Part shown: positions 1 through 64,000 of the stretch, piece after piece | Layout: every line of letters begins with the position of its first letter | Position numbering within the stretch: position 1 is the first letter of the stretch | Source of the DNA: Sporichthya polymorpha DSM 43042 | GTDB lineage: Bacteria; Actinomycetota; Actinomycetes; Sporichthyales; Sporichthyaceae | Length of the DNA: 64,000 nt | Assembly: GCF_000384115.1 (NCBI RefSeq) | Contig: NZ_KB913029.1 | Coordinates: 5,307,057 to 5,371,056, forward strand | Direction: 5' to 3' | Translations under genes and position numbers: made by a program | The notes under the pieces: model-generated | Databases searched by the model: none | The model's input: the letters and a program-made list of their open reading frames with translations, nothing else | Told to the model about the DNA's origin: nothing

Positions 1-445
1 CGCGGAGGGCGAGGTCCCCTTCATCTCGCGCGGTGACGAGTCCGGCACTCACGCCAAGGAGAAATCGATCTGGGCGAAGGCCGGGATCGCGCCCGAGGGC
101 TCGTGGTACTCGTCCACCGGCCAGGGCATGAGCGCGACGCTGCAGGTCGCGGCCGAACGCAACGCGTACACGCTCACCGACCGCGCGACGTTCCTCAGCC
201 AGCGGGACACCGTCGATCTCGTCGAACTCGGTGCGGGCGGCCCGGAACTGCTGAACGTCTACCACGTCATCGAGCTGACCGAGCGCGCCGGCGACCGGGT
301 GCAGACCGACGGCGCAGCGGCCTTCGCGGACTGGATCGTCAGCGCGACCGCGCAGGAGCTGATCGGCCGGTTCGGCGTCGACACCTACGGCGAGGCGCTG
401 TTCACCCCGGACGCCGGACGGGACGAAGACGAGCTGGCCGCCTGA
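1..445 (+). CDS. tupA: Tungstate ABC transporter substrate-binding protein (TupA-like), 3' part
   Basis: This is the C-terminal 147 residues of an extracytoplasmic oxyanion-binding protein; the 5' part lies outside the window and the reading frame begins at base 2. The visible part contains FISRGDESGTH, KSIW and STGQGMS, which match the ligand-binding region of the TupA/PstS-like tungstate-binding family. The stop is followed 12 bases later by the permease gene and then the ATPase, the usual tupABC order. The convergent neighbour is a tungsten-type aldehyde oxidoreductase, which favours tungstate over molybdate as ligand. That choice is an inference, because ligand-contact residues cannot be judged reliably from this fragment. 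Confidence 0.85.
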   Translation, partial: AEGEVPFISRGDESGTHAKEKSIWAKAGIAPEGSWYSSTGQGMSATLQVAAERNAYTLTDRATFLSQRDTVDLVELGAGGPELLNVYHVIELTERAGDRVQTDGAAAFADWIVSATAQELIGRFGVDTYGEALFTPDAGRDEDELAA

Positions 446-457
446 GCCGGGGACGCC

Positions 458-1168
458 GTGGACATCCTGGGCGACGGGTTCGTCGATGCCCTGCGCCTGC
501 TCGTCACGGGCGACGAGGAAGCGTGGTCCATCACCGCGCTGACGCTGCGGATCTCACTGACCGCGACCGTCGTCGCCGTGTGCCTGGGCCTCCCGCTCGG
601 AGCCGCCATCGCCCTCGGCCGGTTCCCCGGCCGACGCATGGTGCTCGCGATGGCCAACACCGGCCTCGGCCTGCCGCCGGTGGTGGTCGGCCTGTTCGTC
701 ACCGTGCTGCTCTGGCGCAGCGGCCCGCTCGGCAGTCTGGGCCTGCTCTACACCCCGACGGCGATGATCGCGGCGCAGGCCGCGATCGCCACCCCCATCG
801 TCACGGCACTGGTGGTCGCGGCGCTGGTGCAGGTCGACCCCGACTTCCTCGTCCAGATGCGCGGTCTCGGCGCCGGCCGGGTCCGCGCCTTCCTCGCGCT
901 CCTCGACGAGGCGCGCCTGCCGCTGCTGGCCGCCGCGATGGCCGGGTTCGGCGCGGTCATCAGCGAGGTGGGCGCGGCGCAGATGGTCGGCGGGAACGTC
1001 GCCGGCGAGACGCGGGTGCTGACCACCGCGGCCGTGCTCGCGACCAGCCGCGGCCAGTTCGCGTTGGCGATCGCGTTCGGCCTGATCCTGCTGCTGATCG
1101 CCTTCGTGGTGAACCTGACGTTGGTGCTGGCCCAACAACGTGCACCCGAGCGCGGCGGTGTCCGGTGA
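458..1168 (+). CDS. tupB: Tungstate ABC transporter permease (TupB-like)
   Basis: A 236-residue MetI-like inner-membrane permease with about five hydrophobic segments (near residues 30-55, 65-95, 105-130, 150-190 and 200-228). The segment around residues 125-160 has the arrangement of the EAA loop that contacts the ATPase (QMRGLGAGRVRAF). The length and the close coupling to a binding protein and an ATPase match TupB/WtpB permeases. The GTG start at 458 lies 12 bases after the upstream stop, and the stop overlaps the ATPase start as GTGA. It would form the membrane channel for tungstate, or possibly molybdate, uptake. Confidence 0.87.
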   Translation: MDILGDGFVDALRLLVTGDEEAWSITALTLRISLTATVVAVCLGLPLGAAIALGRFPGRRMVLAMANTGLGLPPVVVGLFVTVLLWRSGPLGSLGLLYTPTAMIAAQAAIATPIVTALVVAALVQVDPDFLVQMRGLGAGRVRAFLALLDEARLPLLAAAMAGFGAVISEVGAAQMVGGNVAGETRVLTTAAVLATSRGQFALAIAFGLILLLIAFVVNLTLVLAQQRAPERGGVR

Positions 1169-2166
1169 GCCCCGCCCTCGCGTGCCGGGACCTGCGGGTG
1201 GAGGGCGGCGCACGGCAACTGCTCCACGTCCCCCACCTCGAGGTCGACGCCGGCACCTGCCTGGCCGTCCTCGGCCCGAACGGCGCCGGGAAGTCGACGC
1301 TCCTGCGCGCCCTGGGACTACTCAGCCGGCACCGTGTGTCCGGCGAGGTGCTGCTCGACGGCGCCCCGGCCACCCCGGCCCGCGCACGGACCGCGACGGC
1401 CGCCGTGCTGCAGCGGCCGATCCTGCGCCGGGGAACGGTCGCGGCGAACGTCGCGAGCGGTCTGCGCTTCCGCGGGGCCGGGGCGGCGGAAGCGGCCGAA
1501 CGCAGCCGGCCCTGGCTGACGGCCCTCGGGCTGGACCACCTCGCGGACCGCGACGTCCGGTCGCTGTCCGGCGGGGAGGCGCAGCGGGCGTGCATCGCGC
1601 GGGCGCTCGCGACCGAACCGGCAGTGCTCCTGCTCGACGAGCCGTTCGCCGGACTGGACGCGCCGACCCGGGCCGATCTCCTCGCTGACCTGCGGTCAGC
1701 GCTCTCGGGCCGGTCGCTGGCGGTCGTGCTCGTCACCCACGACGTCGACGAGGCCCGCGCGCTCGCCGACACCACGGCGTTGCTGATCCAGGGTCAGGTC
1801 CGCCATCACGGGCCGACGGCCGAGGTCCTCGACACCCCCGTCGACCTCGACACCGCCCGTCTGCTCGGGTTCGTCAACCACCTGCCGAGCGCGCTCACCG
1901 GGCGGCCGGGCGAGCACGTGGCGCGGCCGGAGCACTGTGTGGCCCACCGGTCTGCCGCGCCACCCGCGGCGCTCATCGTCCCCGGCGTCGTGCGCCGCCG
2001 GATTCCGCTCGGCCCGCTCACACGGATCGACGTCCACGTCTCCACGGGGTTGCTGACCTGTCTGCACCCGACCGGGGACGCGGGCGGCGACGCACCCGGG
2101 GACGGCGAGGCGGTCCTCGTCGAGATCCGGCAGAGCCGAGAGCTCCCGTCAGACCGAAGCAGCTGA
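1165..2166 (+). CDS. tupC: Tungstate ABC transporter ATP-binding protein (TupC-like)
   Basis: A 333-residue ABC ATPase that energises oxyanion import. Walker A GPNGAGKST is near residues 37-45, the signature LSGGEAQRA near 133, Walker B VLLLDEP near 153, and the switch histidine in VTHDVDEA near 190. Residues beyond about 230 form a C-terminal extension that could be a TOBE-type regulatory domain, as in molybdate and tungstate ATPases. The GTG start overlaps the permease stop. The last 18 bases overlap the 3' end of the convergent aldehyde oxidoreductase gene, so the two transcripts are antisense at their ends. Confidence 0.87.
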   Translation: MSPALACRDLRVEGGARQLLHVPHLEVDAGTCLAVLGPNGAGKSTLLRALGLLSRHRVSGEVLLDGAPATPARARTATAAVLQRPILRRGTVAANVASGLRFRGAGAAEAAERSRPWLTALGLDHLADRDVRSLSGGEAQRACIARALATEPAVLLLDEPFAGLDAPTRADLLADLRSALSGRSLAVVLVTHDVDEARALADTTALLIQGQVRHHGPTAEVLDTPVDLDTARLLGFVNHLPSALTGRPGEHVARPEHCVAHRSAAPPAALIVPGVVRRRIPLGPLTRIDVHVSTGLLTCLHPTGDAGGDAPGDGEAVLVEIRQSRELPSDRSS

Positions 2167-3945
2167 CGCCACGTCAGTCGGCGGACGGCCCTCGGCGTCC
2201 CATCCCCGGGCGGTGTAGTAGGCCGCGACCATCGACTGCAGGCGCTCCGTGGTGAGCCGCGCCTCGCGGCCCGACGACATCGCGACCGCCTCGGAGAGGA
2301 TGCGCGGCGGGAGCGTGTCGTCCGCGGCGGTGGCGCCCTCGCGGAGGTTGTAGGCCCGCTTCGCGTCGACGATGCGGCGCGCGGTGGCGCGCAGCTCGTC
2401 GGCGTCGACGTCCCAGCCCGTCACCGGACGCAGCAGGTTCGCCCACTCCGCGAAGGGCTCGGTAAAGACGCCGCGCAGGAACTTGCAGAGAATCATCGAG
2501 TCCATGACCGCGGCGCGGTCCTCGGTCGCGATGGCCGCCGCCACGTGCGGAGCCGCTCCCGCGAGCCGGTCGAGGTCGCCGGAGAGGTCGGCCTCGTAGG
2601 CGCCGGACCGGTTGTGGTCGGCGCCGCGGGAGTTCACCGCGAACCCGAGACCCATGGCCTGCATCGTCCGCGGCTCGTAGCCCGGGAGCTCCAGACCCTT
2701 CACGTGCAGGGCGAAGGCCTCGGAGCCCTGCCCCAGTTGTGCCGCCGCCCGCCGTGACCCTTGCGCGAGCAGTTCGCCGAGACCGGGCGAGCGCGCACCG
2801 ATCGCGTCGAGCGCGCGCAGCAGCGCCGGCCCGTCACCGAAACGCAGCCACGGCTCGTCGAGCAGCCCGCGTTCGGCGCACTCCATCGCCCACGCCACGG
2901 TGCCCCCGGCCGAGATCGTGTCGAGGCCGAGCTCGTCGCACTTCGCGCTGGCGGCGAAGACGTCGTCGGGGTCGGAGACGCCACACATCGGACCGAGCGC
3001 GAAGACGTTCTCGTACTCCATCCGCTGCGACCCGCCGCCCTTGCGGGAGTAGATGTGCTCGCAGCCGATCGAGCAGGACGCGCAGGAGTTGCGGGCCACC
3101 AGCCGCAGCTCGTGCAGTTCCTCCGCCGCGAGCTTCGGCGCACCCTCGAAGGTGGCGGCGGTGAAGTTCCGCGTCGGCAACGTCGAGACCGCGTTGAACG
3201 CCAGCAGGTTGGCCAGCGTCCCGAGCTCGCGGTACTTCGCGGTGGCCGGGCCGAAGCTGCGCTCGCGGAGGTCGCGGGCGGCGGCGAGTACGGCCTCGGC
3301 GTCGTGCACGGCGGCCTTCCCCGCCGCGCGGACCAGGACGGCCTTGAGGTTCTTCGCGCCGAGCACGGCCCCGAGCCCGCCGCGGCCGGCGTGCCGCCCG
3401 TCGTGGCTGACGGTCGCGTAGCGCACGCCCCGCTCCCCCGCCGGCCCGATCACCGCCGCGCGCCAACCGCGCCCGAAGCGCTCCCGCAGCACGTCCTCGG
3501 CGGCCGCGGCCGACAGGCCGGCCAGTTCAGGAGTGGGCTCGACCCGCGCGCCCTCGGCGTCGACGAGGAGGACGGAGAGTCCGTCCGCCCGGCCGCGGAC
3601 GACGAGGGCGTCGTGCCCGGTGAGCTTGCCGGCGATCGCGAACTGACTGGAGGCCAAAGCGTCGGTCAACAGGCCCGTCAGGGGCGACTTGGCGACGACG
3701 GCGAACTTGGCGCTGGTCGTCAGCGGCGTCCCGACCAGCGGGGAGAACACGAAGGCCAGCGGCGCCTCGGGCGCGAGCGGGTCGACGCCGGCCGGACCCA
3801 GGCGCTGCAGCAGGTAGGTGCCGAGCCCGACCCCGCCGAGGTAGGCGCGCAGCACGTCGGCACTGAGTTCCTCGCGGGACGCCTCGACCCCGGCGGCGCT
3901 GACGTCGAGGACGAGCGCCGCCCCGAAGTACCCGCCGGGAGCCAT
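2149..3945 (-). CDS. aor: Tungsten-type aldehyde:ferredoxin oxidoreductase (AOR family)
   Basis: A 598-residue cytoplasmic enzyme of the AOR family. Members carry a tungsto-bispyranopterin cofactor and one [4Fe-4S] cluster and interconvert aldehydes and carboxylic acids with ferredoxin. The cluster motif C-x2-C-x3-C (CASCSIGC) is at about residues 287-294, and the fourth cysteine is in MILCKFL near 487, the spacing known for the family. The N-terminal region has the pterin-binding-type stretch GGVGLGTYLL and the middle has GRGGLGAVLGAKNLKA. The length is normal. A tungstate-type importer lies convergent and a MoaD-like protein lies upstream on the same strand, which supports a tungsten enzyme. 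The aldehyde substrate cannot be read from the sequence. Confidence 0.93.
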   Translation of the reverse strand: MAPGGYFGAALVLDVSAAGVEASREELSADVLRAYLGGVGLGTYLLQRLGPAGVDPLAPEAPLAFVFSPLVGTPLTTSAKFAVVAKSPLTGLLTDALASSQFAIAGKLTGHDALVVRGRADGLSVLLVDAEGARVEPTPELAGLSAAAAEDVLRERFGRGWRAAVIGPAGERGVRYATVSHDGRHAGRGGLGAVLGAKNLKAVLVRAAGKAAVHDAEAVLAAARDLRERSFGPATAKYRELGTLANLLAFNAVSTLPTRNFTAATFEGAPKLAAEELHELRLVARNSCASCSIGCEHIYSRKGGGSQRMEYENVFALGPMCGVSDPDDVFAASAKCDELGLDTISAGGTVAWAMECAERGLLDEPWLRFGDGPALLRALDAIGARSPGLGELLAQGSRRAAAQLGQGSEAFALHVKGLELPGYEPRTMQAMGLGFAVNSRGADHNRSGAYEADLSGDLDRLAGAAPHVAAAIATEDRAAVMDSMILCKFLRGVFTEPFAEWANLLRPVTGWDVDADELRATARRIVDAKRAYNLREGATAADDTLPPRILSEAVAMSSGREARLTTERLQSMVAAYYTARGWDAEGRPPTDVASAASV

Positions 3946-3974
3946 GCTCCGAAGGGTAGGCGCTGGGACCGGGC

Positions 3975-4211
3975 TCAGCCGCCTGCGTCGGCGGAGAGGA
4001 ACGCGACGGAGTCCCCGGCCGCCAGCGGCACCTCCGGGTCGCGGCTGATGCGCTCGCCGTTCACCGCGGCCACCACGTGCAGGTTCAGCTCCAAACCGAC
4101 GGCGGCGGCCGCCTCACCGAGCGTGCGCGCCCGGACGGTCAGCGATCGGGTCCGGGCCCGGCTCGCCAACGCGCCGTAGCAACTGACCCGCACCTCGGGA
4201 ACGTCGGACAC
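3975..4211 (-). CDS. MoaD/ThiS-family sulfur carrier protein
   Basis: A 78-residue beta-grasp protein ending in Gly-Gly (SADAGG), the C-terminus that is adenylated and thiocarboxylated in molybdopterin-synthase small subunits. It contains VNGERI and AAGDSVAFL, typical of MoaD/ThiS folds. It is the gene immediately upstream of the aldehyde oxidoreductase on the same strand (29-base gap), so it probably serves pterin-cofactor synthesis for that enzyme. Small MoaD-like genes next to AOR genes are a recurrent arrangement. A role in thiamine or another sulfur-transfer pathway is less likely in this context. Confidence 0.85.
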   Translation of the reverse strand: MSDVPEVRVSCYGALASRARTRSLTVRARTLGEAAAAVGLELNLHVVAAVNGERISRDPEVPLAAGDSVAFLSADAGG

Positions 4212-4230
4212 AGCCGGACCGTATCCCGGG

Positions 4231-4758
4231 TCAGGCGGTCGCCTCGCCCGGCACCGTCTCCCGGCCGTAGCCGGTCAGGTACGGCAGCCAGCGCGGGTCG
4301 TGCCGGCCGGTGCCGAGGATCCGCCAGGCCGGGCCGCTCGGCTGGCGCGGCGCGACGCGGACGGCCCAACCGAGCTCGGAGACCTCGCGGTCGCTCTTGA
4401 CGTGGTTGCAGCGCCGGCACGCGGCGACGACGTTCTCCCAGGTGTGCAGGCCACCGCGGCTGCGCGGGATCACGTGGTCGACGCTGTTGGCGGGGGCGCC
4501 GCAGTACACGCAGCGGCCACCGTCCCGGGCAAAGATTGCGCGCCGGGTCAACGGGACTCCGGCGCGATAGGGCACCCGCACGTAGCGGTGCAGACGAACC
4601 ACCGCTGGTAAGGGAACCGCGGCCGAGGCGCTGTGCAGCACCGAACCGGAGTCCTCCACGGAGCTCGCCTTGTGGTTCAGGACGAGGACGAGGGCGCGTC
4701 GGGACGGCACGACGCACAGCGGTTCGTACGTCGCGTTCAGGACCAGGGCGTGGCCCAC
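4231..4758 (-). CDS. HNH endonuclease family protein
   Basis: A 175-residue protein with an HNH nuclease module. The zinc ligands CVYCG and CRRCN flank DHVIPRSRGG and the WENVVAAC segment (roughly residues 90-145). The N-terminus LVLNATYEPL is typical of a compact family widespread in actinobacteria. The GTG start at 4758 was chosen because GAGGAGG lies 5-7 bases upstream and the family similarity begins there; longer reading through to 5175 has no family features. Its biological role is unknown. It sits 19 bases upstream of the sulfur-carrier gene and could be co-transcribed, but no functional link is apparent. Confidence 0.85.
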   Translation of the reverse strand: MGHALVLNATYEPLCVVPSRRALVLVLNHKASSVEDSGSVLHSASAAVPLPAVVRLHRYVRVPYRAGVPLTRRAIFARDGGRCVYCGAPANSVDHVIPRSRGGLHTWENVVAACRRCNHVKSDREVSELGWAVRVAPRQPSGPAWRILGTGRHDPRWLPYLTGYGRETVPGEATA

Positions 4759-4981
4759 GCGAGCCTCCTCGCAGATCAGACCCGGCGCAGAGCACGCGCC
4801 GGGCTGCAGCCCCAGTGTCGGTGACGAACGCCGATTCGGCCAGAAGTTTCGCTCCGCCACGCGGCATCGATTACCGACTGCAACCTCGGCGAACGCGGCC
4901 GGGCGGCGATATACATTGCGGCCATGCCCCGATCGGACCACCGTTGACCCCCCACCCGGGCCCGTCCGGGCCGGTGATCGC

Positions 4982-5194
4982 GTGAACACCAAGCCCCCGC
5001 CCCGGCCCGCCGTCAAGCAGGCGATGGCCATCGCCGCCCAGTACAAGGACAAGCCCGGGGACAAGGCCGCGATGATGGTCGCGGCCCAGATCCGGATGTT
5101 CTGGGACCCCCACATGCAGAAGCTGCTCCGCGACGGCATCGCCGCCGGCGAGGTCGACGACCCGGTGATCCTCAAGGCCGTCGACCTGATCTAG
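4982..5194 (+). CDS. Stand-alone FdsD-like protein (formate dehydrogenase delta subunit family)
   Basis: A 70-residue protein with a GTG start. Its centre contains IRMFWDPHM, followed by an AAGEVDDPV segment, closely resembling the second copy at 11026-11241 (IRMFWDPRM, AGEVDDSLV). That sequence is the hallmark of the FdsD family, small helical proteins associated with NAD-dependent formate dehydrogenases. This copy is outside the fds operon, beside the AOR block, and its last four bases overlap the convergent lysR stop. It may assist the AOR or act as a second maturation factor. The family assignment is secure but the role is inference. Confidence 0.72.
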   Translation: MNTKPPPRPAVKQAMAIAAQYKDKPGDKAAMMVAAQIRMFWDPHMQKLLRDGIAAGEVDDPVILKAVDLI

Positions 5195-6111
5195 CCGGCC
5201 CGATCCAGCCGCGCCCCCAGGTCCGCGGCCAGGACCGCGTCGTGGAGCGCCGCGGCGGCGAGGGTCGACGGTCGCTGATGGCCGGTGACCAGGCCGACCG
5301 CAGGCGTGTGCGGCGTCGGCCGGATCGGGATGAGCCGCAGCCCGTCCGGGACCCCGTAGCTCTGCGCCCACGGGTGCGCGACGACGCTCGACCACCGCCG
5401 CGCGCGCAGGTGGGCGTACAGCGACTCGACGGTGTCCGCCTCGACGACGACGTCGGCACGCACCCCGGCCTCGGCCAGCGCCGCGTCGAGGATCCGCCGG
5501 TTCTGCATGGTCGTGGACAACGCGCACATCGGGACGCCGGCCAGGTCGGCCCAGATAAGGGCCTCACGATCGGCCAGCGGACCGGAGTCCGGAGTGAGCA
5601 GCAGGTAACGCTCCCGGTAGAGCGGGAGGACACGGGTGTGCGCGTCGGGTTCCTCCGGCAGGTAGGTCAGCCCGGCGTCGAGCTCGAACTCGGCAAGTCC
5701 CCGGACGATCTCGGCGGAGGACAGGACCTCGATCCGCATCCGCGCACGCGGATGACGGTCCGTCAGAGCGACGGTGATGGCGGGCAGGATCGGCACGGCG
5801 GTGGGGATCGCCCCGACGCGGACGGTCGCCGTCAGACCGTGCTGCAGCCGGTCCAGGTCGAGCAGCAGCGCGTCCCGCTCGGCGAGGATCCGGTGTGCCC
5901 AGCCGAGGACCTGACCGCCCTCCTCGGTCAGACCGCCGTAGCGCTGACCGCGGCGCACGATCTGCACGCCGAGTTGCTGCTCGAGCTTGCGCACGGCAGC
6001 CGACAACGCCGGCTGGCTGACGTGGCACGCGGCCGCTGCGCGGCCGAAGTGCTGCTCGCGGTGCAGCGCCACCAGATACTCCAGCTGGCGCAGCAGGATG
6101 TCGCCGGACAC
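5191..6111 (-). CDS. LysR-family transcriptional regulator (divergent from fds operon)
   Basis: A 306-residue LysR regulator. The N-terminal winged helix-turn-helix spans about residues 5-64 (LRQLEYLVAL, ACHVSQPALSAAVRKLE), followed by a periplasmic-binding-like effector domain from about 90 to 300. The GTG start at 6111 gives the normal family start just before the LRQLEYLV segment. It is divergent from fdsG with a 123-base intergenic region containing a T-N11-A palindrome, so it probably activates the formate dehydrogenase operon and represses itself. FdsR-type regulators occupy this position in other fds clusters. The effector is presumably formate or a related signal, which is inference. 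Confidence 0.9.
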   Translation of the reverse strand: MSGDILLRQLEYLVALHREQHFGRAAAACHVSQPALSAAVRKLEQQLGVQIVRRGQRYGGLTEEGGQVLGWAHRILAERDALLLDLDRLQHGLTATVRVGAIPTAVPILPAITVALTDRHPRARMRIEVLSSAEIVRGLAEFELDAGLTYLPEEPDAHTRVLPLYRERYLLLTPDSGPLADREALIWADLAGVPMCALSTTMQNRRILDAALAEAGVRADVVVEADTVESLYAHLRARRWSSVVAHPWAQSYGVPDGLRLIPIRPTPHTPAVGLVTGHQRPSTLAAAALHDAVLAADLGARLDRAG

Positions 6112-6140
6112 CCGACGAGGATAGCCCGCTGACGTGCACT

Positions 6141-6157
6141 GATAAACAGCGTCTATC
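6141..6157. promoter_or_regulatory. Candidate LysR operator between lysR and fdsG
   Basis: The sequence GATA-AACAGCGTC-TATC is an inverted repeat with 4-base arms and contains the T-N11-A pattern of LysR binding sites. It is about 30 bases upstream of the lysR start and 78 bases upstream of fdsG. The position fits joint autorepression and activation, but the arms are short and no binding evidence is available. Confidence 0.4.
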
Positions 6158-6234
6158 GCCGGATCGACACGTTGAGCTTGCTGCACCGCTCTGCGGTCGC
6201 GCAGTGTGGAACACCCGACCCGGCAGGACCGCCC

Positions 6235-6711
6235 ATGACCTTCCGCGCCCCGGCACCACCGCATGCCGACCGCATCCGCGCGATCGCCGCGGACCACGCC
6301 ACCGAACGCGGGCCCCTGCTCGTCATCCTCCACGCCGTCCAGGCGGAGTTCGGCTTTCTCGACCCGGACCTCGTCCCGGTCCTGGCCGACGAGCTCAACC
6401 TCTCGGTCGCCGAGGTGCACGGCGTGGTGTCCTTCTACCGGGACCTCCGGACCACTCCGCCCGGCCGCACCACCCTGAGGATCTGCCGGGCCGAGGCCTG
6501 CCAGGCGGTCGGCGCGGACGCCCTGGTCGAGCACGCGAAGCAGCGGCTCGGTGTCGGCTTCGGCGAGACCACGGCGGACGGCGGCGTCACCCTCGACGAG
6601 GTCTTCTGCCTCGGCAACTGCGCGCTCGGCCCCTCGATCCAGGTCGACGGCAAGCTCCAGGGCCGGGTCAGCCGGGACCGGCTCGACGCGCTCCTGGGGG
6701 ACCTCCGATGA
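6235..6711 (+). CDS. fdsG: NAD-dependent formate dehydrogenase gamma subunit (FdsG, NuoE-like)
   Basis: A 158-residue thioredoxin-like [2Fe-2S] protein. The cluster ligands are C-x4-C in CRAEAC (near residue 84) and C-x3-C in CLGNC (near 125). It passes electrons between the flavoprotein FdsB and the diaphorase core. The ATG at 6235 is chosen because the family N-terminus (HADRIRAIAADHA) follows it directly; an earlier in-frame start at 6172 adds unconserved residues. Its stop overlaps the fdsB start as ATGA, so the operon is translationally coupled. Confidence 0.93.
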   Translation: MTFRAPAPPHADRIRAIAADHATERGPLLVILHAVQAEFGFLDPDLVPVLADELNLSVAEVHGVVSFYRDLRTTPPGRTTLRICRAEACQAVGADALVEHAKQRLGVGFGETTADGGVTLDEVFCLGNCALGPSIQVDGKLQGRVSRDRLDALLGDLR

Positions 6712-8249
6712 CGGGTTCCGCGCTCTCCCCCTCGAACCACACCGTCTACGTCCCCCGCGACTCCGCCGCGGTCTCCGTGGGCGCCGACGCGGTGGCCGAG
6801 CGCATCACCGCTCTCGCCCCGCCCGGGACCCGCGTCGTGCGGACGGGGTCGCGCGGCATGCTCTGGCTCGAGCCCCTGGTCGAGGTCGACACCCCGGACG
6901 GGCGGGTCGGGTTCGGTCCCGTCTCCCCCGAGGACGTCGACGGCCTGCTCGCCGGCGGGATGCTGGCGGGCATCGGCGGCAACGGCGCGGCCCTCGGGCT
7001 CGTCGAGGAGCTGCCCTGGATGAAGGCGCAGCAGCGCATCACCTTCGCCCGCGTCGGCGTCGTGGACCCGCGCTCCGCGCCGGACTACCTCGCGCACGGC
7101 GGCCTGGCCGGCCTGCAGCGCGCCCTGTCGATGACCCCGGCCGAGGTCGTCGCCGAGGTGACCGACTCGGGCCTGCGCGGCCGTGGTGGCGCCGGCTTCC
7201 CGACCGGCATCAAGTGGAAGACCGTCCTGGAGCAGCCGCCCGGCCTGAAGTTCGTCTGCGCCAACGCCGACGAGGGCGACTCCGGCACCTTCGCCGACCG
7301 CATGCTGATGGAGGGCGACCCGTTCACCCTCATCGAGGGCATGACGATCGCCGCCTACGCGGTCGGCGCGAGCGAGGGCTACATCTACTGCCGCTCCGAG
7401 TACCCCGACGCCGTCGAGACCCTGCGGGCCGCGATCACGGAGGCGTACGCCGCGAACTGGCTCGGCCCGAACATCCTCGGCTCCGGGCTGACCTTCGACC
7501 TCTCCGTCCGCGTGGGCGCCGGCGCCTACATCTGCGGCGAGGAGACCTCGATGCTCGAGAGCCTCGAGGGCAAGCGCGGGCTGGTCCGCCCGAAGCCGCC
7601 GATCCCTGCGATCTCCGGCCTGTTCGGCCGCCCGACGGTCATCAACAACGTCCTCACGCTCGGCTCGGTCCCGGGGATCCTGGCCGACGGCGCCGCGGCC
7701 TATGCGGCACTCGGCGTCGGCCGGTCCCGCGGCACGCAGGTCTTCCAACTCGCCGGGAACGTCGCCCGCGGTGGCGTCTTCGAGACGGCGTTCGGTCTGA
7801 AGCTCGGCGAACTCGTCGAGACCTTCGGCGGGGGCACCGCCTCCGGGCGTCCGGTTCGGGCCGTGCAGGTCGGCGGTCCGCTCGGCGCCTACCTGCCGGT
7901 GGGCCAGTTCGACCTGCCGCTGGACTACGAGGCCTTCGCCGCCGCGAGCGCGATGGTGGGCCACGGCGGGGTCGTCGTCTTCGACGACACCGTCGACATG
8001 GCGAAGATGGCCCGGTTCGCCATGGAGTTCTGCGCCGAGGAGTCCTGCGGGCGCTGCACCCCGTGCCGGGTCGGCGCGGTGCGCGGCGTCGAGACGATCG
8101 ACCGCATCCGGGCCGGCGACCGCACCCAACTCGCCCTGCTCGAGGACCTCTGCGAGCTGATGACCGACGGCTCCCTGTGCGCGATGGGCGGGCTGACGCC
8201 CCTGCCGGTGCGCAGCGCCGTCCGACACTTCCGGGAGGACTTCGCATGA
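6708..8249 (+). CDS. fdsB: NAD-dependent formate dehydrogenase beta subunit (FdsB, NuoF-like)
   Basis: A 513-residue flavoprotein that binds FMN, NAD and one [4Fe-4S] cluster and reduces NAD+ with electrons from formate. GRGGAGFPTG, the nucleotide-binding glycine-rich loop, is at about residues 157-166, and NADEGDSGTF, the FMN region, is near 187. The cluster cysteines are in SCGRCTPC (near 446) with the fourth in SLCAMGG near 490. The roughly 130-residue N-terminal part precedes the NuoF core as in other FdsB proteins. Both ends overlap their neighbours by four bases. Confidence 0.94.
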   Translation: MTGSALSPSNHTVYVPRDSAAVSVGADAVAERITALAPPGTRVVRTGSRGMLWLEPLVEVDTPDGRVGFGPVSPEDVDGLLAGGMLAGIGGNGAALGLVEELPWMKAQQRITFARVGVVDPRSAPDYLAHGGLAGLQRALSMTPAEVVAEVTDSGLRGRGGAGFPTGIKWKTVLEQPPGLKFVCANADEGDSGTFADRMLMEGDPFTLIEGMTIAAYAVGASEGYIYCRSEYPDAVETLRAAITEAYAANWLGPNILGSGLTFDLSVRVGAGAYICGEETSMLESLEGKRGLVRPKPPIPAISGLFGRPTVINNVLTLGSVPGILADGAAAYAALGVGRSRGTQVFQLAGNVARGGVFETAFGLKLGELVETFGGGTASGRPVRAVQVGGPLGAYLPVGQFDLPLDYEAFAAASAMVGHGGVVVFDDTVDMAKMARFAMEFCAEESCGRCTPCRVGAVRGVETIDRIRAGDRTQLALLEDLCELMTDGSLCAMGGLTPLPVRSAVRHFREDFA

Positions 8250-11029
8250 GCCTGCTCCAGGAGTTCGACTTCGGCACCCCCGCCCGCCAGGGCGAGGCGA
8301 CCGTTTCCCTGAGGATCGACGGGGTGGCGGTGGCCGTGCCACCGGGCACGTCGGTGATGCGCGCCGCCCGCGAGGCGGGCATCGAGATCCCGAGCCTGTG
8401 CGCCACCGACTCCCTCGAGGCCTTCGGCTCCTGCCGCCTGTGCGTCGTCGAGATCGACGGCGCCAAGGGCGCCCCGGCGTCCTGCACGACGCCGTGCGGC
8501 GAGGGCATGGTCGTGCGCACCCGCAGCGAGAAGGTCGACCGGCTCCGCCAGGGCGTCGTCGAGCTCTACCTGTCCGACCACTCGGCCGACTGCATGGACG
8601 GCGCGTGCGAGCTGCACGCCGCCGCCGACACCGTCGGCCTCGTGCACGTCCGCTACGGCCCCGGCCACGACCACCAGGACGCCGAGGTCGACGCGTCCAA
8701 CCCGTACTTCCAGTTCGACCCGAAGTCCTGCATCGTCTGCTCCCGCTGCGTCCGCGCGTGCGACGAGGTACAGGGCACGCTCGCCCTGACCATCGAGGGC
8801 CGCGGCTTCGAGTCGATGGTCAGCGCCGGCGGCACCGACTTCCTCGACTCCGAGTGCGTCTCCTGCGGGGCTTGCGTGCAGGCCTGCCCGACCACGGCCC
8901 TGCAGGAGAAGTCGGTCGTCGAGCTCGGCATGCCGACCCGCGCCGTCGAGACCACCTGCGCGTACTGCGGCGTCGGGTGCTCGTTCCGTGCCGAGCTGCG
9001 CGGCGACAGCCTCGTCCGCATGGTGCCGTCGAAGAACGGCGGGGCGAACGAGGGCCACAGCTGTGTGAAGGGCCGCTTCGCCTACGGCTACGCGAGCCAC
9101 CCGGACCGCGTGCTCGAGCCGATGATCCGCGACTCCTTCACCGATCCCTGGCGGACCGTCAGCTGGGACGAGGCCATCTCGTTCACGGCGAACCGACTGC
9201 GCGAGATCCAGTCCCGGTACGGCCAGAACTCGATCGGCGCCATCACCTCCTCCCGCTGCACGAACGAGGAGGTCTACGTCGTCCAGAAGATGGTGCGCGC
9301 GGCCTTCGGCAACAACAACGTCGACACCTGCGCCCGGGTCTGCCACTCCCCCACGGGCTACGGGCTGAAGCAGACCTTCGGCGAGTCGGCCGGCACTCAG
9401 GACTTCCGTTCGGTGGCCGACGCCGACGTGATTCTGGTGATCGGCGCGAACCCGACCGACGCCCACCCGGTCTTCGCCTCTCGCATGAAGCGGCGGCTGC
9501 GCCAGGGCGCGAAGCTTCTCGTCGTCGACCCGCGGCACATCGACCTGGTGAAGACGCCGCACATCCGCGCGGAGCACCACCTCCAGCTGGCCCCGGGCAC
9601 GAACGTCGCGATCGTCAACGCGATGGCGCACGTCGTGGTCACCGAGGGTCTGGTCGACCGCGACTTCGTCGCGGCCCGCTGCGAGGGCTTCGAGGACTGG
9701 GAGTCCTTCATCGCGGACGAGTCGAACTCCCCCGAGGCGCTCGAGCCCGTCACCGGCGTGCCGGCGGCGGAGGTGCGCGCGGCGGCCCGACTCTACGCGA
9801 CCGCGCCGAACGCCGCGATCTACTACGGCCTCGGCGTCACCGAGCACAGCCAGGGCTCGACGATGGTCATGGGCATGGCCAACCTGGCGATGGCGACCGG
9901 CAACATCGGGCGCAGCGGCGTCGGCGTGAACCCGCTGCGCGGCCAGAACAACGTCCAGGGCTCGTGCGACATGGGCTCGTTCCCCCACGAGCTGCCCGGC
10001 TACCGCCACGTCTCCCGCGACGACGTGCGCGGCGTCTACGAGAAGCTGTGGGGCGTCCCGATCCTGCCCGAGCCCGGGCTGCGGATCCCGAACATGTTCG
10101 ACTCGGCCGTCGACGGCAGCTTCCGCGCCCTGTTCGTCCAGGGTGAGGACGTCGCACAGTCCGACCCGAACACCCAGCACGTGCACGCGGCGCTCTCGTC
10201 GCTCGACCTGCTCGTCGTGCAGGACCTGTTCGTCAACGAGACCGCGAAGTTCGCGCACGTCCTGCTGCCGGGCACCTCGTTCCTGGAGAAGGACGGCACG
10301 TTCACCAACGCCGAGCGCCGGATCAACCGGGTCCGCCCGATCATGGAGCCGCGCACCGGCAAGCACGAATGGGAGATCGTCTGCGACATCGCCAACGCGA
10401 TGGGCTACCCGATGCACTACGACAGCGCCGCGCAGATCATGGACGAGATCGCGCTGACGACGCCGACCTTCGCCAACGTCTCCTTCAACCTGCTCGACCG
10501 CGTCGGGTCGGTGCAGTGGCCGTGCGACGACCAGCACCCGCTGGGCACGCCGGTCATGCACGTCGAGGAGTTCACCCGCGGCAAGGGCGCGTTTCAGTCG
10601 ACGGCCTACGTGCCGACGAAGGAACGCAGCACCCGCAAATACCCGCTGATCCTGACGACCGGGCGCATCCTGTCCCAGTACAACGTCGGGGCACAGACCC
10701 GGCGGACGGCGAACGTCACCTGGCACCCGGAGGACGTGCTGGAGATCCACCCGCACGACGCGGAGGTTCGCGGGATTCACGACGGCGACCTGGTCACGCT
10801 GGCCAGCCGGGTCGGCGAGACCAAGCTGCGCGCGGTGCTCTCCGAGCGCATGCCGGTCGGGGTCTGCTACACGACCTTCCACCACCCCCTCAGCGGAGCG
10901 AATGTGGTCACGACGGAGAACTCGGACTGGGCGACGAACTGCCCCGAGTACAAAGTGACGGCGGTTCAGGTGGCGCTGGCGACGGCGCCGGCCTCGACCG
11001 TCGACACCGCGGAACCGGCGGTCGTGTGA
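8246..11029 (+). CDS. fdsA: NAD-dependent formate dehydrogenase catalytic alpha subunit (FdsA)
   Basis: A 927-residue Mo/W bis-MGD enzyme oxidising formate to CO2. The N-terminal [2Fe-2S] ligands are C52, C63, C66 and C80. A NuoG-like His-Cys segment is at H112, C116 and C121. Two ferredoxin-type [4Fe-4S] motifs follow (CIVCSRC near 162, CVSCGAC near 204), and the DMSO-reductase-type cluster motif is CAYCGVGC at 238-245. The metal ligand is expected to be the cysteine in ARVCHSPTG near 366. The middle cysteine of the usual H-x3-C-x2-C-x5-C cluster is absent, because the loop is about four residues short. The last roughly 120 residues hold the molybdopterin-dinucleotide-binding domain (TTGRILSQYN). 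Confidence 0.95.
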   Translation: MSLLQEFDFGTPARQGEATVSLRIDGVAVAVPPGTSVMRAAREAGIEIPSLCATDSLEAFGSCRLCVVEIDGAKGAPASCTTPCGEGMVVRTRSEKVDRLRQGVVELYLSDHSADCMDGACELHAAADTVGLVHVRYGPGHDHQDAEVDASNPYFQFDPKSCIVCSRCVRACDEVQGTLALTIEGRGFESMVSAGGTDFLDSECVSCGACVQACPTTALQEKSVVELGMPTRAVETTCAYCGVGCSFRAELRGDSLVRMVPSKNGGANEGHSCVKGRFAYGYASHPDRVLEPMIRDSFTDPWRTVSWDEAISFTANRLREIQSRYGQNSIGAITSSRCTNEEVYVVQKMVRAAFGNNNVDTCARVCHSPTGYGLKQTFGESAGTQDFRSVADADVILVIGANPTDAHPVFASRMKRRLRQGAKLLVVDPRHIDLVKTPHIRAEHHLQLAPGTNVAIVNAMAHVVVTEGLVDRDFVAARCEGFEDWESFIADESNSPEALEPVTGVPAAEVRAAARLYATAPNAAIYYGLGVTEHSQGSTMVMGMANLAMATGNIGRSGVGVNPLRGQNNVQGSCDMGSFPHELPGYRHVSRDDVRGVYEKLWGVPILPEPGLRIPNMFDSAVDGSFRALFVQGEDVAQSDPNTQHVHAALSSLDLLVVQDLFVNETAKFAHVLLPGTSFLEKDGTFTNAERRINRVRPIMEPRTGKHEWEIVCDIANAMGYPMHYDSAAQIMDEIALTTPTFANVSFNLLDRVGSVQWPCDDQHPLGTPVMHVEEFTRGKGAFQSTAYVPTKERSTRKYPLILTTGRILSQYNVGAQTRRTANVTWHPEDVLEIHPHDAEVRGIHDGDLVTLASRVGETKLRAVLSERMPVGVCYTTFHHPLSGANVVTTENSDWATNCPEYKVTAVQVALATAPASTVDTAEPAVV

Positions 11030-11241
11030 GCGAGGGAACGATCCGGCCCGAGGTGCGTCTGGCCGGCGAGATCGCCGACCAGTTCCGCCACAAGCCGCAG
11101 GACGTGGCCGCCGAGGCCATCGCCAGTCACATCCGCATGTTCTGGGACCCGCGCATGCGCACGACCCTGCTCGCCGCCGAGTCCGCGGGCGAGGTCGACG
11201 ACTCGCTCGTGCGCGCCGCCGTCGAGCGCCTGCGAGCCTGA
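11026..11241 (+). CDS. fdsD: Formate dehydrogenase delta subunit (FdsD)
   Basis: A 71-residue FdsD protein with a GTG start overlapping the fdsA stop. It has VRLAGEIADQF at the N-terminus, HIRMFWDPRM in the middle and a charged AGEVDD segment, the family pattern. FdsD is a small accessory subunit that supports assembly or stability of the FdsGBA complex. It ends in TGATG shared with fdhD, placing it in the same coupled operon. A close paralogue lies at 4982-5194. Confidence 0.88.
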   Translation: MSEGTIRPEVRLAGEIADQFRHKPQDVAAEAIASHIRMFWDPRMRTTLLAAESAGEVDDSLVRAAVERLRA

Positions 11242-12071
11242 TGGGCCGGGTCACCGGTCGACGTTCGGTCACCCGAGTCACGCCGACCGGGCGGACGTCG
11301 ACCATCGACAGCCTCGCGGCCGAGGAGCCGATGGAGCTGCGGGTCGGCGGTCGCTCGCTCGCGGTCACGATGCGCACCCCCGGCGCGGACGTCGAACTCG
11401 CGCACGGCTTCCTGCTCAGTGAGGGCGTGATCACCAAGGTCGACGACGTCGTGACGGCCCGGTACTGCGACGGGGTCGACGACAAGGGCCGCAACACCTA
11501 CAACGTCCTCGACGTGGCGCTCGCGGACGGAGTGCCAGTCCCGGGCCCCGGGGTGGAGCGCAACTTCTACACGACGTCCTCGTGCGGAGTCTGCGGGAAG
11601 GCGTCGCTCGACGCCGTCCGCACCAGGACCGCGTTCTCGCCGGCCGGTGACCCGGTCCGGGTCGACGTGGCGACCCTGCTGGCACTGCCGGACCGGCTGC
11701 GCGAGGCGCAGCGCATCTTCGACGCCACCGGCGGTCTGCACGCCGCGGGTCTGTTCACCGCCGACGGGGAGCTGCTCGTCGCCCGCGAGGACGTCGGGCG
11801 CCACAACGCGGTCGACAAGGTGCTGGGCTGGGCGTTGCTGAACGGCCTCGTGCCCGCGGCCGGGTCGGTCCTGATGCTCTCGGGCCGGGCCTCCTTCGAG
11901 TTGGTGCAGAAGGCCGCGATGGCCGGGGTTCCCGTCGTCGCGGCGATCTCGGCCCCCTCGACGCTGGCCGTCGAGCTCGCCGAGGACAGCGGCATCACGC
12001 TCGTCGGCTTCGTGCGGGGCGATCACATGACGGTCTATGCAGGTGCCGAGCGGGTCAGCGGCGGCGAGTGA
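11241..12071 (+). CDS. fdhD: Formate dehydrogenase sulfurtransferase FdhD
   Basis: A 276-residue FdhD protein, which moves sulfur from a cysteine desulfurase to the Mo/W bis-MGD cofactor so that the formate dehydrogenase becomes active. The conserved SSCGVCGKAS motif with the two sulfur-carrying cysteines is near residues 112-121. LAREDVGRHNAVDK-type sequence (reading AREDVGRHNAVDKV) is near 180, and SGRASFELVQKA near 214. Its start overlaps the fdsD stop. It is the last gene of the fds operon. Confidence 0.95.
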   Translation: MGRVTGRRSVTRVTPTGRTSTIDSLAAEEPMELRVGGRSLAVTMRTPGADVELAHGFLLSEGVITKVDDVVTARYCDGVDDKGRNTYNVLDVALADGVPVPGPGVERNFYTTSSCGVCGKASLDAVRTRTAFSPAGDPVRVDVATLLALPDRLREAQRIFDATGGLHAAGLFTADGELLVAREDVGRHNAVDKVLGWALLNGLVPAAGSVLMLSGRASFELVQKAAMAGVPVVAAISAPSTLAVELAEDSGITLVGFVRGDHMTVYAGAERVSGGE

Positions 12072-12095
12072 GCTCAGCCCTCTAAGTTGAGGGTC

Positions 12096-14204
12096 ATGCC
12101 TCGACCGGACTACCCCACCGCCCGCCGCCAGGACATCGTCGAGGACCTTCACGGTCACTCGGTCGCCGACCCGTACCGCTGGCTGGAGGACCCCGCCGAC
12201 CCCGGGACCGAAGCCTGGTCCACCGCGCAGGACGAGCTGTTCGCCGCGCACCGCGCGACCTGGCCCGGCGCGGACGGCCTGCGGGCGCGGCTGACCCAGC
12301 TGCTCGGCGCCGGCGTCGTCAGCGCGCCGGCCTGGCGCAGAGACCGGCAGTTCTTCATGCGCCGCACCGCCGAGCAGGAGCACGCGGTGCTCGTGACCGT
12401 CGACCCCTTCGACCAAGGAGGAGGCGAGCGCATCCTGCTCGACCCGATGGAGATCGACCCGTCGGGCCTGACGACCCTCGACGCGTGGCAGCCGTCGAAG
12501 GACGGCAAGTACCTCGCCTACCAGCTCTCCGCGGGCGGGACCGAGGAGTCGGTGCTGCGGGTCATGGACGTCGCGACCGGTGAGCTCGTCGACGGCCCGA
12601 TCGACCGCGGCCGCTACTCCCCCGTCGCCTGGATGCCGGACAGCAAGGCGTTCTACTACGTCCGCCGGCTCGCCCCGGACCTCGTGCCGGCCGGTGAGGA
12701 GCAGTACCACCGCCGCGTGTACCTGCACCGCGTCGGCACCGATCCCGAGACCGACGTCGAGATCTTCGGCGCGGGGCTCGACAAGCGGAACTACTACGGC
12801 GTCTCCGTCAGCCGCGACGGCCGGTGGCTGACGATCACCGCGAACACCGGGACGGCGCCACGCAACGACGTCTGGCTCGCCGACCTCTCCGCCTCGCCGC
12901 TGGAGCAGCCCGAACTCCTCGTCGTGCAGAACGACGTCGACGCCTCGACCGGCATCGAGGTCGCGCGCGACGGCCGGCTCTACGTCTTCACCGATCTCGA
13001 TGCCCGCCGCGGTCGACTGTGCGTCACGACCCCGGACGCCCCGACCGCGGAGCACTGGCGCGACCTGATTCCCGAGGACCCCGAGGCGGTGCTGGAGGGC
13101 TACGCGATCCTCGACGGGCCCGAGCTCGGCGAGAGCCCCGTCCTGCTGTGCGCGTGGACCCGGCACGCGGTCAGCGAGCTGACCCTTCACGACCTCGCCA
13201 CCGGTGAGCGCCGCGGCGAGGTGCCGCTGCCCGGGCTGGGCTCGATCTCCGGCGTCAGCGAGCGGCCGGAGGGCGGCCACGAGGCGTGGTTCGGCTACAC
13301 CGACCACACGACGCCGTCGTCGGTCTACCGCTTCGACGCCCGGACCGGCACGACGTCGCTGTGGGCCAGCGCGCCCGGTGTCGTCGACGTCCCCGACGTC
13401 ACCACCGAGCAGGTGGTCTACACCTCGCGGGACGGCACGCAGGTCCGCATGTTCGTCATGTACCGCACCGGCGAGACGCCCGACGTCGCCGGCCCGCGGC
13501 CGACCACCCTCTACGGCTACGGCGGGTTCGGCATCTCGCTGACCCCGGCGTACTCGGCCGGGATCCTCGCCTGGGTCGAGGCCGGCGGCGTCTACGCCGT
13601 CGCCAACCTCCGCGGCGGCGGCGAGGAGGGCGAGGACTGGCACCGCGCCGGGATGCTCGGCTCCAAGCAGAACGTCTTCGACGACTTCCACACCGCGGCC
13701 GAGTGGCTGGTCGAGCACGGCTGGACGACCCCGGCGCAGCTCTCGATCTCCGGCGGCTCGAACGGCGGCCTGCTCGTCGGCGCCGCCCTGACGCAGCGGC
13801 CCGACCTCTACGCCGCGGTGGTCTGCTCCGCCCCGCTGCTCGACATGGTCCGGTACGAGCTGTTCGGGCTCGGCGAGACCTGGAACGTCGAGTACGGCTC
13901 GGCGGCCGACGCCGAGCAGCTCGGCTGGCTGCTCTCGTACTCGCCGTACCACCAGGTGCGCGACGGGGTCGCCTACCCGGCGCTGCTGCTCACGGTCTTC
14001 GACGGGGACACCCGCGTCGACACCCTGCACGCCCGCAAGTTCGCCGCGGCCCTGCAGCACGCGACCAGCGGGGACGCCCCGATCCTGGTCCGCCGGGAGA
14101 AGGACGTCGGCCACGGGGCCCGGGCCCTGTCCCGCGCGATCGAGGTGAGCGTCGACGCCCTGACGTTCACCGCCGCCCACACCGGTGGGCCGACGTTCCG
14201 ATGA
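12096..14204 (+). CDS. Prolyl oligopeptidase family serine peptidase (S9A)
   Basis: A 702-residue peptidase that cleaves short peptides after proline. A beta-propeller occupies roughly residues 75-420 and an alpha/beta-hydrolase domain the N- and C-terminal parts. The nucleophile serine is in SGGSNGG near 554, the aspartate in FDGDTRVD near 636 and the histidine in DVGHGA near 672, matching the classic spacing. The N-terminal DPYRWLED motif is typical of the family. There is no signal peptide, so it is probably cytosolic. The ATG at 12096 follows GAGGG; an in-frame TTG three codons upstream is possible. The stop overlaps the next gene. Confidence 0.93.
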
Positions 14205-14917
14205 CCCGTGCAGCCGACCCGGGACCGGAACCGGCGCCGGGGACGACCGGCGAGGTGGTGCCGTGCTTCCGTGAGGCGCGGGACTCGCTGTGCAAGAAGA
14301 TCTACGACTGGACCGGCTCGGACTGGCTCGCCCAGTCCTCGGACTGGCTGATCACGAAACCGCTGCGCATCGTCGTCATCATCGGCTTCGGTCTCGTCCT
14401 GCGCTGGCTGCTGCACCGCGCGATCGGGCGGTTCCTGAACCGGGCCCCGGTGCTGGCCGACGGCGTCGCCGAGACGGCGACGGCCAAGCGCCGCCGCCGC
14501 CAGCGTGCCGCGACGCTGGGCTCGCTGCTCGAGAGCATCACGACCGTCGTCATCTTCGTCCTCGTCGCCCTGATGGCCCTCGACGAGCTCGACTTCAACA
14601 TCGGTCCGCTGATCGCCGGCGCCGGGATCATGGGCGTCGCCGCGGGATTCGGCGCGCAGTCGGTGGTCACGGACTTCCTGTCCGGCATGTTCATGCTGCT
14701 GGAGGATCAGTACGGCGTCGGCGACGAGGTGGACCTCGGGGTCGTCGACCTCGAGGGCACGGTCGGCGTCGTCGAGTCGGTGGGTCTGCGCATCACGAGC
14801 ATCCGCGACCCGGACGACGTCCTGTGGCACGTCCGCAACGGCGAGGTCCTGCGGGTGGGCAACCGGAGCCGGCCGCGTTCGCAAAATCGCGCGGAAGGCG
14901 GGTCTGCCACGACCTGA
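14201..14917 (+). CDS. MscS-type mechanosensitive channel paralogue lacking its C-terminal domain
   Basis: A 238-residue protein with two or three membrane segments (near residues 45-65, 95-120 and 128-150) and the MscS pore/beta-domain core (GFGAQSVVTDFLSG, LLEDQYGVGDEV, WHVRNGEVLRVGNRS). It aligns over its whole length with the next gene (392 residues) but stops just after VGNRS. About 130 residues of the alpha/beta cytoplasmic vestibule are absent, replaced by a short tail rich in Arg, Ser and Gln. No other frame downstream encodes the missing part, so this looks like a deletion and not a simple frameshift. It may be non-functional or form mixed channels with its neighbour. Confidence 0.8.
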   Translation: MTRAADPGPEPAPGTTGEVVPCFREARDSLCKKIYDWTGSDWLAQSSDWLITKPLRIVVIIGFGLVLRWLLHRAIGRFLNRAPVLADGVAETATAKRRRRQRAATLGSLLESITTVVIFVLVALMALDELDFNIGPLIAGAGIMGVAAGFGAQSVVTDFLSGMFMLLEDQYGVGDEVDLGVVDLEGTVGVVESVGLRITSIRDPDDVLWHVRNGEVLRVGNRSRPRSQNRAEGGSATT

Positions 14918-14935
14918 CCGGGGCAGGGGTACCGC

Positions 14936-16114
14936 ATGAGTTTCTGGTCCACCCTCCCCCTGGCCCCGCCCGGAGTCGCCGATCCGGGCCCCAGCCCCGA
15001 GCCGTCCCTGCTGGTCACCGACGGACGCGCCTGCTTCCAGGGCGTCGAGAGCAAGGGCACGCTCTGCCGCTGGGTCTACGACAACCTCGGGAAGAACGAG
15101 ACCCTCGCCGAGTCCTCGGACTGGCTGATCGCCAAGCCGGCCAAGGTCCTGCTGATCCTGCTGGCCGCGTGGCTGATCCGGAAGCTGGTCCACCGCGCGA
15201 TCGGGCGCATGTGCCGCCGGCTCGCCGACGGCGTCGCCCAGCCGAACTTCGCCCGGGGCTGGCATCACCTGAGCCGCAACGGCGAGGAGGCGGAGTCCGA
15301 GGGGACGCTGGCCAGCGAACGCCGGGCACAGCGGGCCGCGACGGTCTCCTCCGTGCTGCGCAGCATCGCGACCGGGGTGATCTACACCCTCGCGATGCTG
15401 ATGGCCCTGTCCGAGATCGGGCTGAACATCGGCCCGCTGATCGCCAGCGCCGGGATCATCGGCGTCGCGCTCGGCTTCGGCGCCCAGTCCGTGGTCAAGG
15501 ACTTCCTCTCCGGCATCTTCATGGTCATCGAGGACCAGTACGGCGTCGGCGACGTCACCGACCTCGGCGACGCCAGCGGAACGGTCGAGTCGATCGGCCT
15601 GCGCGTCACCCGGCTGCGGGACGTCAACGGGACCGTCTGGTACGTCCGCAACGGCGAGATCCTCCGCGTCGGCAACAAGAGTCAGGGCTGGGCGCGGGCG
15701 GTCGTCGACGTCGACGTCGCGTACGACGAGGACGTCTCGCGGGTCCGTGAGCTGCTGCTGCGCACCGCCAACGAGGTGTTCTCGAAGCCGGAGAACGCCG
15801 CGATCGCCATGGACAAGCCCGAGGTGTGGGGTGTCGAGGCCCTGTCCGCCGACTCGGTCGTCGTCCGCCTGGTCGTGAAGACCGTCCCGCTCCAGCAGTG
15901 GAAGGCCGCCCGCCTGCTCCGCGAGGCCATCAAGGCGTCGTTCGACGAGGCCGGCGTCGAGATCCCGTTCCCGCAGCGCACGGTGTGGGTCCGGTCCGAG
16001 GGCGACGGCAGCGACACGCAGGTCGAGACCGTGCAGGTGGGTGTGCCGTCCAGCACATCCAGCCGCCGGGAGGGACCGCCCGCACCCCGCTCGGGCGGTA
16101 CTGGGGAAAACTAG
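14936..16114 (+). CDS. MscS-family mechanosensitive ion channel
   Basis: A 392-residue small-conductance mechanosensitive channel that would release solutes on hypo-osmotic shock. Transmembrane segments lie near residues 60-80, 130-150 and 155-175. The pore helix and beta domain are seen in GFGAQSVVKDFLSG, IEDQYGVGD and WYVRNGEILRVGNKSQG. The alpha/beta C-terminal domain (VVDVDVAYDEDVSRVRELL onward) is complete. The final 40 residues are a low-complexity tail. It is a tandem duplicate of the preceding truncated gene; the shared motif SSDWLI-KP precedes the first membrane helix in both. Confidence 0.92.
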   Translation: MSFWSTLPLAPPGVADPGPSPEPSLLVTDGRACFQGVESKGTLCRWVYDNLGKNETLAESSDWLIAKPAKVLLILLAAWLIRKLVHRAIGRMCRRLADGVAQPNFARGWHHLSRNGEEAESEGTLASERRAQRAATVSSVLRSIATGVIYTLAMLMALSEIGLNIGPLIASAGIIGVALGFGAQSVVKDFLSGIFMVIEDQYGVGDVTDLGDASGTVESIGLRVTRLRDVNGTVWYVRNGEILRVGNKSQGWARAVVDVDVAYDEDVSRVRELLLRTANEVFSKPENAAIAMDKPEVWGVEALSADSVVVRLVVKTVPLQQWKAARLLREAIKASFDEAGVEIPFPQRTVWVRSEGDGSDTQVETVQVGVPSSTSSRREGPPAPRSGGTGEN

Positions 16115-16119
16115 GGGGC

Positions 16120-16515
16120 ATGACCTTCGACCGCCCGCCCGCCGACTTCTTCGACCGCGTCGGCGGCGAGCAGTTCTTCGTCGACCTCGTCGCTGAGTTC
16201 TACCGGGGCGTCGCGGAGGACACCGAGTTGCGGGCGCTGTACCCGGAGTACCCCGACCTCGCCCCCGCCGAGGAGCGGCTGCGGCTGTTCCTCATGCAGT
16301 ACTGGGGCGGGCCGGGGACCTACTCCCAGCAGCGCGGCCACCCGCGCCTGCGCATGCGGCACGCCCCGTACGTGGTCAACCTCGACATGCGCGACCGCTG
16401 GCTGCGCCACATGCGCGCCGCCTTGGACAAGCTCCAGCCCGAGCCGGAGCTCGAGAGCTGGCTGTGGCGCTACTTCGAGATGGCCGCCGACTCGATGCGG
16501 AACGTCGAGGGCTAG
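16120..16515 (+). CDS. glbO: Group II truncated hemoglobin (GlbO-like)
   Basis: A 131-residue globin of the group II (O-type) truncated family, which binds O2 or NO at a heme. Diagnostic sequences are LFLMQYWGGP (near residue 55), RGHPRLRMRHAP with the proximal histidine near 78, and RWLRHM near 95. The length matches the family. The ATG follows GGGGG immediately after the MscS stop (5-base gap), so it may be co-transcribed. It faces a convergent thioesterase gene with a 15-base gap. Confidence 0.93.
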   Translation: MTFDRPPADFFDRVGGEQFFVDLVAEFYRGVAEDTELRALYPEYPDLAPAEERLRLFLMQYWGGPGTYSQQRGHPRLRMRHAPYVVNLDMRDRWLRHMRAALDKLQPEPELESWLWRYFEMAADSMRNVEG

Positions 16516-16530
16516 TCCGGGTCCGGCCCG

Positions 16531-16968
16531 TCAGTCCGGGTCCGGGACGAGGAAGTGGCTCAGCGCCGTGCGCTCCTCCTCGGAGACGCGGCGCGGGAAG
16601 TCCTCCTCGAGGTCGTAGGGCACCAGGACCGTCAGGCCGGTGCAGTACGGGCCGAGACCGTCGTCGACGGGCTCGTGCACCTCGCTGCGCAGCGTGATTC
16701 GGGCCGGAGACATCGCGCTGACCCAGGTCGTCACCGCGATCGGGGCCGGCCGGAACGTGAGCTGGCGCAGGTAGTTCACCTTGAGCCGGGCCACGACGAA
16801 GGTGCCGTGCCGCGCGTGGGCGGACGCGCGCACCCCGGCGGCCGCGAGCAGCTCCGCCCGGGCCTCCTGCAGGTACGCGGCGTAGGCGACGTTGTTGACG
16901 TGCTGGTAGGTGTCCTGGTCGCCCCAGCGCACCTCGATCTCGGTGCGGTGCTTCCGGCCCGTGCTCAC
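16531..16968 (-). CDS. Hotdog-fold acyl-CoA thioesterase (4HBT family)
   Basis: A 145-residue single-domain thioesterase. EVRWGDQDTYQHVNNVAY near residues 9-26 has the aspartate and HVNN signature of the 4-hydroxybenzoyl-CoA thioesterase/YbgC group. The GTG start at 16968 overlaps the stop of an upstream thioesterase of the same family, so the two are coupled and probably arose by duplication. They may form a heteromeric enzyme. The acyl-CoA substrate cannot be read from the sequence. Confidence 0.85.
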   Translation of the reverse strand: MSTGRKHRTEIEVRWGDQDTYQHVNNVAYAAYLQEARAELLAAAGVRASAHARHGTFVVARLKVNYLRQLTFRPAPIAVTTWVSAMSPARITLRSEVHEPVDDGLGPYCTGLTVLVPYDLEEDFPRRVSEEERTALSHFLVPDPD

Positions 16969-17462
16969 TGCGGCCCCCGTCGTCCGCCGGGCTGCGGCAC
17001 CGGCAGCGCGGCGTCCTCGTAGCTCCGCAGCATCTCGATCTCCCGGGGCCGCAGGTGCCGGGAGCGCTGCGCCTCCCGGTCCACCGCGACCATGACGGAG
17101 GTGCAGGCCGCGAACGGCTTCGCGTCCGGGCCGTGCTCCCCCACGGGGACGATCCGGTGCGCGACGTCGAAGGACGAGTTCCCGATGCGCGTCACCCAGG
17201 ACTGCACGTCCACCGCGCGGGTGTCGCGGTAGACCACCGGTCGCTGAAACTCCATGTCGACCGACAGCAGGACGAAGCCGTCGGTCGGCAACGCCTCGGG
17301 GTCCGGGGTCCGCGCGCGCTGCTCGGCCTCCGCGGAACCCTCGAACCCGAGCATCTGGATCCGCGCCTGCTCGCAGTACCGGAAGTACAGCGTGTTGTTC
17401 ACGTGCCGGTAGGCGTCCATGTCCACCCACCGGATCTGCACGGTGACCAGGTGTGCCGGCAA
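16965..17462 (-). CDS. Hotdog-fold acyl-CoA thioesterase, tandem partner
   Basis: About 165 residues with the motif IRWVDMDAYRHVNN near the N-terminus, the same catalytic signature as the downstream gene. The middle section is longer (QRPVVYRDTRAVDVQSWV). No ATG is available between the ettA stop and the motif. The TTG at 17462 is preceded by GAGG at good distance and is the most likely start; an internal GTG eight residues later is an alternative. Its position directly after ettA suggests read-through from that gene. Confidence 0.78.
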   Translation of the reverse strand: MPAHLVTVQIRWVDMDAYRHVNNTLYFRYCEQARIQMLGFEGSAEAEQRARTPDPEALPTDGFVLLSVDMEFQRPVVYRDTRAVDVQSWVTRIGNSSFDVAHRIVPVGEHGPDAKPFAACTSVMVAVDREAQRSRHLRPREIEMLRSYEDAALPVPQPGGRRGPQ

Positions 17463-17472
17463 CTCCCCGACC

Positions 17473-19137
<1,665 letters not shown>

Positions 19138-19147
19138 GCCCGGCACT

Positions 19148-19588
19148 TTATGCCGCGGGCTCGCTCCGCGTTTGCGCGCCCTCCAGGGCCGTGACCGGGG
19201 TCTCCTCCGGTTCGGCCGCCCAGGCGGAGCGCACCGGCGGCTGCTGGCTGTAGGCCTTACGGATCTTGAGGTCGAAGCCGACGTGCTTCGCGTTGATCTG
19301 CACCGACCGGCCGCGGGCGCGCTCGGTCTCCCAGTCCCGGATCTCGAGCTTGCCCTGGACGATGACCGGGTCACCACGGCGCACGCACTCAAGGACGTGG
19401 CGACCGAGCTTGTCCCAGCAGACGACGTCGAAGTAGTTGGTCACTCCGTCGCGCCACAGCCCGTCATCCCCCTTCCGGGACACCGTGCTGGCGAGCCGGA
19501 ACTTCACGGGCGTGTTCTCCCCCGCCGCCTGCGACGGGTCGTCCGCCGCGACCACGCCGAACACGGTCACCCAGGTCTCGTTGGACAT
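19148..19588 (-). CDS. Single-stranded DNA-binding protein, short type without acidic tail
   Basis: A 146-residue OB-fold protein. The SSB pattern is seen in VTVFGVVA, VKFRLAS, YFDVVCWDKLGRHV, GDPVIVQGKLEIRDWE and INAKHVGFDL. The main replicative SSB ends in a conserved acidic DDxxF tip that recruits partners; this one ends in RSEPAA and has no such tip, so it resembles the actinobacterial SsbB-type paralogue. The ATG at 19588 is supported by GGGGAGGAG upstream. Two DnaA-box-like sites lie 82-117 bases upstream. It is 10 bases from ettA on the same strand. Confidence 0.87.
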   Translation of the reverse strand: MSNETWVTVFGVVAADDPSQAAGENTPVKFRLASTVSRKGDDGLWRDGVTNYFDVVCWDKLGRHVLECVRRGDPVIVQGKLEIRDWETERARGRSVQINAKHVGFDLKIRKAYSQQPPVRSAWAAEPEETPVTALEGAQTRSEPAA

Positions 19589-19669
19589 GTGCTGCTCCTC
19601 CCCGGCGGTCGGCATCTCCGACCGCCGGGACACAGCCTGCGCCCTCGGACCGACCCCACCGCCCCGTGC

Positions 19670-19705
19670 TGTGGACAACTTCGGGGGTGTGCGCGTTGTG
19701 GACAA
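19670..19705. promoter_or_regulatory. Pair of DnaA-box-like sites upstream of the ssb-type gene
   Basis: Two identical 9-mers, TGTGGACAA, lie at 19670-19678 and 19697-19705, spaced 27 bases start to start. Their reverse complement, TTGTCCACA, is the preferred DnaA box of high-GC actinobacteria. The sites are in the same orientation between the SSB-type gene and tRNA-Arg. They could give DnaA control of the SSB-type gene. A replication origin is unlikely with only two boxes and no dnaA or dnaN nearby. Confidence 0.5.
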
Positions 19706-19755
19706 CTCGAAGGAGAACGGCCCCGGGCTGCGTATCCTCGAGCGTCATTCGCGAT

Positions 19756-19828
19756 GCCCCCGTAGCTCAGCGGATAGAGCAGCGGATTTCTACTCCGCGT
19801 GCCGGGAGTTCGAATCTCTCCGGGGGCG
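19756..19828 (+). tRNA. tRNA-Arg (anticodon UCU)
   Basis: All four arms can be folded. The acceptor stem is GCCCCCG with CGGGGGC, the D arm GCTC/GAGC and the anticodon stem GCGGA/TCCGC. The loop TTTCTAC gives anticodon TCT, and the T loop is TTCGAAT. The gene is 73 bases and CCA is not encoded. Confidence 0.95.
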
Positions 19829-19851
19829 CCGGTTCCTGCCGCGGTCGACCG

Positions 19852-20247
19852 TCAGTCGATCTGCAGCAGGACCTCGCCGTCGCGCACCGTGGCCGGGATC
19901 GTGTCGAGGCCCCTCGGCTTGCGGCCGAGGGCGAGCATGCCGCGCGACCACTTCGGGATCGAGCGGCCGGCGAAGCCGCCCACCCAGTCGCGGTTCTCGC
20001 CGGAACAGACGTCGAAGCGCGAGTTGTGCCACGCGCACTGCACGACGCCGTCGTCGAACGTGAGCCCGCCCGGACCCTTCGTCAGGGAGAAGCCGAGGTG
20101 CGGGCACCGGTTCACCACCGCGCACACCGACTCCCCGGTGCGGGCGACGAGCACCTTCTTCCGGCCGAACTCCCCATTGACCTCGACGGGCGTCAGGCCC
20201 CCGTCGGCGAACTCGTCGAGCTTTCCGGCCGAGACTTCCGCAGCCAT
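19852..20247 (-). CDS. Rieske [2Fe-2S] ferredoxin-like protein
   Basis: A 131-residue soluble Rieske protein. The cluster ligands are Cys-x-His in CPHLG (near residue 48) and Cys-x2-His in CAWHNSRFD (near 71). It resembles the ferredoxin components or N-terminal domains of ring-hydroxylating oxygenase systems, including the nitrite-reductase small-subunit type. No partner oxygenase or reductase is adjacent, so its electron acceptor is unknown. The ATG at 20247 follows GGAGG by six bases. The divergent gene at 20375 shares its upstream region. Confidence 0.88.
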   Translation of the reverse strand: MAAEVSAGKLDEFADGGLTPVEVNGEFGRKKVLVARTGESVCAVVNRCPHLGFSLTKGPGGLTFDDGVVQCAWHNSRFDVCSGENRDWVGGFAGRSIPKWSRGMLALGRKPRGLDTIPATVRDGEVLLQID

Positions 20248-20374
20248 ACCAGACCTCCGGGGCGTTCGCGCCGCCGTCGGGCACGGCGGCGACGTTCCCC
20301 GTCGTAGAGCAAAGCGCAAACGGGCAAATCGTTGATAGCCCCACAAAGGCCATAGTTCGTATCCTGTGGCCCTC

Positions 20375-21274
20375 ATGGGTCGGCACAGCGCGCCGGCCGG
20401 TGCGCGTCCGCTCGATCGCGCGACGACGTCCCGGTCGGCTTCTTCACACCGCGCCTCGGGACGCCGCCGCCCCAACGCGACCCCAACCGCCCCAGCCGTC
20501 CCGGAGTCCTCTCCCGTTCCGCCGGTCGGAGTGGCGCCGGATCCGGTCCCGGCCACCGATGTCGTCCTCGACCCCGTGCCGGTCCTGCTCGACGTCGAAC
20601 CCCAGACGCTGCCGGTCCCGCCCCCGCTCCCCACCCCGGCCTCGATGCGCGAGGCCGGCATCGAGCCCCTCCGCCTCGCCCCACCCCGGGGACGGCACGC
20701 CCGCCCCGCCCCCGAACCCGAGCCGGTTCCGGCCCCGAAGGCGGCTCCCCCGAAGCCGACGGCGCCCAGGCCGCAGCCGCCGCCGCGACCCGCGCCCCCG
20801 GCACCCCAGCCGGTCCGGGTCACCGCGCCTCCGGCCCCGAAGCCGGCCCCGAAGCCGGCCCCGAAGCCGGCCCCGAAACCGGCCCCGGCTCCCCCGCCCG
20901 GCCGGGTCGCGACGCTCGAGCGGCCGACCGCCACGCGTCCCGCCGCAGGCGCACCGACGGCGACCCAACTTCCGACGGTCGTGCTGGACGAGCCGGCGCC
21001 GGTCGCGGAGCAGGCGTCGCCCGCGCGGGTGAGCCTGGCGAAGCGGGTCGCCACGCTGCCCCGCGTCCTGCTGGAGACCGTTGCCTGGGGCGGGTTCGCG
21101 GCCGTCGTGGCGCTCGTGGTGATCGCGCTCAGTGACGTCAGCGTCGGGACCGCGGCGCTGTGGGTGGGGGCGCTGAGCGGGATCGTCGTCCTGGCCGTCG
21201 CGGTGATGGCACTGACGGACACTCACCTGGACGAGCTCGGTTCACCGGGGAGGACGTCCGAGCCCCGCGACTAG
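20375..21274 (+). CDS. Proline-rich membrane protein of actinobacteria (MGRHSA start)
   Basis: A 299-residue protein of unknown function. The first 30 residues are basic and begin MGRHSAPAG, a start seen in many actinobacterial membrane proteins. Residues about 35-190 are extremely rich in Pro and Ala, including four PKPA repeats. Two hydrophobic helices near residues 236-256 and 262-282 anchor the C-terminus. The long proline-rich part is probably an extended spacer on the cytoplasmic side. The ATG at 20375 is preferred over a GTG three codons upstream. It ends 10 bases before the oligoribonuclease gene. Confidence 0.7.
20833..20887 (+). repeat. 12-base tandem repeat coding for PKPA units
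   Basis: About 4.5 copies of GGCCCCGAAGCC lie inside the proline-rich membrane protein gene. The first three copies are identical and the fourth has one change. The repeat length is a multiple of three, so copy-number change would keep the frame. Confidence 0.9.
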
Positions 21275-21284
21275 GGTGGGTCAA

Positions 21285-21935
21285 ATGAATGACCGCCTGG
21301 TGTGGATCGACTGCGAGATGACGGGGCTCAGCCTCGACCACGATGCGTTGATCGAAGTGGCGGTACTCGTCACCGACTCCGAGCTGAACATCCTCGGCGA
21401 CGGCGTCGACGTCGTCATCAAGCCGCCGGACGCGGCGCTGGAGACCATGCCGGACATCGTCCGGACGATGCACACCTCCTCGGGCCTGCTGAACGAGCTG
21501 CCGGGTGGGAAGACGCTGGCGGAGGCGGAGGAGATGGTCCTCGCCTACATCCGCGAGTGGGTGCCCGAGCCCAACAAGTCGCCGCTGGCGGGCAACAGCG
21601 TCGCGACCGACCGCGGCTTCCTGGCGCGGGACATGGAGAAGGTCGACCAGTACCTGCACTACCGGATCGTCGACGTCTCCTCGATCAAGGAGCTCGCCCG
21701 CCGCTGGTACCCGCGCGCGTACTTCAGCGCGCCGGCGAAGACCGGTAACCACCGGGCGCTGGCCGACATCCGGGAGAGCATCGCCGAGCTCCGGTACTAC
21801 CGGGAGGCCGTCTTCGTCCCCGACCCCGGGCCGGACACCTCCACCGCCAAGGCGATCGCCGCGAAGTACGCCTCACCACCGCCCGCGCCGTCTCCGGCCG
21901 AGCCGAGCCCGGCCTCCGGGGAGCCGACCGCATAA
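21285..21935 (+). CDS. orn: Oligoribonuclease
   Basis: A 216-residue DEDDh 3'-5' exonuclease that degrades 2-5 nucleotide RNAs, including pGpG. Motif [10 protein letters not shown] is near residue 6, motif II is around [11 protein letters not shown] near 107, and motif [11 protein letters not shown], with the catalytic histidine and aspartate, is near 157. The last 30 residues are a Pro/Ala-rich tail not needed for the fold. The ATG at 21285 gives the conserved N-terminus [11 protein letters not shown]; a GTG three codons upstream is less likely. Confidence 0.96.
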
Positions 21936-21993
21936 CCGGTCACGAACCCCGCTGCGGCATGGGTAGACTCTGCTGGCCGCTGCGGCGGTCATG

Positions 21994-22066
21994 GTGGGCG
22001 TAGCTCAGCTGGTAGAGCACCGGGTTGTGGTCCCGGTGGCCGCGGGTTCAAGTCCCGTCGCTCACC
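21994..22066 (+). tRNA. tRNA-His (anticodon GUG)
   Basis: Acceptor GTGGGCG pairs with CGCTCAC, the D arm is GCTC/GAGC and the anticodon stem CCGGG/CCCGG. The loop TTGTGGT gives anticodon GTG, and the T loop is TTCAAGT. The base before the gene (21993) is G and the discriminator is C, as expected for the extra G-1:C73 pair of tRNA-His. CCA is not encoded. Confidence 0.95.
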
Positions 22067-22080
22067 CCAGACGGAAACGC

Positions 22081-22116
22081 TGAGGCGGGTGGGAGCAACA
22101 GCTCCCACCCGCCTCA
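22081..22116 (+). terminator. Strong hairpin terminator after tRNA-His
   Basis: A perfect 16-base-pair stem (TGAGGCGGGTGGGAGC with its complement) encloses the loop AACA and begins 15 bases after the tRNA. It is followed by CGCATTTCCG, so the U tract is weak, which is common in high-GC actinobacteria. Confidence 0.8.
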
Positions 22117-22415
22117 CGCATTTCCGCTCGCCTCACGCGTTCAGCCGTGTGCCCGACACGCCGTGTCGCGATGTGGTTGCTTTCCACCCGTTCGGGCGCT
22201 ACGGATTCGGCCGGTGTCGACCGATTTGTATGACATGGGTAGCTGCAACCGACGACCTCACGACGGCTCTCGCGAGTACCTGGCTCTCGACATGCTCGAC
22301 CGCGGAATCCCGCTGACGTTGCTCCCCGATCTTGCCTGGCCGGACGACCTCGAAGCGCGACGCGCCAACCGGTTTCACCGAAGCCTCACCCGTTTGCTAG
22401 CCTCACACCGCTCGC
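22117..22415 (+). other. Spacer between tRNA-His and tRNA-Lys, possible gene remnant
   Basis: This 299-base stretch has no convincing gene. A frame opening with GTG at 22214 reads through an ALDMLDRGIPLTLLPDLAWP segment that looks protein-like. It has no clear ribosome-binding site and runs without stop into tRNA-Lys, ending at 22453. It may be a decayed small gene or chance. The GC content around 22200-22260 is lower than in neighbouring genes. Confidence 0.35.
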
Positions 22416-22491
<76 letters not shown>

Positions 22492-22496
22492 GCGGG

Positions 22497-22531
22497 AACC
22501 GCAGGCCTGAGGCCTGCGGTTTCTTCGTTTC
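22497..22531 (+). terminator. Rho-independent terminator after tRNA-Lys
   Basis: An 11-base-pair stem (AACCGCAGGCC / GGCCTGCGGTT) with loop TGA is followed by the T-rich tail TCTTCGTTT. It begins five bases after the encoded CCA. Confidence 0.87.
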
Positions 22532-22583
22532 TCGGCCGCGCGCCCCGGGGCGGCCTCGGGCGGCTTTGATCGCCCCGGGAGCC

Positions 22584-24425
22584 TCAGGCGGCTGGCTCGT
22601 CGGGTGCGGGGCGGGGTGCTGGTCGTTCGGGTTCGGGGGCGCGGGGCCGGCCGGGTGGGTCGGGGTCGATCAGGGGTGGGATCTCGACGTCGTAGCTGAC
22701 CCCGAGGCGAGTGATCCAGCGGACTTTCTGGTCCGAGAGGCGGATCAGTTGCCACCCGCCTTTGGTCTTGAGGTCGTGGTCGTGCTCGCAGAGGGGGCCG
22801 AGGTTCCCGGCCAGCGTCAGTCCGCCGCGGGCGTGGTCGATCGTGTGGTCGATCTCGGACCGCGCGGCGGGCAGTCGGCAGCCGGGGGCCTGGCAGGTCG
22901 TCATGCGCAGTTGGGTGTCCCGGCGCAGGGCTTGGCGGGGGAAGCGCCGGCGCGCCTCGGCAGTGTCCGCGTCGTCCGGGTCCTCCGGCGGGGGCGGGTC
23001 GTCCGATCCTGCGGTCGCCAGGAGGTGCTGGCGGCCGATCTCGACCAGCACGGCCCGCCAGGTGGGTGCGTGTTCACCGGTGACGGTGCCGTCGAGCAGC
23101 GCTTGCAGGAGGGTGGCGGGGATGAGCAGGTCGACGATGCCGTGGTCGCTGGAGCGGCGTCGTTCCCACCCGTCGGGTCGGGCGGCGACCAGGCCGGAGG
23201 AGATCGCGTACCCGTCGGGGCCGGTGACCGCGAACCGCCACTGCCCCGCCGCCAGTCGGTGGGCGAGGTCGCGGGCGTACTCGGCGTGCACCGGGCCCTG
23301 CCCGGCCAGCTCGGCCGGGTCCCGGTCCAACTCGAGCAGGGTGGAGACCTTCGCGGTCAGCTGCACCCCGTGGTGCGGAGACACCGCGCTCGGGGCGGGC
23401 TCCGGCTCGGGCGCCGCCTCCGGCTCGGGCGCCGCCTCCGGCTCGGGCGCTGCCTCCGGCTCGGGCGCTGCCTCCGGCTCGGCCTCGGGCTCGGGCTCGG
23501 GCTCGGGCTCGGGTTCCTGCTCGGGTTCCGGCGGGAACTCTTCGCCCGCGTCGGTCTCGTCGCCCGCGTCGGTCTCGTCGCCCGCGTCGGTCTCGACGTC
23601 GGTCGGGCGGGTGGCGGCGAGGTGGGCGAGGATCGCCTCGTCGGTGAACCCGGCGTAGGTGCCGTCCAGCAGGTTGAGCGCGATTTCCGAGCGCAGGTGA
23701 TCCAGCGGTCGCGGGTCCCCGGTTCGTTTGGCGTCATCCGCGAGCTTCCGCACCCGCGCGATCGCGGCGGCGACCCGGGCGGGGTCCTGGTTCTGCGCGG
23801 CGAGGGTGGCGGTGCCGTCCTCGTTGCGCCAGGAGATCACCCGCCGCTCGCGGTGGGCCTCGGCGAAGCGCCGTTGGGCCCAGTCCGGGTCGAGCTGGAT
23901 GCCGAGTTTGCGGCACCGTGTGCCGAGCTGCTCACTGGTCCACGGGCGCTCGGCGTCGATCGAGCAGTGCCCGAGGACCTCATCGATCACGGTGTTGGCG
24001 TACTCGTCGCTCATGTCCCGGACCCAGAAGTGAATGACGCGGGCCCGTTCGATGCTCAACTCGCCGGCGGCCATCGCGGCATGCAGCTTGGGGAAGCGCC
24101 GTACGATCGCCCAGGCGAAGTCCAGCAGCTCGTTCGCGGTGTAGGCCGAGATCCGCAGCGCGGTGCGGACCTCATCGGCGCCCCAGCGATCCGGGGCCGC
24201 CAGGCGCACGACCTCGTCCTGCGAGTCCAGGCCCCGGGACCCGACCTCCGCCACCATCGCCAGCCAGGTGGCGTTCGCGGCGTTCAGCTGTCGTTGGCCG
24301 GCGCGCAACACCGCGACCGACTCGGCCCCGGTCATCGACGCGCACTCGCCCTCACTCGGCGTGAGGCCGAGCGAAACCTGCCACGCGCTCGGCGTGGACG
24401 TGGCTGCTGTCGATGTCCCCGTCAT
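22584..24425 (-). CDS. DUF222 and HNH endonuclease domain protein (13E12 repeat family)
   Basis: A 613-residue protein with an N-terminal DUF222 region (about residues 25-260) and a C-terminal HNH nuclease module near 515-565. The HNH ligands are in CQAPGC, the core is [13 protein letters not shown] and the last ligand part is LCEHDHDLK. Between them lies a low-complexity acidic linker built from ETDAGD repeats and then EPEAAP repeats. This family is multicopy and often mobile-like in actinobacteria, with unknown function. The ATG at 24425 is chosen; GTG and TTG codons one and three codons upstream are alternatives. A duplicated 33-base motif lies directly upstream. Confidence 0.87.
23401..23595 (-). 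repeat. Low-complexity tandem repeats in the DUF222/HNH gene
   Basis: Four copies of an 18-base unit (TCCGGCTCGGGCGCCGCC on the plus strand, with C/T variants) at 23401-23472 run into about six copies of the 6-base unit TCGGGC up to 23516. Three near-identical 18-base units (TCGCCCGCGTCGGTCTCG) follow at 23542-23595. They encode EPEAAP, EP and ETDAGD repeats that link the two domains. Confidence 0.88.
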
Positions 24426-24435
24426 CACCGTCAAC

Positions 24436-24526
24436 CTAGAACCCAGGTCCGACAGTCTGTTTTCGCCGTCGGACTCCTCGTGATGTCGCTGAATCTAGAG
24501 GTCGGGTCCGACAGTTCATTTCCGCC
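24436..24526. repeat. Two-copy direct repeat upstream of the DUF222/HNH gene
   Basis: CTAGA-N5-GGTCCGACAGT followed by TTT-CGCCG occurs at 24436-24468 and again at 24495-24526, offset 59 bases. The first copy begins only 11 bases upstream of the ATG. The pattern could be a repressor site, a promoter duplication or the trace of an insertion event. No coding sense is seen in it. Confidence 0.65.
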
Positions 24527-24652
24527 GCGGATCTGGCTCCACGGCTCCGCGGCGGCCTTTACGACGAGCGGTCATCCTTTACCGATAACGTCTCTGACGC
24601 CCCGTCACGCACCAGACGATCGACCGAAGCGTTCAACAAGGGGTGTCACCCC

Positions 24653-25669
24653 TTATTCAACGGCCGTCCGCGGTCCTGCCTGCAGATCGGACATCCGCAC
24701 CGTACCGAGAGCGGTGATCTTGCGAAGGCACGCGGCGGCTTCCGCTCGTGCCACGCAGTCCCGAAACTCAGCGACTGCCCGCTCCTTGGCTGCCTCCTGT
24801 TCACGGGTCAGCACCTGGATGGGCACTCCCCGTCCGTGCGAGATCAGGCCACGGTTACCCAGCGGCTGATCGAGACCAATTCGAATCTCGCGACTGTGGC
24901 CGACGTCCGCACAGCCCTCGCCAACCTCCATCCGGCCGGAGCGTTCCAGCGCCCCGATTGCGACGGCGGTCGCGGACTCCTGCACCAGCGGGGCGTACTC
25001 CGCCTCGCAGGGCCCAGCACCGGGCGCGTAGCCGGTGAACCGGTAGACAAGCGAGTGACCGTCGGCAGAGACGACCGCGACACCGTCCGCCGCCGAAAAC
25101 GCCGGAGAGGCGAAGACGGCGTTCCCTGTCGCCGCGAGCACCACCGTTGACGCCTCCAGTCGGGGTTCGAACTCGAACTCCCACGCGGGCAGTACGGCTG
25201 ATCCCCGGTCCGTCAAGAATCGCCGCTCGACCAGGCGGGCGGACGTCAGCGCGATGGGTCGCGGCGGGATGGTCATGCCGTCCAGTTCCTCGTCGACGTC
25301 GCCGAGCACGGAGTGTCGGATCTGCTCAGCCGCGGCGCGGGCGGAGAGGACCTCGTAGCCGCCACGAGTCCCCGGACCCTCCGGCAAGGATGAGGGGATT
25401 GTCCAGAGCCCACGGCTGAACCCGTTCTCCTCCGCGGAGTTGTCGAGACTGACCTCGTACTCGATCGGGTCGAACACAACCAAGGGCCGAGGGTTGGCCG
25501 TGACCGGAAACGCGTTCCATCGCGCGAGGGCTTCAGTGGGCCCGTTCCCATGGGTGCCGTCCGGCAGGATCCGCGCGGAGGACGGTACGTCCGCAGCGGC
25601 AACCGCAACGGCGAGTCCCATCGCAGCAACGGCAACAACAGCCGCGACGGGCTGCCACCTCACCGCCAT
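24653..25669 (-). CDS. Secreted protein of unknown function
   Basis: A 338-residue protein that I do not recognise. The N-terminus MAVRWQPVAAVVAVAAMGLAV is a signal peptide or membrane anchor, with possible cleavage after AVAAA near residue 26. The remainder looks globular with few cysteines (CEAEY near 218, CADVG near 252, CVAR and CLRK near 308-317), the last pair in a helix rich in Glu and Ala. No enzyme motif is visible. The ATG is well placed. It is separated by 25 bases from the next gene on the same strand, and codon use matches the surroundings. Confidence 0.7.
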   Translation of the reverse strand: MAVRWQPVAAVVAVAAMGLAVAVAAADVPSSARILPDGTHGNGPTEALARWNAFPVTANPRPLVVFDPIEYEVSLDNSAEENGFSRGLWTIPSSLPEGPGTRGGYEVLSARAAAEQIRHSVLGDVDEELDGMTIPPRPIALTSARLVERRFLTDRGSAVLPAWEFEFEPRLEASTVVLAATGNAVFASPAFSAADGVAVVSADGHSLVYRFTGYAPGAGPCEAEYAPLVQESATAVAIGALERSGRMEVGEGCADVGHSREIRIGLDQPLGNRGLISHGRGVPIQVLTREQEAAKERAVAEFRDCVARAEAAACLRKITALGTVRMSDLQAGPRTAVE

Positions 25670-25694
25670 GATTCGAGGCTAACGGTCGAACGGC

Positions 25695-26222
25695 TCACCG
25701 GAAGCGGTGGACGTGGGTGGTGGCCCAGGTGGCGAAGGTGGTGGCGGGGCGGCCGGTGACCTCGGGGACGGTGGGGACCGGGTCGACCCCGAGGGCGTTG
25801 TAGCCGCCGAGCACGTTGTCGACGTACCACCCGGCGTTGCTGCCCATCACCGGCTCGAGGACGGCGACGGTCTCGTCCCGGGTCGCGCGGACGAACTGCA
25901 GCGGCCGACCCAGGGCCGCCGCGATCCGGTCGAGCAGTTCCACGTCGACGACGTGCCGGACGCCGGCGGCGCGGACGTGCTCCATCACCGCGGCCACGGT
26001 CGGTGGGGCCGGCGCGAGATACAACGCGTCGACGCCCTCCAGCGCCGCCGGCAGAGTCTCGGGCCGTCGCACACTGCCGACCGCGACCTCGACACCGTCG
26101 AGCAACGCCGCACGGGCGGGATCCACCGTCAGCGCCCGGACCGTGCACCCGCCGGCCTCGACGAGGTGCCCCACGACCATCCGTCCGATGTTGCCCGTCG
26201 CGCCCGTGACGAGGATCCGCAT
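25695..26222 (-). CDS. NmrA/SDR-type NAD(P)-binding protein, apparently shortened
   Basis: A 175-residue protein starting with the Rossmann motif MRILVTGATGNIGR that binds NAD(P). Full-length NmrA-like proteins are about 280-300 residues. Here the sequence jumps near residue 91 from AAGVRHVV, which normally precedes the catalytic/central strand, to LDRIAAALGRPLQFV, which normally lies around residue 200. About 100 central residues seem to be missing in frame. The C-terminal part (YVDNVLGGYNALGVDP) is intact. It may be a deletion derivative without enzyme activity. The downstream partner is unknown. Confidence 0.72.
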   Translation of the reverse strand: MRILVTGATGNIGRMVVGHLVEAGGCTVRALTVDPARAALLDGVEVAVGSVRRPETLPAALEGVDALYLAPAPPTVAAVMEHVRAAGVRHVVDVELLDRIAAALGRPLQFVRATRDETVAVLEPVMGSNAGWYVDNVLGGYNALGVDPVPTVPEVTGRPATTFATWATTHVHRFR

Positions 26223-26247
26223 GGACCCACCTCACCACGGAAACGGC

Positions 26248-26541
26248 TCAACTGCGCAGCGAGATCGTCATCTCCACGGCGACGACGTCACCCTCGTCGA
26301 GGCCCAACGGCTTGCGGACCGCAACCTTCAGCGGCAAGAGGTACCCGCCGTTCTTGGGAAACAGGGACGTGCTGAACGTCCGGCCCCGGATCGTCGCCTC
26401 CACCGGGATCACGCCCCACCCGTAGGTCGCCATCGCTGCGACCTCGGCGATGTCGGCGCACACCGACTCGGGGATTTCGACGAAGAAGTACGGAGAAGGA
26501 CCTCGCCACTCCAGGACCGGGCCGTCGAAGGCGAGTTCCAT
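26248..26541 (-). CDS. DUF1905 domain protein
   Basis: A 97-residue protein with the DUF1905 pattern: FDGPVLEWRGPSPYFFVEIP at the start, IRGRTFSTSLFPKNGGYLLPLK in the middle and LDEGDVVAVEMTI at the end. The fold is a small beta barrel often linked to a YdeI-like domain; here it stands alone. Function is unknown. It lies 11 bases downstream of the NlpC/P60 gene and 25 bases upstream of the NmrA-like gene, all on the minus strand. Confidence 0.85.
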   Translation of the reverse strand: MELAFDGPVLEWRGPSPYFFVEIPESVCADIAEVAAMATYGWGVIPVEATIRGRTFSTSLFPKNGGYLLPLKVAVRKPLGLDEGDVVAVEMTISLRS

Positions 26542-26552
26542 CTGATGGCTCG

Positions 26553-27392
26553 TCAGAACGGCCGGACGACCGTCGGCATGATCGTCTGGCTGTACCGGTA
26601 GGTGGTGACCTTGCCGATCCGCACCGTGTCGGGGCCGGAGACGGCCTCGAGGATCTTGCCCTTGCCCAGGTAGATCCCGACGTGGTTGACGCGGCCGGTC
26701 TCGTTGCTCCGGTAGAAGATCAGGTCTCCCCGCTTGCGCTCGGCGACCGGGAAGTGCGCGAAGCCGGAGTGCCGGTAGAGCTCGAGGCTGGTCCGGTACT
26801 TCGGCAGCACGTGCTTGTCGACGGTGATCGGCTGCGGGTCGAGGCCGGCGCGGTAGAGCGCCTGGAGCACCAGGCCCGAGCAGTCGATGCCGTACTTGAC
26901 CTTCCCGGCCCCGCCCCAGACGTACTCGGCACCGAGGTAGGTGCGCGCGAACGTGATCATCGTCTTGCGCCGCTCGGTGGCGGTCGCGGTGAGCGGCAGC
27001 GCGGGCTTGGCCGTCCACCGGTCCATGCAGAAGTCCTCGCGGAAGCCCATGGCCGCCCAGGTCTTCGGCCCGACGACGCCGTCGACGGCGAGGCCGCGGG
27101 CGCGCTGGAACTTCTTGACCGCGTTGCGCGTCCGGGCGTCCATGGTCTCCCAGGCGGAGTCCGGGAGCCCGAGCCGCTGCTGCACCATCCGGACCTTGAC
27201 GCCGTTCATCCCGGGCGTCAGGACGACGCAGCCCTTCGCCGGGGTGATCTTCGTGACCGGCGCCATCGCCGTCTTCGCACCGCGCGCCGCCGGTGCCGCC
27301 TCCGCGGGCAGCATCCCGCCCACAACTGCGACCGCCGTCAGGCCACCGACGAGCACCGCTGCTTTCCGCCCCCAGATCCGCATGAGGTCCAT
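26553..27392 (-). CDS. Secreted NlpC/P60 peptidoglycan hydrolase with peptidoglycan-binding domain
   Basis: A 279-residue exported cell-wall enzyme. A signal peptide spans about residues 1-33 (ending AEAAPA). A PG_binding_1 domain occupies about 55-115 (VKVRMVQQRLGL, VDGVVGPKTWAAM). The NlpC/P60 papain-like domain covers about 140-279, with the nucleophile cysteine in YGIDCSGLV near 170 and the histidine in NHVGIYLG near 237. Such enzymes cleave stem peptides between D-Glu and DAP. The ATG at 27392 is used; a GTG two codons upstream has better spacing to AGGGG and is also possible. The gene is 11 bases from ligB. Confidence 0.9.
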   Translation of the reverse strand: MDLMRIWGRKAAVLVGGLTAVAVVGGMLPAEAAPAARGAKTAMAPVTKITPAKGCVVLTPGMNGVKVRMVQQRLGLPDSAWETMDARTRNAVKKFQRARGLAVDGVVGPKTWAAMGFREDFCMDRWTAKPALPLTATATERRKTMITFARTYLGAEYVWGGAGKVKYGIDCSGLVLQALYRAGLDPQPITVDKHVLPKYRTSLELYRHSGFAHFPVAERKRGDLIFYRSNETGRVNHVGIYLGKGKILEAVSGPDTVRIGKVTTYRYSQTIMPTVVRPF

Positions 27393-27403
27393 CGTCACAT
27401 CCG

Positions 27404-28924
27404 TCACCCCTGTCGCGCATGTATCGCGCGAACTGCGTCGATCGTGTCCGCCTCCTGGGCGGATTTGTCCTCCCGGTACCGGAGCACCCGGGCGAAGCGC
27501 AGCGCGACGCCGCCGGGGTAGCGGGGCGAGGTCTGCACCCCGTCGAACGCGATCTCGACGACGAGCTCGGGCCGGACCGTCACGACCCAGTCGCTCCGGT
27601 GGACGGCCCGGGCCAGGAGCTGCTCGGTCTGCCACTCCAGCAGGGCGTCGGTGAGCCCCTTGAACGTCTTGCCGAGCATGACGAACCCACCCGCCGGGTC
27701 GCGGGCCCCGAGGTGGAGGTTCGAGAGCCACCCGCGCCGCCGCCCGTGGCCCCACTCCGCGGCGAGGACGACGAGGTCGAGCGTGTGCCGTGGCTTCACC
27801 TTCACCCAACCGGCCCCGCGCCGCCCGGCGTCGTAGCCGGCCGCGAGGGCCTTCACCACGACGCCCTCGTGCCCGGCGGCGATGGCCGCGGCGAGGAAGT
27901 CCCCGGCCTGCTCGGTAGACGTCACCTCCGCACGCGGCACCAGCAGCCCCGGGTGCGCGATGCGTTCCAGCTCCGCCCGCCGCGCGGACGCGGGCGCCCC
28001 GGTCAGATCGACGCCGTCGAGGGACAGACAGTCGAAGAAGAACGGCGTGAGCGGCACCGGCGCCGCCCGCTCCGAGCGCTGCCGTGCACTCCGGGCCGCC
28101 GTCGCCTGGAACGGCAGCGGGCGCCCGTCGGGGCGCAGGGCGATGGCCTCGCCGTCGAGGATCACCGACCGCACCGGCAGTTCGCGCACCGCGGCGACGA
28201 CCTCCGGCACCCGGCCGGTGATCTCGTCGAGGCTCCGGGTGAAGACGGCGACGTCGTCCCCGTCCCGGTGGACCTGGATCCGGATCCCGTCGAGCTTCCA
28301 CTCCACCGCCGCGGGGCCGGTGCGCGCGAGCGCGTCCTCGACGTCGGTCCCGGACTGCGCGAGCATCGGCCGCACCGGGCGGCCGACCTGCAGGCCGAAC
28401 GCCGCGAGCGCGTCCGGGGCGGCCGCGAGCGCCGCCTCCGCGACCGGCCCGACGGCCCCGGCGACCATGACCGCGCGGCGGACCTCCGTCGGCGGCCGGC
28501 CCGAGGCCGCGACGACCGCCTCGACCATCACGCCGTCCAGGGCGCCCTGCCGCAGCTCCCCCGCCACCAGCCCGGCCAGCAGCCGCTGCTCGACGGCCGT
28601 CGCGCGACCCACCAGGTCCCGGAACAGCTCCGCCCGCCGGGTGGACGACCCGGCGCCGGCCAGGCCCGCCATCGTCGCGAACGCGGCGTCGACCTCGGTC
28701 ACCGTCAGCGTCGGCTCCGCGGCCGGCGGCGGCAGCGAGCGCAGCGCGGCGGGCCCGAGCCCGGTCCGGCGCTGGCGCAGCTCACCGGCGAGATAGGCGA
28801 CGACGATCGGGACGTCCGCGGCATCGGCCGCGCGCAGGCAGTCGGCGATCAGCCGGATCTTCGCCGACCGCGCCGACGTCCCGGCCACCTCGGCCGAGGT
28901 CCGCGCCAGGACGTCGAGGAGCAC
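27404..28924 (-). CDS. ligB: ATP-dependent DNA ligase, LigB type
   Basis: A 506-residue ATP-dependent DNA ligase. It has an N-terminal DNA-binding domain (about residues 1-190), then the nucleotidyltransferase domain with the adenylated lysine in EWKLDGIRIQ near 209. Motif III is in FFFDCLSLDG, motif IV in HEGVVVKAL and motif V in WVKVKPRHTLDLVVL. The C-terminal OB fold contains RPELVVEIAFDGVQ. The length and domain order match mycobacterial LigB. It is an accessory ligase in addition to the NAD-dependent LigA expected elsewhere. The start is GTG. Confidence 0.93.
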   Translation of the reverse strand: MLLDVLARTSAEVAGTSARSAKIRLIADCLRAADAADVPIVVAYLAGELRQRRTGLGPAALRSLPPPAAEPTLTVTEVDAAFATMAGLAGAGSSTRRAELFRDLVGRATAVEQRLLAGLVAGELRQGALDGVMVEAVVAASGRPPTEVRRAVMVAGAVGPVAEAALAAAPDALAAFGLQVGRPVRPMLAQSGTDVEDALARTGPAAVEWKLDGIRIQVHRDGDDVAVFTRSLDEITGRVPEVVAAVRELPVRSVILDGEAIALRPDGRPLPFQATAARSARQRSERAAPVPLTPFFFDCLSLDGVDLTGAPASARRAELERIAHPGLLVPRAEVTSTEQAGDFLAAAIAAGHEGVVVKALAAGYDAGRRGAGWVKVKPRHTLDLVVLAAEWGHGRRRGWLSNLHLGARDPAGGFVMLGKTFKGLTDALLEWQTEQLLARAVHRSDWVVTVRPELVVEIAFDGVQTSPRYPGGVALRFARVLRYREDKSAQEADTIDAVRAIHARQG

Positions 28925-28988
28925 GCACGCAGTCTGACTGACGCCACCGACAGGTCCCGGACCCCGCGGCTCTCCCTATGCTCACCGC

Positions 28989-30386
28989 ATGCGTGGGGCG
29001 GTGGCTGCCGTGCTGGCGGTGACGCTCGCGACCGCCGGCGCGGCCGGGGCGGGGGCGGCCCGGGAGACCCGGCCGCCGCTGTACTCGGCCGGGGTCGCGG
29101 GCTCGGCGTTCGGGCCGGGCGCGTTCCGTGTGACGCTGCTGCCCGACGCGTCCGGCTCCTACCTCCCCGGGACCAGCCTGCTCGCCGACGCGCCCCTGCC
29201 CGGCCCCGGCGACCTGCTGCCGACCGGCGCCTACCCGGTCGTCCCGACCACGACGCCCGTCGACCACGCCGCCCTCGCCGACGCGACCCGGGCCTGGCTC
29301 GGCGCCGGCATCATCCCCGGCCGCACCGACGCCGAGCGCGAGGTCGCCACCCGCGCCCTGCTCGACCTCGCCCTGCTCACCGACCCGAACGGAGCCTCGG
29401 TCGCCTCCCCCTTCGGCCCCTGGCACCTGGTCTGGCCCCGGGACGCGAGCTGGCACGCCGCCGCGTTCGCCGCCACCGGGCACCCCGACCAGGCCCGCGC
29501 CGTGCTGCGCTTCCTCACCCGGGTCCAGGACGACGACGGGACGTGGGTGAGCCGGTACCACCCGGACGGGAGGCCGGTCCGCGACGGCCGGGCGCGCCAG
29601 CTCGACGCCGTCGGCTGGGTGCCCTGGGCGCTGTGGTCGTGGTGGCGGGTGGCGCCGCCGCGGAACGACAGCGACGCGATCACCCGCGACACCGACGCCC
29701 TCCGCGAGTTCTGGCCGATGCTGCGGCGCGCGGCGGACGCGGCGGTGGGGTCGCTGACGGACAGCGGCCTGCCCCGCCCCTCGTCGGACTACTGGGAGCA
29801 GCCTGAACGGCGGCCCACGATCGGGATCGCCGCTCCCCTGCTCCTCGGGCTGCGCTCGGCCGCCGCCCTCGCCGGCGACCTCGGCGAGGCCGACGCGCAA
29901 CGCCGCTGGGGCGCCGCCGCGACCCGCCTCGCCGCCGCGATCCAGCAGCGGTTCGGCGCAACCGGGTACCGCCGGCACCCGGTCCGCGGGGCCGGGCCGG
30001 ACAGCGCGGTGACGTTCCTGGCCGCGCCGCTCGCCCGGCTCGACGCCGACGCCGACGCTGTCACTGCCGCCGTCCGGCGCGCCGAGGCCGAGCTCCGGAT
30101 GCCCTCCGGCGGCCTGCGCCCGGGCAACATCCCCCGCGTCGGGGACGTGGCCTGGACTCCGTCGACCGCCCTGTTCGCGCTCGCCGCCGCCGGCCGCGAC
30201 GACGAGGAGTCGTTCACCCACTGGTTCACCTGGCTGACCGAGCACCGCACCGGCTTCGGCGCGTTCCCGGAGAAGGTCGCGAACGACGGCGCGCCCGCGT
30301 CGGTGGCCCCGCTGGGCTGGACGTCCGCGATCGTGCTGCTCGCGCTGGCGACCCGGGACGGCAGCCTCGGGGCACCGCCCACGTAG
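28989..30386 (+). CDS. Secreted (alpha/alpha)6-barrel protein, GH15-like
   Basis: A 465-residue exported protein with a signal peptide (residues 1-24, ending AGAGAA). The catalytic-domain-like segment contains WPRDASWHAAAFAATGHPDQA near 155-175, the region that binds substrate in glucoamylase-type six-hairpin enzymes. Further barrel helices are seen up to GWTSAIVLLAL near the C-terminus. The family hydrolyses alpha-glucosidic or related linkages. The exact substrate and acid/base pair cannot be assigned from this reading. It is divergent from ligB with a 64-base gap, so they may share a promoter region. Confidence 0.72.
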   Translation: MRGAVAAVLAVTLATAGAAGAGAARETRPPLYSAGVAGSAFGPGAFRVTLLPDASGSYLPGTSLLADAPLPGPGDLLPTGAYPVVPTTTPVDHAALADATRAWLGAGIIPGRTDAEREVATRALLDLALLTDPNGASVASPFGPWHLVWPRDASWHAAAFAATGHPDQARAVLRFLTRVQDDDGTWVSRYHPDGRPVRDGRARQLDAVGWVPWALWSWWRVAPPRNDSDAITRDTDALREFWPMLRRAADAAVGSLTDSGLPRPSSDYWEQPERRPTIGIAAPLLLGLRSAAALAGDLGEADAQRRWGAAATRLAAAIQQRFGATGYRRHPVRGAGPDSAVTFLAAPLARLDADADAVTAAVRRAEAELRMPSGGLRPGNIPRVGDVAWTPSTALFALAAAGRDDEESFTHWFTWLTEHRTGFGAFPEKVANDGAPASVAPLGWTSAIVLLALATRDGSLGAPPT

Positions 30387-30397
30387 GCTCGCCGCCC

Positions 30398-30808
30398 ATG
30401 AGCACCGAACGCATCGAGGGCCGGATTCCGATCTCCGAGGCCACCCGCGGCTTCGTGGACCTCATGGGGGCCACGGTGGTCGAGGCGAGCGCGGACCGGG
30501 TCGTGCTGAGCCTGGAGGTCGACGAGCGGCACCACCAGCCGGCCGGCGTCCTGCACGGCGGCGTCCACTGCGCGCTGGTCGAGACGGCCGCCAGCATCGG
30601 GGCTCACCTCTGGGACGGCGGCCCCGTGGTCGGCGTCTCGAACCACACCGACTTCATCCGCAGCTTCCGCGGCGGGCGCCTGATCAGCACCGGCACGCCG
30701 ATCCACCGGGGCCGGTCGCAGCAGCTCTGGCTCGTCGAGATCTCCGACGACGGCGGCAAGCTGATCGCCCGCGGCGAGGTCCGGCTGCAGAACCTCAACG
30801 CGCTCTGA
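30398..30808 (+). CDS. PaaI-type hotdog thioesterase
   Basis: A 136-residue single-domain protein. HGGVHCALVETAASIGA near residues 51-67 is the signature of the PaaI/YbgC-like hotdog family, in which the glutamate (here E61) takes part in thioester hydrolysis. GVSNHTDFIRS follows. It probably hydrolyses an aromatic or short acyl-CoA. The ATG follows the preceding gene by 11 bases, suggesting co-transcription, and it is convergent with the copper-like operon (5-base gap). Confidence 0.87.
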   Translation: MSTERIEGRIPISEATRGFVDLMGATVVEASADRVVLSLEVDERHHQPAGVLHGGVHCALVETAASIGAHLWDGGPVVGVSNHTDFIRSFRGGRLISTGTPIHRGRSQQLWLVEISDDGGKLIARGEVRLQNLNAL

Positions 30809-30813
30809 CGCGC

Positions 30814-31365
30814 CTACCGCTCGATGCGCGGCCCGGCGGTGCGCCGCCGCAGCGAGAACAGGCCGTAGATCAGCGCCAGCAGGATCACGGCGCCGGCGAC
30901 GCTGAGGATCAGCGCGATTTTGCTGCCGCCCCCGCCCGCGGTCTCCCGTGCGACCGTAACGGGCTGACCCGCCGTCAGTTCGAAGTCCCACGCGTTGGTG
31001 TAGGGCACGACGGGCTCGGAGCCGGGCAGGGTGCGCACCTGGAGCTCCAGGTGCGTCGGGCCGGCCGGCAGGGCACCGAGCGTCCCCGTGTAGTTGCCGA
31101 GCGTCGAGCCGGGCTCGAGGTCGTGTGCCTTGGCCGGAGTGCCCAGCATGGCCTTCACGGCCGCACCGCGGATCGGGGAGCCGGAGTCGCCGTCGACGAG
31201 CGTTGTGTTCGCGGTCCAGGAGTTGCCGGACGGCGTCAGGGTGAGGTCCGCGACGAGCACGACCGCCTTGCCGCCGCTGTGCGCCGAGACCGGCGTCGCG
31301 ACGGGGCCGAGAGCGGCCAACCCGATGGCCGCCAGACCGACGGCGACACCCTGACGAATTCGCAT
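30814..31365 (-). CDS. Membrane-anchored CopC/YtkA-like extracytoplasmic protein
   Basis: A 183-residue protein with a signal peptide (residues 1-28, ending VSA) and mature N-terminus HSGGKAVV. An immunoglobulin-like domain of the YtkA/CopC kind follows (NTTLVDGDSGSPIRGAAV, LPAGPTHLELQV), then one transmembrane helix near 150-172 and a basic tail. The histidine right after the predicted cleavage site is a frequent copper ligand in CopC-like proteins. It is the last gene of a six-gene minus-strand operon, four bases after the CopD-like gene. Copper binding is inference from the fold and the N-terminal His. Confidence 0.68.
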   Translation of the reverse strand: MRIRQGVAVGLAAIGLAALGPVATPVSAHSGGKAVVLVADLTLTPSGNSWTANTTLVDGDSGSPIRGAAVKAMLGTPAKAHDLEPGSTLGNYTGTLGALPAGPTHLELQVRTLPGSEPVVPYTNAWDFELTAGQPVTVARETAGGGGSKIALILSVAGAVILLALIYGLFSLRRRTAGPRIER

Positions 31366-31369
31366 GTCC

Positions 31370-32584
31370 TTACCCTCCGAGGATCCGAGCCGCGTTCGCG
31401 GTCTCGATCAGGTCGTGACAGTACTTCAGGATTGTTACGCACACGCCAACGACGCCGGTCCCTCCGACCATGACCGCCACGCAGGCCCACAACGTGCGCG
31501 AACTCACGCCTTCGGGTACGGCCGGCGCGCGCGTGGCGACGGCCGTGCGCGAGGTCGACGTCGCCGCCGTCTCGTCGTGCAGCACGTGACCGAACTCGTC
31601 GAAGTGGACGCCGGTGGCCCACATGTCCACCTCGTCCTCGTCGGCGAGCGCGGCGTCCTGGGCGGCCTGCGCCTGCCGGGCGGCCTCCATCGCGAGCACC
31701 ATGTTCGCCCCGCCCATCGCGAGGAAGACGAGGATCTTCAGGTAGAGCGCGTTGAAGTACATCGCCGCGTACGGCAGCCGCGTGATGTTGTCGTAGTCGG
31801 AGAACGAGAAGTTGCTGGTGGAGAACGGCGCGTCGTAGGCGGTCTGGGTCCCCAGCAGCCACAGACCCGTGATCAGCGTGCCACCGAAGCAGACCCACAT
31901 GCCGCTGGTCAGGACCGAGCGCCGGACCTCCAGCGTCTGCAGCGCCGGCGTCGAGAGCATGCGCCGCAGCCGTGGGACGGCGACGAACGCGATGGCGGCG
32001 GCCAGGATCAGCCACGCGAACGCCATGACGACGTGGAACTGCAGCAGGAAGACCTCGAACGAGCTGCCCTCGACGACGTACCGCAGACCCTTGAACTGGC
32101 CTTCGAGCACCACGGCGTCGGGAATGTCGATCGTCGACTCGACGACCTCGAGCTGCTGCTGCCCCGTCTCCGTCGGCAGGTTGACGAACGCGGTGAACGT
32201 CCAGGCACCCGGGTTGTTGACGATCACCGAGCAGCGGTAGATCCCCGGGGTCACCTCGGGGTCGTTGTCGGAGACCTGCTGGCAGTTCTCCGGCTCCTCG
32301 AGGATCGACTCGCCGTCGCCCTCACGGGCGTTGAGGAAGACGCCGTACCGGTAGACCGGCGGCTTCTTCGTCCCGGTGTTCACGATGGTGATGTCCATCG
32401 TGATGTTGTTCGGGTTGGTGGTCACGATTTCCGAGCGGGTCAGCGTGACCTTGATGTTCTCGGGGTTCTCGGCCGCCGCGGCCGAGGCCGGCGTGAGCAG
32501 GAGGGCGGCCACGGCGCCGAGCAGCACCGCGGCCATCGTCACGAGCGCCGCGACCGGGCGCCGGCGAGCACTCGTGACGATCAA
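31370..32584 (-). CDS. CopD-like membrane protein with N-terminal extracytoplasmic domain
   Basis: A 404-residue protein with a signal peptide (residues 1-38), an extracytoplasmic beta-rich domain (about 40-175, two cysteines at 101 and 118), and four transmembrane helices (about 178-203, 224-245, 280-300 and 364-386). The arrangement HVVMAFAWLILAA, then RRSVLTSGMW with TLITGLWLL, then LYLKILVFLAM resembles the copper-transport CopD fold. Between helices 3 and 4 is an acidic loop with several His (VHFDEFGHVLHDE). The TTG start directly follows the upstream stop (TGATTG), and no better codon is near. A role in metal handling is inference. Confidence 0.62.
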   Translation of the reverse strand: MIVTSARRRPVAALVTMAAVLLGAVAALLLTPASAAAAENPENIKVTLTRSEIVTTNPNNITMDITIVNTGTKKPPVYRYGVFLNAREGDGESILEEPENCQQVSDNDPEVTPGIYRCSVIVNNPGAWTFTAFVNLPTETGQQQLEVVESTIDIPDAVVLEGQFKGLRYVVEGSSFEVFLLQFHVVMAFAWLILAAAIAFVAVPRLRRMLSTPALQTLEVRRSVLTSGMWVCFGGTLITGLWLLGTQTAYDAPFSTSNFSFSDYDNITRLPYAAMYFNALYLKILVFLAMGGANMVLAMEAARQAQAAQDAALADEDEVDMWATGVHFDEFGHVLHDETAATSTSRTAVATRAPAVPEGVSSRTLWACVAVMVGGTGVVGVCVTILKYCHDLIETANAARILGG

Positions 32585-33559
32585 TCAGACCACCGCCTGG
32601 TATGTGGGGTTCCACTTCCCGTAGTACTTGTCGACCTCGATCCGCGCCGTCAGGTACTGCTTCTTGAGCCAGTCGTCGAACACGAGGAACCGCTTGTGAT
32701 CGATGACGATCTTCTTCAGCTCCGGAGTTGCCTCTTCGAGCGTCAGCGCCGGCAGGTCCTTGCGCTTGATCTGGTGCAGGACCGCGTACACCGGCACGTC
32801 ACCTATGTCGTATCGGATGGGGTCGCTGGTCTTACCCGGATCGAGCTTCCGAACCGCTTCGATGATGTCGGCCTGGATCGGCGTGATCGGGTTGATGTCG
32901 ACGGTCTGGGCCGCGAGCACCACGTCACCGGCCGCGTCGGAGGCTCGAGTGAAGTCGGTGCCCTTGTCGAGCTCCTTCTTCAGCGCCAGGGCGGACTGCT
33001 CGCTGTCCATAAAGGCGATGCCGGTGGTGGCGCGGAAGCTCTTGCCGACGATGTCCTTGCGCTCGTCGTAAGCCTTCTGCAGCTCCTCCTTCGTCACCGA
33101 CACCTCGGGCAGCAGCTTGGCCGCGATGGCCTTGCTGATGGCCTCGATCCGCGCGGCGACCTTGAGGTCCTGGCCCTGGTAGCCGGAGACCTTGAGGCTG
33201 CCGATCTGCGCGAGTTCGTCGTAGACGTCGTCCTTGGTGGCGTCGTCGGACACCTTCACGCCCTCGCGCTGGGCGAGGTACTCGATGAAGGCGATCTTGA
33301 TCCGGTAGGACAGCGCGGTGGCGCGGATCTGGGCCGGGTCCACCTTCACCCCGCCGGCGCCCTGGAGACTCTCGGCGCCGGCGTCGGTCCGCGCGAAGAC
33401 GTCGTAGAGCTCGTTGACCTGCGCCGAGGTGATCTCGGTGCCCTCGACGTTCGCCGCGACCGACGGCTCGGAGTCCCCGCCGCAACCGGAGAGCGCCAGC
33501 GAGAGCGCGACCGCCCCGGCGGCTGCCGCCCTGCGCACCCGCGATGCTCGTCCGCTCAC
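32585..33559 (-). CDS. SurA/PpiC-like lipoprotein (peptidyl-prolyl isomerase/chaperone)
   Basis: A 324-residue lipoprotein. The lipobox is LALSGC near residue 26. The helical N-terminal part (ITSAQVNELYDVF, YRIKIAFIEYLAQREG) and the pattern of a parvulin domain (about 155-265: TKEELQKAYDE, DFTRASDAAGD, YDIGDVPVYAVLHQIKRK) resemble SurA/PrsA-type foldases. Isomerase activity is not certain, because the typical active-site histidines are not evident. Its GTG start overlaps the stop of the DUF4340-like gene, so it is coupled to the ABC genes. It probably folds or escorts an exported partner. Confidence 0.7.
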   Translation of the reverse strand: MSGRASRVRRAAAAGAVALSLALSGCGGDSEPSVAANVEGTEITSAQVNELYDVFARTDAGAESLQGAGGVKVDPAQIRATALSYRIKIAFIEYLAQREGVKVSDDATKDDVYDELAQIGSLKVSGYQGQDLKVAARIEAISKAIAAKLLPEVSVTKEELQKAYDERKDIVGKSFRATTGIAFMDSEQSALALKKELDKGTDFTRASDAAGDVVLAAQTVDINPITPIQADIIEAVRKLDPGKTSDPIRYDIGDVPVYAVLHQIKRKDLPALTLEEATPELKKIVIDHKRFLVFDDWLKKQYLTARIEVDKYYGKWNPTYQAVV

Positions 33560-34353
33560 TGGTCCGTTCCTTCCGCCTGCTCGCCGTCCGCCTGCTCACC
33601 CTCGGGCTTGGCGCCGCCGGGCTGATCCTGTGTCGACGTCGCCGCTCGCACCAGCGCACCCGTCGGCTTGCCCTCCCGAGCGGCCTTGCGATCCTCCTCG
33701 GCGGCGAGCACCTGCCTCAGGAACGGATCGTAGTTCCGGGCGGGGTCTCCGCGACCCTGTGCTTCCTCTGCGAGTCGGTCCTGCCGGGCCTGCAGGTCGA
33801 GCTCCTGCTTGGTCGGCGGGAACGAGAACGGCCGCCCGGTCGCGAACGAGATGATCTGCGCGACCGTGGCGTTGATCAGCAGGAAGACACGGGGGTCCCC
33901 CTCAACGGCGGCGTAGAACCCGGCGGAGTTGAACGTTCGGGCGCCGACGCTCAGCTGATACGTCCGGCCGTCCGTCGCGGTCACCGTCATCGCGCAGCCG
34001 GCGCCGCACTCCTTGACGCGGCGGGAGGCCGCGGTGGAGACCAGCCCGAAGTCCGGGGTCGCGGCGTCGACGTCGGTCATGGTCCGGTACGCGTTGACCG
34101 GGAACGCCGTCGTGGACGCGTTCAGCAGCGTCGCGGACTCCGCCGTGGCGCCGTCCCCGGGAAGGAAGAGGCCGTTGCGGGTCGTGAAGGTCGCGGACTT
34201 CCCCGCCGCCGTGTAGGTCACGGACGCGATGCGTTCGGCCGGCACCGGGATCGCGGCGATGTCCACCGCGCCCGAGGAGTCGTCACCGCACGCGGTCAGG
34301 CTCCCGGCCAGGAGAGCCAGGCCGACGAGGGTTCCGGGGAGCCGTCCGCGCAC
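33556..34353 (-). CDS. DUF4340-like lipoprotein of the GldG-type ABC cluster
   Basis: A 265-residue lipoprotein with the lipobox LTACG near residue 22. The domain from 30 to 190 reads like the DUF4340 repeats that accompany ABC-2/GldG genes in many bacteria (IASVTYTAAGKSATF, LVSTAASRRVKECGAG, YQLSVGARTFNSAGFYAAV). The C-terminal 70 residues are charged and low-complexity (QADGEQAEG). The GTG start lies two bases after the upstream stop. I see no enzyme motif. The association with the ABC exporter is by context. Confidence 0.68.
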   Translation of the reverse strand: MRGRLPGTLVGLALLAGSLTACGDDSSGAVDIAAIPVPAERIASVTYTAAGKSATFTTRNGLFLPGDGATAESATLLNASTTAFPVNAYRTMTDVDAATPDFGLVSTAASRRVKECGAGCAMTVTATDGRTYQLSVGARTFNSAGFYAAVEGDPRVFLLINATVAQIISFATGRPFSFPPTKQELDLQARQDRLAEEAQGRGDPARNYDPFLRQVLAAEEDRKAAREGKPTGALVRAATSTQDQPGGAKPEGEQADGEQAEGTDQ

Positions 34354-34355
34354 GG

Positions 34356-36401
34356 TCAGCCCCGCTTTAACCGGAGGAAGACGAACGGCACGAACACCAA
34401 GGCGGCCAGCGTCGGCAGGACGACCGTCTGCCGGATCAGCGAGCTGCGCTGGTCGCCGGTGATCTGGAACTGCGCGCTCTGCCCCACGTCGCGGTAGGCG
34501 GAGATGATGACGTCGTTGCCGGCGATGAACTGCACCAGGCGGACCATCAGTTCCTGGTTGCCGAAGGACTTCTGGTACTGGTTCGACGCGACGTCCGCCG
34601 TGCCGAGAACCCCGACGCGGGTGCTGCTCAGCCGCGGAGTCTCCCCCGCCGCCTCACGCTCCGGGGTGTAGGTGAACCCGGCCAGGGTGTGGACGCCCTC
34701 GGTCCCCGGAATGCGCTTGCCGGTGGCGTCGACCTCGTAGCTCTTCGGCGAGCTCTGGACCAGTGCCGCGACCTGGGGGCCCTCCTCGCTGTCGGGCCCG
34801 GCCTTGTCGATCGAGAGGCTGTCGCTGAACACCACCGGGGTGTCGTCCTTGTTGAGGGTGTCGACGACCGACGACGCCGACGGGTAGCGCGAGGACACGA
34901 TGGCCGCGGGGTCGTCCGCGAGTGACTGCGGGTCACGCAGCTGGTTCGTCCCCAGCTTCAGCCCCCACGGGACGATCAGCTGGTTGAGCTGCTCGACGTC
35001 CCCGCGCACCGCGTCGGCCGCGACGATGAGCCGGCCCTGCCCCCGGGCGTAGTCCTGCAGCATCCGGAGCTCGCGGTTCGGCATCGTCGACCGCGGGCCC
35101 ATCACGAGCACGACGCCGCACTCGCGCAGCAGCTCCTGGCCACCCCGGCCGGAGAGGAAGACCTCGCCGGTCTTCCACCCGATGATCCGCAGCCGCGCGG
35201 CGAGCGACGTCAGCCCTTCGGGCTGGATGTCGTTGATCCGGCGCTCGCCGTGACCCTGGATGAAGCACGCCAGCGGCGGGTCGGTCTGCGCCAGGTGGGC
35301 GATCGCCGTGGTGACCGTCGACTCGACGAGGTCGTCGATCTCCTGCGTCTTCCCGCCGACCTCGAGCAGGTAGTCGTTGTAATCGATGACGCCGGACGCG
35401 CGGGCCAGCGCCGGGGAGATGTCCGGGTCGATGATGCGGACCTGCATGTTCGCCCCACCGGCCGCGTACTTGCGCACCGTCGCCCGGGCCTGCGAGGCCT
35501 CCAGGCTGACCGTCGGGGAGAACGCGGTCAGGGTCATCGGGACCTTCCCGACCTGAGCCAGGACCTCCTTGGTGGCCGTGGAGATCGTCTCCCGGTTGCC
35601 GGGCGTCAGGTCGATCTCTCCTGAGGCCGCCCCGGCCACCGCGGGAGTGGCGACGACGAACACCGTCACCCCGACCACCGCGGCGGCCCGCTGGGCGAGC
35701 ACCCGGCGGTCGTTGCCGGCCCGCCGGCGCCCCAGGCTGTAGACCGCCACGGCCAGCGCCGCGATCGAGAGCACGACGAAGTACGCGACGTCCTCGGCCG
35801 GCAGCACTCCGTCCAGCATCGGGTTGAGCCGGTCGAGCGGACCGAACTGATCCACCTTTTCCCGCAGGTTCTCCGGCAGGAACGCAATCAGGCGCAGCAC
35901 CAGCAGTACGACGAAGGAGAGGAACGCCGCCCCCACCGAGGTGTTCATCCGCGAGGAGATCGCCAGCGAAACCGCGTTGAACATCGCCGAGAGCAGCAGC
36001 AGTCCGATCCACCCGCCCATCGAGCGGGCGAACTCGGGCTCGGCGATCGCGTCCAGCCGGATGTAGTAGATCCACGAGATCGACACGACCAGCCAGGTGA
36101 TGAGCGTGTTCGCCACGAACTTCGCGGCCACCATCGCCGTCCGCGAGATCGGCCAGGACAGGCTGATCGACAACGCGCCGCTCGCGCGTTCCTCGGCCAG
36201 CGACCGGGCCCCCAGGATCGGGCACAGCACCAGCAGCGTGTTCACGGTGTTCGCGTAGTACGACTCCAGGTCCGCGGAGTCGTTCGCGCTCACCAGGTCG
36301 ATGAACAGGATCCCCGAGATCACGATGTACGCGGCCGCGATCAGGTACGTCGCCGGCCACAGGACCAGCGAGGTGATCTCGCGCTTGAGCAGGGTGAGCA
36401 C
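34356..36401 (-). CDS. Fused ABC-2 permease and GldG-like extracytoplasmic domain
   Basis: A 681-residue fusion. Residues 1-235 form an ABC-2 type permease with six hydrophobic helices (LVLWPATYLIAAAYIVISG near 10, then four more, then YFVVLSIAALAVAVYSLG near 225). Residues 255-650 are a GldG-type extracytoplasmic region. It has a DUF7088-like start (VPMTLTAFSP) and a GATase-like fold (CFIQGHGERRIND, VVLVMGPRSTM, RLIVAADAVRGD), ending in a final membrane helix near 655-675. In gliding bacteria these are two genes, gldF and gldG; here they are one. The GTG at 36401 has GAGGG six bases upstream. Confidence 0.8.
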   Translation of the reverse strand: MLTLLKREITSLVLWPATYLIAAAYIVISGILFIDLVSANDSADLESYYANTVNTLLVLCPILGARSLAEERASGALSISLSWPISRTAMVAAKFVANTLITWLVVSISWIYYIRLDAIAEPEFARSMGGWIGLLLLSAMFNAVSLAISSRMNTSVGAAFLSFVVLLVLRLIAFLPENLREKVDQFGPLDRLNPMLDGVLPAEDVAYFVVLSIAALAVAVYSLGRRRAGNDRRVLAQRAAAVVGVTVFVVATPAVAGAASGEIDLTPGNRETISTATKEVLAQVGKVPMTLTAFSPTVSLEASQARATVRKYAAGGANMQVRIIDPDISPALARASGVIDYNDYLLEVGGKTQEIDDLVESTVTTAIAHLAQTDPPLACFIQGHGERRINDIQPEGLTSLAARLRIIGWKTGEVFLSGRGGQELLRECGVVLVMGPRSTMPNRELRMLQDYARGQGRLIVAADAVRGDVEQLNQLIVPWGLKLGTNQLRDPQSLADDPAAIVSSRYPSASSVVDTLNKDDTPVVFSDSLSIDKAGPDSEEGPQVAALVQSSPKSYEVDATGKRIPGTEGVHTLAGFTYTPEREAAGETPRLSSTRVGVLGTADVASNQYQKSFGNQELMVRLVQFIAGNDVIISAYRDVGQSAQFQITGDQRSSLIRQTVVLPTLAALVFVPFVFLRLKRG

Positions 36402-36409
36402 GTGAACCC

Positions 36410-37420
36410 TCAGTCCGTTTCCTCGCGGGTCGCGACGGACCCCATCACGGCTTCGCGGAAGGCCTCTTCGAGGCTGTCGGCGGTGGACTCGACGGTGGTC
36501 ACCGGCCACGTCGCCGACCAGGCCTGCACGAGCGCGGCGACCGCGCGGTCGTCCGCGGCCTGCACCAGGACGGTCGTCCCGCGGTCGTCGACCGCCGTGT
36601 CGATCAGCGACGTGCCCTCCACGAGGTCGTCCGCGCCGGGCTCCACCTGCGCGTGGATCCGCACGCGGAGCCGAACGGTGTGGCCCATGCCCTCGGCCAT
36701 CTCCGAGGGGGCGCCGCGGTAGACCAGCTTGCCCTGGGCCATCACCAGCACGTTGTTGCACATCAGGCGGGCGTCGGTGAGCAGGTGGGTGGACACGATC
36801 ACCGCCCGGGTGCGCGCGTACTCCTGCAGCATCGCGCGCATGTCGAGGATGTTCAGCGGGTCCAGCCCGTTCATCGGCTCGTCGAGGATCGTCACCAGCG
36901 GATCGCCCATCAGCGCCTGCGCCATACCGACCCGCTGCCGGTTGCCCTTGGACAGGTTCCCCACGATCCGGTCCGGCACCGCACCCAGCCCGGTGCGGGT
37001 AATCGCCAGCTCGACCGCGGCCGCCCGTTCGGCCCGCGGGATCCGCTTCACCTCGGCCACGAAGCCCAGGTACTCGGTCACCCGCATCTCGTTCGGGAAC
37101 GCCACCCGTTCGGGCATGAACCCCAGCAGCTTGCGTGCCGCCCGCGGGTTGCGCGCCACGTCCGCCGACCCGATCCGGATCGACCCCGCGTCCCACGCCG
37201 CCAACCCGGCCAGACACGTCATCAGAGAGGACTTGCCGGCACCGTTCGGGCCCAGCAGACCGGTGATCCCCGGCCCCAGCGTGAACGAGACGTCGTCCAC
37301 CGCGGTCCGCGTGCCGTAACGGCGCGTCAGGTTCTGGACGGCCAGCAACGGCTCGAGGTCCGTGCTCGAACCTCCGCCGGCCGTCCGGGAAGCGGCCGTG
37401 TCGGTGCTCATGCTGGGCAT
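36410..37420 (-). CDS. ABC-2 type transporter ATP-binding protein (GldA-like)
   Basis: A 336-residue ABC ATPase. Walker A GPNGAGKSSL is near residue 58, the signature NLSKGNRQRVG near 155, Walker B VTILDEPMNGLD near 175, and the switch His in VSTHLL near 207. Residues 240-325 form the C-terminal domain typical of ABC-2 exporter ATPases. It is the first gene of the operon that continues with the permease-GldG fusion, two lipoproteins and two metal-related membrane proteins. The LSKGNRQR signature is typical of gliding-type and bacitracin-type exporters. The ATG at 37420 is used; another ATG three codons on is possible. Confidence 0.88.
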   Translation of the reverse strand: MPSMSTDTAASRTAGGGSSTDLEPLLAVQNLTRRYGTRTAVDDVSFTLGPGITGLLGPNGAGKSSLMTCLAGLAAWDAGSIRIGSADVARNPRAARKLLGFMPERVAFPNEMRVTEYLGFVAEVKRIPRAERAAAVELAITRTGLGAVPDRIVGNLSKGNRQRVGMAQALMGDPLVTILDEPMNGLDPLNILDMRAMLQEYARTRAVIVSTHLLTDARLMCNNVLVMAQGKLVYRGAPSEMAEGMGHTVRLRVRIHAQVEPGADDLVEGTSLIDTAVDDRGTTVLVQAADDRAVAALVQAWSATWPVTTVESTADSLEEAFREAVMGSVATREETD

Positions 37421-37454
37421 TCGCCCGACCCTACCCGTGCCGGTTGTGCTGCGG

Positions 37455-38165
37455 TCAGGATCCGGACCCTCCGCTCGCGGCCGCCGCGGCCGGCTTGTCG
37501 CCCTTCTTGACCTGCTGCTCGGTCACCTTGACGAACCGGCCCTTCTCCATGACGTACTGCTTGTCGGAGAAGCCGACGGCGACGAGGTGGAACTGTTCCA
37601 CCATGACGACCGACAGACCCTCGTCGCACAGCGCACGCAAAGCGGAGTACAGGCGTTCCGCGATGACCGGGGCGAGGCCGAGGGAGAGCTCGTCGACCAG
37701 GAGCAGTCGCGGGCGGGACATCAGCGCGCGACTGACGGCCAGCATCTGCTGCTCACCGCCGGACAGTGACCCGGCGGCCTGGTTCTGGCGCTCCTTGAGC
37801 CGCGGGAACAGCTCGTAGACGCGCTCGAACTGCTCCTTCATGTTCGGCGTGCTGACGCCGTACGCACCCGTGATCAGGTTCTCCCGCACCGACAACGACG
37901 GGAACACCTGCCGCCCCTCGGGCGAGAGGGCGATGCCCATCCCCACGCGCTTGTGCGCGGGCATGCCCGAGACCTTCTGTCGACGGAAGATGATCTCGCC
38001 CTTGCTCGGCGGGATCGCGCCCAGGATCGTCTTCAGCAGCGTCGACTTGCCCGCGCCGTTGGACCCCAGCACCGAGACCATCTGACCCTGATCGACCGTC
38101 AGATCGATGTCGAACAGCACCGGCAGCCGGCCGTAGCCGGAACCGACACCCTTGAGCTCAAGCAT
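37455..38165 (-). CDS. livF: Branched-chain amino acid-type ABC transporter ATPase (LivF-like)
   Basis: A 236-residue ABC ATPase. Walker A GSNGAGKST is near residue 36, the signature SLSGGEQQMLAVSRAL near 135, and Walker B LLLVDELSLGLAP near 158, where the usual DEP is DEL, a normal trait of LivF proteins. The D-loop and SVVMVEQ match the family. The last 15 residues are an Ala/Gly/Ser tail. The ATG at 38165 overlaps the livG stop by eight bases. It energises import together with LivG. Confidence 0.9.
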   Translation of the reverse strand: MLELKGVGSGYGRLPVLFDIDLTVDQGQMVSVLGSNGAGKSTLLKTILGAIPPSKGEIIFRRQKVSGMPAHKRVGMGIALSPEGRQVFPSLSVRENLITGAYGVSTPNMKEQFERVYELFPRLKERQNQAAGSLSGGEQQMLAVSRALMSRPRLLLVDELSLGLAPVIAERLYSALRALCDEGLSVVMVEQFHLVAVGFSDKQYVMEKGRFVKVTEQQVKKGDKPAAAAASGGSGS

Positions 38166-39171
38166 TCTCGGTGCTCCCTTGCTTCGCGGGCACGCCCTCG
38201 GCCTCGGCCTCGGCGATGACCTCGTCGGCCTCGTCGGCCAGGGTCGGGGCTTCGTTCACGTCGGCGGTCTCGTCCAGGTCGAGGACCGAACCCAGGTACT
38301 CGGCCCGCACGACCGGGTCCGCCGCCACCTCGGCCGGGGATCCCGAGGCCAGCAGCTGACCCTGGTTCAGCACGTAGACGAGGTCGGCGTTCTCCAGCAC
38401 GGCCTTCACGTAGTGCTCGACCAGGATGATCGTCAGACCCAGGTCACGCTGCAGCTGGCGCAGCAGCGCGAACAGGGCGTGGGCGTCGTCGGCGTCCAGA
38501 CCGGCGGCCGGCTCGTCGAGCAGCACGATCGCCGGACCGCACATCAACGACCGGCCGATCTCGATCCGCCGCTGACGACCGAAGTCCAGGTCGGACACCC
38601 GGTCGTGCCAGTGGTCCTTGATGCCGAGCAGGACGCACATGGCGTACGCGGCCTGCTCGGCTCTCTGCTCGGACTTCCGCACCGACCGGAAACCGAGCAA
38701 GGTGGTGATCGGGTTGCCCTTGATCGCCAGGTGCGCCGCGGAGAGCAGGTTCTCGCCCACCGACAGGTCGTGGTTGAGCCGGTTGGCCTGGAACGTGCGT
38801 CCCATGCCCAACTTGGCGCGGTCCCACGGCCGCATGCTCGTGACGTCCTTGCCGAACATCGTGATCGTGCCCGAGTCCGGCACCTTCAGGCCGTTCAGCA
38901 CGTCGAAGCACGTCGACTTGCCCGCACCGTTCGGTCCGAGCAGACCGACGAAGGTCTTCGACGGCGCGGTGATGGTGACGTTCTGAAGGGCCTTCACACC
39001 ACCGAAGGCGATGGAGAGGTTGCTGCCCACCAGGGCATCCCCGCTGTCCCCGCGGTGCGGGGGCAGGAACGCCTCCAGGACCGCGAGCGCCTGGTCGCGC
39101 TCCGGGTCGACGCCGGCTTCGGAGACGATGTGGCCGGCGGAGTGACCGGCTTCCGCAGTTGTGGCACTCAC
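38158..39171 (-). CDS. livG: Branched-chain amino acid-type ABC transporter ATPase (LivG-like)
   Basis: A 337-residue ABC ATPase. The core begins near residue 48 (LVGSNLSIAFGGVKAL), with Walker A GPNGAGKSTC near 76, a signature region SDLDFGRQRRIEIGRSL near 187 and Walker B IVLLDEPAAGLD near 210. The signature is FGRQRR where LivG usually has YGxQRR. An N-terminal extension of about 47 residues and a C-terminal acidic tail of about 45 residues go beyond the usual 255. The GTG start overlaps the livM stop. It pairs with the LivF-like ATPase downstream. Confidence 0.88.
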   Translation of the reverse strand: MSATTAEAGHSAGHIVSEAGVDPERDQALAVLEAFLPPHRGDSGDALVGSNLSIAFGGVKALQNVTITAPSKTFVGLLGPNGAGKSTCFDVLNGLKVPDSGTITMFGKDVTSMRPWDRAKLGMGRTFQANRLNHDLSVGENLLSAAHLAIKGNPITTLLGFRSVRKSEQRAEQAAYAMCVLLGIKDHWHDRVSDLDFGRQRRIEIGRSLMCGPAIVLLDEPAAGLDADDAHALFALLRQLQRDLGLTIILVEHYVKAVLENADLVYVLNQGQLLASGSPAEVAADPVVRAEYLGSVLDLDETADVNEAPTLADEADEVIAEAEAEGVPAKQGSTENA

Positions 39172-40463
39172 TTGGACTCCGATCCCGCCGTCACCGGCAC
39201 CTTGGCTTCCGGACGAGGTGGCTTCGCCGCCGCCCCGCCACCTGTCGAGGAGTTCCGTCCCTGGGCTCTCGCCGCCTTGCGCTTGGCGCGCGCACGCGTG
39301 TCGAAGATGTCGGAGACGAAGCCGCCGGCGCCGCGTGGGCCGAGGAGGATGCCGATCGCGAGGCCGAGACCGCCGAGCAGGTAGCCGTTCAGCTCGATGT
39401 CGATCTCGGCGAGCAGGAGCGGGGCGAGGCGGAACAGCAACGCCACCGCGAGCACGGCCGTGAGCGACTCGAACCCGGCCATGATCGGGATCGAGAGGTA
39501 GAACAGCGAGTTGAACGAGTTGAATTCCAGTACGCCCGGTGGTGTGCCGTAGAGCGGCGCCAGCAGGGCACCGCCGAGGCCGGCGAAGCCACCCGCGATC
39601 GCGAACGCCGCGACCTTGTACTTCCACGGTGAGACACCCACCGCGGCGGCCGCCGCGGGGTCGACGCCGACCATGATCATCGAGCGGCCGAACCGCGAGT
39701 GGCGGAACCGGTGCAGGAAGTACATCGAGACGAACAAGAACGCCAGGATGAAGTAGTACATCCGGTCGTCCGCCGAGAGCGTCGCGTTGCACGGCTGCGC
39801 GCAGTTCAGGCTTGCGCCGAAGATCTCCGGCCGCGGAGTCTCGAGCGGGCTCAGGCCACCGGTGAGGGCAGCCTCGGTGAACAGCGAGTTCTCGATGAGG
39901 AACTGCAGAGACAGCGTCAGAACGATGACGTAGACGCCGGAGAGGCGCATCGCGACCAGCGACACGAGCACCGACACGACCACCGCGAACCCGATGCCCC
40001 AAAGCATCGCGAGCGGGAACGCGAGGTCGGTGTACAGCCACCGCGGCAGGTCCACGACCGGGATGTCCCAGACGCTGCCGTCGAACTCCCGGGCGGCGAA
40101 GCCGGAGATGTAGCACGCCGCGCCGGTGATGCCCGCCTGTGCCAGCGAGATCTCGCGGCCCCACCCGACCACGACCAGCAGCCCGAGGGCGGAGATCGCG
40201 AGGACGAGACCGGTGGTGACGTTGTAGACCCAGCTGTCGGTGCCGATCAGCGGGTAGATCGCCAGCATCGCGAACAGCACGAGCAACCCCGGGTGGATCC
40301 CGAGGAAGCCGTGCACCTTGTCGACCGGGTTCGACCCGGCCCCGCCGACCCGCGGCGGGACGGCGATACGTGGACCGGAGCCGTTGGCCGACGGAGCAAC
40401 CTTGGTGGTGTGCGCGGTCTTCGTCGTCTTCGGTTCTGTCTTCTTCGACTTGCCCTGTGCCAT
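39168..40463 (-). CDS. livM: Branched-chain amino acid-type ABC transporter permease (LivM-like)
   Basis: A 431-residue permease with about nine hydrophobic helices between residues 60 and 385 and the LivM motif GREISLAQAGITGAACYISG near 105. A basic N-terminal tail (KSKKTEPKTTKTA) and a Lys/Arg/Ala-rich C-terminal tail extend the typical core of about 320. The ATG at 40463 has AGGAG nine bases upstream; the in-frame ATG at 40469 sits too close to it. It lies 60 bases after livH. Confidence 0.88.
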   Translation of the reverse strand: MAQGKSKKTEPKTTKTAHTTKVAPSANGSGPRIAVPPRVGGAGSNPVDKVHGFLGIHPGLLVLFAMLAIYPLIGTDSWVYNVTTGLVLAISALGLLVVVGWGREISLAQAGITGAACYISGFAAREFDGSVWDIPVVDLPRWLYTDLAFPLAMLWGIGFAVVVSVLVSLVAMRLSGVYVIVLTLSLQFLIENSLFTEAALTGGLSPLETPRPEIFGASLNCAQPCNATLSADDRMYYFILAFLFVSMYFLHRFRHSRFGRSMIMVGVDPAAAAAVGVSPWKYKVAAFAIAGGFAGLGGALLAPLYGTPPGVLEFNSFNSLFYLSIPIMAGFESLTAVLAVALLFRLAPLLLAEIDIELNGYLLGGLGLAIGILLGPRGAGGFVSDIFDTRARAKRKAARAQGRNSSTGGGAAAKPPRPEAKVPVTAGSESK

Positions 40464-40523
40464 GACCATCTTCTCCTTGCGTGTCGACGATTCGGGTGAG
40501 AGCGCGGAACGTCCGCCTGCAGG

Positions 40524-41534
40524 TCAGTGACCTGCGAGGACGGACGAGCTCTTCTTTCCGAACCGGTCGATGCCGATGACCACGGAGAACAGGATCGCGA
40601 CGACGACGATCTCCTTGACCGCCTTGTCCGGCGTGCCGAAGACGCCGGACTCGATCATCGAGTCGATGACGGCGATGAGCACCGCGCCGGCGAGCGCGAG
40701 CGGGATGCTGGCGAACGCTCCCAACACGCAGACGATCAACGCGCGCAGGAAGATGAACAGGATGCCGGTCGTCTCGGTGCCCACCGGGTTCGCGATGAGG
40801 ATGCCCCCGAGCGCCGCGATGGCGCCGGAGATCGCGTAGACGATGGTGCCGACCTTGCCGATCGGGACTCCGACCAGCTTGCTCGCCTCGACGTTGTCGG
40901 CGACCGCACGGGTGTAGACGCCGAAGCGGGTCCGCTGGAGGAGGATCGCGAAGCCGATCACGACCGCGACGAGGATGATCAACGTCGCCAGCTGGTGGTA
41001 CGACACACGCTGATCGACGGTCCCCCCGGGTGTGGGGAACTCGAACCCGTCCCCGCCGAACGGGCTGGGGGCCTGCTCGCCGGAGGACTTGTTCTTGGTG
41101 AAGATGATGCCGACCATGATCAGCATCAGCGCCAGCGAGAAGTTCGTCAGCGTGACGCGGGGATAGGTCGCCATCCGCGTGCTGGTGACGATCCAGCCGT
41201 AGAAGGCGGCGACCGCGGCGCCCGCGAGCATCAGGCCGAACACCGCCACCCACTTGGGCAGCTCCGGTCGGCCGCCACCCCCACCGCCGTCGTCCAGGCC
41301 GGCGAGGATGTCCTCACCGCCCGAGTAGGTCGGGGTGACGAAGTACCAGTACAGCAGCGCGCCGGAGAGAACGATGCCGCCGTGCACGAACGCGATCGTG
41401 CGACTGATGCGGTAACTGAGGACCAGCGCCACCGCGACGAGGCCGTACAGGCCTGAGGTGGTCACTCCGGCGACGATCGACGGACCGAACAGGCCGCCCT
41501 CGAAGCTGAGTGCTTGTGTTGTCAGCGAATCCAT
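40524..41534 (-). CDS. livH: Branched-chain amino acid-type ABC transporter permease (LivH-like)
   Basis: A 336-residue inner-membrane permease with about eight helices. The LivH start is seen in SIVAGVTTSGLYGLVAVALVLSYR, and RTRFGVYTRAVADNVEASKLVG near 205 is the coupling loop to the ATPases. A Gly-rich insert (DDGGGGGGRPEL) lies between helices 2 and 3. It heads the livHMGF operon, and no substrate-binding protein is in or next to this cluster. The ATG at 41534 gives the normal family N-terminus. Confidence 0.88.
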   Translation of the reverse strand: MDSLTTQALSFEGGLFGPSIVAGVTTSGLYGLVAVALVLSYRISRTIAFVHGGIVLSGALLYWYFVTPTYSGGEDILAGLDDGGGGGGRPELPKWVAVFGLMLAGAAVAAFYGWIVTSTRMATYPRVTLTNFSLALMLIMVGIIFTKNKSSGEQAPSPFGGDGFEFPTPGGTVDQRVSYHQLATLIILVAVVIGFAILLQRTRFGVYTRAVADNVEASKLVGVPIGKVGTIVYAISGAIAALGGILIANPVGTETTGILFIFLRALIVCVLGAFASIPLALAGAVLIAVIDSMIESGVFGTPDKAVKEIVVVAILFSVVIGIDRFGKKSSSVLAGH

Positions 41535-41783
41535 GCGTAATCGCTGCCTTCCCTGCCGCCGGGACGCGGCCAGTTCAGGAGGCACTGCGGACGCGCCAAA
41601 GACGCACCGCGGGGCCCCCACATGTCAGGTAGGTGGCCTTTGCTCCACTCGCGGCGCAACTTCAGGGACGAGCCGAAAGTGGGGCGGACCGGTGCAGTCT
41701 AGACCCAGCGAGTACCCCTCTGGCCAGACCTGACCCCCCGTGTGGGAGAGGAAATCCCCCCGCGGAGATCATTCCGGCAGTCC

Positions 41784-42692
41784 TCAGGGCAGGGCGACGG
41801 TGGGCCGGATCAGGCCCTCCTGAACGGCGCTCGCGACGAGGACGCCGTCCTGGTAGATCCGCCCGAACGACAGCCCCCGGGCCCCGGAGGCGGACGGGGA
41901 GACCTGGTCGTACAGGAGCCACTGGTCGGCCCGGAACGGGCGGTGGAACCACATCGCGTGGTCGAGCGAGGCCCGGACCATGTCCTCGGGCCGGACGGTC
42001 AGGTGCGGGACCAGGCTCGCGTGCAGCAGCGTCAGGTCGCTCATGTACGCGAGCAGGCACCGGTGGAGCATGTGCCCGTCCGGGATGCCGTGCTCGTCCG
42101 CGGGGTCCTCGGCGGCCTGCCCGGACGTGGCGCCGGCCCGCATCCAGACGCGGGCGATCGCGGGGTGCGCGGGGTCGTGGTAGCGCCCGCCCGGGGCCGA
42201 GGAACCCGCGAAGCGGAAGTCCATCGCGCCGAACTCGTCCGCCATCGCCGCCGCGACGTCCGAGCGCATGACGCCCGCGAGGGAGTCCGCGAGCGGCGGG
42301 CACTCCGCCGGCGGCGGCACGTCCGCGGGCGCGACGTCCTGGTGGCTGAGCCCCGGCTCCTCGCCCTGGTAGGACGCGGTCAGGTAGAAGATGTGCTTCC
42401 CGTGCTGCCGGGCCGCGACGCGGCGTGCGCTGAACGAGCGCCCGTCCCGCAGGTTGTCGACGTCGTAGACGATCGGGACCGACGGGTCGCCGGGCAGCAG
42501 GAAGTACGCGTGGAACGAGTGCACCAGCCGGTCGGGGTCGACCGTCAGGCTGGCCGCCAGCAGCGACTGGCCCAGCACCTGGCCCCCGAAGACCCGCTGC
42601 ATGACCGTGGCGGGCTGCTTGCCCCGATAGAGGCCGTCCTCGATCGTCTCGAGCACGAACAGATCGACGAGTTCACCCGTGGATCGCGGCAC
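41784..42692 (-). CDS. tesB: Acyl-CoA thioesterase II (TesB family)
   Basis: A 302-residue double-hotdog thioesterase hydrolysing medium- and long-chain acyl-CoA. The N-terminal hotdog holds GGQVLGQSLLAAS near 36, VHSFHAYFLLPGD near 57 and RDGRSFSARRV near 82. The C-terminal hotdog holds LAYMSDLTLLH near 215, SLDHAMWFHRPF near 243 and ARGLSFGRIYQDGVLVAS near 272. The Asp in LAYMSDLTLL and the C-terminal Gln in VQEGLIR are the expected catalytic residues. The start is GTG. It is a single gene between the liv operon and the intergenic repeat region. Confidence 0.94.
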   Translation of the reverse strand: MPRSTGELVDLFVLETIEDGLYRGKQPATVMQRVFGGQVLGQSLLAASLTVDPDRLVHSFHAYFLLPGDPSVPIVYDVDNLRDGRSFSARRVAARQHGKHIFYLTASYQGEEPGLSHQDVAPADVPPPAECPPLADSLAGVMRSDVAAAMADEFGAMDFRFAGSSAPGGRYHDPAHPAIARVWMRAGATSGQAAEDPADEHGIPDGHMLHRCLLAYMSDLTLLHASLVPHLTVRPEDMVRASLDHAMWFHRPFRADQWLLYDQVSPSASGARGLSFGRIYQDGVLVASAVQEGLIRPTVALP

Positions 42693-42751
42693 GCCGCCAG
42701 CCTAGTGAAACCCCTGTCCCCGGCAGCGGACGTCCTCGCCCCTCGCCCCGC

Positions 42752-42852
42752 CGCGCAGCTTCACCAGCCACCCCGCGCCCTTCACCAGCCGAGCACTCGC
42801 TTCACCCGCCGGGCCGCACGGTGAAGCGACGGCTCAGCCAGTGAAGCCGCAC
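42752..42852. repeat. Intergenic direct repeat, copy 1
   Basis: The 101-base element starting CGCGCAGCTTCACCAGCC recurs 282 bases downstream with about five mismatches. It contains several CTTCACC and GGTGAAG heptamers that are inverted relative to each other. Together with copy 2 and the spacer it fills the 471-base gene-free gap between the TesB gene and the AI-2E-type permease gene. Confidence 0.85.
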
Positions 42853-43033
42853 CGAAAGCGGCGCTTCCCTCGCCCCGCCGCGCGCCTCCCTCGCCCCACC
42901 GCGCGCCTCCCTCGCCCCGTCGCGCTCTTCCATCCTTCCGCCGCGCGCTTCCCTCGCCCCAGTGCGCCCTCGCTCGCCGGAGCGGGCGAGGGGAGCTGAG
43001 TTCTCTCGTGGGAAGCCGGCGGCACCGCCCCGG
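42853..43033. repeat. Degenerate short repeats between the two large copies
   Basis: Four to five imperfect copies of a roughly 21-base unit with the pattern GCGC-TCCCTCGCCCC are seen from about 42865 to 42970, followed by GCTCGCCGGAGCGGGCGAG, a hairpin-capable stretch. Six-frame reading shows no convincing gene; weak frames on the minus strand only spell out the repeats as arginine- and glycine-rich peptides. Confidence 0.6.
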
Positions 43034-43134
43034 CGCGCAGCTTCACCAGCCACCCCGCGCCCTTCACCAGGCGAGCACTCGCTTCACCAGCCGGGCCGCC
43101 CGGTGAAGCGACGGCTCAGCCAGTGAAGCCGCAA
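43034..43134. repeat. Intergenic direct repeat, copy 2
   Basis: This is the second 101-base copy, nearly identical to 42752-42852, and ends 30 bases before the stop codon of the AI-2E-type permease gene. The conserved part ends CAGTGAAGCCGCA. The clustered GGTGAAG/CTTCACC motifs could fold into stem-loops in either transcript. Confidence 0.85.
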
Positions 43135-43163
43135 CGCCGGGAGGGCGCACCCGGCGGGGGACG

Positions 43164-44303
43164 TCAGGGGATGTCCTCGCGCTGGTCGTCACCGTAGACA
43201 CCGCGGCCGAGATAGGCCTCCGAGTCGATTCGGCCGAGCTGCTCGCGGAAGACGTACCGGAAGATCACCTTGAGGGCGGCGGTGACGGGGAGGGCGGTGA
43301 GGGCGCCGATCGCGCCGCCGACCGCCGCGCCGACGAGGACGGCGATGAACACCGCGATCGGGGAGAGGTCGACGGCCTTGGAGAACACCCGCGGCGCGAG
43401 GAAGTAGTTCTCGAACTGCTGGTAGGCCACGAGGATCACGAACACCGCGAGCGCGAGGTGCCAGCTCTCCGTCAGCGCGACCAGGGTGCAGACGACCGCG
43501 CCGATCGTCGCGCCCACCTGCGGGATCGCGCTGAAGAACGCCACCGCCAGGCCGAGCACCATCGAGTACGGGACCCCGAGGACGCTGAGGACGACGCCGG
43601 CGAAGATGCCCGCGGTCAGCGAGACGACCAACTGGCCGGTGACGTACCCGCCGATCCGGTCGAGGGAGCTGTCGAGGACCTCGACCTTCTCCGGGTCCCG
43701 CAGGGCCCGCGCCGCGAAGGAGTGCAGCCGCGGCATCGCCATCATGAAGTAGATCGTCAGCGCGAAGACCGAGAAGATGCCGAACAGCGCGGTGACGATG
43801 CCGCCGAGGATCCCGTAGACCGTGCCCAGCGAGGCGGCGAGGATCTCCGGGATCTTGTCGACCTGCTCCTGGATCTTGCGCTGGACCTCGGGGTCGTCGA
43901 GCTTCACGCCGAGGATCTCCCGGCCCTCGCCGCGTTCGTTCAGGTCGTCGAGCAGCGACGGGATGTTCGCGACGAACTCGCTCGCCTGCTCGACCGCGGG
44001 GACGACCATCAGCCAGATGATCAGCGTGATCGCCGTCAGCACCCCGATGACGAGGATCAGCACCGCTTCCCCGCGCCGCAGGCCGCGCGCCTCCATCCGG
44101 CGGATCATCGGTTCGAGGCCGGCCGCGAAGAAGAAGCCGAGGAAGATCGACGCCATCACCGACCGCACCTCGGAGATCAGCAGGGCGAGCGCGATCACGC
44201 CGAGGACCGTGGCGGTGGCCTTGGCGATGTACATCATCGGCGGCCAACTGGTGCCGCCCGCGACCGGGATCGTCTCCGGTGCGCTGCCCTCGGGTGCGGT
44301 CAT
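43164..44303 (-). CDS. AI-2E family transporter (PerM-like permease)
   Basis: A 379-residue membrane protein with seven to eight helices. Typical family parts are LGFFFAAGLEPMIRRMEARGLRR near 55-78, a periplasmic-like loop (about 110-170), YVTGQLVVSLTAGIFAG near 217 and PQVGATIGAVVCTLVAL near 258. Conserved FENYFLAPRVFSKAVDLSP lies near 300. The family includes AI-2 exporters, Na+/H+ antiporters and permeases of unknown substrate, so no substrate is assigned. It is followed on the same strand by none, and preceded by a DUF3817 gene with a 12-base gap. Confidence 0.9.
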   Translation of the reverse strand: MTAPEGSAPETIPVAGGTSWPPMMYIAKATATVLGVIALALLISEVRSVMASIFLGFFFAAGLEPMIRRMEARGLRRGEAVLILVIGVLTAITLIIWLMVVPAVEQASEFVANIPSLLDDLNERGEGREILGVKLDDPEVQRKIQEQVDKIPEILAASLGTVYGILGGIVTALFGIFSVFALTIYFMMAMPRLHSFAARALRDPEKVEVLDSSLDRIGGYVTGQLVVSLTAGIFAGVVLSVLGVPYSMVLGLAVAFFSAIPQVGATIGAVVCTLVALTESWHLALAVFVILVAYQQFENYFLAPRVFSKAVDLSPIAVFIAVLVGAAVGGAIGALTALPVTAALKVIFRYVFREQLGRIDSEAYLGRGVYGDDQREDIP

Positions 44304-44315
44304 GTCGACCCGACG

Positions 44316-44645
44316 CTAGAGCGCGGCGGCCCCGGATCCGTCGAGGCGCGCGGGAGTCTCCTCCGCGAGGCGGGCGATCCGCCGCTCGACGAGAAACGTC
44401 ATGCCCGGGACGACGCCCGCGAGGATCATCTCCGCGAGCCGGCGCAGCGGCCATCGGTACCGGCGGAAGAAGTCGAACGCCAGCACCAGGTACAGGATGT
44501 AGAAGTAGCCGTGGGCGAAGACGACCCACTTCAGCGACTTGTTGCCGAACCCGTAGGCCATCACCATCTCGACGCACACGAGCAGCAGCAGGACGCCGAC
44601 GATGTACGCCGCCACCTGGTAGCGGGTGGCCGGAGTGTTCCTCAC
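44316..44645 (-). CDS. DUF3817 small membrane protein
   Basis: A 109-residue protein with three hydrophobic helices. The family motif VFAHGYFYILYLVLAFDFFRRYRW is spread around residues 43-65, and a VPGMTFLVERR segment is near 80. DUF3817 proteins are common in actinobacteria and of unknown role. The GTG start overlaps the stop of the upstream membrane protein as GTGA, so the two are coupled. Confidence 0.87.
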   Translation of the reverse strand: MRNTPATRYQVAAYIVGVLLLLVCVEMVMAYGFGNKSLKWVVFAHGYFYILYLVLAFDFFRRYRWPLRRLAEMILAGVVPGMTFLVERRIARLAEETPARLDGSGAAAL

Positions 44646-45010
44646 GCGTTCTCGTCCTTCTCGTGCAACCGGGCCAGCATCGCGTTGTACGCGGCAAGCT
44701 CGGGGTCCTCGTCGGGGTCGACGGTCACGACCGGGGTCCGCCGTACCGGCGCGGGGGCGGGCGGCTCGGGCTCCGACGGGCCGCCCTCGCGGGCGACACG
44801 GAGACCGTCCCGGCACAGCCAGGCCCAGACGCCGAGACCGAAGATCCCGATCGCGGGCCACTGCAGGGCGTAGCCCAGGCTCCGCCCGCTGCCGTCCTTC
44901 GCGACCGTGAACTGCCACCAGGCGGCCCAGGTGCAGCCCGCGACCACCACGACGGCGAAGACGTGCAACGCCACCCAGCGGGGTTGAAGCAGGACCGACA
45001 CGGCTTCCAC
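44642..45010 (-). CDS. Conserved actinobacterial membrane protein of unknown function
   Basis: A 122-residue protein with two transmembrane helices (about residues 13-32 and 48-66). The conserved-looking core WVALHVFAVVVVAGC with WWQF and GRSLGYALQWP resembles a small actinobacterial membrane family that lies next to DUF3817 genes. The C-terminal half is polar and ends DPELAAYNAMLARLH. No function is known. The start is GTG. Confidence 0.75.
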   Translation of the reverse strand: MEAVSVLLQPRWVALHVFAVVVVAGCTWAAWWQFTVAKDGSGRSLGYALQWPAIGIFGLGVWAWLCRDGLRVAREGGPSEPEPPAPAPVRRTPVVTVDPDEDPELAAYNAMLARLHEKDENA

Positions 45011-45032
45011 GGTACCTGCGCCCCGTCCGGCC

Positions 45033-46751
45033 TCAGCCGGGCACGGGCAGGGCCTTGCTCACAGGGGTGAGCGCCCCGCCCTCGAACCAGGTCGTGGTCA
45101 CGCCGCTGTGATCCATGGACCCACCGGCCCCGTCCCCCATCGGCATGATCTCGAAGCTCACGGTCGCCGCGTAGAGGAACAGCTCCCGCGGCGGCAGCCG
45201 CTGGTCCAGCGCGGCGAGAAAGGCCAGGTACCCGGCCGCGGTCGCGCTCTCGTCCGGGCCGACCCGGCGCAGGGCGGTGATGTAGGCCTGCGCCTCCGGG
45301 CTCGCGGGGTCGAACGGCAGCACGGCCAGCGGTGAGCCGCCGGTGGCGGCCACCAGCGAGGACTGGACCAGCCAGGGGGCCAGGTAGACGCCGTAGAGCG
45401 GCGGGGCTGCCTTCCGCTGCGCCTCCAGCGCGGCCTGGGAGACCTCCCACCCGGCGATCGCGAGGACGGCGTCGACCTTGCCCGTCCGGATCGCGATCTT
45501 CGCGCTCTTGGCCTGGGCGCGGACGACGCGCTCGGCGGCGACGCCGCGCGGGGAGGTGTCGGTGATCAGCCGCAGGCTCTTCACCCCGCGCCCCTGCAGG
45601 GACGCGACGAGCGCCCGCAGGGCGGCCGTGTCGGGCGGCGAGAGGGCCTCGGCCGGGCAGGCCGCCAAGGGGAGCTTCGAGCCGGCGAGGGCGGCGCCCA
45701 TGGCCGCGGCGGCGCACTCCGCGCCGTCCGCGCCGGACAGGCCGTCCTGTGCCGGGCCGGAGCCGGTGTCGACGATCTGCGCGGCCACCTGGCGACCCTG
45801 GCGGATCTCGAGCAGCGAACGGCCCGGCGGCAGCGAGACCTCGGCCCACTGGCCGGGCGCGCCCGGCCGCGGCGCGGCCCGGTAGCGCCGGCCGTCGACC
45901 ACGACGTCGGTGAGCCGGTCGGTCATCAGGTGGACGAGGTTGAGCCCCGGCTGCTGCGGGGCGATCGCGAGGCCGGTCATGGCCTCGTCGATGTCGAGCG
46001 CACGCACCAGCGGCGCGCCCGGGGCGGGCGGCGGGCCGGGCGGCGGCAAGCTGGTGAGCACCACTCCGGCGACGATCGCGGCGCACAGGACGCCGAGCTC
46101 GAGGCGGGCCAGCACTCCCCCGCCCTGCGGGCCGGTGGCGTCCGACCCCGCGACCCCGCCGCGCCGCGCCCGCAGCAGGTAGCGGACGCCGAGGCCGAGG
46201 GCCCCGGCCGCGACCAGCAGCACGACCTTGATCACGACGACCGTGCCGAAGTCGGTGATCGTGATGCCGTCGAGGGTGACGTCGTAGTTGCGCGCGGACA
46301 GGACACCGGTGACCGCGGCGAGCGCACCGGCGCCGACCGCGACCGGGCCGAGGCGCCGGACGAGCGCGGCCCGGGTGCCGGGCTCGGCGGTCGCCGACGC
46401 CAGCGCGGCGCCGGCCCACACGGTGGCGACCGCGACGTGACCCAGCATCAGGACCGCGTCGCCGACGGAGTCGGTCAGCGCGCTCCACGAGAGCCAGACG
46501 ACGGAGGCGGCGCCGGCGGCGGCGGAGACGGCGGCCGGCCCGCGGAGAATCGCGGCCGCCGTGGCGGCCAGCAGCGGGACGAGCAGGAGGTAGCGAAGAG
46601 TCTCCAGGTCGCCGACGGCGCCGACGAGGGCAGCGAGCGCACCGGCCGCGGCGGCGGTGGCAAGCAGCCGACGGGCGGTCTCGGTCGGGCGGCCGGCGAG
46701 GGGCCGGAGCAATGCGACCCCGGCCAGCAGCGCCGTGGCCGCGAGGGCCAC
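45033..46751 (-). CDS. CopD-like membrane domain fused to a periplasmic-binding-like domain
   Basis: From the first standard start, GTG at 46751, the protein has 572 residues. Residues 1-250 carry about seven helices of CopD type (VLMLGHVAVATVWAGAALAS near 100, LGVLCAAIVAGVVL near 225). Residues 300-555 resemble a type I periplasmic binding protein of the leucine-binding kind (KSLRLITDTSPRG, VYLAPWLVQSSLVA, SPEAQAYITALRRVGP). A Met/His-containing end (GGSMDHSG) may bind metal. Upstream in frame, to 46880, a good signal peptide is encoded (RKVAAVSIL to AFAHGGGE) but only ATT or ATA could start it. The real gene probably begins there. Confidence 0.72.
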   Translation of the reverse strand: MALAATALLAGVALLRPLAGRPTETARRLLATAAAAGALAALVGAVGDLETLRYLLLVPLLAATAAAILRGPAAVSAAAGAASVVWLSWSALTDSVGDAVLMLGHVAVATVWAGAALASATAEPGTRAALVRRLGPVAVGAGALAAVTGVLSARNYDVTLDGITITDFGTVVVIKVVLLVAAGALGLGVRYLLRARRGGVAGSDATGPQGGGVLARLELGVLCAAIVAGVVLTSLPPPGPPPAPGAPLVRALDIDEAMTGLAIAPQQPGLNLVHLMTDRLTDVVVDGRRYRAAPRPGAPGQWAEVSLPPGRSLLEIRQGRQVAAQIVDTGSGPAQDGLSGADGAECAAAAMGAALAGSKLPLAACPAEALSPPDTAALRALVASLQGRGVKSLRLITDTSPRGVAAERVVRAQAKSAKIAIRTGKVDAVLAIAGWEVSQAALEAQRKAAPPLYGVYLAPWLVQSSLVAATGGSPLAVLPFDPASPEAQAYITALRRVGPDESATAAGYLAFLAALDQRLPPRELFLYAATVSFEIMPMGDGAGGSMDHSGVTTTWFEGGALTPVSKALPVPG

Positions 46752-46903
46752 CGCGCGGGCGACGGCGTCGGCGGCCGAGAGGTCGGCGGCGGACTCTCCC
46801 CCGCCGTGGGCGAACGCGGGCGCCGCCGCCCCGATCTGACCGAAAGTCAGGATCGAGACGGCGGCGACCTTACGAGCAATGTTGCGTGTTATTGCGAGTC
46901 CCT

Positions 46904-48847
46904 CTATCGAACGTCTTCGTCAGCGACCACGAAGAGCATCGAGTGCGGCTTCGCGTCACCGAAGTCGCCGTGCGGCCACGACGTCCGGTTGAAGCTGACG
47001 CAGCTCGTGCCGTCGTACTCGTCGACGAACCGGTCATCGAGGACGAGCTTGCCCTTCTTGATGTCCAGGATGCAGAGCTTGTGGTTGCCGTCCGTGTTGG
47101 TGCGGGCCACGAAGTAGTTCGAGAAGGCGATCCGCTTGACCTTGTCGGTCTCGCGGTAGTACCCGTCCTTGCCGAGCTCGAAGTTGTCCATCGCGCCCCA
47201 GTGCGGGCCACCCGAGGTGTTGTCCTGCACGCGGAAGGCATCCGAGAGCGTCGGGCAGTCGGCCTCGTCGCCGCCCTTGTTGACCTCGTGGATCGTGTCG
47301 ATGCTGCACTTGGTGTTCTTGCCGGCCTTGAGCAGCTTCTGGATGTCCAGCATGTAGACCATCTTGGCCGAGCCGGTGTCGAACGGGCTCGTCGCACCCG
47401 GGCCACGACCGATCACGGCGTGGAACAGGTACTTGTCGTCCGGGCTGGTCTGGATCCATCCGGCGCCGGTGCAGCCGCCACCCTCGGTGACCTGCTCGTC
47501 GAGCGAGGCCGAGGCGGTGGTGACGTCGAAGACCTCACGCCACACGGGCTTCGGGTCGGTGATGTCCGGGGTGTAGTAGATGACACCGCCGCACATCGAC
47601 GAGGCGAACGCGCCCTTGTTCTTGGGCGTGTTGGTGACGGTGACCTCCATGATGCCCCGCGGCTCCTCGTGCGAGGGGTTGCGGTGCACGCGGGGGCCGT
47701 CGGGCATCTGCGAGACCGAGACCAGCTTGGCGTTGTCGCGGTCGGAGATGTCCCAGATGCGGACCGTGTCACGGAAGACGTTCGGGCCGGGCGGACGAAC
47801 CGGGTCGAGCACGATGTTGCGCGGCTCGGCGTAGTCCGAGGCGATCAGGCGGTTCAGGTCCTCACGGGCCTGGATGCCGTGCGGGTTGGCGCAGGTGGCC
47901 TGCGGCAGCACCGGGTAGTTGATGCAGCGGACCGGGTCTTCGGAGTTCGGGAGCGCGGCCGGGACCTCGGAGAGGGTCTTGCCGTCCGGACCGATGCGGA
48001 CCAGGGAGCCCGGCGAACCGCCGAAGCCGTTGGAGACCCGGACCTCACCGTTGGTGTAGGTGCAGGGGCCGGGGACGTCCGCGCCACCCATGTAGGTGCC
48101 GTAGGCGGTGCCGTCCTTCAGCGTCCAGTACGCGTCGGGGATCGAACCGCAGGGGGTGTCGGTCGGCAGGTTGACGCCCTTGATCTCGATCTTCGGCAGC
48201 GCCTTGACGTCGAAGACGTACGTGATGTCGCTGTAGAGACCACCGGCGTAGATCGAGTCGCCCTTGTGCCACAGGTACTGCATGTGGTGCGGCTCGTTCT
48301 CCACGACCGGAGCGGTCGTGACGGTGTTGACGACCTTGCCGTAGGTCGGCGAGCCCTTGGTGGCGTCGACGACGGCCAGGAAGTCCGGCCCGACCGCGTT
48401 GTCGCGGACGGTTTCCGGCAGCGTGACCGGGTTGATCGCCGGGCGGCTCGCGTAGAGACCCGCCGAGTTGTTGTCGGCCGCGTTCCAGTCACCGGCCCAG
48501 ACCACGAGGTATTCGTGGCGGATCTTGCCGTCCTTGGTGACGATCTTCTGGGCGTCCAGGTCGGTGTTGGTGCCGTCGAGCACCGAGTCGACCAGGTTGC
48601 GCTTGGCCTGCGTGATCGCCGGGCTGTCCTGGACCAGGTGGTTCGTGGCAGTGAAGATCTCACCGTTCGTCGCCGTGAACTTCGACGTGTAGGTGAGGAC
48701 CTTGTCGGTGGCGTCCGCCGCCGGCGAGTTGAAGCCGACGAAGCCCGCCGCGATCAGCGTCGGGACCGCGGCGACCGCGGCGAGACGCCGGCCCGGTCGG
48801 GGCAGCTTGCGACTGCGCCCCGGCGGAGCCTGGGTGGGGGTGGTCAT
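46904..48847 (-). CDS. Secreted beta-propeller protein resembling methanethiol oxidase / SBP56
   Basis: A 647-residue exported protein. The signal peptide covers about residues 1-46, with an Arg-rich start and possible Tat character (GRRLAAVAAVPTLIAAG). The rest shows propeller-blade patterns (FLAVVDATKGSPTYGKVV, TYVFDVKALPKIEI, VRIWDISDRDNAKLV). Residues NEPHHMQY near 185 and WPHGDFGDAKPHSM near the end place histidines like the metal ligands of selenium-binding protein 56, whose bacterial members are copper methanethiol oxidases. Identity is moderate by eye, so the enzyme activity is a hypothesis. A copper-type gene follows, and a cysteine-containing leader peptide lies two genes upstream. 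Confidence 0.6.
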   Translation of the reverse strand: MTTPTQAPPGRSRKLPRPGRRLAAVAAVPTLIAAGFVGFNSPAADATDKVLTYTSKFTATNGEIFTATNHLVQDSPAITQAKRNLVDSVLDGTNTDLDAQKIVTKDGKIRHEYLVVWAGDWNAADNNSAGLYASRPAINPVTLPETVRDNAVGPDFLAVVDATKGSPTYGKVVNTVTTAPVVENEPHHMQYLWHKGDSIYAGGLYSDITYVFDVKALPKIEIKGVNLPTDTPCGSIPDAYWTLKDGTAYGTYMGGADVPGPCTYTNGEVRVSNGFGGSPGSLVRIGPDGKTLSEVPAALPNSEDPVRCINYPVLPQATCANPHGIQAREDLNRLIASDYAEPRNIVLDPVRPPGPNVFRDTVRIWDISDRDNAKLVSVSQMPDGPRVHRNPSHEEPRGIMEVTVTNTPKNKGAFASSMCGGVIYYTPDITDPKPVWREVFDVTTASASLDEQVTEGGGCTGAGWIQTSPDDKYLFHAVIGRGPGATSPFDTGSAKMVYMLDIQKLLKAGKNTKCSIDTIHEVNKGGDEADCPTLSDAFRVQDNTSGGPHWGAMDNFELGKDGYYRETDKVKRIAFSNYFVARTNTDGNHKLCILDIKKGKLVLDDRFVDEYDGTSCVSFNRTSWPHGDFGDAKPHSMLFVVADEDVR

Positions 48848-48918
48848 CTGGTTTCGCTCCAGAGGTTGTAGGAAAGTGATCGGGGGTCAGATACGCGTGC
48901 TCGTCGTTGAACAGAGCG

Positions 48919-49980
48919 TCATCGGCCCCCTGCCTCGAGCACCTCGGCAGCTGTATCCGGCAGGCTGGACACCGTCACCGTGATCTCGTTGCTGTACTTC
49001 GCGCCGGACCGACCCCCCGAGGTCGTGTCCGCCCACTTCACCGGCATGGCCAGCGACGGCGCGTACCACCACCGCCGCGTGCGCTCACCGGATTCCGAAC
49101 CCGTGAAGGTGGTCCGGGTGTCGAGAACGAAGACGGGGACGCGGATGCCCGAAATCGTCAGGGTGTCCACCCCCGTCACCGTCGAGGTGTACTTCTCGGT
49201 CCGGTCGGCGTCGCCGCCGGTGCCGGACCACGTCTCGCCGACCCTGAGCACCGCGGGAACGCAGCGCTGGGCCGGGGAGAAGGAGATGTCGGAGCCCTGA
49301 CGGACCCCGCTGCACGTCACGGTCGCGGACTCGAACGTGAGGTCGACGGCGCCACCGGCGTAGCGGTAGATGTGCCGCTCGTCGTGCTTGCCGGCCTCAC
49401 CGGGGAAGTACCGGACGTCGAAGTTGTACGACCCAGCCGGTTCGTTGCGCGCCGGAGCGACGACGAGTTGCGACTGCTTCGGCAGGTCCCGACCACAGAA
49501 CGAGAAGGGACCGAAGGTCACCTTCTCCGAGCCGGAGACGCTCAGACCATAGGTCCCCGCGATCGGCTCGGTGCGCGGCAGCGGCACGGCGTTCGCCCGC
49601 GCGCCCCGGGCACCGGAATTGGCACGGCCCGCGGGCGCCGCCGTGCTCCCGGTCGAAGCCGGCGCCTTGGCCTTCCCCGTCGCGGCGGGCGCCGGTGTGG
49701 CGGCACCGGCGGACCCGTCGGGGGAACCGGTCGCGGATGCCGGGCCGGGCACCGCCGGGGCCGAGGCCGCCGGGGTCTCCGGGCCGGCGTCCGCGACCGG
49801 CGGCAGCGAGGCATCAGCCCCGAAGACCTCGCCACCGCGGTCGTAGACGATCTCCCCGCTCCGCGTCCACGCGCCGTACGCGAGGAAACCCCCGGTCGGC
49901 AGCGCCACCACGAGCAGAGCCACGAGGGCGAGCAGCACCGGCCGGCGCCGCCACCGCGGCGCAGGAGTGGGTTCGCCCAT
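48919..49980 (-). CDS. Membrane-anchored secreted protein of unknown function
   Basis: A 353-residue protein not recognised. An N-terminal anchor helix (VLLALVALLVVALPTGGFLAYG) is near residues 15-36. A linker of Ala, Pro and Gly covers about 55-125, and a beta-rich C-terminal domain spans 130-345. The domain has three or four cysteines (FCGRDLP near 146, VTCSGV near 210, RCVPAVL near 225), a YNFDVRYFPGEAGKHDERHIYRY stretch divided by Gly residues, and an RRWWYAPSLAMPVKW end. The ATG at 49980 follows GAGGAAG. It precedes the propeller protein gene by 71 bases, probably in one transcript. Confidence 0.68.
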   Translation of the reverse strand: MGEPTPAPRWRRRPVLLALVALLVVALPTGGFLAYGAWTRSGEIVYDRGGEVFGADASLPPVADAGPETPAASAPAVPGPASATGSPDGSAGAATPAPAATGKAKAPASTGSTAAPAGRANSGARGARANAVPLPRTEPIAGTYGLSVSGSEKVTFGPFSFCGRDLPKQSQLVVAPARNEPAGSYNFDVRYFPGEAGKHDERHIYRYAGGAVDLTFESATVTCSGVRQGSDISFSPAQRCVPAVLRVGETWSGTGGDADRTEKYTSTVTGVDTLTISGIRVPVFVLDTRTTFTGSESGERTRRWWYAPSLAMPVKWADTTSGGRSGAKYSNEITVTVSSLPDTAAEVLEAGGR

Positions 49981-50065
49981 GAAGGCTTCCTCGAGGGGGA
50001 AGGCGCGCCGGTCTGCGCGCACACGCGCAGGCAGCCGGAGCGAGGAGGGGGAGAGTTACGAGCGC

Positions 50066-50112
50066 GGACGCCGGGGGTCGGCGTCCAGGGAGACCGGGCT
50101 CAGGCCGGTCTC
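50066..50112 (-). promoter_or_regulatory. Two hairpins after the leader peptide, possible attenuator
   Basis: Read on the minus strand, GAGACCGG-CCTGAGC-CCGGTCTC (50112-50090, 8-bp stem) overlaps the stop codon of the leader peptide. GGACGCC-GACCCCC-GGCGTCC (50086-50066, 7-bp stem) follows four bases later. A ribosome at the leader stop would disrupt the first hairpin. No U tract follows the second, so a transcriptional terminator is uncertain. Confidence 0.5.
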
Positions 50113-50191
50113 AGGCCAGGTACTGACAGAGGTCGCTGTCCTGCCGCATCAGGTCGACGTGCAGGCGCGCAACCAGGAACGCGCTCGTCAT
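50111..50191 (-). CDS. Cysteine-containing leader peptide (26 residues)
   Basis: A short frame encodes MTSAFLVARLHVDLMRQDSDLCQYLA. The central ARLHVDLMR segment followed by SDLC matches the pattern of short leader peptides that many actinobacteria carry upstream of sulfur-related operons (R-x-H-V-D-L-x-R then a Ser-x-Leu-Cys end). The single Cys codon is five codons before the stop. It lies 131 bases upstream of the anchored-protein gene on the same strand, with two hairpins after it. The likely role is sensing cysteine or sulfur supply through ribosome stalling. There is no strong Shine-Dalgarno sequence. Confidence 0.6.
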   Translation of the reverse strand: MTSAFLVARLHVDLMRQDSDLCQYLA

Positions 50192-50217
50192 GTCTGAGAC
50201 GTTATCAGGCGATTCGG

Positions 50218-50252
50218 ACTATCGCAACTAAGCCGACCAACTCAATGGAGTT
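50218..50252 (-). promoter_or_regulatory. Candidate promoter and operator for the leader-peptide operon
   Basis: On the minus strand, TTGAGT (50245-50240) and GATAGT (50223-50218) are spaced 16 bases, a fair -35/-10 pair ending 26 bases before the leader ATG. The inverted repeat AACTC-AATG-GAGTT (50239-50252) overlaps the -35 box and could be a repressor site. The stretch is clearly richer in A and T than its surroundings. Confidence 0.45.
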
Positions 50253-50323
50253 TAACGGGAAACCGGCCTGACCTGCATGTTCGGACATTAACGGCCCAAC
50301 TCGGCCGGACTTTGTGCGTACAT

Positions 50324-51145
50324 TCACGAGGGAGTGGCGGCCGCGTCGAGGGCGGCGGCCTCCTCCGGGGTGGGGGCCGTGCCGCCCAGGTGGGCCGGCA
50401 GCCACCAGCGGTCGTCGGGACCGGCGGGCGCGACCGGGTACTCGCGCTGGGCGCGGTCGAGCAGCTCCTGCAGCCGACGCCGCAGTTCGACGGTCGCCGC
50501 CTCGGGGTCGTCGCCGCGCTGCGGCGTCAGCGGTTCGCCGATGTAGACGAGGATCGGCACCTTGCGCTGGAGCAGCCGGCGCGGCCGGCCCTTCGTCCAG
50601 AGCCGCTGACCGCCCCACACCGCGACGGGCACGAGCGGCGCCTTGGTGGCCATCGCCATCCGCACCGCGCCGGACTTGATCTCCTTGACGGTGAACGAGC
50701 GGCTGATCGTCGCCTCGGGGAAGACGCCGACGACCTCCCCCGCCTTCAGCGCGCGCAGCGCCTCGCGGAACGAGCCCATGCCCGCCTCGCGATCGACGGG
50801 GATGTGTTTCATGCCGCGCATCAGCGGGCCGGAGATCCGGTGCGTGAAGACGGCTTCCTTCGCCATGAAGCGCGTCAGCCGCTTCGACGGCCGGGCGCCC
50901 CAGCCGGCGAAGATGAAGTCGAGGTAGCTGACGTGGTTGGACGCCAGCACGACGGGACCGGAGCGGGGCACGTGATGCGCGCCGTCGACCGTCACCTTCA
51001 CACCCAACGCGCGGAACCACACGTGGGCGGCGGCGATGACGGGCGGGTACACCCGCTCCGGTCCGTCGTACGCGATCGGCTTCGGCTCCCTGGCCTGCTG
51101 GTTGGCCTGCTGGTTGGCCTGCTGGTTGGCCTTCTGGTCCGCCAT
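50324..51145 (-). CDS. plsC: 1-acyl-sn-glycerol-3-phosphate acyltransferase (PlsC family)
   Basis: A 273-residue membrane-associated acyltransferase that makes phosphatidic acid from lysophosphatidic acid. The catalytic H-x4-D box is NHVSYLD near residue 70, the acyl-acceptor motif FPEATISRS (variant of FPEGTRS) near 142, and VPVAVWGGQ near 172. The N-terminus has three ANQQ repeats caused by a 12-base tandem repeat at about 51097-51136. The FPEAT motif differs from the usual FPEGT. The acyl acceptor could also be another lipid, as several actinobacterial PlsC-like proteins have unknown acceptors. Confidence 0.88.
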   Translation of the reverse strand: MADQKANQQANQQANQQAREPKPIAYDGPERVYPPVIAAAHVWFRALGVKVTVDGAHHVPRSGPVVLASNHVSYLDFIFAGWGARPSKRLTRFMAKEAVFTHRISGPLMRGMKHIPVDREAGMGSFREALRALKAGEVVGVFPEATISRSFTVKEIKSGAVRMAMATKAPLVPVAVWGGQRLWTKGRPRRLLQRKVPILVYIGEPLTPQRGDDPEAATVELRRRLQELLDRAQREYPVAPAGPDDRWWLPAHLGGTAPTPEEAAALDAAATPS

Positions 51146-51164
51146 GGGTCCGGAGCCTAGGGCG

Positions 51165-52118
51165 TCACTCCGGGACGACCCCGAGGCGACCCGCCTGGAA
51201 GTCCTCGAACGCCTGGAGCAGTTCTTCCCGCGTGTTCATGACGAACGGACCGTAGGCCGCGACGGGTTCGCGGATCGGCCGGCCGCCGAGGATCAGGACG
51301 TCCAGACCACCGCCGTGGCGGGCCTCCTGCGCACCGTTCGCGGCGACGACGATCGCGTCGCCCGCCCCGAGCACCGCGGTGGTGCCGGTGCTCAGCGGCG
51401 TCCGCTCCGCGCCGACGGTGCCGTCGCCGGAGAGCGTGTAGACCAGCGCGTTCCAGGCCGGGTTCCAGGGCAGGCGGACCTGCGCCCCCGGCGCGATCGT
51501 CGCGTGGACGAGGGTGATCGGCGTGTGCGTCGACCCCGGACCGGCGTGCCCACCGAGCTCACCGGCGATGACGCGGAGCAGCGCTCCCCCGTCGGGCGAG
51601 GACAGCAGCGCGACCTCGCGGCCGCGGATGTCCTGGTAGCGCGGGGTGATCATCTTGTCCGCGCTCGGCAGGTTCACCCAGAGCTGGATGCCGTGGAACA
51701 GGCCACCGGACATCACGAGGTGCTCGGGCGGGGTCTCGATGTGCAGCAGCCCGCTGCCGGCGGTCATCCACTGGGTGTCGCCGTTGGTGATCAGCCCGCC
51801 CCCACCGACGGAGTCACGGTGCTGCATCTCCCCGTCGATCATGTAGGTGACGGTCTCGAACCCGCGGTGCGGGTGCCACGGCGTGCCCTTCGGCTCCCCC
51901 GGCGAGTACTCGATCTCGCCCATCTGGTCCATGTGGATGAACGGGTCGAGGTAGGCCTGGTTGATGCCCGCGAACGCCCGGCGGACCGGGAACCCCTCCC
52001 CCTCGAACCCCTGGGGCGACGGCCGGGCCGCGAGCACCGGGCGGGCGGTCGTGGTGGCGGGGTCCGGCTCGGCGACCCGCGGCAGGACGGTGATGTCGGG
52101 AACGGTCACGGCTGGCAT
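51165..52118 (-). CDS. Pirin family protein
   Basis: A 317-residue bicupin of the pirin family. The N-terminal cupin has PWHPHRGFETVTYMIDG near residues 72-88, giving the two metal-binding histidines, and GLLHIETP near 120 supplies His and Glu. The C-terminal domain contains PWNPAWNALVYTLSGDG. Many pirins are iron quercetinases and others bind transcription factors; the present sequence does not discriminate. It is convergent with nothing and lies 19 bases upstream of the PlsC gene on the same strand. Confidence 0.92.
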   Translation of the reverse strand: MPAVTVPDITVLPRVAEPDPATTTARPVLAARPSPQGFEGEGFPVRRAFAGINQAYLDPFIHMDQMGEIEYSPGEPKGTPWHPHRGFETVTYMIDGEMQHRDSVGGGGLITNGDTQWMTAGSGLLHIETPPEHLVMSGGLFHGIQLWVNLPSADKMITPRYQDIRGREVALLSSPDGGALLRVIAGELGGHAGPGSTHTPITLVHATIAPGAQVRLPWNPAWNALVYTLSGDGTVGAERTPLSTGTTAVLGAGDAIVVAANGAQEARHGGGLDVLILGGRPIREPVAAYGPFVMNTREELLQAFEDFQAGRLGVVPE

Positions 52119-52180
52119 GGCGGCCTCCTCGGGAGTTGATGCTGCCAGAACCTAGTTGACGTGTCCACTATTCCCGCCAA

Positions 52181-52258
52181 CGCCCACGGGGGGTGCGACC
52201 AAACGTCCACGGAGGGTGCGACCAAACGTCCACGGAGGAAGCGACCAAACGTCCACGC
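52181..52258. repeat. 23-base tandem repeat between pirin and acyl-CoA dehydrogenase
   Basis: The unit ACGTCCACGGAGGGTGCGACCAA occurs at 52204-52226 and, with a GTG to AAG change, at 52227-52249. A diverged copy (ACGCCCACGGGGGGTGCGACCAA) is at 52181-52203 and a partial copy of nine bases at 52250-52258. It ends 10 bases before the stop codon of the acyl-CoA dehydrogenase gene. No stem-loop structure is evident. Confidence 0.88.
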
Positions 52259-52268
52259 CCGCTGCGGG

Positions 52269-53405
52269 TCACAGCCCCAGGGAACGACCGACGATCTCCT
52301 TCATGATCTCGGTGGTGCCGCCGTAGATCGTGCTGACGCGGGCGTCGCGGAAGGCGCGGGCGACCGGGTACTCCTCCATGAACCCGTAGCCGCCGTGGAG
52401 CTGGAGGCACTGGTCGATGACCTTGCGGGAGAGCTCGGTGGTCCACCACTTGGCCTTGGCGGCGTCGGAGGCGGTGAGCTGGCGCTCGGTGTGGTCGGCG
52501 ATGCAGCGGTCGACGTAGGCGCGGGCGACGTCGAGCTCGGTCGCGATCTCGGCGGCGACGAAGCGGCTGTTCTGGAAGCTGCCGATCGGCTGGCCGAACG
52601 CGGTGCGCGTCTTGATGTACTCCAGCGTCTGCTCGAAGATCCGCTCCGCGCGGGCGATCGCGCCGATCGCGATGACCAGTCGCTCCTGCGGCAGGTTGTG
52701 CATCAGGTGGTAGAACCCGCGGTTCAGCTCACCGATGAGGTTCTGCTCCGGGACGCGGACGTCGGTGAACGACAGCTCCGCGGTGTCCTGGGCGTGCAGG
52801 CCGATCTTGTCGAGGTTGCGGCCGCGCTCGAAGCCCGGCATGCCGCGCTCGACGGCGAACAGCGAGATGCCCTTGTGGCCCGCCTCCTTGTCGGTCTTCG
52901 CGACGACGATCACCAGGTCCGAGTGGATGCCGTTGGTGATGAAGGTCTTCGAGCCGTTGATGACCCAGTCGTCGCCGTCCTTGACCGCGGTGGTCTTGAT
53001 GCCCTGCAGGTCGCTGCCGGCGCCGGGCTCGGTCATCGCGATCGCGGTGACGAGGTCGCCGGTGCAGAACCCGGGAAGCCAGCGCTGCTTCTGCTCCTCG
53101 GTGCAGAGTTCGGTCAGGTACGGGCCGCAGACCTCGCTGTGCAGCGGGATGGCGAGGCCCGGCGTCCCCTCGATCTGCTCACAGAGCACCGCGTTGTAGC
53201 GGTAGTCGGTGTTCCCACCGCCGCCGTACTCCTCCGGGACGGACAGGCCGAGCAGCCCCGCGCGACCCGCGGCCCGCCAGGCCTCGCGGTCGACGATCCC
53301 CTCGGTCTCCCATTTTTCGTAGTGCGGGAGGACTTCCTTCGCCACGAACGCCGCGACAGCATCGGCGAAGGCCTGATGCGACTCGTCGAGCAGGGTCCGA
53401 CGCAT
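52269..53405 (-). CDS. Acyl-CoA dehydrogenase
   Basis: A 378-residue FAD-dependent acyl-CoA dehydrogenase introducing the alpha-beta double bond. FAD/substrate motifs are AIAMTEPGAGSD near 129 and HGGYGFMEEYPVAR near 340. The end reads STIYGGTTEIMKEIVGR, so the position that carries the catalytic Glu in medium-chain enzymes is Gly. A Glu in LPQERLVIA near 241 matches the catalytic position of isovaleryl- and long-chain-type enzymes. The ATG at 53405 follows GGGAGGAAG. It is divergent from the tandem-SBP operon with a 77-base gap. Confidence 0.93.
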   Translation of the reverse strand: MRRTLLDESHQAFADAVAAFVAKEVLPHYEKWETEGIVDREAWRAAGRAGLLGLSVPEEYGGGGNTDYRYNAVLCEQIEGTPGLAIPLHSEVCGPYLTELCTEEQKQRWLPGFCTGDLVTAIAMTEPGAGSDLQGIKTTAVKDGDDWVINGSKTFITNGIHSDLVIVVAKTDKEAGHKGISLFAVERGMPGFERGRNLDKIGLHAQDTAELSFTDVRVPEQNLIGELNRGFYHLMHNLPQERLVIAIGAIARAERIFEQTLEYIKTRTAFGQPIGSFQNSRFVAAEIATELDVARAYVDRCIADHTERQLTASDAAKAKWWTTELSRKVIDQCLQLHGGYGFMEEYPVARAFRDARVSTIYGGTTEIMKEIVGRSLGL

Positions 53406-53430
53406 GTGAATCTTCCTCCCAATTGAGAAA

Positions 53431-53463
53431 AAATGTGGAGCAGGCCACACAATGGACACATTT
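53431..53463. promoter_or_regulatory. Candidate operator between acyl-CoA dehydrogenase and the SBP operon
   Basis: An outer inverted repeat AAATGTG (53431-53437) and CACATTT (53457-53463) encloses an inner one, TGTGG (53434-53438) and CCACA (53445-53449). The site is in the 77-base divergent intergenic region and is richer in A and T than its flanks. It could bind a TetR- or GntR-type regulator controlling both directions. No regulator gene is adjacent. Confidence 0.4.
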
Positions 53464-53482
53464 AGTAGGGATACTCTCAGGC

Positions 53483-54697
53483 ATGGCTTACTTACACCGT
53501 AAGGCTGGCGCCGCCGTCTGCGTGGCACTGGGCCTGGCCGTCGTGCCGCTGATCAGCGCCGACGCCCAGGCTGACGCCACCTACGCCGCGGTCGCCGAGG
53601 CCACCGGTGCGCGCGTCATCTTCACCAACGAGTCCATCCCGCTGAACGTCGCCCCGCAGCTGCAGGGCCCGACGGCGTCGGCGACGCAGAACTCGCTCCA
53701 GCAGTCCGACGCCTACGCCGCGTTCCCCTATCCGGGTGAGGAGGTCGCGGGCCTGCCCGGCGTCGTCGGCGGCGCCGCGAGCGTGCCGCTGCCGGCCTAC
53801 CCGTTCGTCATCTCGACCAGCTTCGGCGACGGCGCGAAGCAGCTCTCCTACCCCGGGATCGAGCTGCGCAGCGAGAGCACCGACACCCTGACCCAGGCCA
53901 CCGCGACGGGCGGCTCGACCGGCGCCGGGGCGACGTCGTCGGCCCGCGTCGCCCGCACCGGCGACGAGGTCGTGGCGAAGGCCGTCACCGACCTGGACGC
54001 GCTGCGCATCGGCGAGACGCTGGTGATCAGCGGCCTGCACGGCCTCGCGACCGCATCGCGCGACTCCGCCGGCAAGCTGACCCGCGTCTCCGAGCTGAGC
54101 TTCACGCGCCTGACGGCCCCGGGCCTGGTGGTCGGCCTGACCAACGGCAAGTTCTCGCTGCAGAACGGCACCGAGGCCCCGACCGAGACCGACGTCCCGG
54201 CCAGTGCGATCGCCGACGCCCTCACGTCCGCCGGGTACCCCACCACGTACCAGGCGCCGAAGGAAACCCCGGACGGGATCATCGGCGCCGGCCTGCAGAT
54301 CATCACCACGCTCCCGGCTCCCCCACCCGGCCTGCCCGGCGGGCTCTCCGGCGAGACGCCCGTGACGGTGTCGATCGGCCTGCTCCGTGCCGAGGTCGCC
54401 TACACGGTCCTGCCCGACACCCCCGCCGCGGCCGCGCCGGGTGGCGTCGACGCCGCGACGGGCGTCCCCGCGGCTCCCGCCGCGCCGGCCCTGCCCGGCA
54501 CCGACTTCGCTGTCGCCCCCGGCAGCGTCCCCGTCCTGGCACCCGCCGCCGGCGCGGTGCCGGGGATCGACCTGGCGTCCCTGTCGGCCACCCGCGCCGC
54601 GATCGGTTCGGACGTCGGCTGGATCTACCTGATGGTTGCCGCCGTGGGTCTGGCCGCGGTCGGTGGCTGCGCCGTTCTGTACCGAGGAGCTCGCTGA
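53483..54697 (+). CDS. Secreted, membrane-anchored protein, first gene of SBP operon
   Basis: A 404-residue protein not recognised. The signal peptide covers about residues 1-32 (VALGLAVVPLISADAQA). A large extracytoplasmic domain follows, with two halves around 35-130 and 130-300 that are rich in Ser, Thr and Ala and lack cysteine. A Pro/Ala-rich stalk spans about 305-370, and a C-terminal helix near 378-398 (IYLMVAAVGLAAVGGCAVLY) ends in RGAR. The architecture suits an anchored surface protein. The ATG at 53483 is the first start after the operator region. Its stop overlaps the next gene as TGATG. Confidence 0.7.
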   Translation: MAYLHRKAGAAVCVALGLAVVPLISADAQADATYAAVAEATGARVIFTNESIPLNVAPQLQGPTASATQNSLQQSDAYAAFPYPGEEVAGLPGVVGGAASVPLPAYPFVISTSFGDGAKQLSYPGIELRSESTDTLTQATATGGSTGAGATSSARVARTGDEVVAKAVTDLDALRIGETLVISGLHGLATASRDSAGKLTRVSELSFTRLTAPGLVVGLTNGKFSLQNGTEAPTETDVPASAIADALTSAGYPTTYQAPKETPDGIIGAGLQIITTLPAPPPGLPGGLSGETPVTVSIGLLRAEVAYTVLPDTPAAAAPGGVDAATGVPAAPAAPALPGTDFAVAPGSVPVLAPAAGAVPGIDLASLSATRAAIGSDVGWIYLMVAAVGLAAVGGCAVLYRGAR

Positions 54698-55089
54698 TGG
54701 CACCCCCGAAGTCGCGTATCGCCCTGGTCGACTGGGCCCGGGTGCAGTGGGACCGTGCCCTCGGCGCCGGGGCCGTGCTGCTCGGCGCGATCCTGCTGAT
54801 CGTCGGCTGGTTCCAGATCAGCGACACCGGCTTCGTCAGCGAGCAGCTCCCCTACCTGGCCTCCGCCGGGCTCGGGGGCGTGTTCCTCCTCGGCTTCGGC
54901 GGGATGCTCTGGCTCTCCGCCGACCTGCGCGACCAGTGGCGCGAACTGCGCGGCATCCGCACCCGGCTCGATGCCGATCCCGCGCCGGCTCCGGTCCCCG
55001 CGGCGGCGGGTGCAACGGCGGCGGGTGCACCGGCGGCGTCAGCGTCCGGCCCGGCCGCGCCGGACGTGACCGGTCGTGACCACGCCTGA
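54697..55089 (+). CDS. Small two-helix membrane protein of the SBP operon
   Basis: A 130-residue protein with two transmembrane helices (about residues 23-42 and 55-75, ALGAGAVLLGAILLIVGW and LASAGLGGVFLLGFGGMLWL). A short coiled stretch follows (DQWRELRGIRTRL), then an Ala/Pro-rich tail. The first loop contains the motif GWFQISDTGF, echoed in the next gene as GWLGVSDTVD, so the two share an ancestor. Function is unknown. The ATG overlaps the previous stop. Confidence 0.72.
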   Translation: MAPPKSRIALVDWARVQWDRALGAGAVLLGAILLIVGWFQISDTGFVSEQLPYLASAGLGGVFLLGFGGMLWLSADLRDQWRELRGIRTRLDADPAPAPVPAAAGATAAGAPAASASGPAAPDVTGRDHA

Positions 55090-55639
55090 GGATTCGACAC
55101 CGATGAGTTCGATCAGCCTCGGCGGGGCGCGCACCCGCGTGGCGCGGGCCGGCACCGCCCGGAGCGCGCCGCTCCACGACGGGCCCGAACCCTGGGCCCG
55201 GCGTGACGTCGTGGTCGTCGCGGTGGTGCTCGCCGTCGCGGTCGCCGGCCTGGTCGTCGGATGGCTCGGCGTCAGCGACACCGTCGACCTCAACTCCCAG
55301 ACCCGCTGGCTCGGGTTCGGCATCACCGCGCTCATCGTCGGCGGCTTCGGCATGGTCTTCTGGCTGCTGCTCGGGCTGCGCCGCGTCGCCGTCCTCCGGC
55401 GCGACGTGCTCGCCGAGCTCGACCGCCGGCACCCCGCGCCCGCGGCGGCCGTCGCCACCGCGCTGGTGACGGACCGTTCGGGATTCGGCACCGCGGCCGG
55501 CATGCGCCGCTACCACGCGCCGGACTGCCAGATGCTCGCCGGCAAGGACGGCGTCCGCTGGGCCGCCGAGGCCGCGCACGTCGAGGCCGGGCTCCGCCCG
55601 TGCCCCATCTGCACAGTCGGGGGGCTCGGTCATGAGTGA
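55076..55639 (+). CDS. Two-helix membrane protein with Ada-like cysteine motif
   Basis: A 187-residue protein with helices near residues 45-65 and 78-98 (VVVVAVVLAVAVAGLVVG, FGITALIVGGFGMVFWLLLG). The C-terminal domain (about 140-183) reads MRRYHAPDCQMLAGKDGVR, then AGLRPCPIC. The YHxPxC and GLRPCxxC pattern resembles the small metal-binding domain of Ada and other 'hard-to-transfer' zinc motifs, with three cysteines available. The GTG start at 55076 overlaps the previous gene by 14 bases. It ends inside the permease start. Zinc binding is inference. Confidence 0.7.
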   Translation: MTTPEDSTPMSSISLGGARTRVARAGTARSAPLHDGPEPWARRDVVVVAVVLAVAVAGLVVGWLGVSDTVDLNSQTRWLGFGITALIVGGFGMVFWLLLGLRRVAVLRRDVLAELDRRHPAPAAAVATALVTDRSGFGTAAGMRRYHAPDCQMLAGKDGVRWAAEAAHVEAGLRPCPICTVGGLGHE

Positions 55640-57548
55640 GTACGTCCCCTACCTCGTCTTCGGGCTGGTCTACGGCTCGATCTACGGCCTGGCCGCGATG
55701 GGCCTGGTGCTCACGTACCGGACCTCGGGTCTGTTCAACTTCGGCCACGGCGCCGTGGGTGCCGGCGCGGCCTACGCGTTCTACGAGCTGCGCGAGCAGC
55801 GGGGCCTGCCGTGGCCCGTCGCCGCGATCCTCGCGATCGGTCTGTTCGGCGCGATCCTCGGTCTCGGTCTCGAACGCATGGCCCGCGGACTGGCCCGGGT
55901 CCCGGTCTCGTACCAGATCGTCGGCACCATCGGTCTGCTGCTGCTGATCCGCGCGACCGCGACCTGGATCTACGGCTCCGAGTACCGCCTCTTCGAACCG
56001 TTCCTGCCGCGCGACGAGGCGTTCACGATCTCCGGGGTCTCCGTCACCTGGGACTCGGTCATCACCCTCGTCTCGGTGACGATTGCCGCCCTCGGGCTCT
56101 ACCTGCTCGTCGAACGGTCCCGCCTCGGCGTGATGATGCGCGCGGTCGTCGACGACCCGGCGTTGCTGGACACAGCCGGCGTTGCGCCCACGCGGGTACG
56201 CCGGCAGGCGTGGCTGATCGGCTCGTGCTTCGCCGCCGCGTCCGGGGTCCTGCTCGCCTCGCAGCAACAGCAACTCGACGCGACCCTGCTCTCGCTGCTG
56301 GTGGTGCAGGCCTTCGGGGCCGCCGCCCTCGGCTCGTTCCGCAGCCTGCCACTGGCGTACGCCGGTGGCCTCGCGATCGGCGTCGCGCAGAAGCTCGTCT
56401 CCAAGGAGACCGCGACCCGGGACTGGCTGCAGGGCCTGGACTTCAACCTGCCGTTCATCGTCCTGTTCATCGCCCTGCTGGTCCTCGGCCGTCGGCGCCT
56501 CGGCGACCTGGGTGCCCAGGTGCGGTCGCGCACCGCGGCGCCGCTCGTGCTCCCCCCGCACCTGCGGTACCTGGTGATGTCGCTGGTCCTGCTCGGTGCC
56601 GTCCTGGTCCCGCACGTCGTGGGCTCACGTCTGCCGGTGTGGATCAACGCGATGAGCCAGGTGCTGCTGTTCCTCTCGCTCGGCCTGCTGGTGCACACGT
56701 CGGGCCAGGTCTCGCTCTGCCACATGGGTCTGGCCGCGGTCGGTGCCGCGGCGTTCGCCCACGCGGTCTCGGGCGGCGTGCCGTGGGGCCTCGCCGTCCT
56801 CTTCGCCGGTCTGGTGGCCGTGCCCGTGGGTGCCGTGGTCGCGATCCCGGCGATCCGGCTGTCCGGGTTGTTCCTCGCCCTCGCGACGTTGGGCTTCGGC
56901 ATCTTCATCGCCCAGTTCTTCTACGTGAAGAGCTACATGTTCGGCCTCGCCGATCTGAAGACCTCCCGTCCGTCCGGTTTCACCTCCGACACCTCGTACT
57001 ACTACCTGCTGCTGATGTTCGCGGTCGCGGGCATCGCTCTGGTCATGGCGATCGAGCGGGCCCGCCTCGGCCGTCTGCTGCGCAGCTTGGGCGACTCCCC
57101 CACGGCGCTGACGACGCTCGGCACCTCGGCCAACGTCACCCGCGTCCTGGTCTTCTGCATCTCGGCGTTCCTGGCCGGCATCAGCGGGGCCCTCTACGCC
57201 GGGCAGTTCGGCTCGGTGTCGGGCACCAGCTTCAACTTCGTCTTCTCGCTCGTTCTGCTCGCCGTGCTCGCCATCTCCGGCCGCACGACCGTCACGTGCG
57301 CGATCGTCGGACCGCTGCTGATGTTCGTGGGCCCGGCGTACAACACCGGCTTCGAGGACGGCTTCCAGGTCCTCTTCGGGCTCGGCGCGATCCTCGCCGC
57401 CGTGTACGCGACGCGGCGCCCGCACCTGCCGTTGCGCACGTGGGCCGCCGAGTACTCGTGGCGCACCGAGAGCACCACCGCGGCGCGCCGGGCCGCGGAT
57501 TCCGAGACCGCCGCCGCGGAGCGCGAACCGGTGGGAGCGTCCCGATGA
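55632..57548 (+). CDS. Fused LivH-LivM type ABC transporter permease
   Basis: A 638-residue permease in which both membrane halves of a branched-chain-amino-acid-type importer are joined. Residues 1-290 form LivH (VYGSIYGLAAMGLVLTYR near 15, RSRLGVMMRAVVDDPALL near 157). Residues 310-600 form LivM (TSGQVSLCHMGLAAVGAAAF near 356, RARLGRLLRSLGDSPTAL near 476). About 17 helices are predicted. The 638-residue length is close to the sum of two separate permeases. No ATPase gene follows in the window. It overlaps its upstream neighbour by eight bases and the first binding-protein gene by four. Confidence 0.88.
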   Translation: MSEYVPYLVFGLVYGSIYGLAAMGLVLTYRTSGLFNFGHGAVGAGAAYAFYELREQRGLPWPVAAILAIGLFGAILGLGLERMARGLARVPVSYQIVGTIGLLLLIRATATWIYGSEYRLFEPFLPRDEAFTISGVSVTWDSVITLVSVTIAALGLYLLVERSRLGVMMRAVVDDPALLDTAGVAPTRVRRQAWLIGSCFAAASGVLLASQQQQLDATLLSLLVVQAFGAAALGSFRSLPLAYAGGLAIGVAQKLVSKETATRDWLQGLDFNLPFIVLFIALLVLGRRRLGDLGAQVRSRTAAPLVLPPHLRYLVMSLVLLGAVLVPHVVGSRLPVWINAMSQVLLFLSLGLLVHTSGQVSLCHMGLAAVGAAAFAHAVSGGVPWGLAVLFAGLVAVPVGAVVAIPAIRLSGLFLALATLGFGIFIAQFFYVKSYMFGLADLKTSRPSGFTSDTSYYYLLLMFAVAGIALVMAIERARLGRLLRSLGDSPTALTTLGTSANVTRVLVFCISAFLAGISGALYAGQFGSVSGTSFNFVFSLVLLAVLAISGRTTVTCAIVGPLLMFVGPAYNTGFEDGFQVLFGLGAILAAVYATRRPHLPLRTWAAEYSWRTESTTAARRAADSETAAAEREPVGASR

Positions 57549-59014
57549 CCGGCCGTTCGGGACGGGCCCGGCTGGTCGCGATCGGCACCTGCGCGGTGCT
57601 CCTGCTCGCCGGCTGTGGCACCCGCGCCAGTGACGCCGAGATCCAGGCCGGCGCGGGTGGCGGCCCGGTGGCGCTGCCCGAGTCCGCGATCGCCGAGTTG
57701 CAGAGCGCACTCCCGGCGGCGGTGCCGGGAGCTCCGGTCGTCGGCCTGCCCTCCGGGGTCGTTCCGCCGTCGGCCCTTCCCGGCGGGGCCGTGCCGGACA
57801 CCGCGCCGGGCACGACCGGGTCGACGGGCACCGCGGACACCCCGGCGGCGGGGCGGCCCGCCGCCGGTCAGGCGCAGGCGTCCTCCGCCGATGCGCCCGC
57901 GGCCACGTGCACGACCAAGGGCGCGCCGGTGAACATCGGCCAGGTCGGCACGTACTCCGGCGTGACCGGAGCGATCTCGGCGCCCGGCCGCACGGCGCTC
58001 GCCGTCTGGGGTCAGGACGTCAACGCCCGCGGCGGGCTGGCCTGCCACCCCGTCACGATCTACAACCGGGACGACGGCGGCGACCCGTCGCGATCAGCCG
58101 CGCTGGTCAAGGAACTCGTCTCCCAGCACAGGATCGTGGCGCTCGTCGGCAGCACGGTCGCGTTCTCCGCGGCCGGGTTCCGCTCCGCCGTCGAGGCCGA
58201 GAAGATCCCCGCCATCGGCGGCGAACTCATCGCTCCGGAGTGGCACGAGAGCCCGTGGATGTTCCCGCAGGGCGCGTCGATCGGCGACCAGATCATCGGC
58301 TTCGTCAAGCAGGGCGTCGAGGGCGGGAAGAAGAAGCTCGCCTACCTGTACTGCGTCGAGGTCGGCGCGTGCACGTACGCGGACAAGATCCTCAAGGGCG
58401 GCGGCGCGAAGCGCGCCGGGGCCGAGATCGTCTACAGCTCCGCGATCTCGATCACCCAGACCGACTTCACCGCCCAGTGCCAGAACGCGAAGAACGCCGG
58501 CGCCGAGCAGATCGCGCTGGGGATGGACGGGTCCGCCATGATCCGGCTGGCGCGCTCGTGCGCGTCGCTGGGTTACAAGCCGCTGTTCTCCGGCGTCGGC
58601 GGCACGATCAGTCCCGGCCAGGCGACCGACACGCTGCTGCGCTCGTTCAACCTGGCGACCGCGACCTCGGTGGCGCCGTGGATGCTCAGCGACACCCCCG
58701 GCCTCAAGATGTACCAGGCCGCGATGAAGCGTTACGCGCCCTCTCTCGCCCCGGACGGCGCCTCGATCTCGGTGTGGACGTCGGCCGCGCTGCTGGAGAA
58801 GGCCGTCGAACTCGGCGGCGACGGCGCGCTCACGACCGCGCGAATCGTTTCGGGGCTCGGGAAGCTGAAGAACGAGACGCTCGGTGGACTGACCGGCCCG
58901 TTGACCTACAAACCCGGACAGGCCAAGGCGCCGAGCAGCGGATGCCTGTTCTACGAACTCCTCACCCCCCAGGGGTGGACGGCACCGCGCGGGAGCAAGC
59001 AGATTTGCATCTGA
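57545..59014 (+). CDS. Substrate-binding lipoprotein 1 of tandem array (leucine-binding type)
   Basis: A 489-residue lipoprotein with lipobox LLLAGC near residue 20, followed by the array hallmark GTRASDAEIQAG. A Pro/Ala/Gly-rich linker (about 30-120) tethers a type I periplasmic-binding domain (about 125-489). Core motifs are IGQVGTYSGVTG, GGLACHPVTI, DDGGDPSRSAALVKEL, ITQTDFTAQCQNAKNAGAEQ and GWTAPRGSKQICI. Eight cysteines outside the lipobox align with those of the next proteins. It probably delivers an amino acid-like or small organic acid ligand to the fused permease; the ligand is unknown. The ATG overlaps the permease stop as ATGA. Confidence 0.87.
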   Translation: MTGRSGRARLVAIGTCAVLLLAGCGTRASDAEIQAGAGGGPVALPESAIAELQSALPAAVPGAPVVGLPSGVVPPSALPGGAVPDTAPGTTGSTGTADTPAAGRPAAGQAQASSADAPAATCTTKGAPVNIGQVGTYSGVTGAISAPGRTALAVWGQDVNARGGLACHPVTIYNRDDGGDPSRSAALVKELVSQHRIVALVGSTVAFSAAGFRSAVEAEKIPAIGGELIAPEWHESPWMFPQGASIGDQIIGFVKQGVEGGKKKLAYLYCVEVGACTYADKILKGGGAKRAGAEIVYSSAISITQTDFTAQCQNAKNAGAEQIALGMDGSAMIRLARSCASLGYKPLFSGVGGTISPGQATDTLLRSFNLATATSVAPWMLSDTPGLKMYQAAMKRYAPSLAPDGASISVWTSAALLEKAVELGGDGALTTARIVSGLGKLKNETLGGLTGPLTYKPGQAKAPSSGCLFYELLTPQGWTAPRGSKQICI

Positions 59015-60492
59015 CCCGCTCCGTTCCGGCGCTGGCCGTCGCCGCCGCGCTCCTGCTCACCGGGTGCGGGACCCGCGCCGACGAGACCGAGATCCGCGCC
59101 GGCGCCGCCGGCTCCGGCACAGTGACGCTCACTTCGGAGTCGCTGGATCAGCTGCGCGCGGCCGCGGCCGGTGGCGGGACCGTTCCCGTCCCCGGGGCAC
59201 CCACGGGCGAGGTCGCCAGCGGCACCGTCGACACCGGGCCGCTCGCGCCCGGGACCACGACCAGCAACGCCACGGCCGGTCAGGACACCACCGGCGCCGC
59301 GGCCGGTCCCGCGAGCCCCGCGACCGGCCGGGCGAATCAGCCCGCCGCGGCGCGGGGCGGTGCGGACGCGGCGTGCACGGAGCAACTTCCCCCGGTCGCC
59401 CTCGGGCAGGTCGGGACCTTCTCCGGCCTCGCCGGGGCCGTCTCGGCCTCGGCCCGGACGACGGCCGCGATCTGGGCGCAGGACGTCAACGCCCGGGGCG
59501 GGCTGGCCTGCCACCCCGTCACGGTCTTCGCGCGTGACGACGGCGGTGACCCGGCCAAGGCCGCGGCGCTGGTGCGCGAGCTGCACGCGCAGAGCAAGGT
59601 GGTCGCGCTGATCAACAGCGTGGTGGTCTTCTCGGTCGCGGGTTTCCGCACCGCGGTCGAGGACCTTCAGCTGCCGGCCGTCGGCGGTGAACTGCTCGCC
59701 CCCGACTGGAACGAGAGCGCGTACATGTTCCCGCAGGGCGCGGGCTTCTTCGACCAGATCGTCGGGTTCCTCAAGCAGGGCGTCGAGATGGGCAAGAAGA
59801 AGATCGCGACGCTGTACTGCGTCGAGGTCACCGCCTGCAGCGAGGGCATCGCCTACGGCCGCTCCGAGGGTGTGAAGAAGGCCGGCGGAGAACTCGTCTA
59901 CGACTCGGCCATCTCCCTGACCCAGACCGACTTCACCGCCCAGTGCCAGAACGCCAAGAACGCGGGGGCCGACCAGCTCGTGCTCGGGATGGACGGCTCG
60001 GCGATGACGCGGGTGGCACGGTCGTGCGCGGCGATCGGCTACAAGCCGCTGCTCTCCGGGATCGGCGGGACGATCAGCTCGGCCCAGGCCGCCGACCCCA
60101 CCCTGCGCTCCTTCGGGCTCGCGGTCGCCAGCGGCGTCGCGCCCTGGACGGAGACCGACACTCCCGGCCTCAAGGCGTACCGCGACGCGTTGCGCCGCTA
60201 CGCGCCCTCCCTGGCGCCGGACGGCCCGTCGATTCAGGCCTGGACCTCCGGGCAGCTGCTGGAGAGGGCCGTGGCCGGGCTCGGCGCGAAGGCGCGCTCC
60301 GGCCCGCTGACGACCGCCCTGATCCTGGACGCCCTCGGGACCGTGAAGAACGAGGACCTCGAAGGGCTGACGGCCGGCGTGACGTTCACCCCGAACCAGA
60401 AGCACGCGGTGTCCAGCGGCTGCATCTACTACGAGCTGCTGACCCCCGACGGGTGGACCGCGCCCAAGGGCAGCCGGAAAGTGTGTGTATGA
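59005..60492 (+). CDS. Substrate-binding lipoprotein 2 of tandem array
   Basis: A 495-residue paralogue of protein 1 with lipobox LLLTGC near residue 18, then GTRADETEIRAG and the binding domain (GQVGTFSGLAGAV, GGLACHPVTVFARDDGGDP, LTQTDFTAQCQNAKNAGADQ, GWTAPKGSRKVCV). All eight shared cysteines are present. It begins with TTG at 59005, 10 bases before the stop of protein 1, with GGGAG upstream; no ATG or GTG is available in this frame before the signal peptide. By eye it is the closest relative of protein 1 within the array. Confidence 0.87.
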   Translation: MHLTRSVPALAVAAALLLTGCGTRADETEIRAGAAGSGTVTLTSESLDQLRAAAAGGGTVPVPGAPTGEVASGTVDTGPLAPGTTTSNATAGQDTTGAAAGPASPATGRANQPAAARGGADAACTEQLPPVALGQVGTFSGLAGAVSASARTTAAIWAQDVNARGGLACHPVTVFARDDGGDPAKAAALVRELHAQSKVVALINSVVVFSVAGFRTAVEDLQLPAVGGELLAPDWNESAYMFPQGAGFFDQIVGFLKQGVEMGKKKIATLYCVEVTACSEGIAYGRSEGVKKAGGELVYDSAISLTQTDFTAQCQNAKNAGADQLVLGMDGSAMTRVARSCAAIGYKPLLSGIGGTISSAQAADPTLRSFGLAVASGVAPWTETDTPGLKAYRDALRRYAPSLAPDGPSIQAWTSGQLLERAVAGLGAKARSGPLTTALILDALGTVKNEDLEGLTAGVTFTPNQKHAVSSGCIYYELLTPDGWTAPKGSRKVCV

Positions 60493-61973
60493 GGCAGCGT
60501 CGTGCCGCGGCTCTGGTGGCCGCGGTGCTCTCCGGCGTTGTCCTGGTCTCCGGGTGCGGAACGCGGGTCGATCCCGCCGAGGTCCGCGCCGGCGCGCAGG
60601 CGAACGGTTCCGTGACGCTGGATTCGGCGGCCCTGGAGCAGCTGCGCGAGGCCGCCGCGGCCGCGACGAACGGTGCGGGAGCCCCGGCCGCCCCCGGCGC
60701 CGCGGGCGACCTGCCCGCCGTCGTCGGCGGCGCGACCGCACCGGGCACGACGGCGGGGGCCTCGGCGACCGCACCGGCGCCCGGCGCGACCACCACCAAG
60801 CCGGGCACGCCCGCCCAGACGCCGACCACCGGGGACGGCGGGAAGTGCGCCACGCAGGGCGCACCGATCGCCCTCGGTCAGGTCGGGACGTTCTCCGGCC
60901 TCGCCGGCCCGATCGCGGGGGACGGGCTGACCGCGATGGCCGTGTGGGCGAAGCAGATCAACGCCCGCGGTGGCCTGGCGTGCCACCCGGTGACGCTCTA
61001 CACCCGTGACGACGGCGGCGACCCGTCGCGTGCGGCCGCGGCGGCGAAGGACCTGATCGGCCGCGGGGTCGTGGCGTTCGTCGGCAACCTCACCGCGCTG
61101 ACGCAGTCCGGCTTCCTGCCTGAGATCAAGAAGAACTGCATCCCGACGGTCGGGATCGACTTCGGCGCCGAGTGGTCGACCGAGCCCTGCCTGTTCCCGC
61201 AGGGCGGGGGCTGGCGCGAGTCGATCGCCGGTCTGGTGCAGCAGGCCGCCGACCGCGGGCACAAGCGACTGGGGCTGCTCTACTGCGTCGAGATCAACAC
61301 CTGCTCCTCGATCGGCAAGGACATCGGGTCGGCCGCCGAGCGGGCGGGCGTCGAGCTCGTCTACTCGTCGTCGATCTCGCTGACGCAGACCGACTACACG
61401 GCCCAGTGCCAGAACGCGAAGAACGCGAAGGTCGAGGAACTCGTCGTCGCGATGGAGGGCTCCGCGATGGCGCGGCTGGCCCGCTCCTGCCTGGCCCTGA
61501 ACTACAAGCCGCTGCTCGTCGGCGCCGCGTGGGCGGTCAACCCGAAGCAGGCCGAGGATCCGCAGGTGCGTGAGCTCGGCCTGGCCGCGGTGAACCCCAA
61601 CGCACCCTGGTTCGCCACCGACCAGCCTGGCCTGCGGGAGTACCAGGCCGCGCTGAAGACCTACGCCCCGCAGATCGTCAGCAGCGGGATGACGCTGCAG
61701 ATGTGGTCGGCGGGGAAGATCCTCGAGGCGGCGGTCGGCCTGCTCGGGCCGACCGCGCGGGACAAGGCGCTGACGGCGGATCAGATCCTGAATGGGTTGA
61801 ACCGGATCAAGAACGAGACCCTCGGTGGGATCACCGCACCGCTGAACTACGCGGAGAAGAACAAGAGCCGCAGCAGCGGCTGCGTCTTCGTGACCCTGCT
61901 GGGCAAGCAGGGCTGGACCGCGCCCAACGGGTCGAAGCCGCTGTGCATCAGCGGTGCGAGGGACCTGCGATGA
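60489..61973 (+). CDS. Substrate-binding lipoprotein 3 of tandem array
   Basis: A 494-residue paralogue with lipobox VLVSGC near residue 23, GTRVDPAEVRAG after it and the domain motifs GQVGTFSGLAGPI, GGLACHPVTLYTRDDGGDP, LTQTDYTAQCQNAKNAKVEE and GWTAPNGSKPLCI. It has the eight shared cysteines plus two more (KKNCIP and TEPCLF near 218-238), the only member with an extra pair. The ligand region (VGIDFGAEWSTEP) differs clearly from members 1 and 2. The start overlaps the previous stop as ATGA. Confidence 0.87.
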   Translation: MRQRRAAALVAAVLSGVVLVSGCGTRVDPAEVRAGAQANGSVTLDSAALEQLREAAAAATNGAGAPAAPGAAGDLPAVVGGATAPGTTAGASATAPAPGATTTKPGTPAQTPTTGDGGKCATQGAPIALGQVGTFSGLAGPIAGDGLTAMAVWAKQINARGGLACHPVTLYTRDDGGDPSRAAAAAKDLIGRGVVAFVGNLTALTQSGFLPEIKKNCIPTVGIDFGAEWSTEPCLFPQGGGWRESIAGLVQQAADRGHKRLGLLYCVEINTCSSIGKDIGSAAERAGVELVYSSSISLTQTDYTAQCQNAKNAKVEELVVAMEGSAMARLARSCLALNYKPLLVGAAWAVNPKQAEDPQVRELGLAAVNPNAPWFATDQPGLREYQAALKTYAPQIVSSGMTLQMWSAGKILEAAVGLLGPTARDKALTADQILNGLNRIKNETLGGITAPLNYAEKNKSRSSGCVFVTLLGKQGWTAPNGSKPLCISGARDLR

Positions 61974-63445
61974 GAGCACGCCGGACCGTCGCCGCGCTCG
62001 CGGCCGCCGTCGCCCTGCTGGCGAGCGGTTGCGGGACCCGCGCGTCCGAGGAGGAGGTCCGCGCCGGCGTCGGCGGCGGGCCCGTCGAGCTCGACCCGGC
62101 GGCCCTCGACCAGCTGCGCGATGCCGGTGCCGGCACCGGTGCCCTCCCCGGCGCGCCGGCACCCGCGCGCGGGCCCGCGGACGCGAGCACCGACGCCGTC
62201 CCCGGCACCGTCCCGCAGTCCGGCTCCGGCACCGCCCCGGGCACCGACTCCCCCGGCACCGCCGGCGCCCCGAGCACGTCGGCGCCCGCCGCAGCGGCCG
62301 GCACCGGCTCGTCGGGCGGCGCCTGCACCAAGCCGGGCGTCCCCCTGCACATCGGTCAGGTCGGCAGCTTCAGCGGCGTCTTCGGGCCGCTGGTCGGTTC
62401 CGCCCGGACCGGATTCGCGGTGTGGATCAAGCACATCAACGCGTCCGGCGGGCTGGCCTGCCACCCGATCGTGCTCCACGCCGTCGATGACGGCGGGGAC
62501 CCGAGCCGTGGGTCCGCCCTGGTCGGCGAGATGGTGAGCAAGTACAACGTCCAGGCCTTCGTGGGAATGGCGTCGATGGCGCTCCCCGGGATGGTCGGTG
62601 CGATCGAGCGGACCAAGCTCCCCGTCGTCGGCGGCGATCTGGTCTCCGACCCGTGGTTCGCGCACCCGCAGTTCTTCCCGCAGGGCGGCGGTCTGCGCGC
62701 GATCGTCGACGGAGCGCTCAAGCAGGCCGTGGCCGACGGTCGGACCGTCCACGGTCTGCTCTACTGCGTCGAGGTCGGGGTCTGCGGATCGGTCGCGAAG
62801 ATGCTGCCCGACCGCGCGAAGGTGGCGGGGGCCAAGGTCGTCTACAGCTCCCCCGTGTCCCTGACCCAGACCGACTTCACCGCGCAGTGCCAGAACGCCA
62901 AGAACGCCGGCGTGCAAGCGTTCGGGATGGCGGTGGACGGGTCCGCGATCGCGCGGGTCGCCCGCTCCTGCGCCGCGCTGAACTACTTCCCGCAGTTCGT
63001 CACCGGCGGCCCGGTCGTCAGCAACGAGCAGGCGAAGGACCCCGGGATCCGCCGGAACACGATGTCGACCGCCAGCGCCAATGCGCCCTGGTTCCGGACC
63101 GACACCCCGGGCCAGCGCGAGTACGCCGAGGCGCTGAAGCGGTACGCCCCCGGCTTCGAGGTGGACGGTCCCTCCATGCTCGCCTGGGCGGCCGGCAAGT
63201 TGTTCCAGGCGGCCGTTGAGCGCCTCGGTGACGCGGCGCGCAACGCCCCGGTGACGAGCGCCGACATCTTCACCGGCCTCGGCAAGATCAGGAACGAGAC
63301 CCTCGACGGGCTGTCACCCCCGATCACCTTCACACCCGGTCAGAAGGCGGCGCCGGACATCCCGTGCGTGTTCTTCGCCCTGGACTCCGAGAAGGGCTGG
63401 ACGGCTCCGAACAGCACGTACGTCTGCACGAAGGTGGACCGATGA
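61970..63445 (+). CDS. Substrate-binding lipoprotein 4 of tandem array
   Basis: A 491-residue paralogue with lipobox LLASGC near residue 19, then GTRASEEEVRAG. The binding domain has GQVGSFSGVFGPLVG, ASGGLACHPIVLHAVDDGGDP, LTQTDFTAQCQNAKNAGVQA and an end GWTAPNSTYVCTK. In place of the ARGGLA found in members 1-3 it has ASGGLA, shared with member 5, so 4 and 5 form a second subgroup. All eight shared cysteines are kept. The start overlaps the previous stop as ATGA. Confidence 0.87.
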   Translation: MRARRTVAALAAAVALLASGCGTRASEEEVRAGVGGGPVELDPAALDQLRDAGAGTGALPGAPAPARGPADASTDAVPGTVPQSGSGTAPGTDSPGTAGAPSTSAPAAAAGTGSSGGACTKPGVPLHIGQVGSFSGVFGPLVGSARTGFAVWIKHINASGGLACHPIVLHAVDDGGDPSRGSALVGEMVSKYNVQAFVGMASMALPGMVGAIERTKLPVVGGDLVSDPWFAHPQFFPQGGGLRAIVDGALKQAVADGRTVHGLLYCVEVGVCGSVAKMLPDRAKVAGAKVVYSSPVSLTQTDFTAQCQNAKNAGVQAFGMAVDGSAIARVARSCAALNYFPQFVTGGPVVSNEQAKDPGIRRNTMSTASANAPWFRTDTPGQREYAEALKRYAPGFEVDGPSMLAWAAGKLFQAAVERLGDAARNAPVTSADIFTGLGKIRNETLDGLSPPITFTPGQKAAPDIPCVFFALDSEKGWTAPNSTYVCTKVDR

Positions 63446-64000
63446 CCGGCCGGCACCCGCTGCGGCGCGCGGCCCTCGCCGTGCTCACCGCCGCCGTGCT
63501 CGTCACCGGGTGCGGAACGCGCGCGAGCGAGGAGGAGGTCCGCGCCGGTGCCGGCGGCGGAGCCGTAACTCTGGATTCGGCGACGCTCGACCAGCTGCGC
63601 GCCGCGACGGCCGGCGGGAACGGTGCCGTGCCGAACGCCCCCGCCGCGGTCGGCCGGGCGCCGGTGTCGGTCGACAGCGGCGATCCGTCCGCGGCGCTCG
63701 TACCCGGTGCGCCCGCAGCCGCGGCCGCGCCGGCGAACGGCACCCGACCGCAGGCCGGGTCCAAGTCCTCCGGCGGGACGGCCGCGGTCAGCTCGGCGAC
63801 GTGCTCCGGCTCCGAGGCGCCCGTGGTGCTCGGCCAGATCGGCAGCTTCAGCGGCGTCCTCGGGGCGATCTTCGCCTCCGCGCGGACGGCCGCCGCGATC
63901 CACGTTCAGCACATCAACGCCTCGGGCGGGCTGGCGTGCCACCCCGTCACCCTGTACGCGGTCGACGACGGCGGCGACCCCAGCCGCGCCGCCTCCCACG
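63442..64000 (+). CDS. Substrate-binding lipoprotein 5 of tandem array, 5' part
   Basis: The first 186 residues of a fifth paralogue; the gene runs off the window. The lipobox is VLVTGC near residue 22, followed by GTRASEEEVRAGAG, a low-complexity linker, and GQIGSFSGVLGAIF, ASGGLACHPVTLYAVDDGGDPSRAAS. It is most like member 4. The ATG overlaps the previous stop as ATGA, so the polycistronic coupling continues. More members or the missing ATPase genes may lie beyond the window. Confidence 0.87.
   Translation, partial: MTGRHPLRRAALAVLTAAVLVTGCGTRASEEEVRAGAGGGAVTLDSATLDQLRAATAGGNGAVPNAPAAVGRAPVSVDSGDPSAALVPGAPAAAAAPANGTRPQAGSKSSGGTAAVSSATCSGSEAPVVLGQIGSFSGVLGAIFASARTAAAIHVQHINASGGLACHPVTLYAVDDGGDPSRAASH

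Follow-up and report, generated by a model that had tools for sequence, protein, structure and literature searches.

A candidate operon was located at 44316..50191 in a 64-kb stretch of DNA from Sporichthya polymorpha DSM 43042, a soil actinobacterium; this whole stretch is referred to here as the window. Every listed part of the operon lies on the minus strand (Table 1). An earlier sequence-only reading of this DNA had described a leader peptide, an anchored protein, a propeller protein and a CopD-type protein, and all four were recovered where they had been placed. The CopD-type ORF was listed at 572 residues, and the frame carrying a good signal peptide starts further upstream and lacks an ATG, GTG or TTG. 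No Pfam or NCBIfam match was obtained at E<=1 for the anchored 353-residue protein, which does stand ahead of the propeller gene as described and is outside the conserved core, as similar proteins lie near only 7/50 relatives. Among the relatives' loci searched, sequence likeness to the small one-TM protein was limited to two loci from Sporichthyaceae (L004 and L060), and the same held for the DUF3817 protein.

Table 1. Parts of the candidate operon and its upstream signal, with positions in the window.
Feature	Position	Strand	Remarks
Leader peptide MTSAFLVARLHVDLMRQDSDLCQYLA	50111..50191	-	26 residues; single Cys codon is TGT; NF042934 20.5 bits, below cut-off 27
TAACGT, TANNNT -10-like hexamer	50199..50204	-	7 nt ahead of leader ATG; may indicate a leaderless transcript
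Anchored secreted protein, accessory	48919..49980	-	353 residues; one hydrophobic segment; similar proteins near 7/50 relatives
Secreted SBP56-superfamily seven-bladed propeller	46904..48847	-	647 residues; N-terminal hydrophobic segment
Partner, CopD-like	45033..46892	-	Start codon uncertain, best candidate ATA at 46892; PF05425 29.9 bits
Small one-TM protein, possible operon tail	44642..45010	-	SURF1_Mycobac end-of-model 23.9 bits vs cut-off 190
DUF3817 membrane protein	44316..44645	-	PF12823 79.1 bits; 4-nt overlap with small one-TM gene

An SBP56-like ancestry had been proposed for the propeller protein, and profile searches bore this out with no unrelated family emerging. The window protein matched the Pfam SBP56 profile (PF05694) with 22 bits, below the cut-off of 34 and over residues 150-190 only. 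In the family alignment, which comprised 48/50 relatives plus the window protein (L043 was partial and L053 had its frame broken in extraction), PF05694 and no other family was matched at E<=0.01 by 47/49 members. Profile-profile comparison of the family with Actinomycetota SBP56 proteins using hhalign gave an E value of 7.4e-7, with sequence likeness to SBP56 strong in the first blade only. The best Foldseek match was 2ECE (E 3.6e-17, runner-up 1.2e-11), which also gave the longest VIA alignment with the propeller (375 residues, Z 31.4, 20% identity). Other propellers in the VIA list scored Z 26-32, unrelated propellers reaching values as high as that of 2ECE, and therefore the fold alone is no proof of function. 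The likeness is weak but family-wide, and the propeller is a distant relative of SBP56/methanethiol oxidase within the wider SBP56 superfamily and belongs to an unnamed Actinomycetota family.

The alignment was then read for candidate metal ligands. Invariant or near-invariant residues were H187, H188, H323, E395, E401, H549, H589, H626 and H635, and the invariant His and Glu fall mostly on SBP56 metal-site positions. The xHHx motif of MtoX is present as H187/H188 in 49/49 members, and the HH pair, one Glu (E252 in human SELENBP1) and a C-terminal His are both common to SBP56 and invariant in 49/49. These residues and the seven-bladed propeller are shared with SBP56/MtoX of Hyphomicrobium and Ruegeria and with human SELENBP1, and predicted export and a sulfur context are shared with bacterial MtoX. 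In contrast to SBP56, to which identity is about 20%, two propeller histidines appear shifted to other blades, a His has been gained adjacent to D189, GGPH stands in place of GGPQ, and two conserved Cys pairs, perhaps disulfides, are present.

The propeller could in principle be a true methanethiol oxidase of diverged sequence, converting methanethiol to formaldehyde and sulfide or sulfane sulfur and so feeding cysteine synthesis. Its SBP56 ancestry, predicted export, HH motif and sulfur-linked leader fit this, and bacterial methanethiol oxidases are described as periplasmic and Cu-dependent in the accessible part of PMC5739008. However, the match to the MtoX equivalog NF052453 was 25.5 bits against a cut-off of 650, a cut-off passed in 0/149 Actinomycetota genomes. 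The HxxH copper motif, required in human SELENBP1 according to the available text of PMC10362175, is missing from the propeller, where the aligned position reads PDAYW, that is DxxW. The SEW and SxWDNQF tryptophans, which we infer to be the TTQ pair, are also missing, the window protein having SDY and SNYFVAR there and the remaining printed rows SDY/SDF and SNYF, as is the GGDC cysteine put forward as catalytic in the available part of PMC10936201. SCO1 was not found in the host genome, and Pfam searches of the tested window genes matched neither SCO1/SenC nor MauG; where MtoX has SCO1 and MauG, the propeller has its CopD/binding-protein partner. Because the equivalog score is far under its cut-off and these features are missing, the earlier proposal of a methanethiol oxidase is not supported, and we regard this function as unlikely. 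The proposal that formaldehyde would lead to formate for the formate dehydrogenase of the window was rejected, since FdhD (11241..12071) lies about 33 kb from the operon and occurs in 0/50 of the relatives' loci.

The partner gene lies directly downstream of the propeller gene in 47/50 relatives, with a product that is CopD-like or singly anchored. In the window it encodes, in order, a signal peptide with a His at the likely mature N-terminus, seven hydrophobic segments resembling CopD, a beta region, a type I binding-protein-like domain and a His/Met-rich C-terminal tail. The PF05425 (CopD) match ran over the full model length and fell just below the cut-off of 32.1, and at least two His/Met were present in the tail in 46/47 relatives. 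Together with the conserved pairing, these results uphold the earlier suggestion of a copper-type membrane partner. The membrane part is like that of the CopD/PcoD copper proteins; unlike in them, it is fused to the beta region and the binding-protein-like domain, and the 7-TM part is missing in Streptomyces and Nocardioides.

The outer domain of the partner resembles LivK-type binding proteins (Z 15.9 to 3lkb), and PF13458 was matched in 7/43 sequences of the domain alignment, which was built from the window and 42 of the 47 usable loci. Such a domain could serve as a sensor or uptake receptor fed with copper or a sulfur compound by a non-catalytic, secreted propeller, whose invariant residues may bind ligand without catalysing any reaction. 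On the other hand, the metal-like set of invariant His and Glu appears to exceed what binding usually needs, the Streptomyces and Nocardioides partners do without the 7-TM part, and an uptake route is already offered by YeeE. We consider a pure binding role to be quite unlikely.

The gene neighbourhoods of the relatives made the sulfur link much stronger than the sequence-only reading could see. A YeeE/YedE sulfur importer gene was found near the propeller/partner pair in 22/50 relatives, and sulfate-assimilation genes (CysH, CysD or sulfite reductase) neighbour the pair in 8/50 loci, a count reached from 12/50 loci with some match after dropping four (L007, L014, L049 and L052) with ABC-transporter parts only. 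On Streptomyces plasmids the pair sits between PAPS reductase and sulfite reductase; one of the five plasmid loci examined, from six matches, has non-sulfur genes as neighbours. YeeE/YedE (TsuA) carries out thiosulfate uptake according to the accessible part of PMC11073785, and the importer genes near the pair belong to the same Pfam family. The system differs in that YeeE was not found in the host genome and that no propeller is described as a partner in that part of PMC11073785. A copper-handling or resistance pair, placed in sulfur neighbourhoods by chance since thiols and copper stress are linked, would account for the CopD-like part, the His/Met-rich tail and one propeller paralog that lies near a multicopper oxidase, but is highly improbable given that the leader, YeeE and the sulfate-assimilation neighbours are sulfur-specific and that no copper ATPase or copper regulator was among the best 25 of 93 families matched in a scan of 139 neighbour genes, out of 276 and with no more than three per locus.

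The RLHVDL leader was present upstream of the propeller in 20/48 loci, many of them from related genera and hence not independent, compared to 0/1994 control windows, and the leader-propeller link is thus above chance. The ratio of TGT to TGC was 18:3 in the leaders and 6:84 in the propeller genes, making TGT the rare Cys codon. The best match of the leader was to NF042934 'putative leader peptide' (cis_reg_atten), below its cut-off (Table 1), and its genomic linkage supports a leader of the same kind. In 7 genomes the same leader stands ahead of genes for cysteine synthase, SsuA, a TauE-type protein, an SDF symporter and the propeller. Exact RLHVDL occurred at 20 sites in these genomes, 11 in short frames; ten were counted after removal of L083, whose nearest long gene is 707 nt off, and a twelfth short frame, L075, was also set aside. 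These data agree with the cysteine/sulfur-linked leader originally proposed.

The position of the TAACGT hexamer suggests that the leader mRNA may be leaderless. Strict TANNNT preceded only 3/23 leaders, and the looser xAxxxT, a pattern chosen after inspecting the sequences, was at the same place in 18/21 relatives compared to 119/2480 ATGs of the same loci. The leader region folds strongly (z -4.33), and no terminator-like site (hairpin plus T-run) of a classical transcription attenuator was detected in 44200-50600. In six relatives' loci the only Rfam match at gathering score was Actino-pnp, seen in two of them and at a distance from the leader; the window gave a single sub-threshold, chance-like match. 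Mycobacterial cysteine-responsive short leader ORFs (Canestrari et al. 2020, as cited in the available text of PMC9031893) are similar in being short ORFs ahead of sulfur genes, likely leaderless and with a late Cys codon, but carry a run of Cys codons where the conserved RLHVDL leader usually has one TGT. Three propeller paralogs are encoded in the host genome and only the window copy has the exact RLHVDL leader. The exact pattern occurs at two host sites; the second reads antisense within a tRNA-synthetase-like ORF and was not accepted as a leader.

With a Cys-linked leader and sulfur-uptake and assimilation neighbours in the relatives, the system therefore most likely frees extracellular sulfur under shortage. 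We consider it somewhat probable that this is a sulfur-acquisition operon in which a secreted, copper-dependent propeller oxidises a sulfur compound. Cysteine shortage would slow decoding of the leader TGT codon and thereby allow expression of the operon. The propeller would be exported and supplied with copper by the CopD-like membrane part and His/Met-rich tail of the partner, and would then oxidise a small extracellular sulfur compound. Sulfur would be released in a form that the cell can import or reduce, perhaps as thiosulfate or sulfane sulfur in cells that have YeeE for its import and as sulfide or sulfite in the others. More tentatively, the propeller may stand for a class of secreted copper enzymes that is new, having the SBP56 fold and a rearranged metal site, being loaded by a dedicated CopD/binding-protein partner, coupled to YeeE-type import and scavenging extracellular sulfur for Actinomycetota under a regulon of TGT-cysteine RLHVDL leaders.

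In the literature searched, which included few subscription-only papers, no published description of the RLHVDL leader or of this propeller family was found, nor was any report that combines thiosulfate-type import and a cysteine-codon leader with an SBP56-type propeller of changed ligands whose membrane copper-type partner replaces SCO1/MauG. If the sulfur-acquisition reading is true, natural metal-site variants would be supplied for the unsettled chemistry of methanethiol oxidase and a sulfur-acquisition route would be assigned to hypothetical proteins of Actinomycetota. The Streptomyces plasmid copies of the propeller are labelled 'hypothetical protein' in 6/6 records.

The exported propeller protein matched only SBP56 among Pfam families (22 bits against a cut-off of 34, residues 150-190) and matched MtoX in NCBIfam (25.5 bits against 650); both matches fell below cut-off. 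A pattern search of genome contigs returned 50 propeller relatives, all from records that we take to be Actinomycetota. SBP56 was matched at E<=0.01 by 47 of the 49 aligned family members, and no other Pfam family was matched at this level among the 49. When hhalign was run against a profile built on 10 SBP56 proteins of other Actinomycetota genomes, the E was 7.4e-7 (91.8%). The AlphaFold2 model of the propeller (pLDDT 90.1, pTM 0.91) had SBP56 of Sulfolobus tokodaii (2ECE) as its top Foldseek match (E 3.6e-17), and VIA superposed the two with Z 31.4 over 375 residues (rmsd 2.8, 20% identity) as compared to Z 26-32 over fewer residues for other propellers. Together the low profile scores, the family-wide matches, the profile alignment and the predicted fold make the propeller a distant member of the SBP56 superfamily, lying outside the curated SBP56 and MtoX families.

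Layout of the propeller locus
Feature	Position	Strand	Transcription order
Leader ORF, 26 residues	50191..50111	-	First
Anchored unknown protein	49980..48919	-	Second, after leader ORF
Exported protein (propeller), 647 residues	48847..46904	-	Third, after anchored protein
CopD-like protein (partner)	end at 45033	-	Fourth, after propeller
Small one-TM protein		-	Fifth, after CopD-like gene
DUF3817 protein		-	Sixth, after small one-TM protein

The family was found in 4 of 296 evenly drawn Actinomycetota genomes, Sporichthya among them. The Sporichthya genome (5.5 Mb, single contig) carries three propeller copies and has no match above the SBP56 cut-off. One paralog (L073, C1:774500-784500) is 66% identical and lacks a partner, with a multicopper oxidase gene nearby at 5571-7070. 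The second (L074, C1:802500-812500) has a short partner of 383 residues, and this pair is flanked on both sides by genes judged by eye to resemble molybdenum hydroxylase subunits.

Residues invariant in all 49 aligned members include H187, H188, H323, E395, E401, H549, H589 and H635. These were mapped by joint alignment with SBP56 proteins, using human and Hyphomicrobium numbers taken from PMC10362175 and PMC5739008, to which our local SBP56 rows were matched by our own mapping. HH187/188 aligned on the xHHx motif (human H73/H74), E401 with human E252 and H635 with the C-terminal histidine (Hyphomicrobium H412), although, identity being low, a residue match may be shifted by one position anywhere but in the HH, SE/SD and GGP blocks. 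The HxxH position (human H137/H140) reads PDAYW in the propeller, H323 falls beside the human D189 column, and GGPH (H549) replaces SBP56 GGPQ; by this alignment, two histidines appear to have shifted onto adjacent blades. In place of SEW and SxWDNQF, motifs whose tryptophans we regard as the proposed TTQ pair, the propeller has SDY and SNYFV. The C-terminal GGDC cysteine, described in PMC10936201 as a feature of cluster 1 MTOs, was absent from the propeller in the joint alignment. In a remote member, L098, Leu and Gly align at H323 and E401 while HH and the C-terminal His are kept; this is perhaps a non-catalytic branch.

Because the propeller is of SBP56 type, is exported and has a metal-like set of residues, it would most likely oxidise a small sulfur compound beyond the membrane. 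Methanethiol is a possible substrate that we do not favour, because the HxxH motif, the supposed TTQ tryptophans and the GGDC cysteine are missing; with these and the MtoX score, the name methanethiol oxidase suggested in the sequence-only reading is not supported. Other thiols, sulfide and sulfane-sulfur compounds are equally open. The suggested passage of formaldehyde to formate dehydrogenase, behind which stood an FdhD/NarQ family gene for a formate-dehydrogenase accessory protein (window 11241..12071), was not borne out.

Of 48 testable loci, 20 had an ORF with RLHVDL (at most one mismatch) in the 700 nt that precede the propeller, as compared to 0 of 1994 control windows from the same loci. 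Cysteine codons at or after the motif in 23 leaders were TGT 18 and TGC 3, against TGT 6 and TGC 84 in the propeller genes. In 18 of 21 leaders the ATG preceded the motif by 27 nt and had xAxxxT 7 nt ahead of it, as compared to 119 of 2480 ATGs, which suggests leaderless transcription, as for the mycobacterial cysteine leaders cited in PMC9031893. The exact motif occurred at 20 sites in 7 other genomes, with 10 credible leaders lying before SDF symporters (4), cysteine synthase (2, TIGR01136 above cut-off), a TauE-type exporter (1), an SsuA sulfonate-binding protein (1, TIGR01728 above cut-off) and propeller family genes (2). With loci L077, L085, L087, L088, L090, L091, L092 and L094, the RLHVDL leader, which has a TGT Cys codon near its end, appears to mark a broader sulfur regulon in Actinomycetota. 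The window leader alone scored 20.5 against 27 for NF042934; its region folds better than 200 of 200 shuffles, and no terminator was found behind it.

In three of five Streptomyces plasmid records examined, the pair has PAPS reductase on one side and sulfite reductase on the other, amid genes for alkanesulfonate transport, CysD, CysC and sirohydrochlorin chelatase; the fourth has CysD beside the pair and the fifth no sulfur genes near it. Such sulfate-assimilation-type genes occur at 8 of 50 loci and a YeeE/YedE gene (PF04143) at 22; at 20 of these it follows the partner by 12 to 1195 nt and shares its strand, and at 2 it is on the other strand. The Sporichthya genome has no YeeE. A metallo-beta-lactamase plus rhodanese protein, which is persulfide-dioxygenase-like, is encoded at four loci (L007, L010, L013, L050). 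By the union of the assimilation, YeeE and metallo-beta-lactamase/rhodanese counts, 33 of 50 loci have a sulfur gene near the pair, a raw tally uncontrolled for random neighbourhoods. The loci are phylogenetically clustered, so that the counts are not independent events. Sulfur acquisition is the role to which leader regulation of the cysteine type, the importer gene for thiosulfate-like sulfur and the sulfate-assimilation neighbours point.

A relative of the CopD-like partner is present at 48 of 50 loci, starting -10 to +130 nt from the propeller stop in 47; it is 1722 nt away at L032, L033 ends near a contig edge and L031 has none. Among the rows examined, Streptomyces and Nocardioides partners have one or two hydrophobic segments instead of the 7-TM part, which leaves the outer domain as the conserved part. 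Its model (pLDDT 93.1) combines a beta region with a type I binding-protein-like part (3lkb, Z 15.9, 204 residues, rmsd 2.8), and 7 of 43 outer domains match Peripla_BP_6. Two or more His/Met occur in the tail of 46 of 47 members, and His residues are closely spaced near the N-terminus of 28 of 47. The putative role that these features suggest is copper delivery. SCO1 was not found in the Sporichthya genome, although the same search detected it in 6 of 14 controls. The sulfur and copper ideas of the sequence-only reading largely stood. At 46870..46912, where the window's CopD-like gene would start, a clear signal peptide has no ATG, GTG or TTG before it, and the same holds for L054, which has a 96% identical propeller. 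Both keep GAGGGA with an ATA codon after it, making a rare start codon possible.

Follow-up and report, generated by a model that had tools for sequence, protein, structure and literature searches.

Why is a single Liv-type permease encoded together with five binding lipoproteins, and what do the three membrane proteins that precede it contribute? This question is raised by an operon at the end of the window, which is the whole 64,000-nucleotide stretch of the soil actinomycete Sporichthya polymorpha DSM 43042 that we analyzed (NZ_KB913029.1:5307057-5371056); the source genome is a single contig of 5.50 Mb. When the sequence past the end of the window was included, the operon was found to comprise ten genes on one strand, in the following order:

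53483..54697, + strand: surf, secreted beta-rich domain with a linker and a C-terminal membrane helix (ORF reading)
54697..55089, + strand: m1, two-helix membrane hairpin
55076..55639, + strand: m2, two-helix membrane hairpin with a C-terminal H-x3-C ... C-x2-C motif
55632..57548, + strand: LivH-LivM permease fusion (LivHM), 638 aa, two BPD_transp_2 domains
57545..59014, + strand: LP1, Peripla_BP_6 lipoprotein
59005..60492, + strand: LP2, Peripla_BP_6 lipoprotein, TTG start
60489..61973, + strand: LP3, Peripla_BP_6 lipoprotein
61970..63445, + strand: LP4, Peripla_BP_6 lipoprotein
63442..64923 (window-equivalent), + strand: LP5, Peripla_BP_6 lipoprotein, of which the first 559 bases (63442..64000) are inside the window
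64937..65632 (window-equivalent, outside the window), + strand: LivF-type ATPase, the last gene, after LP5

All junctions from surf through LP5 overlap, by 1-14 bases each, and LP5 is separated from LivF by 13 bases. A search of the + strand with the sigma-70 pattern only revealed no promoter-like or terminator-like sites inside the operon. The ORFs thus bear out the gene list of the initial annotation, which had eight complete genes and one partial gene coupled by overlaps. The at least five paralogous binding lipoproteins that it had proposed proved to be exactly five. Extension past position 64000, which it had suggested, showed that the array closes at LP5 and is followed by one LivF-type ATPase gene, with LivG absent. 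A chance or artefactual origin of the array was ruled out, because every frame is intact and the array is kept in a second Sporichthya genome.

The presence of one fused importer permease was confirmed by Pfam, which recognized two BPD_transp_2 (PF02653) stretches and no ATPase domain in the 638-residue protein. The LivG C-terminal domain (PF12399) was not found at the operon, and its nearest occurrence, at C1:5345343, belongs to another operon. Liv/HAAT systems are marked by LivG and LivF being both encoded with the permease, and here the LivF type alone was present. Because the LivG gene is missing, the operon is a variant within the Liv/HAAT superfamily and not a classical LivHMGF system. 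It also lacks the mark of the Opp/Dpp peptide importers, as the Pfam scan of the operon returned Peripla_BP_6 and no SBP_bac_5. Over the whole source genome, 26 LivG-type C-terminal domains were counted, compared to ~40 permease pairs. The ATPase pair is incomplete locally, and the missing LivG is an observation that speaks against the importer reading proposed below.

Each of the five lipoproteins matched Peripla_BP_6 with E values of 1e-39 to 1e-42 (Pfam) and carries a lipobox cysteine followed by GTR, and LP2-LP5 are 45-58% identical to LP1. In the examined part of the genome, this run alone among 31 liv-type runs has five binding proteins (SBPs); the others have none, one, or two. A single SBP was present in 18 of the 19 long cassette loci of other actinobacteria, so the assumption that one binding protein per permease is the rule holds for this subfamily. 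A class-wide SBP count scored ~10 candidates per genome and was unfit for ranking genomes by SBP number. The identical ten-gene layout, with the five-receptor array intact, was found in a second Sporichthya species (L139); several SBP genes beside a lone permease, here five SBPs and one LivHM, thus occur in two genomes. In a third Sporichthya genome, the array is interrupted by a contig end within LP2. Between Sporichthya species, dN/dS was 0.12-0.21 for the LPs and 0.08-0.21 over all genes tested, with 0.08 for LivF between two genomes.

In a tree of 96 SBPs, LP1-LP5 formed one clade (support 0.994) with the SBPs of sister-genus cassettes and with an orphan SBP at C1:814958. With the exception of this orphan, the clade was separate from the remaining SBPs of the source genome. 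The sister-genus cassettes have a single SBP, LivF without LivG, and a LivHM that is 76-78% identical to the one described here. LP1 and LP2 grouped with one type of these cassettes, and LP4 and LP5 with the other type. The surf (0.98) and LivHM (0.81) of Sporichthya also grouped with the first type, that of LP1 and LP2, and it is the second type, that of LP4 and LP5, that matches the genomic position of the operon, beside a conserved 317-aa gene. This mixed grouping, taken with the genomic position, would be explained by a merger of two single-receptor cassettes and subsequent duplication.

To compare the receptors at their putative ligand sites, we used 17 positions aligned to the ligand site of the distant E. 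coli LivJ. The LivJ contact positions were assumed from LIVBP structures, and we take Thr102, Glu226, and Ser79 to be among the amino-acid-binding residues of LivJ. Between the five LPs, the predicted pocket columns were 26% identical, compared to 52% for the core, and 9 of 20,000 random 17-column sets were as low. Between species, the same columns were 98% identical, compared to 94% for the core, and among equally variable columns this conservation was suggestive (1133 of 20,000). According to the alignment, none of the five LPs retains LivJ Thr102 or Glu226, and Ser79 is retained in LP4 alone. The LP1 model had a mean pLDDT of 82, with 344 residues at or above 90. Among its nearest solved folds were Liv-type aromatic-acid SBPs of R. 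palustris with phenylpyruvate, p-coumarate, and 4-hydroxybenzoate, at a sequence identity of just 14-19%. The structure matches also included a Thermomonospora SBP, whose entry title names it as a fatty acid transporter component, as well as leucine- and urea-type SBPs. The loss of LivJ residues, together with the fold neighbours of the LP1 model, favours organic acids over amino acids as the predicted LP ligands, at the level of a class and with no single ligand named.

The surroundings of the SBP loci (434 non-transporter genes) were compared with 20 control stretches (370 genes). Acyl-CoA dehydrogenases were found 19 times near SBP loci and 0 times in the controls; the corresponding counts were 21 and 1 for P450s, 14 and 1 for enoyl-CoA hydratases, 8 and 0 for thiolases, and 25 and 1 for TetR regulators. 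Together, these families gave an odds ratio of ~13, a contrast inflated by the use of family models that were built from the SBP neighbourhoods. The divergent neighbour of the operon is itself an acyl-CoA dehydrogenase gene (~52269-53400), and the two other Sporichthya genomes have a gene of similar length at a similar place.

The three leading genes had no match among Pfam and NCBIfam families, apart from two m2 members that weakly touched DUF6233 (best E 0.0012), and membership of any of the three proteins in a known family was rejected on this basis. Across 33 surf proteins, no Pfam family was found at E 0.01. In surf, a beta-rich secreted domain (~31-310) is followed by a Pro/Ala-rich linker and a C-terminal membrane helix (~379-403). 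The predicted structure (pLDDT 76, pTM 0.68) shows the same three parts, with the domain rich in beta structure, the linker disordered, and the C-terminus helical. Anchoring through LPXTG was rejected, since the motif is absent and the C-terminal membrane helix is present instead. The fold search returned no reliable relative of surf and listed mostly outer-membrane barrels (TM-scores of 0.10-0.17, VIA-align Z up to 7.1), values too low to be meaningful, and we assign no fold to surf.

Both m1 and m2 read as two-helix hairpins with charged tails; for m1, the hydropathy scan flagged the first helix alone. By the positive-inside rule, the charged tails are probably cytosolic. Conserved WDR and SADLRDEW motifs are found in m1, which is homologous to m2 in profile comparison (E 5e-10). 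This homology and a natural m1-m2 fusion in one cassette (301 aa, C1:3466302-3467207) suggest that m1 and m2 work as a pair. The C-terminal H-x3-C ... C-x2-C pattern of m2 is invariant in 17 copies; this motif is probably metal-binding and probably located in the cytosol.

In the examined parts of the source genome, we found ~20 copies of surf, 24 of m1, and 19 of m2, nearly all of them next to both an SBP and a LivHM permease. When the m1 alignment alone was used to scan public genomes, 45 loci were returned. These were in Sporichthya, Streptomyces, Haloechinothrix, Nocardioides, Actinophytocola, Frankiales, and Acidimicrobiia records, and the cassette is therefore not a genus-only oddity. 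Loci were testable if 3 kb or more of sequence followed m1, which was the case for 35. LivHM lay at most three genes from m1 in all 35, and m2 directly followed m1 in 34 of them. All 21 m1 loci that had enough flank contained surf. Of 69 gaps between the m1, m2, and LivHM genes, 60 were overlaps or no longer than 10 bases; the gene order varied, with surf sometimes placed after LivF. In a separate test on 39 genomes, surf was present in 10 of the 15 with a strong m1 match compared to 1 of the 24 others.

A random association of the trio genes is rejected by these counts, and the idea of a single system thereby passed the co-occurrence test that had been proposed along with it. The statement that the three leading proteins are not standard importer parts stands for classical Liv systems and falls for this subfamily, in which they are standard. 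The adjacency of surf, m1, and m2 to LivHM across actinobacterial loci makes the trio a regular part of what is apparently an undescribed actinobacterial subfamily of Liv-type importers.

Judged from the sequence, the operon most likely encodes an ABC importer with multiple receptors that takes up several related organic acids. We consider it fairly probable that this is one Liv-type (HAAT) ABC importer, that it belongs to an apparently undescribed subfamily in actinobacteria, and that any of five different lipid-anchored receptors could load it. Each LP would catch a different degradable organic acid (an aromatic, fatty, or terpenoid/steroid-type carboxylate), and all five would deliver to the same LivHM channel. 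The m1/m2 hairpin pair may lie beside the channel, with m2 reaching into the cytosol through its putative metal-binding motif. As an extracytoplasmic beta-structure near the receptors, surf could assist in catching ligands of low solubility or in handing them over. A LivG from a different liv cassette might supply the second ATPase subunit, or LivF might act as a homodimer. More tentatively, surf, m1, and m2 could be obligatory extra subunits of a new class of ABC importers, in which an anchored beta-domain and a metal-binding hairpin heterodimer would transfer ligands of low solubility from interchangeable receptors to the fused Liv channel, and which actinobacteria would have multiplied genome-wide for lipid, terpenoid, and aromatic catabolism.

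The five receptors need not all serve this channel. Some or most of them might work with other liv permeases or with a nearby SBP-less liv operon, so that the array would be a shared receptor store. The source genome has 63 Peripla_BP_6 matches compared to 80 permease domains (~40 LivHM pairs), and the run of a - strand liv operon ~12-16 kb upstream in the window (~37455-41621) lacks an SBP and contains the LivG type that is missing here. Moreover, the orphan SBP at C1:814958 is a close relative of LP4. However, the gene overlaps tie LP1-LP5 to their own LivHM, with LivF immediately behind, the layout is kept in the second species, and nearly all other cassettes have one SBP per permease. We regard a shared store as unlikely. 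The copies could also result from a recent or redundant dosage amplification with no functional divergence, as their tandem arrangement, nearly equal spacing, and long DNA-level homology blocks might indicate. Such an origin is hard to reconcile with ~50% protein identity between the copies, when each copy is 89-93% identical (aa) between this genome and L139; purifying selection on all five and the greater divergence of the pocket columns than of the rest also argue against it, and it is very improbable.

An alternative of a different kind is that the LPs are mainly sensors: once loaded with ligand, they would relay a signal by way of surf, m1, and m2, the cytosolic motif of m2 would deliver the output, and import would be secondary. 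The complete fused permease and the intact LivF speak for transport, and no conserved kinase, cyclase, or regulator was found inside the trio cassettes. Sensing would nevertheless fit the two conserved accessory hairpins with their invariant metal-binding-like motif, the several cassettes that have no local ATPase, the frequent TetR genes nearby, and the sensor AmiC, a Peripla_BP_6-like protein found among the matches. On balance, a primary role in sensing seems quite improbable, and the multi-receptor importer is the reading that we retain.

The E. coli Liv/HAAT importer (LivJ, LivK, LivHMGF) shares with the Sporichthya operon a BPD_transp_2 pair, a LivF-type ATPase, and Peripla_BP_6 receptors, two of which, LivJ and LivK, are annotated beside LivHMGF. 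In contrast to the E. coli system, LivH and LivM are fused in Sporichthya, LivG is absent, there are five receptors and three extra membrane proteins, and the amino-acid-binding residues are not conserved in the LPs. Several receptors acting on one ABC permease is a known concept. In P. aeruginosa, five paralogous receptors, DppA1-A5, serve the one ABC permease DppBCDF and differ in substrate use; dppA1-A4 are near dppBCDF, a porin gene apparently shares a transcript with dppA4, and dppA5 is located elsewhere (PMC4206461). Dpp belongs to the dipeptide/Opp family and not to Liv, whereas all five receptors of Sporichthya are in one run with the permease and the ATPase. The OppA1-A5 receptors of B. 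burgdorferi, three of them in tandem in the chromosome and two on plasmids, have diverged in the binding cavity (PMC5736914). This system is also of the Opp family and has two permeases, and surf, m1, and m2 are not described there. The proposal that a larger number of binding proteins would broaden the range of ligands is consistent with these precedents (PMC4206461, PMC5736914) and with the diverged, species-conserved predicted pockets of the LPs. The accessory trio and the Liv layout with five receptors in one operon appear to be new, and the trio is the least familiar part of the system; no publications on the surf-m1-m2-LivHM cassette were found in the open-access literature.

If the importer reading is true, amino acids would not be the cargo of an actinobacterial family that is widely annotated as "branched-chain amino acid transporters", and this family would include three conserved membrane subunits that have gone unrecognised. 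With its five receptors, the operon would offer a natural system for testing how one ABC channel accepts several receptors. The cassettes would also map importers to degradable compounds genome-wide, in bacteria apparently equipped for lipid-, steroid-, or terpenoid-like material. One of the m1 loci was from a metagenome bin labelled Acidobacteria.

A second liv operon in the window has a classical look, with LivH and LivM unfused and LivG present:

window about 37455-41621, minus strand: second liv operon
window 37455-38165, minus strand: LivF
window 39168-40469, minus strand: LivM
window from about 40524, minus strand: LivH
C1:5345343 (contig coordinate): LivG domain

No gene for a substrate-binding protein (SBP) was found in this gene run (window about 37455-41621). 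The second liv operon could act as LivG donor to the five-receptor operon.

Peripla_BP_6 matches numbered 63 in the whole genome (5.5 Mb), where SBPs outnumber permease pairs. Many of these SBPs are orphans adjoining catabolic genes. Orphans with no permease in the vicinity were observed at C1:808000-828000, and one of them (C1:814958) shares a clade with LP4, a lipoprotein of the five-receptor operon. Two SBP genes, encoding 381 aa each, lie side by side at C1:333342-335897; their family scores are equal, and the pair is probably a very recent tandem duplication.

The accessory membrane proteins m1 and m2 are naturally fused within one cassette of the same genome:

C1:3466302-3467207 (L064:16303-17205 in locus coordinates): m1-m2 fusion, 301 aa

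In Streptomyces jeddahensis (L090) and Streptomyces sp. CB01635 (L121), the surf-m1-m2-LivHM cassette is followed by a lytic transglycosylase-like gene in place of catabolic genes, a gene order which suggests that the substrate class may differ in Streptomyces.
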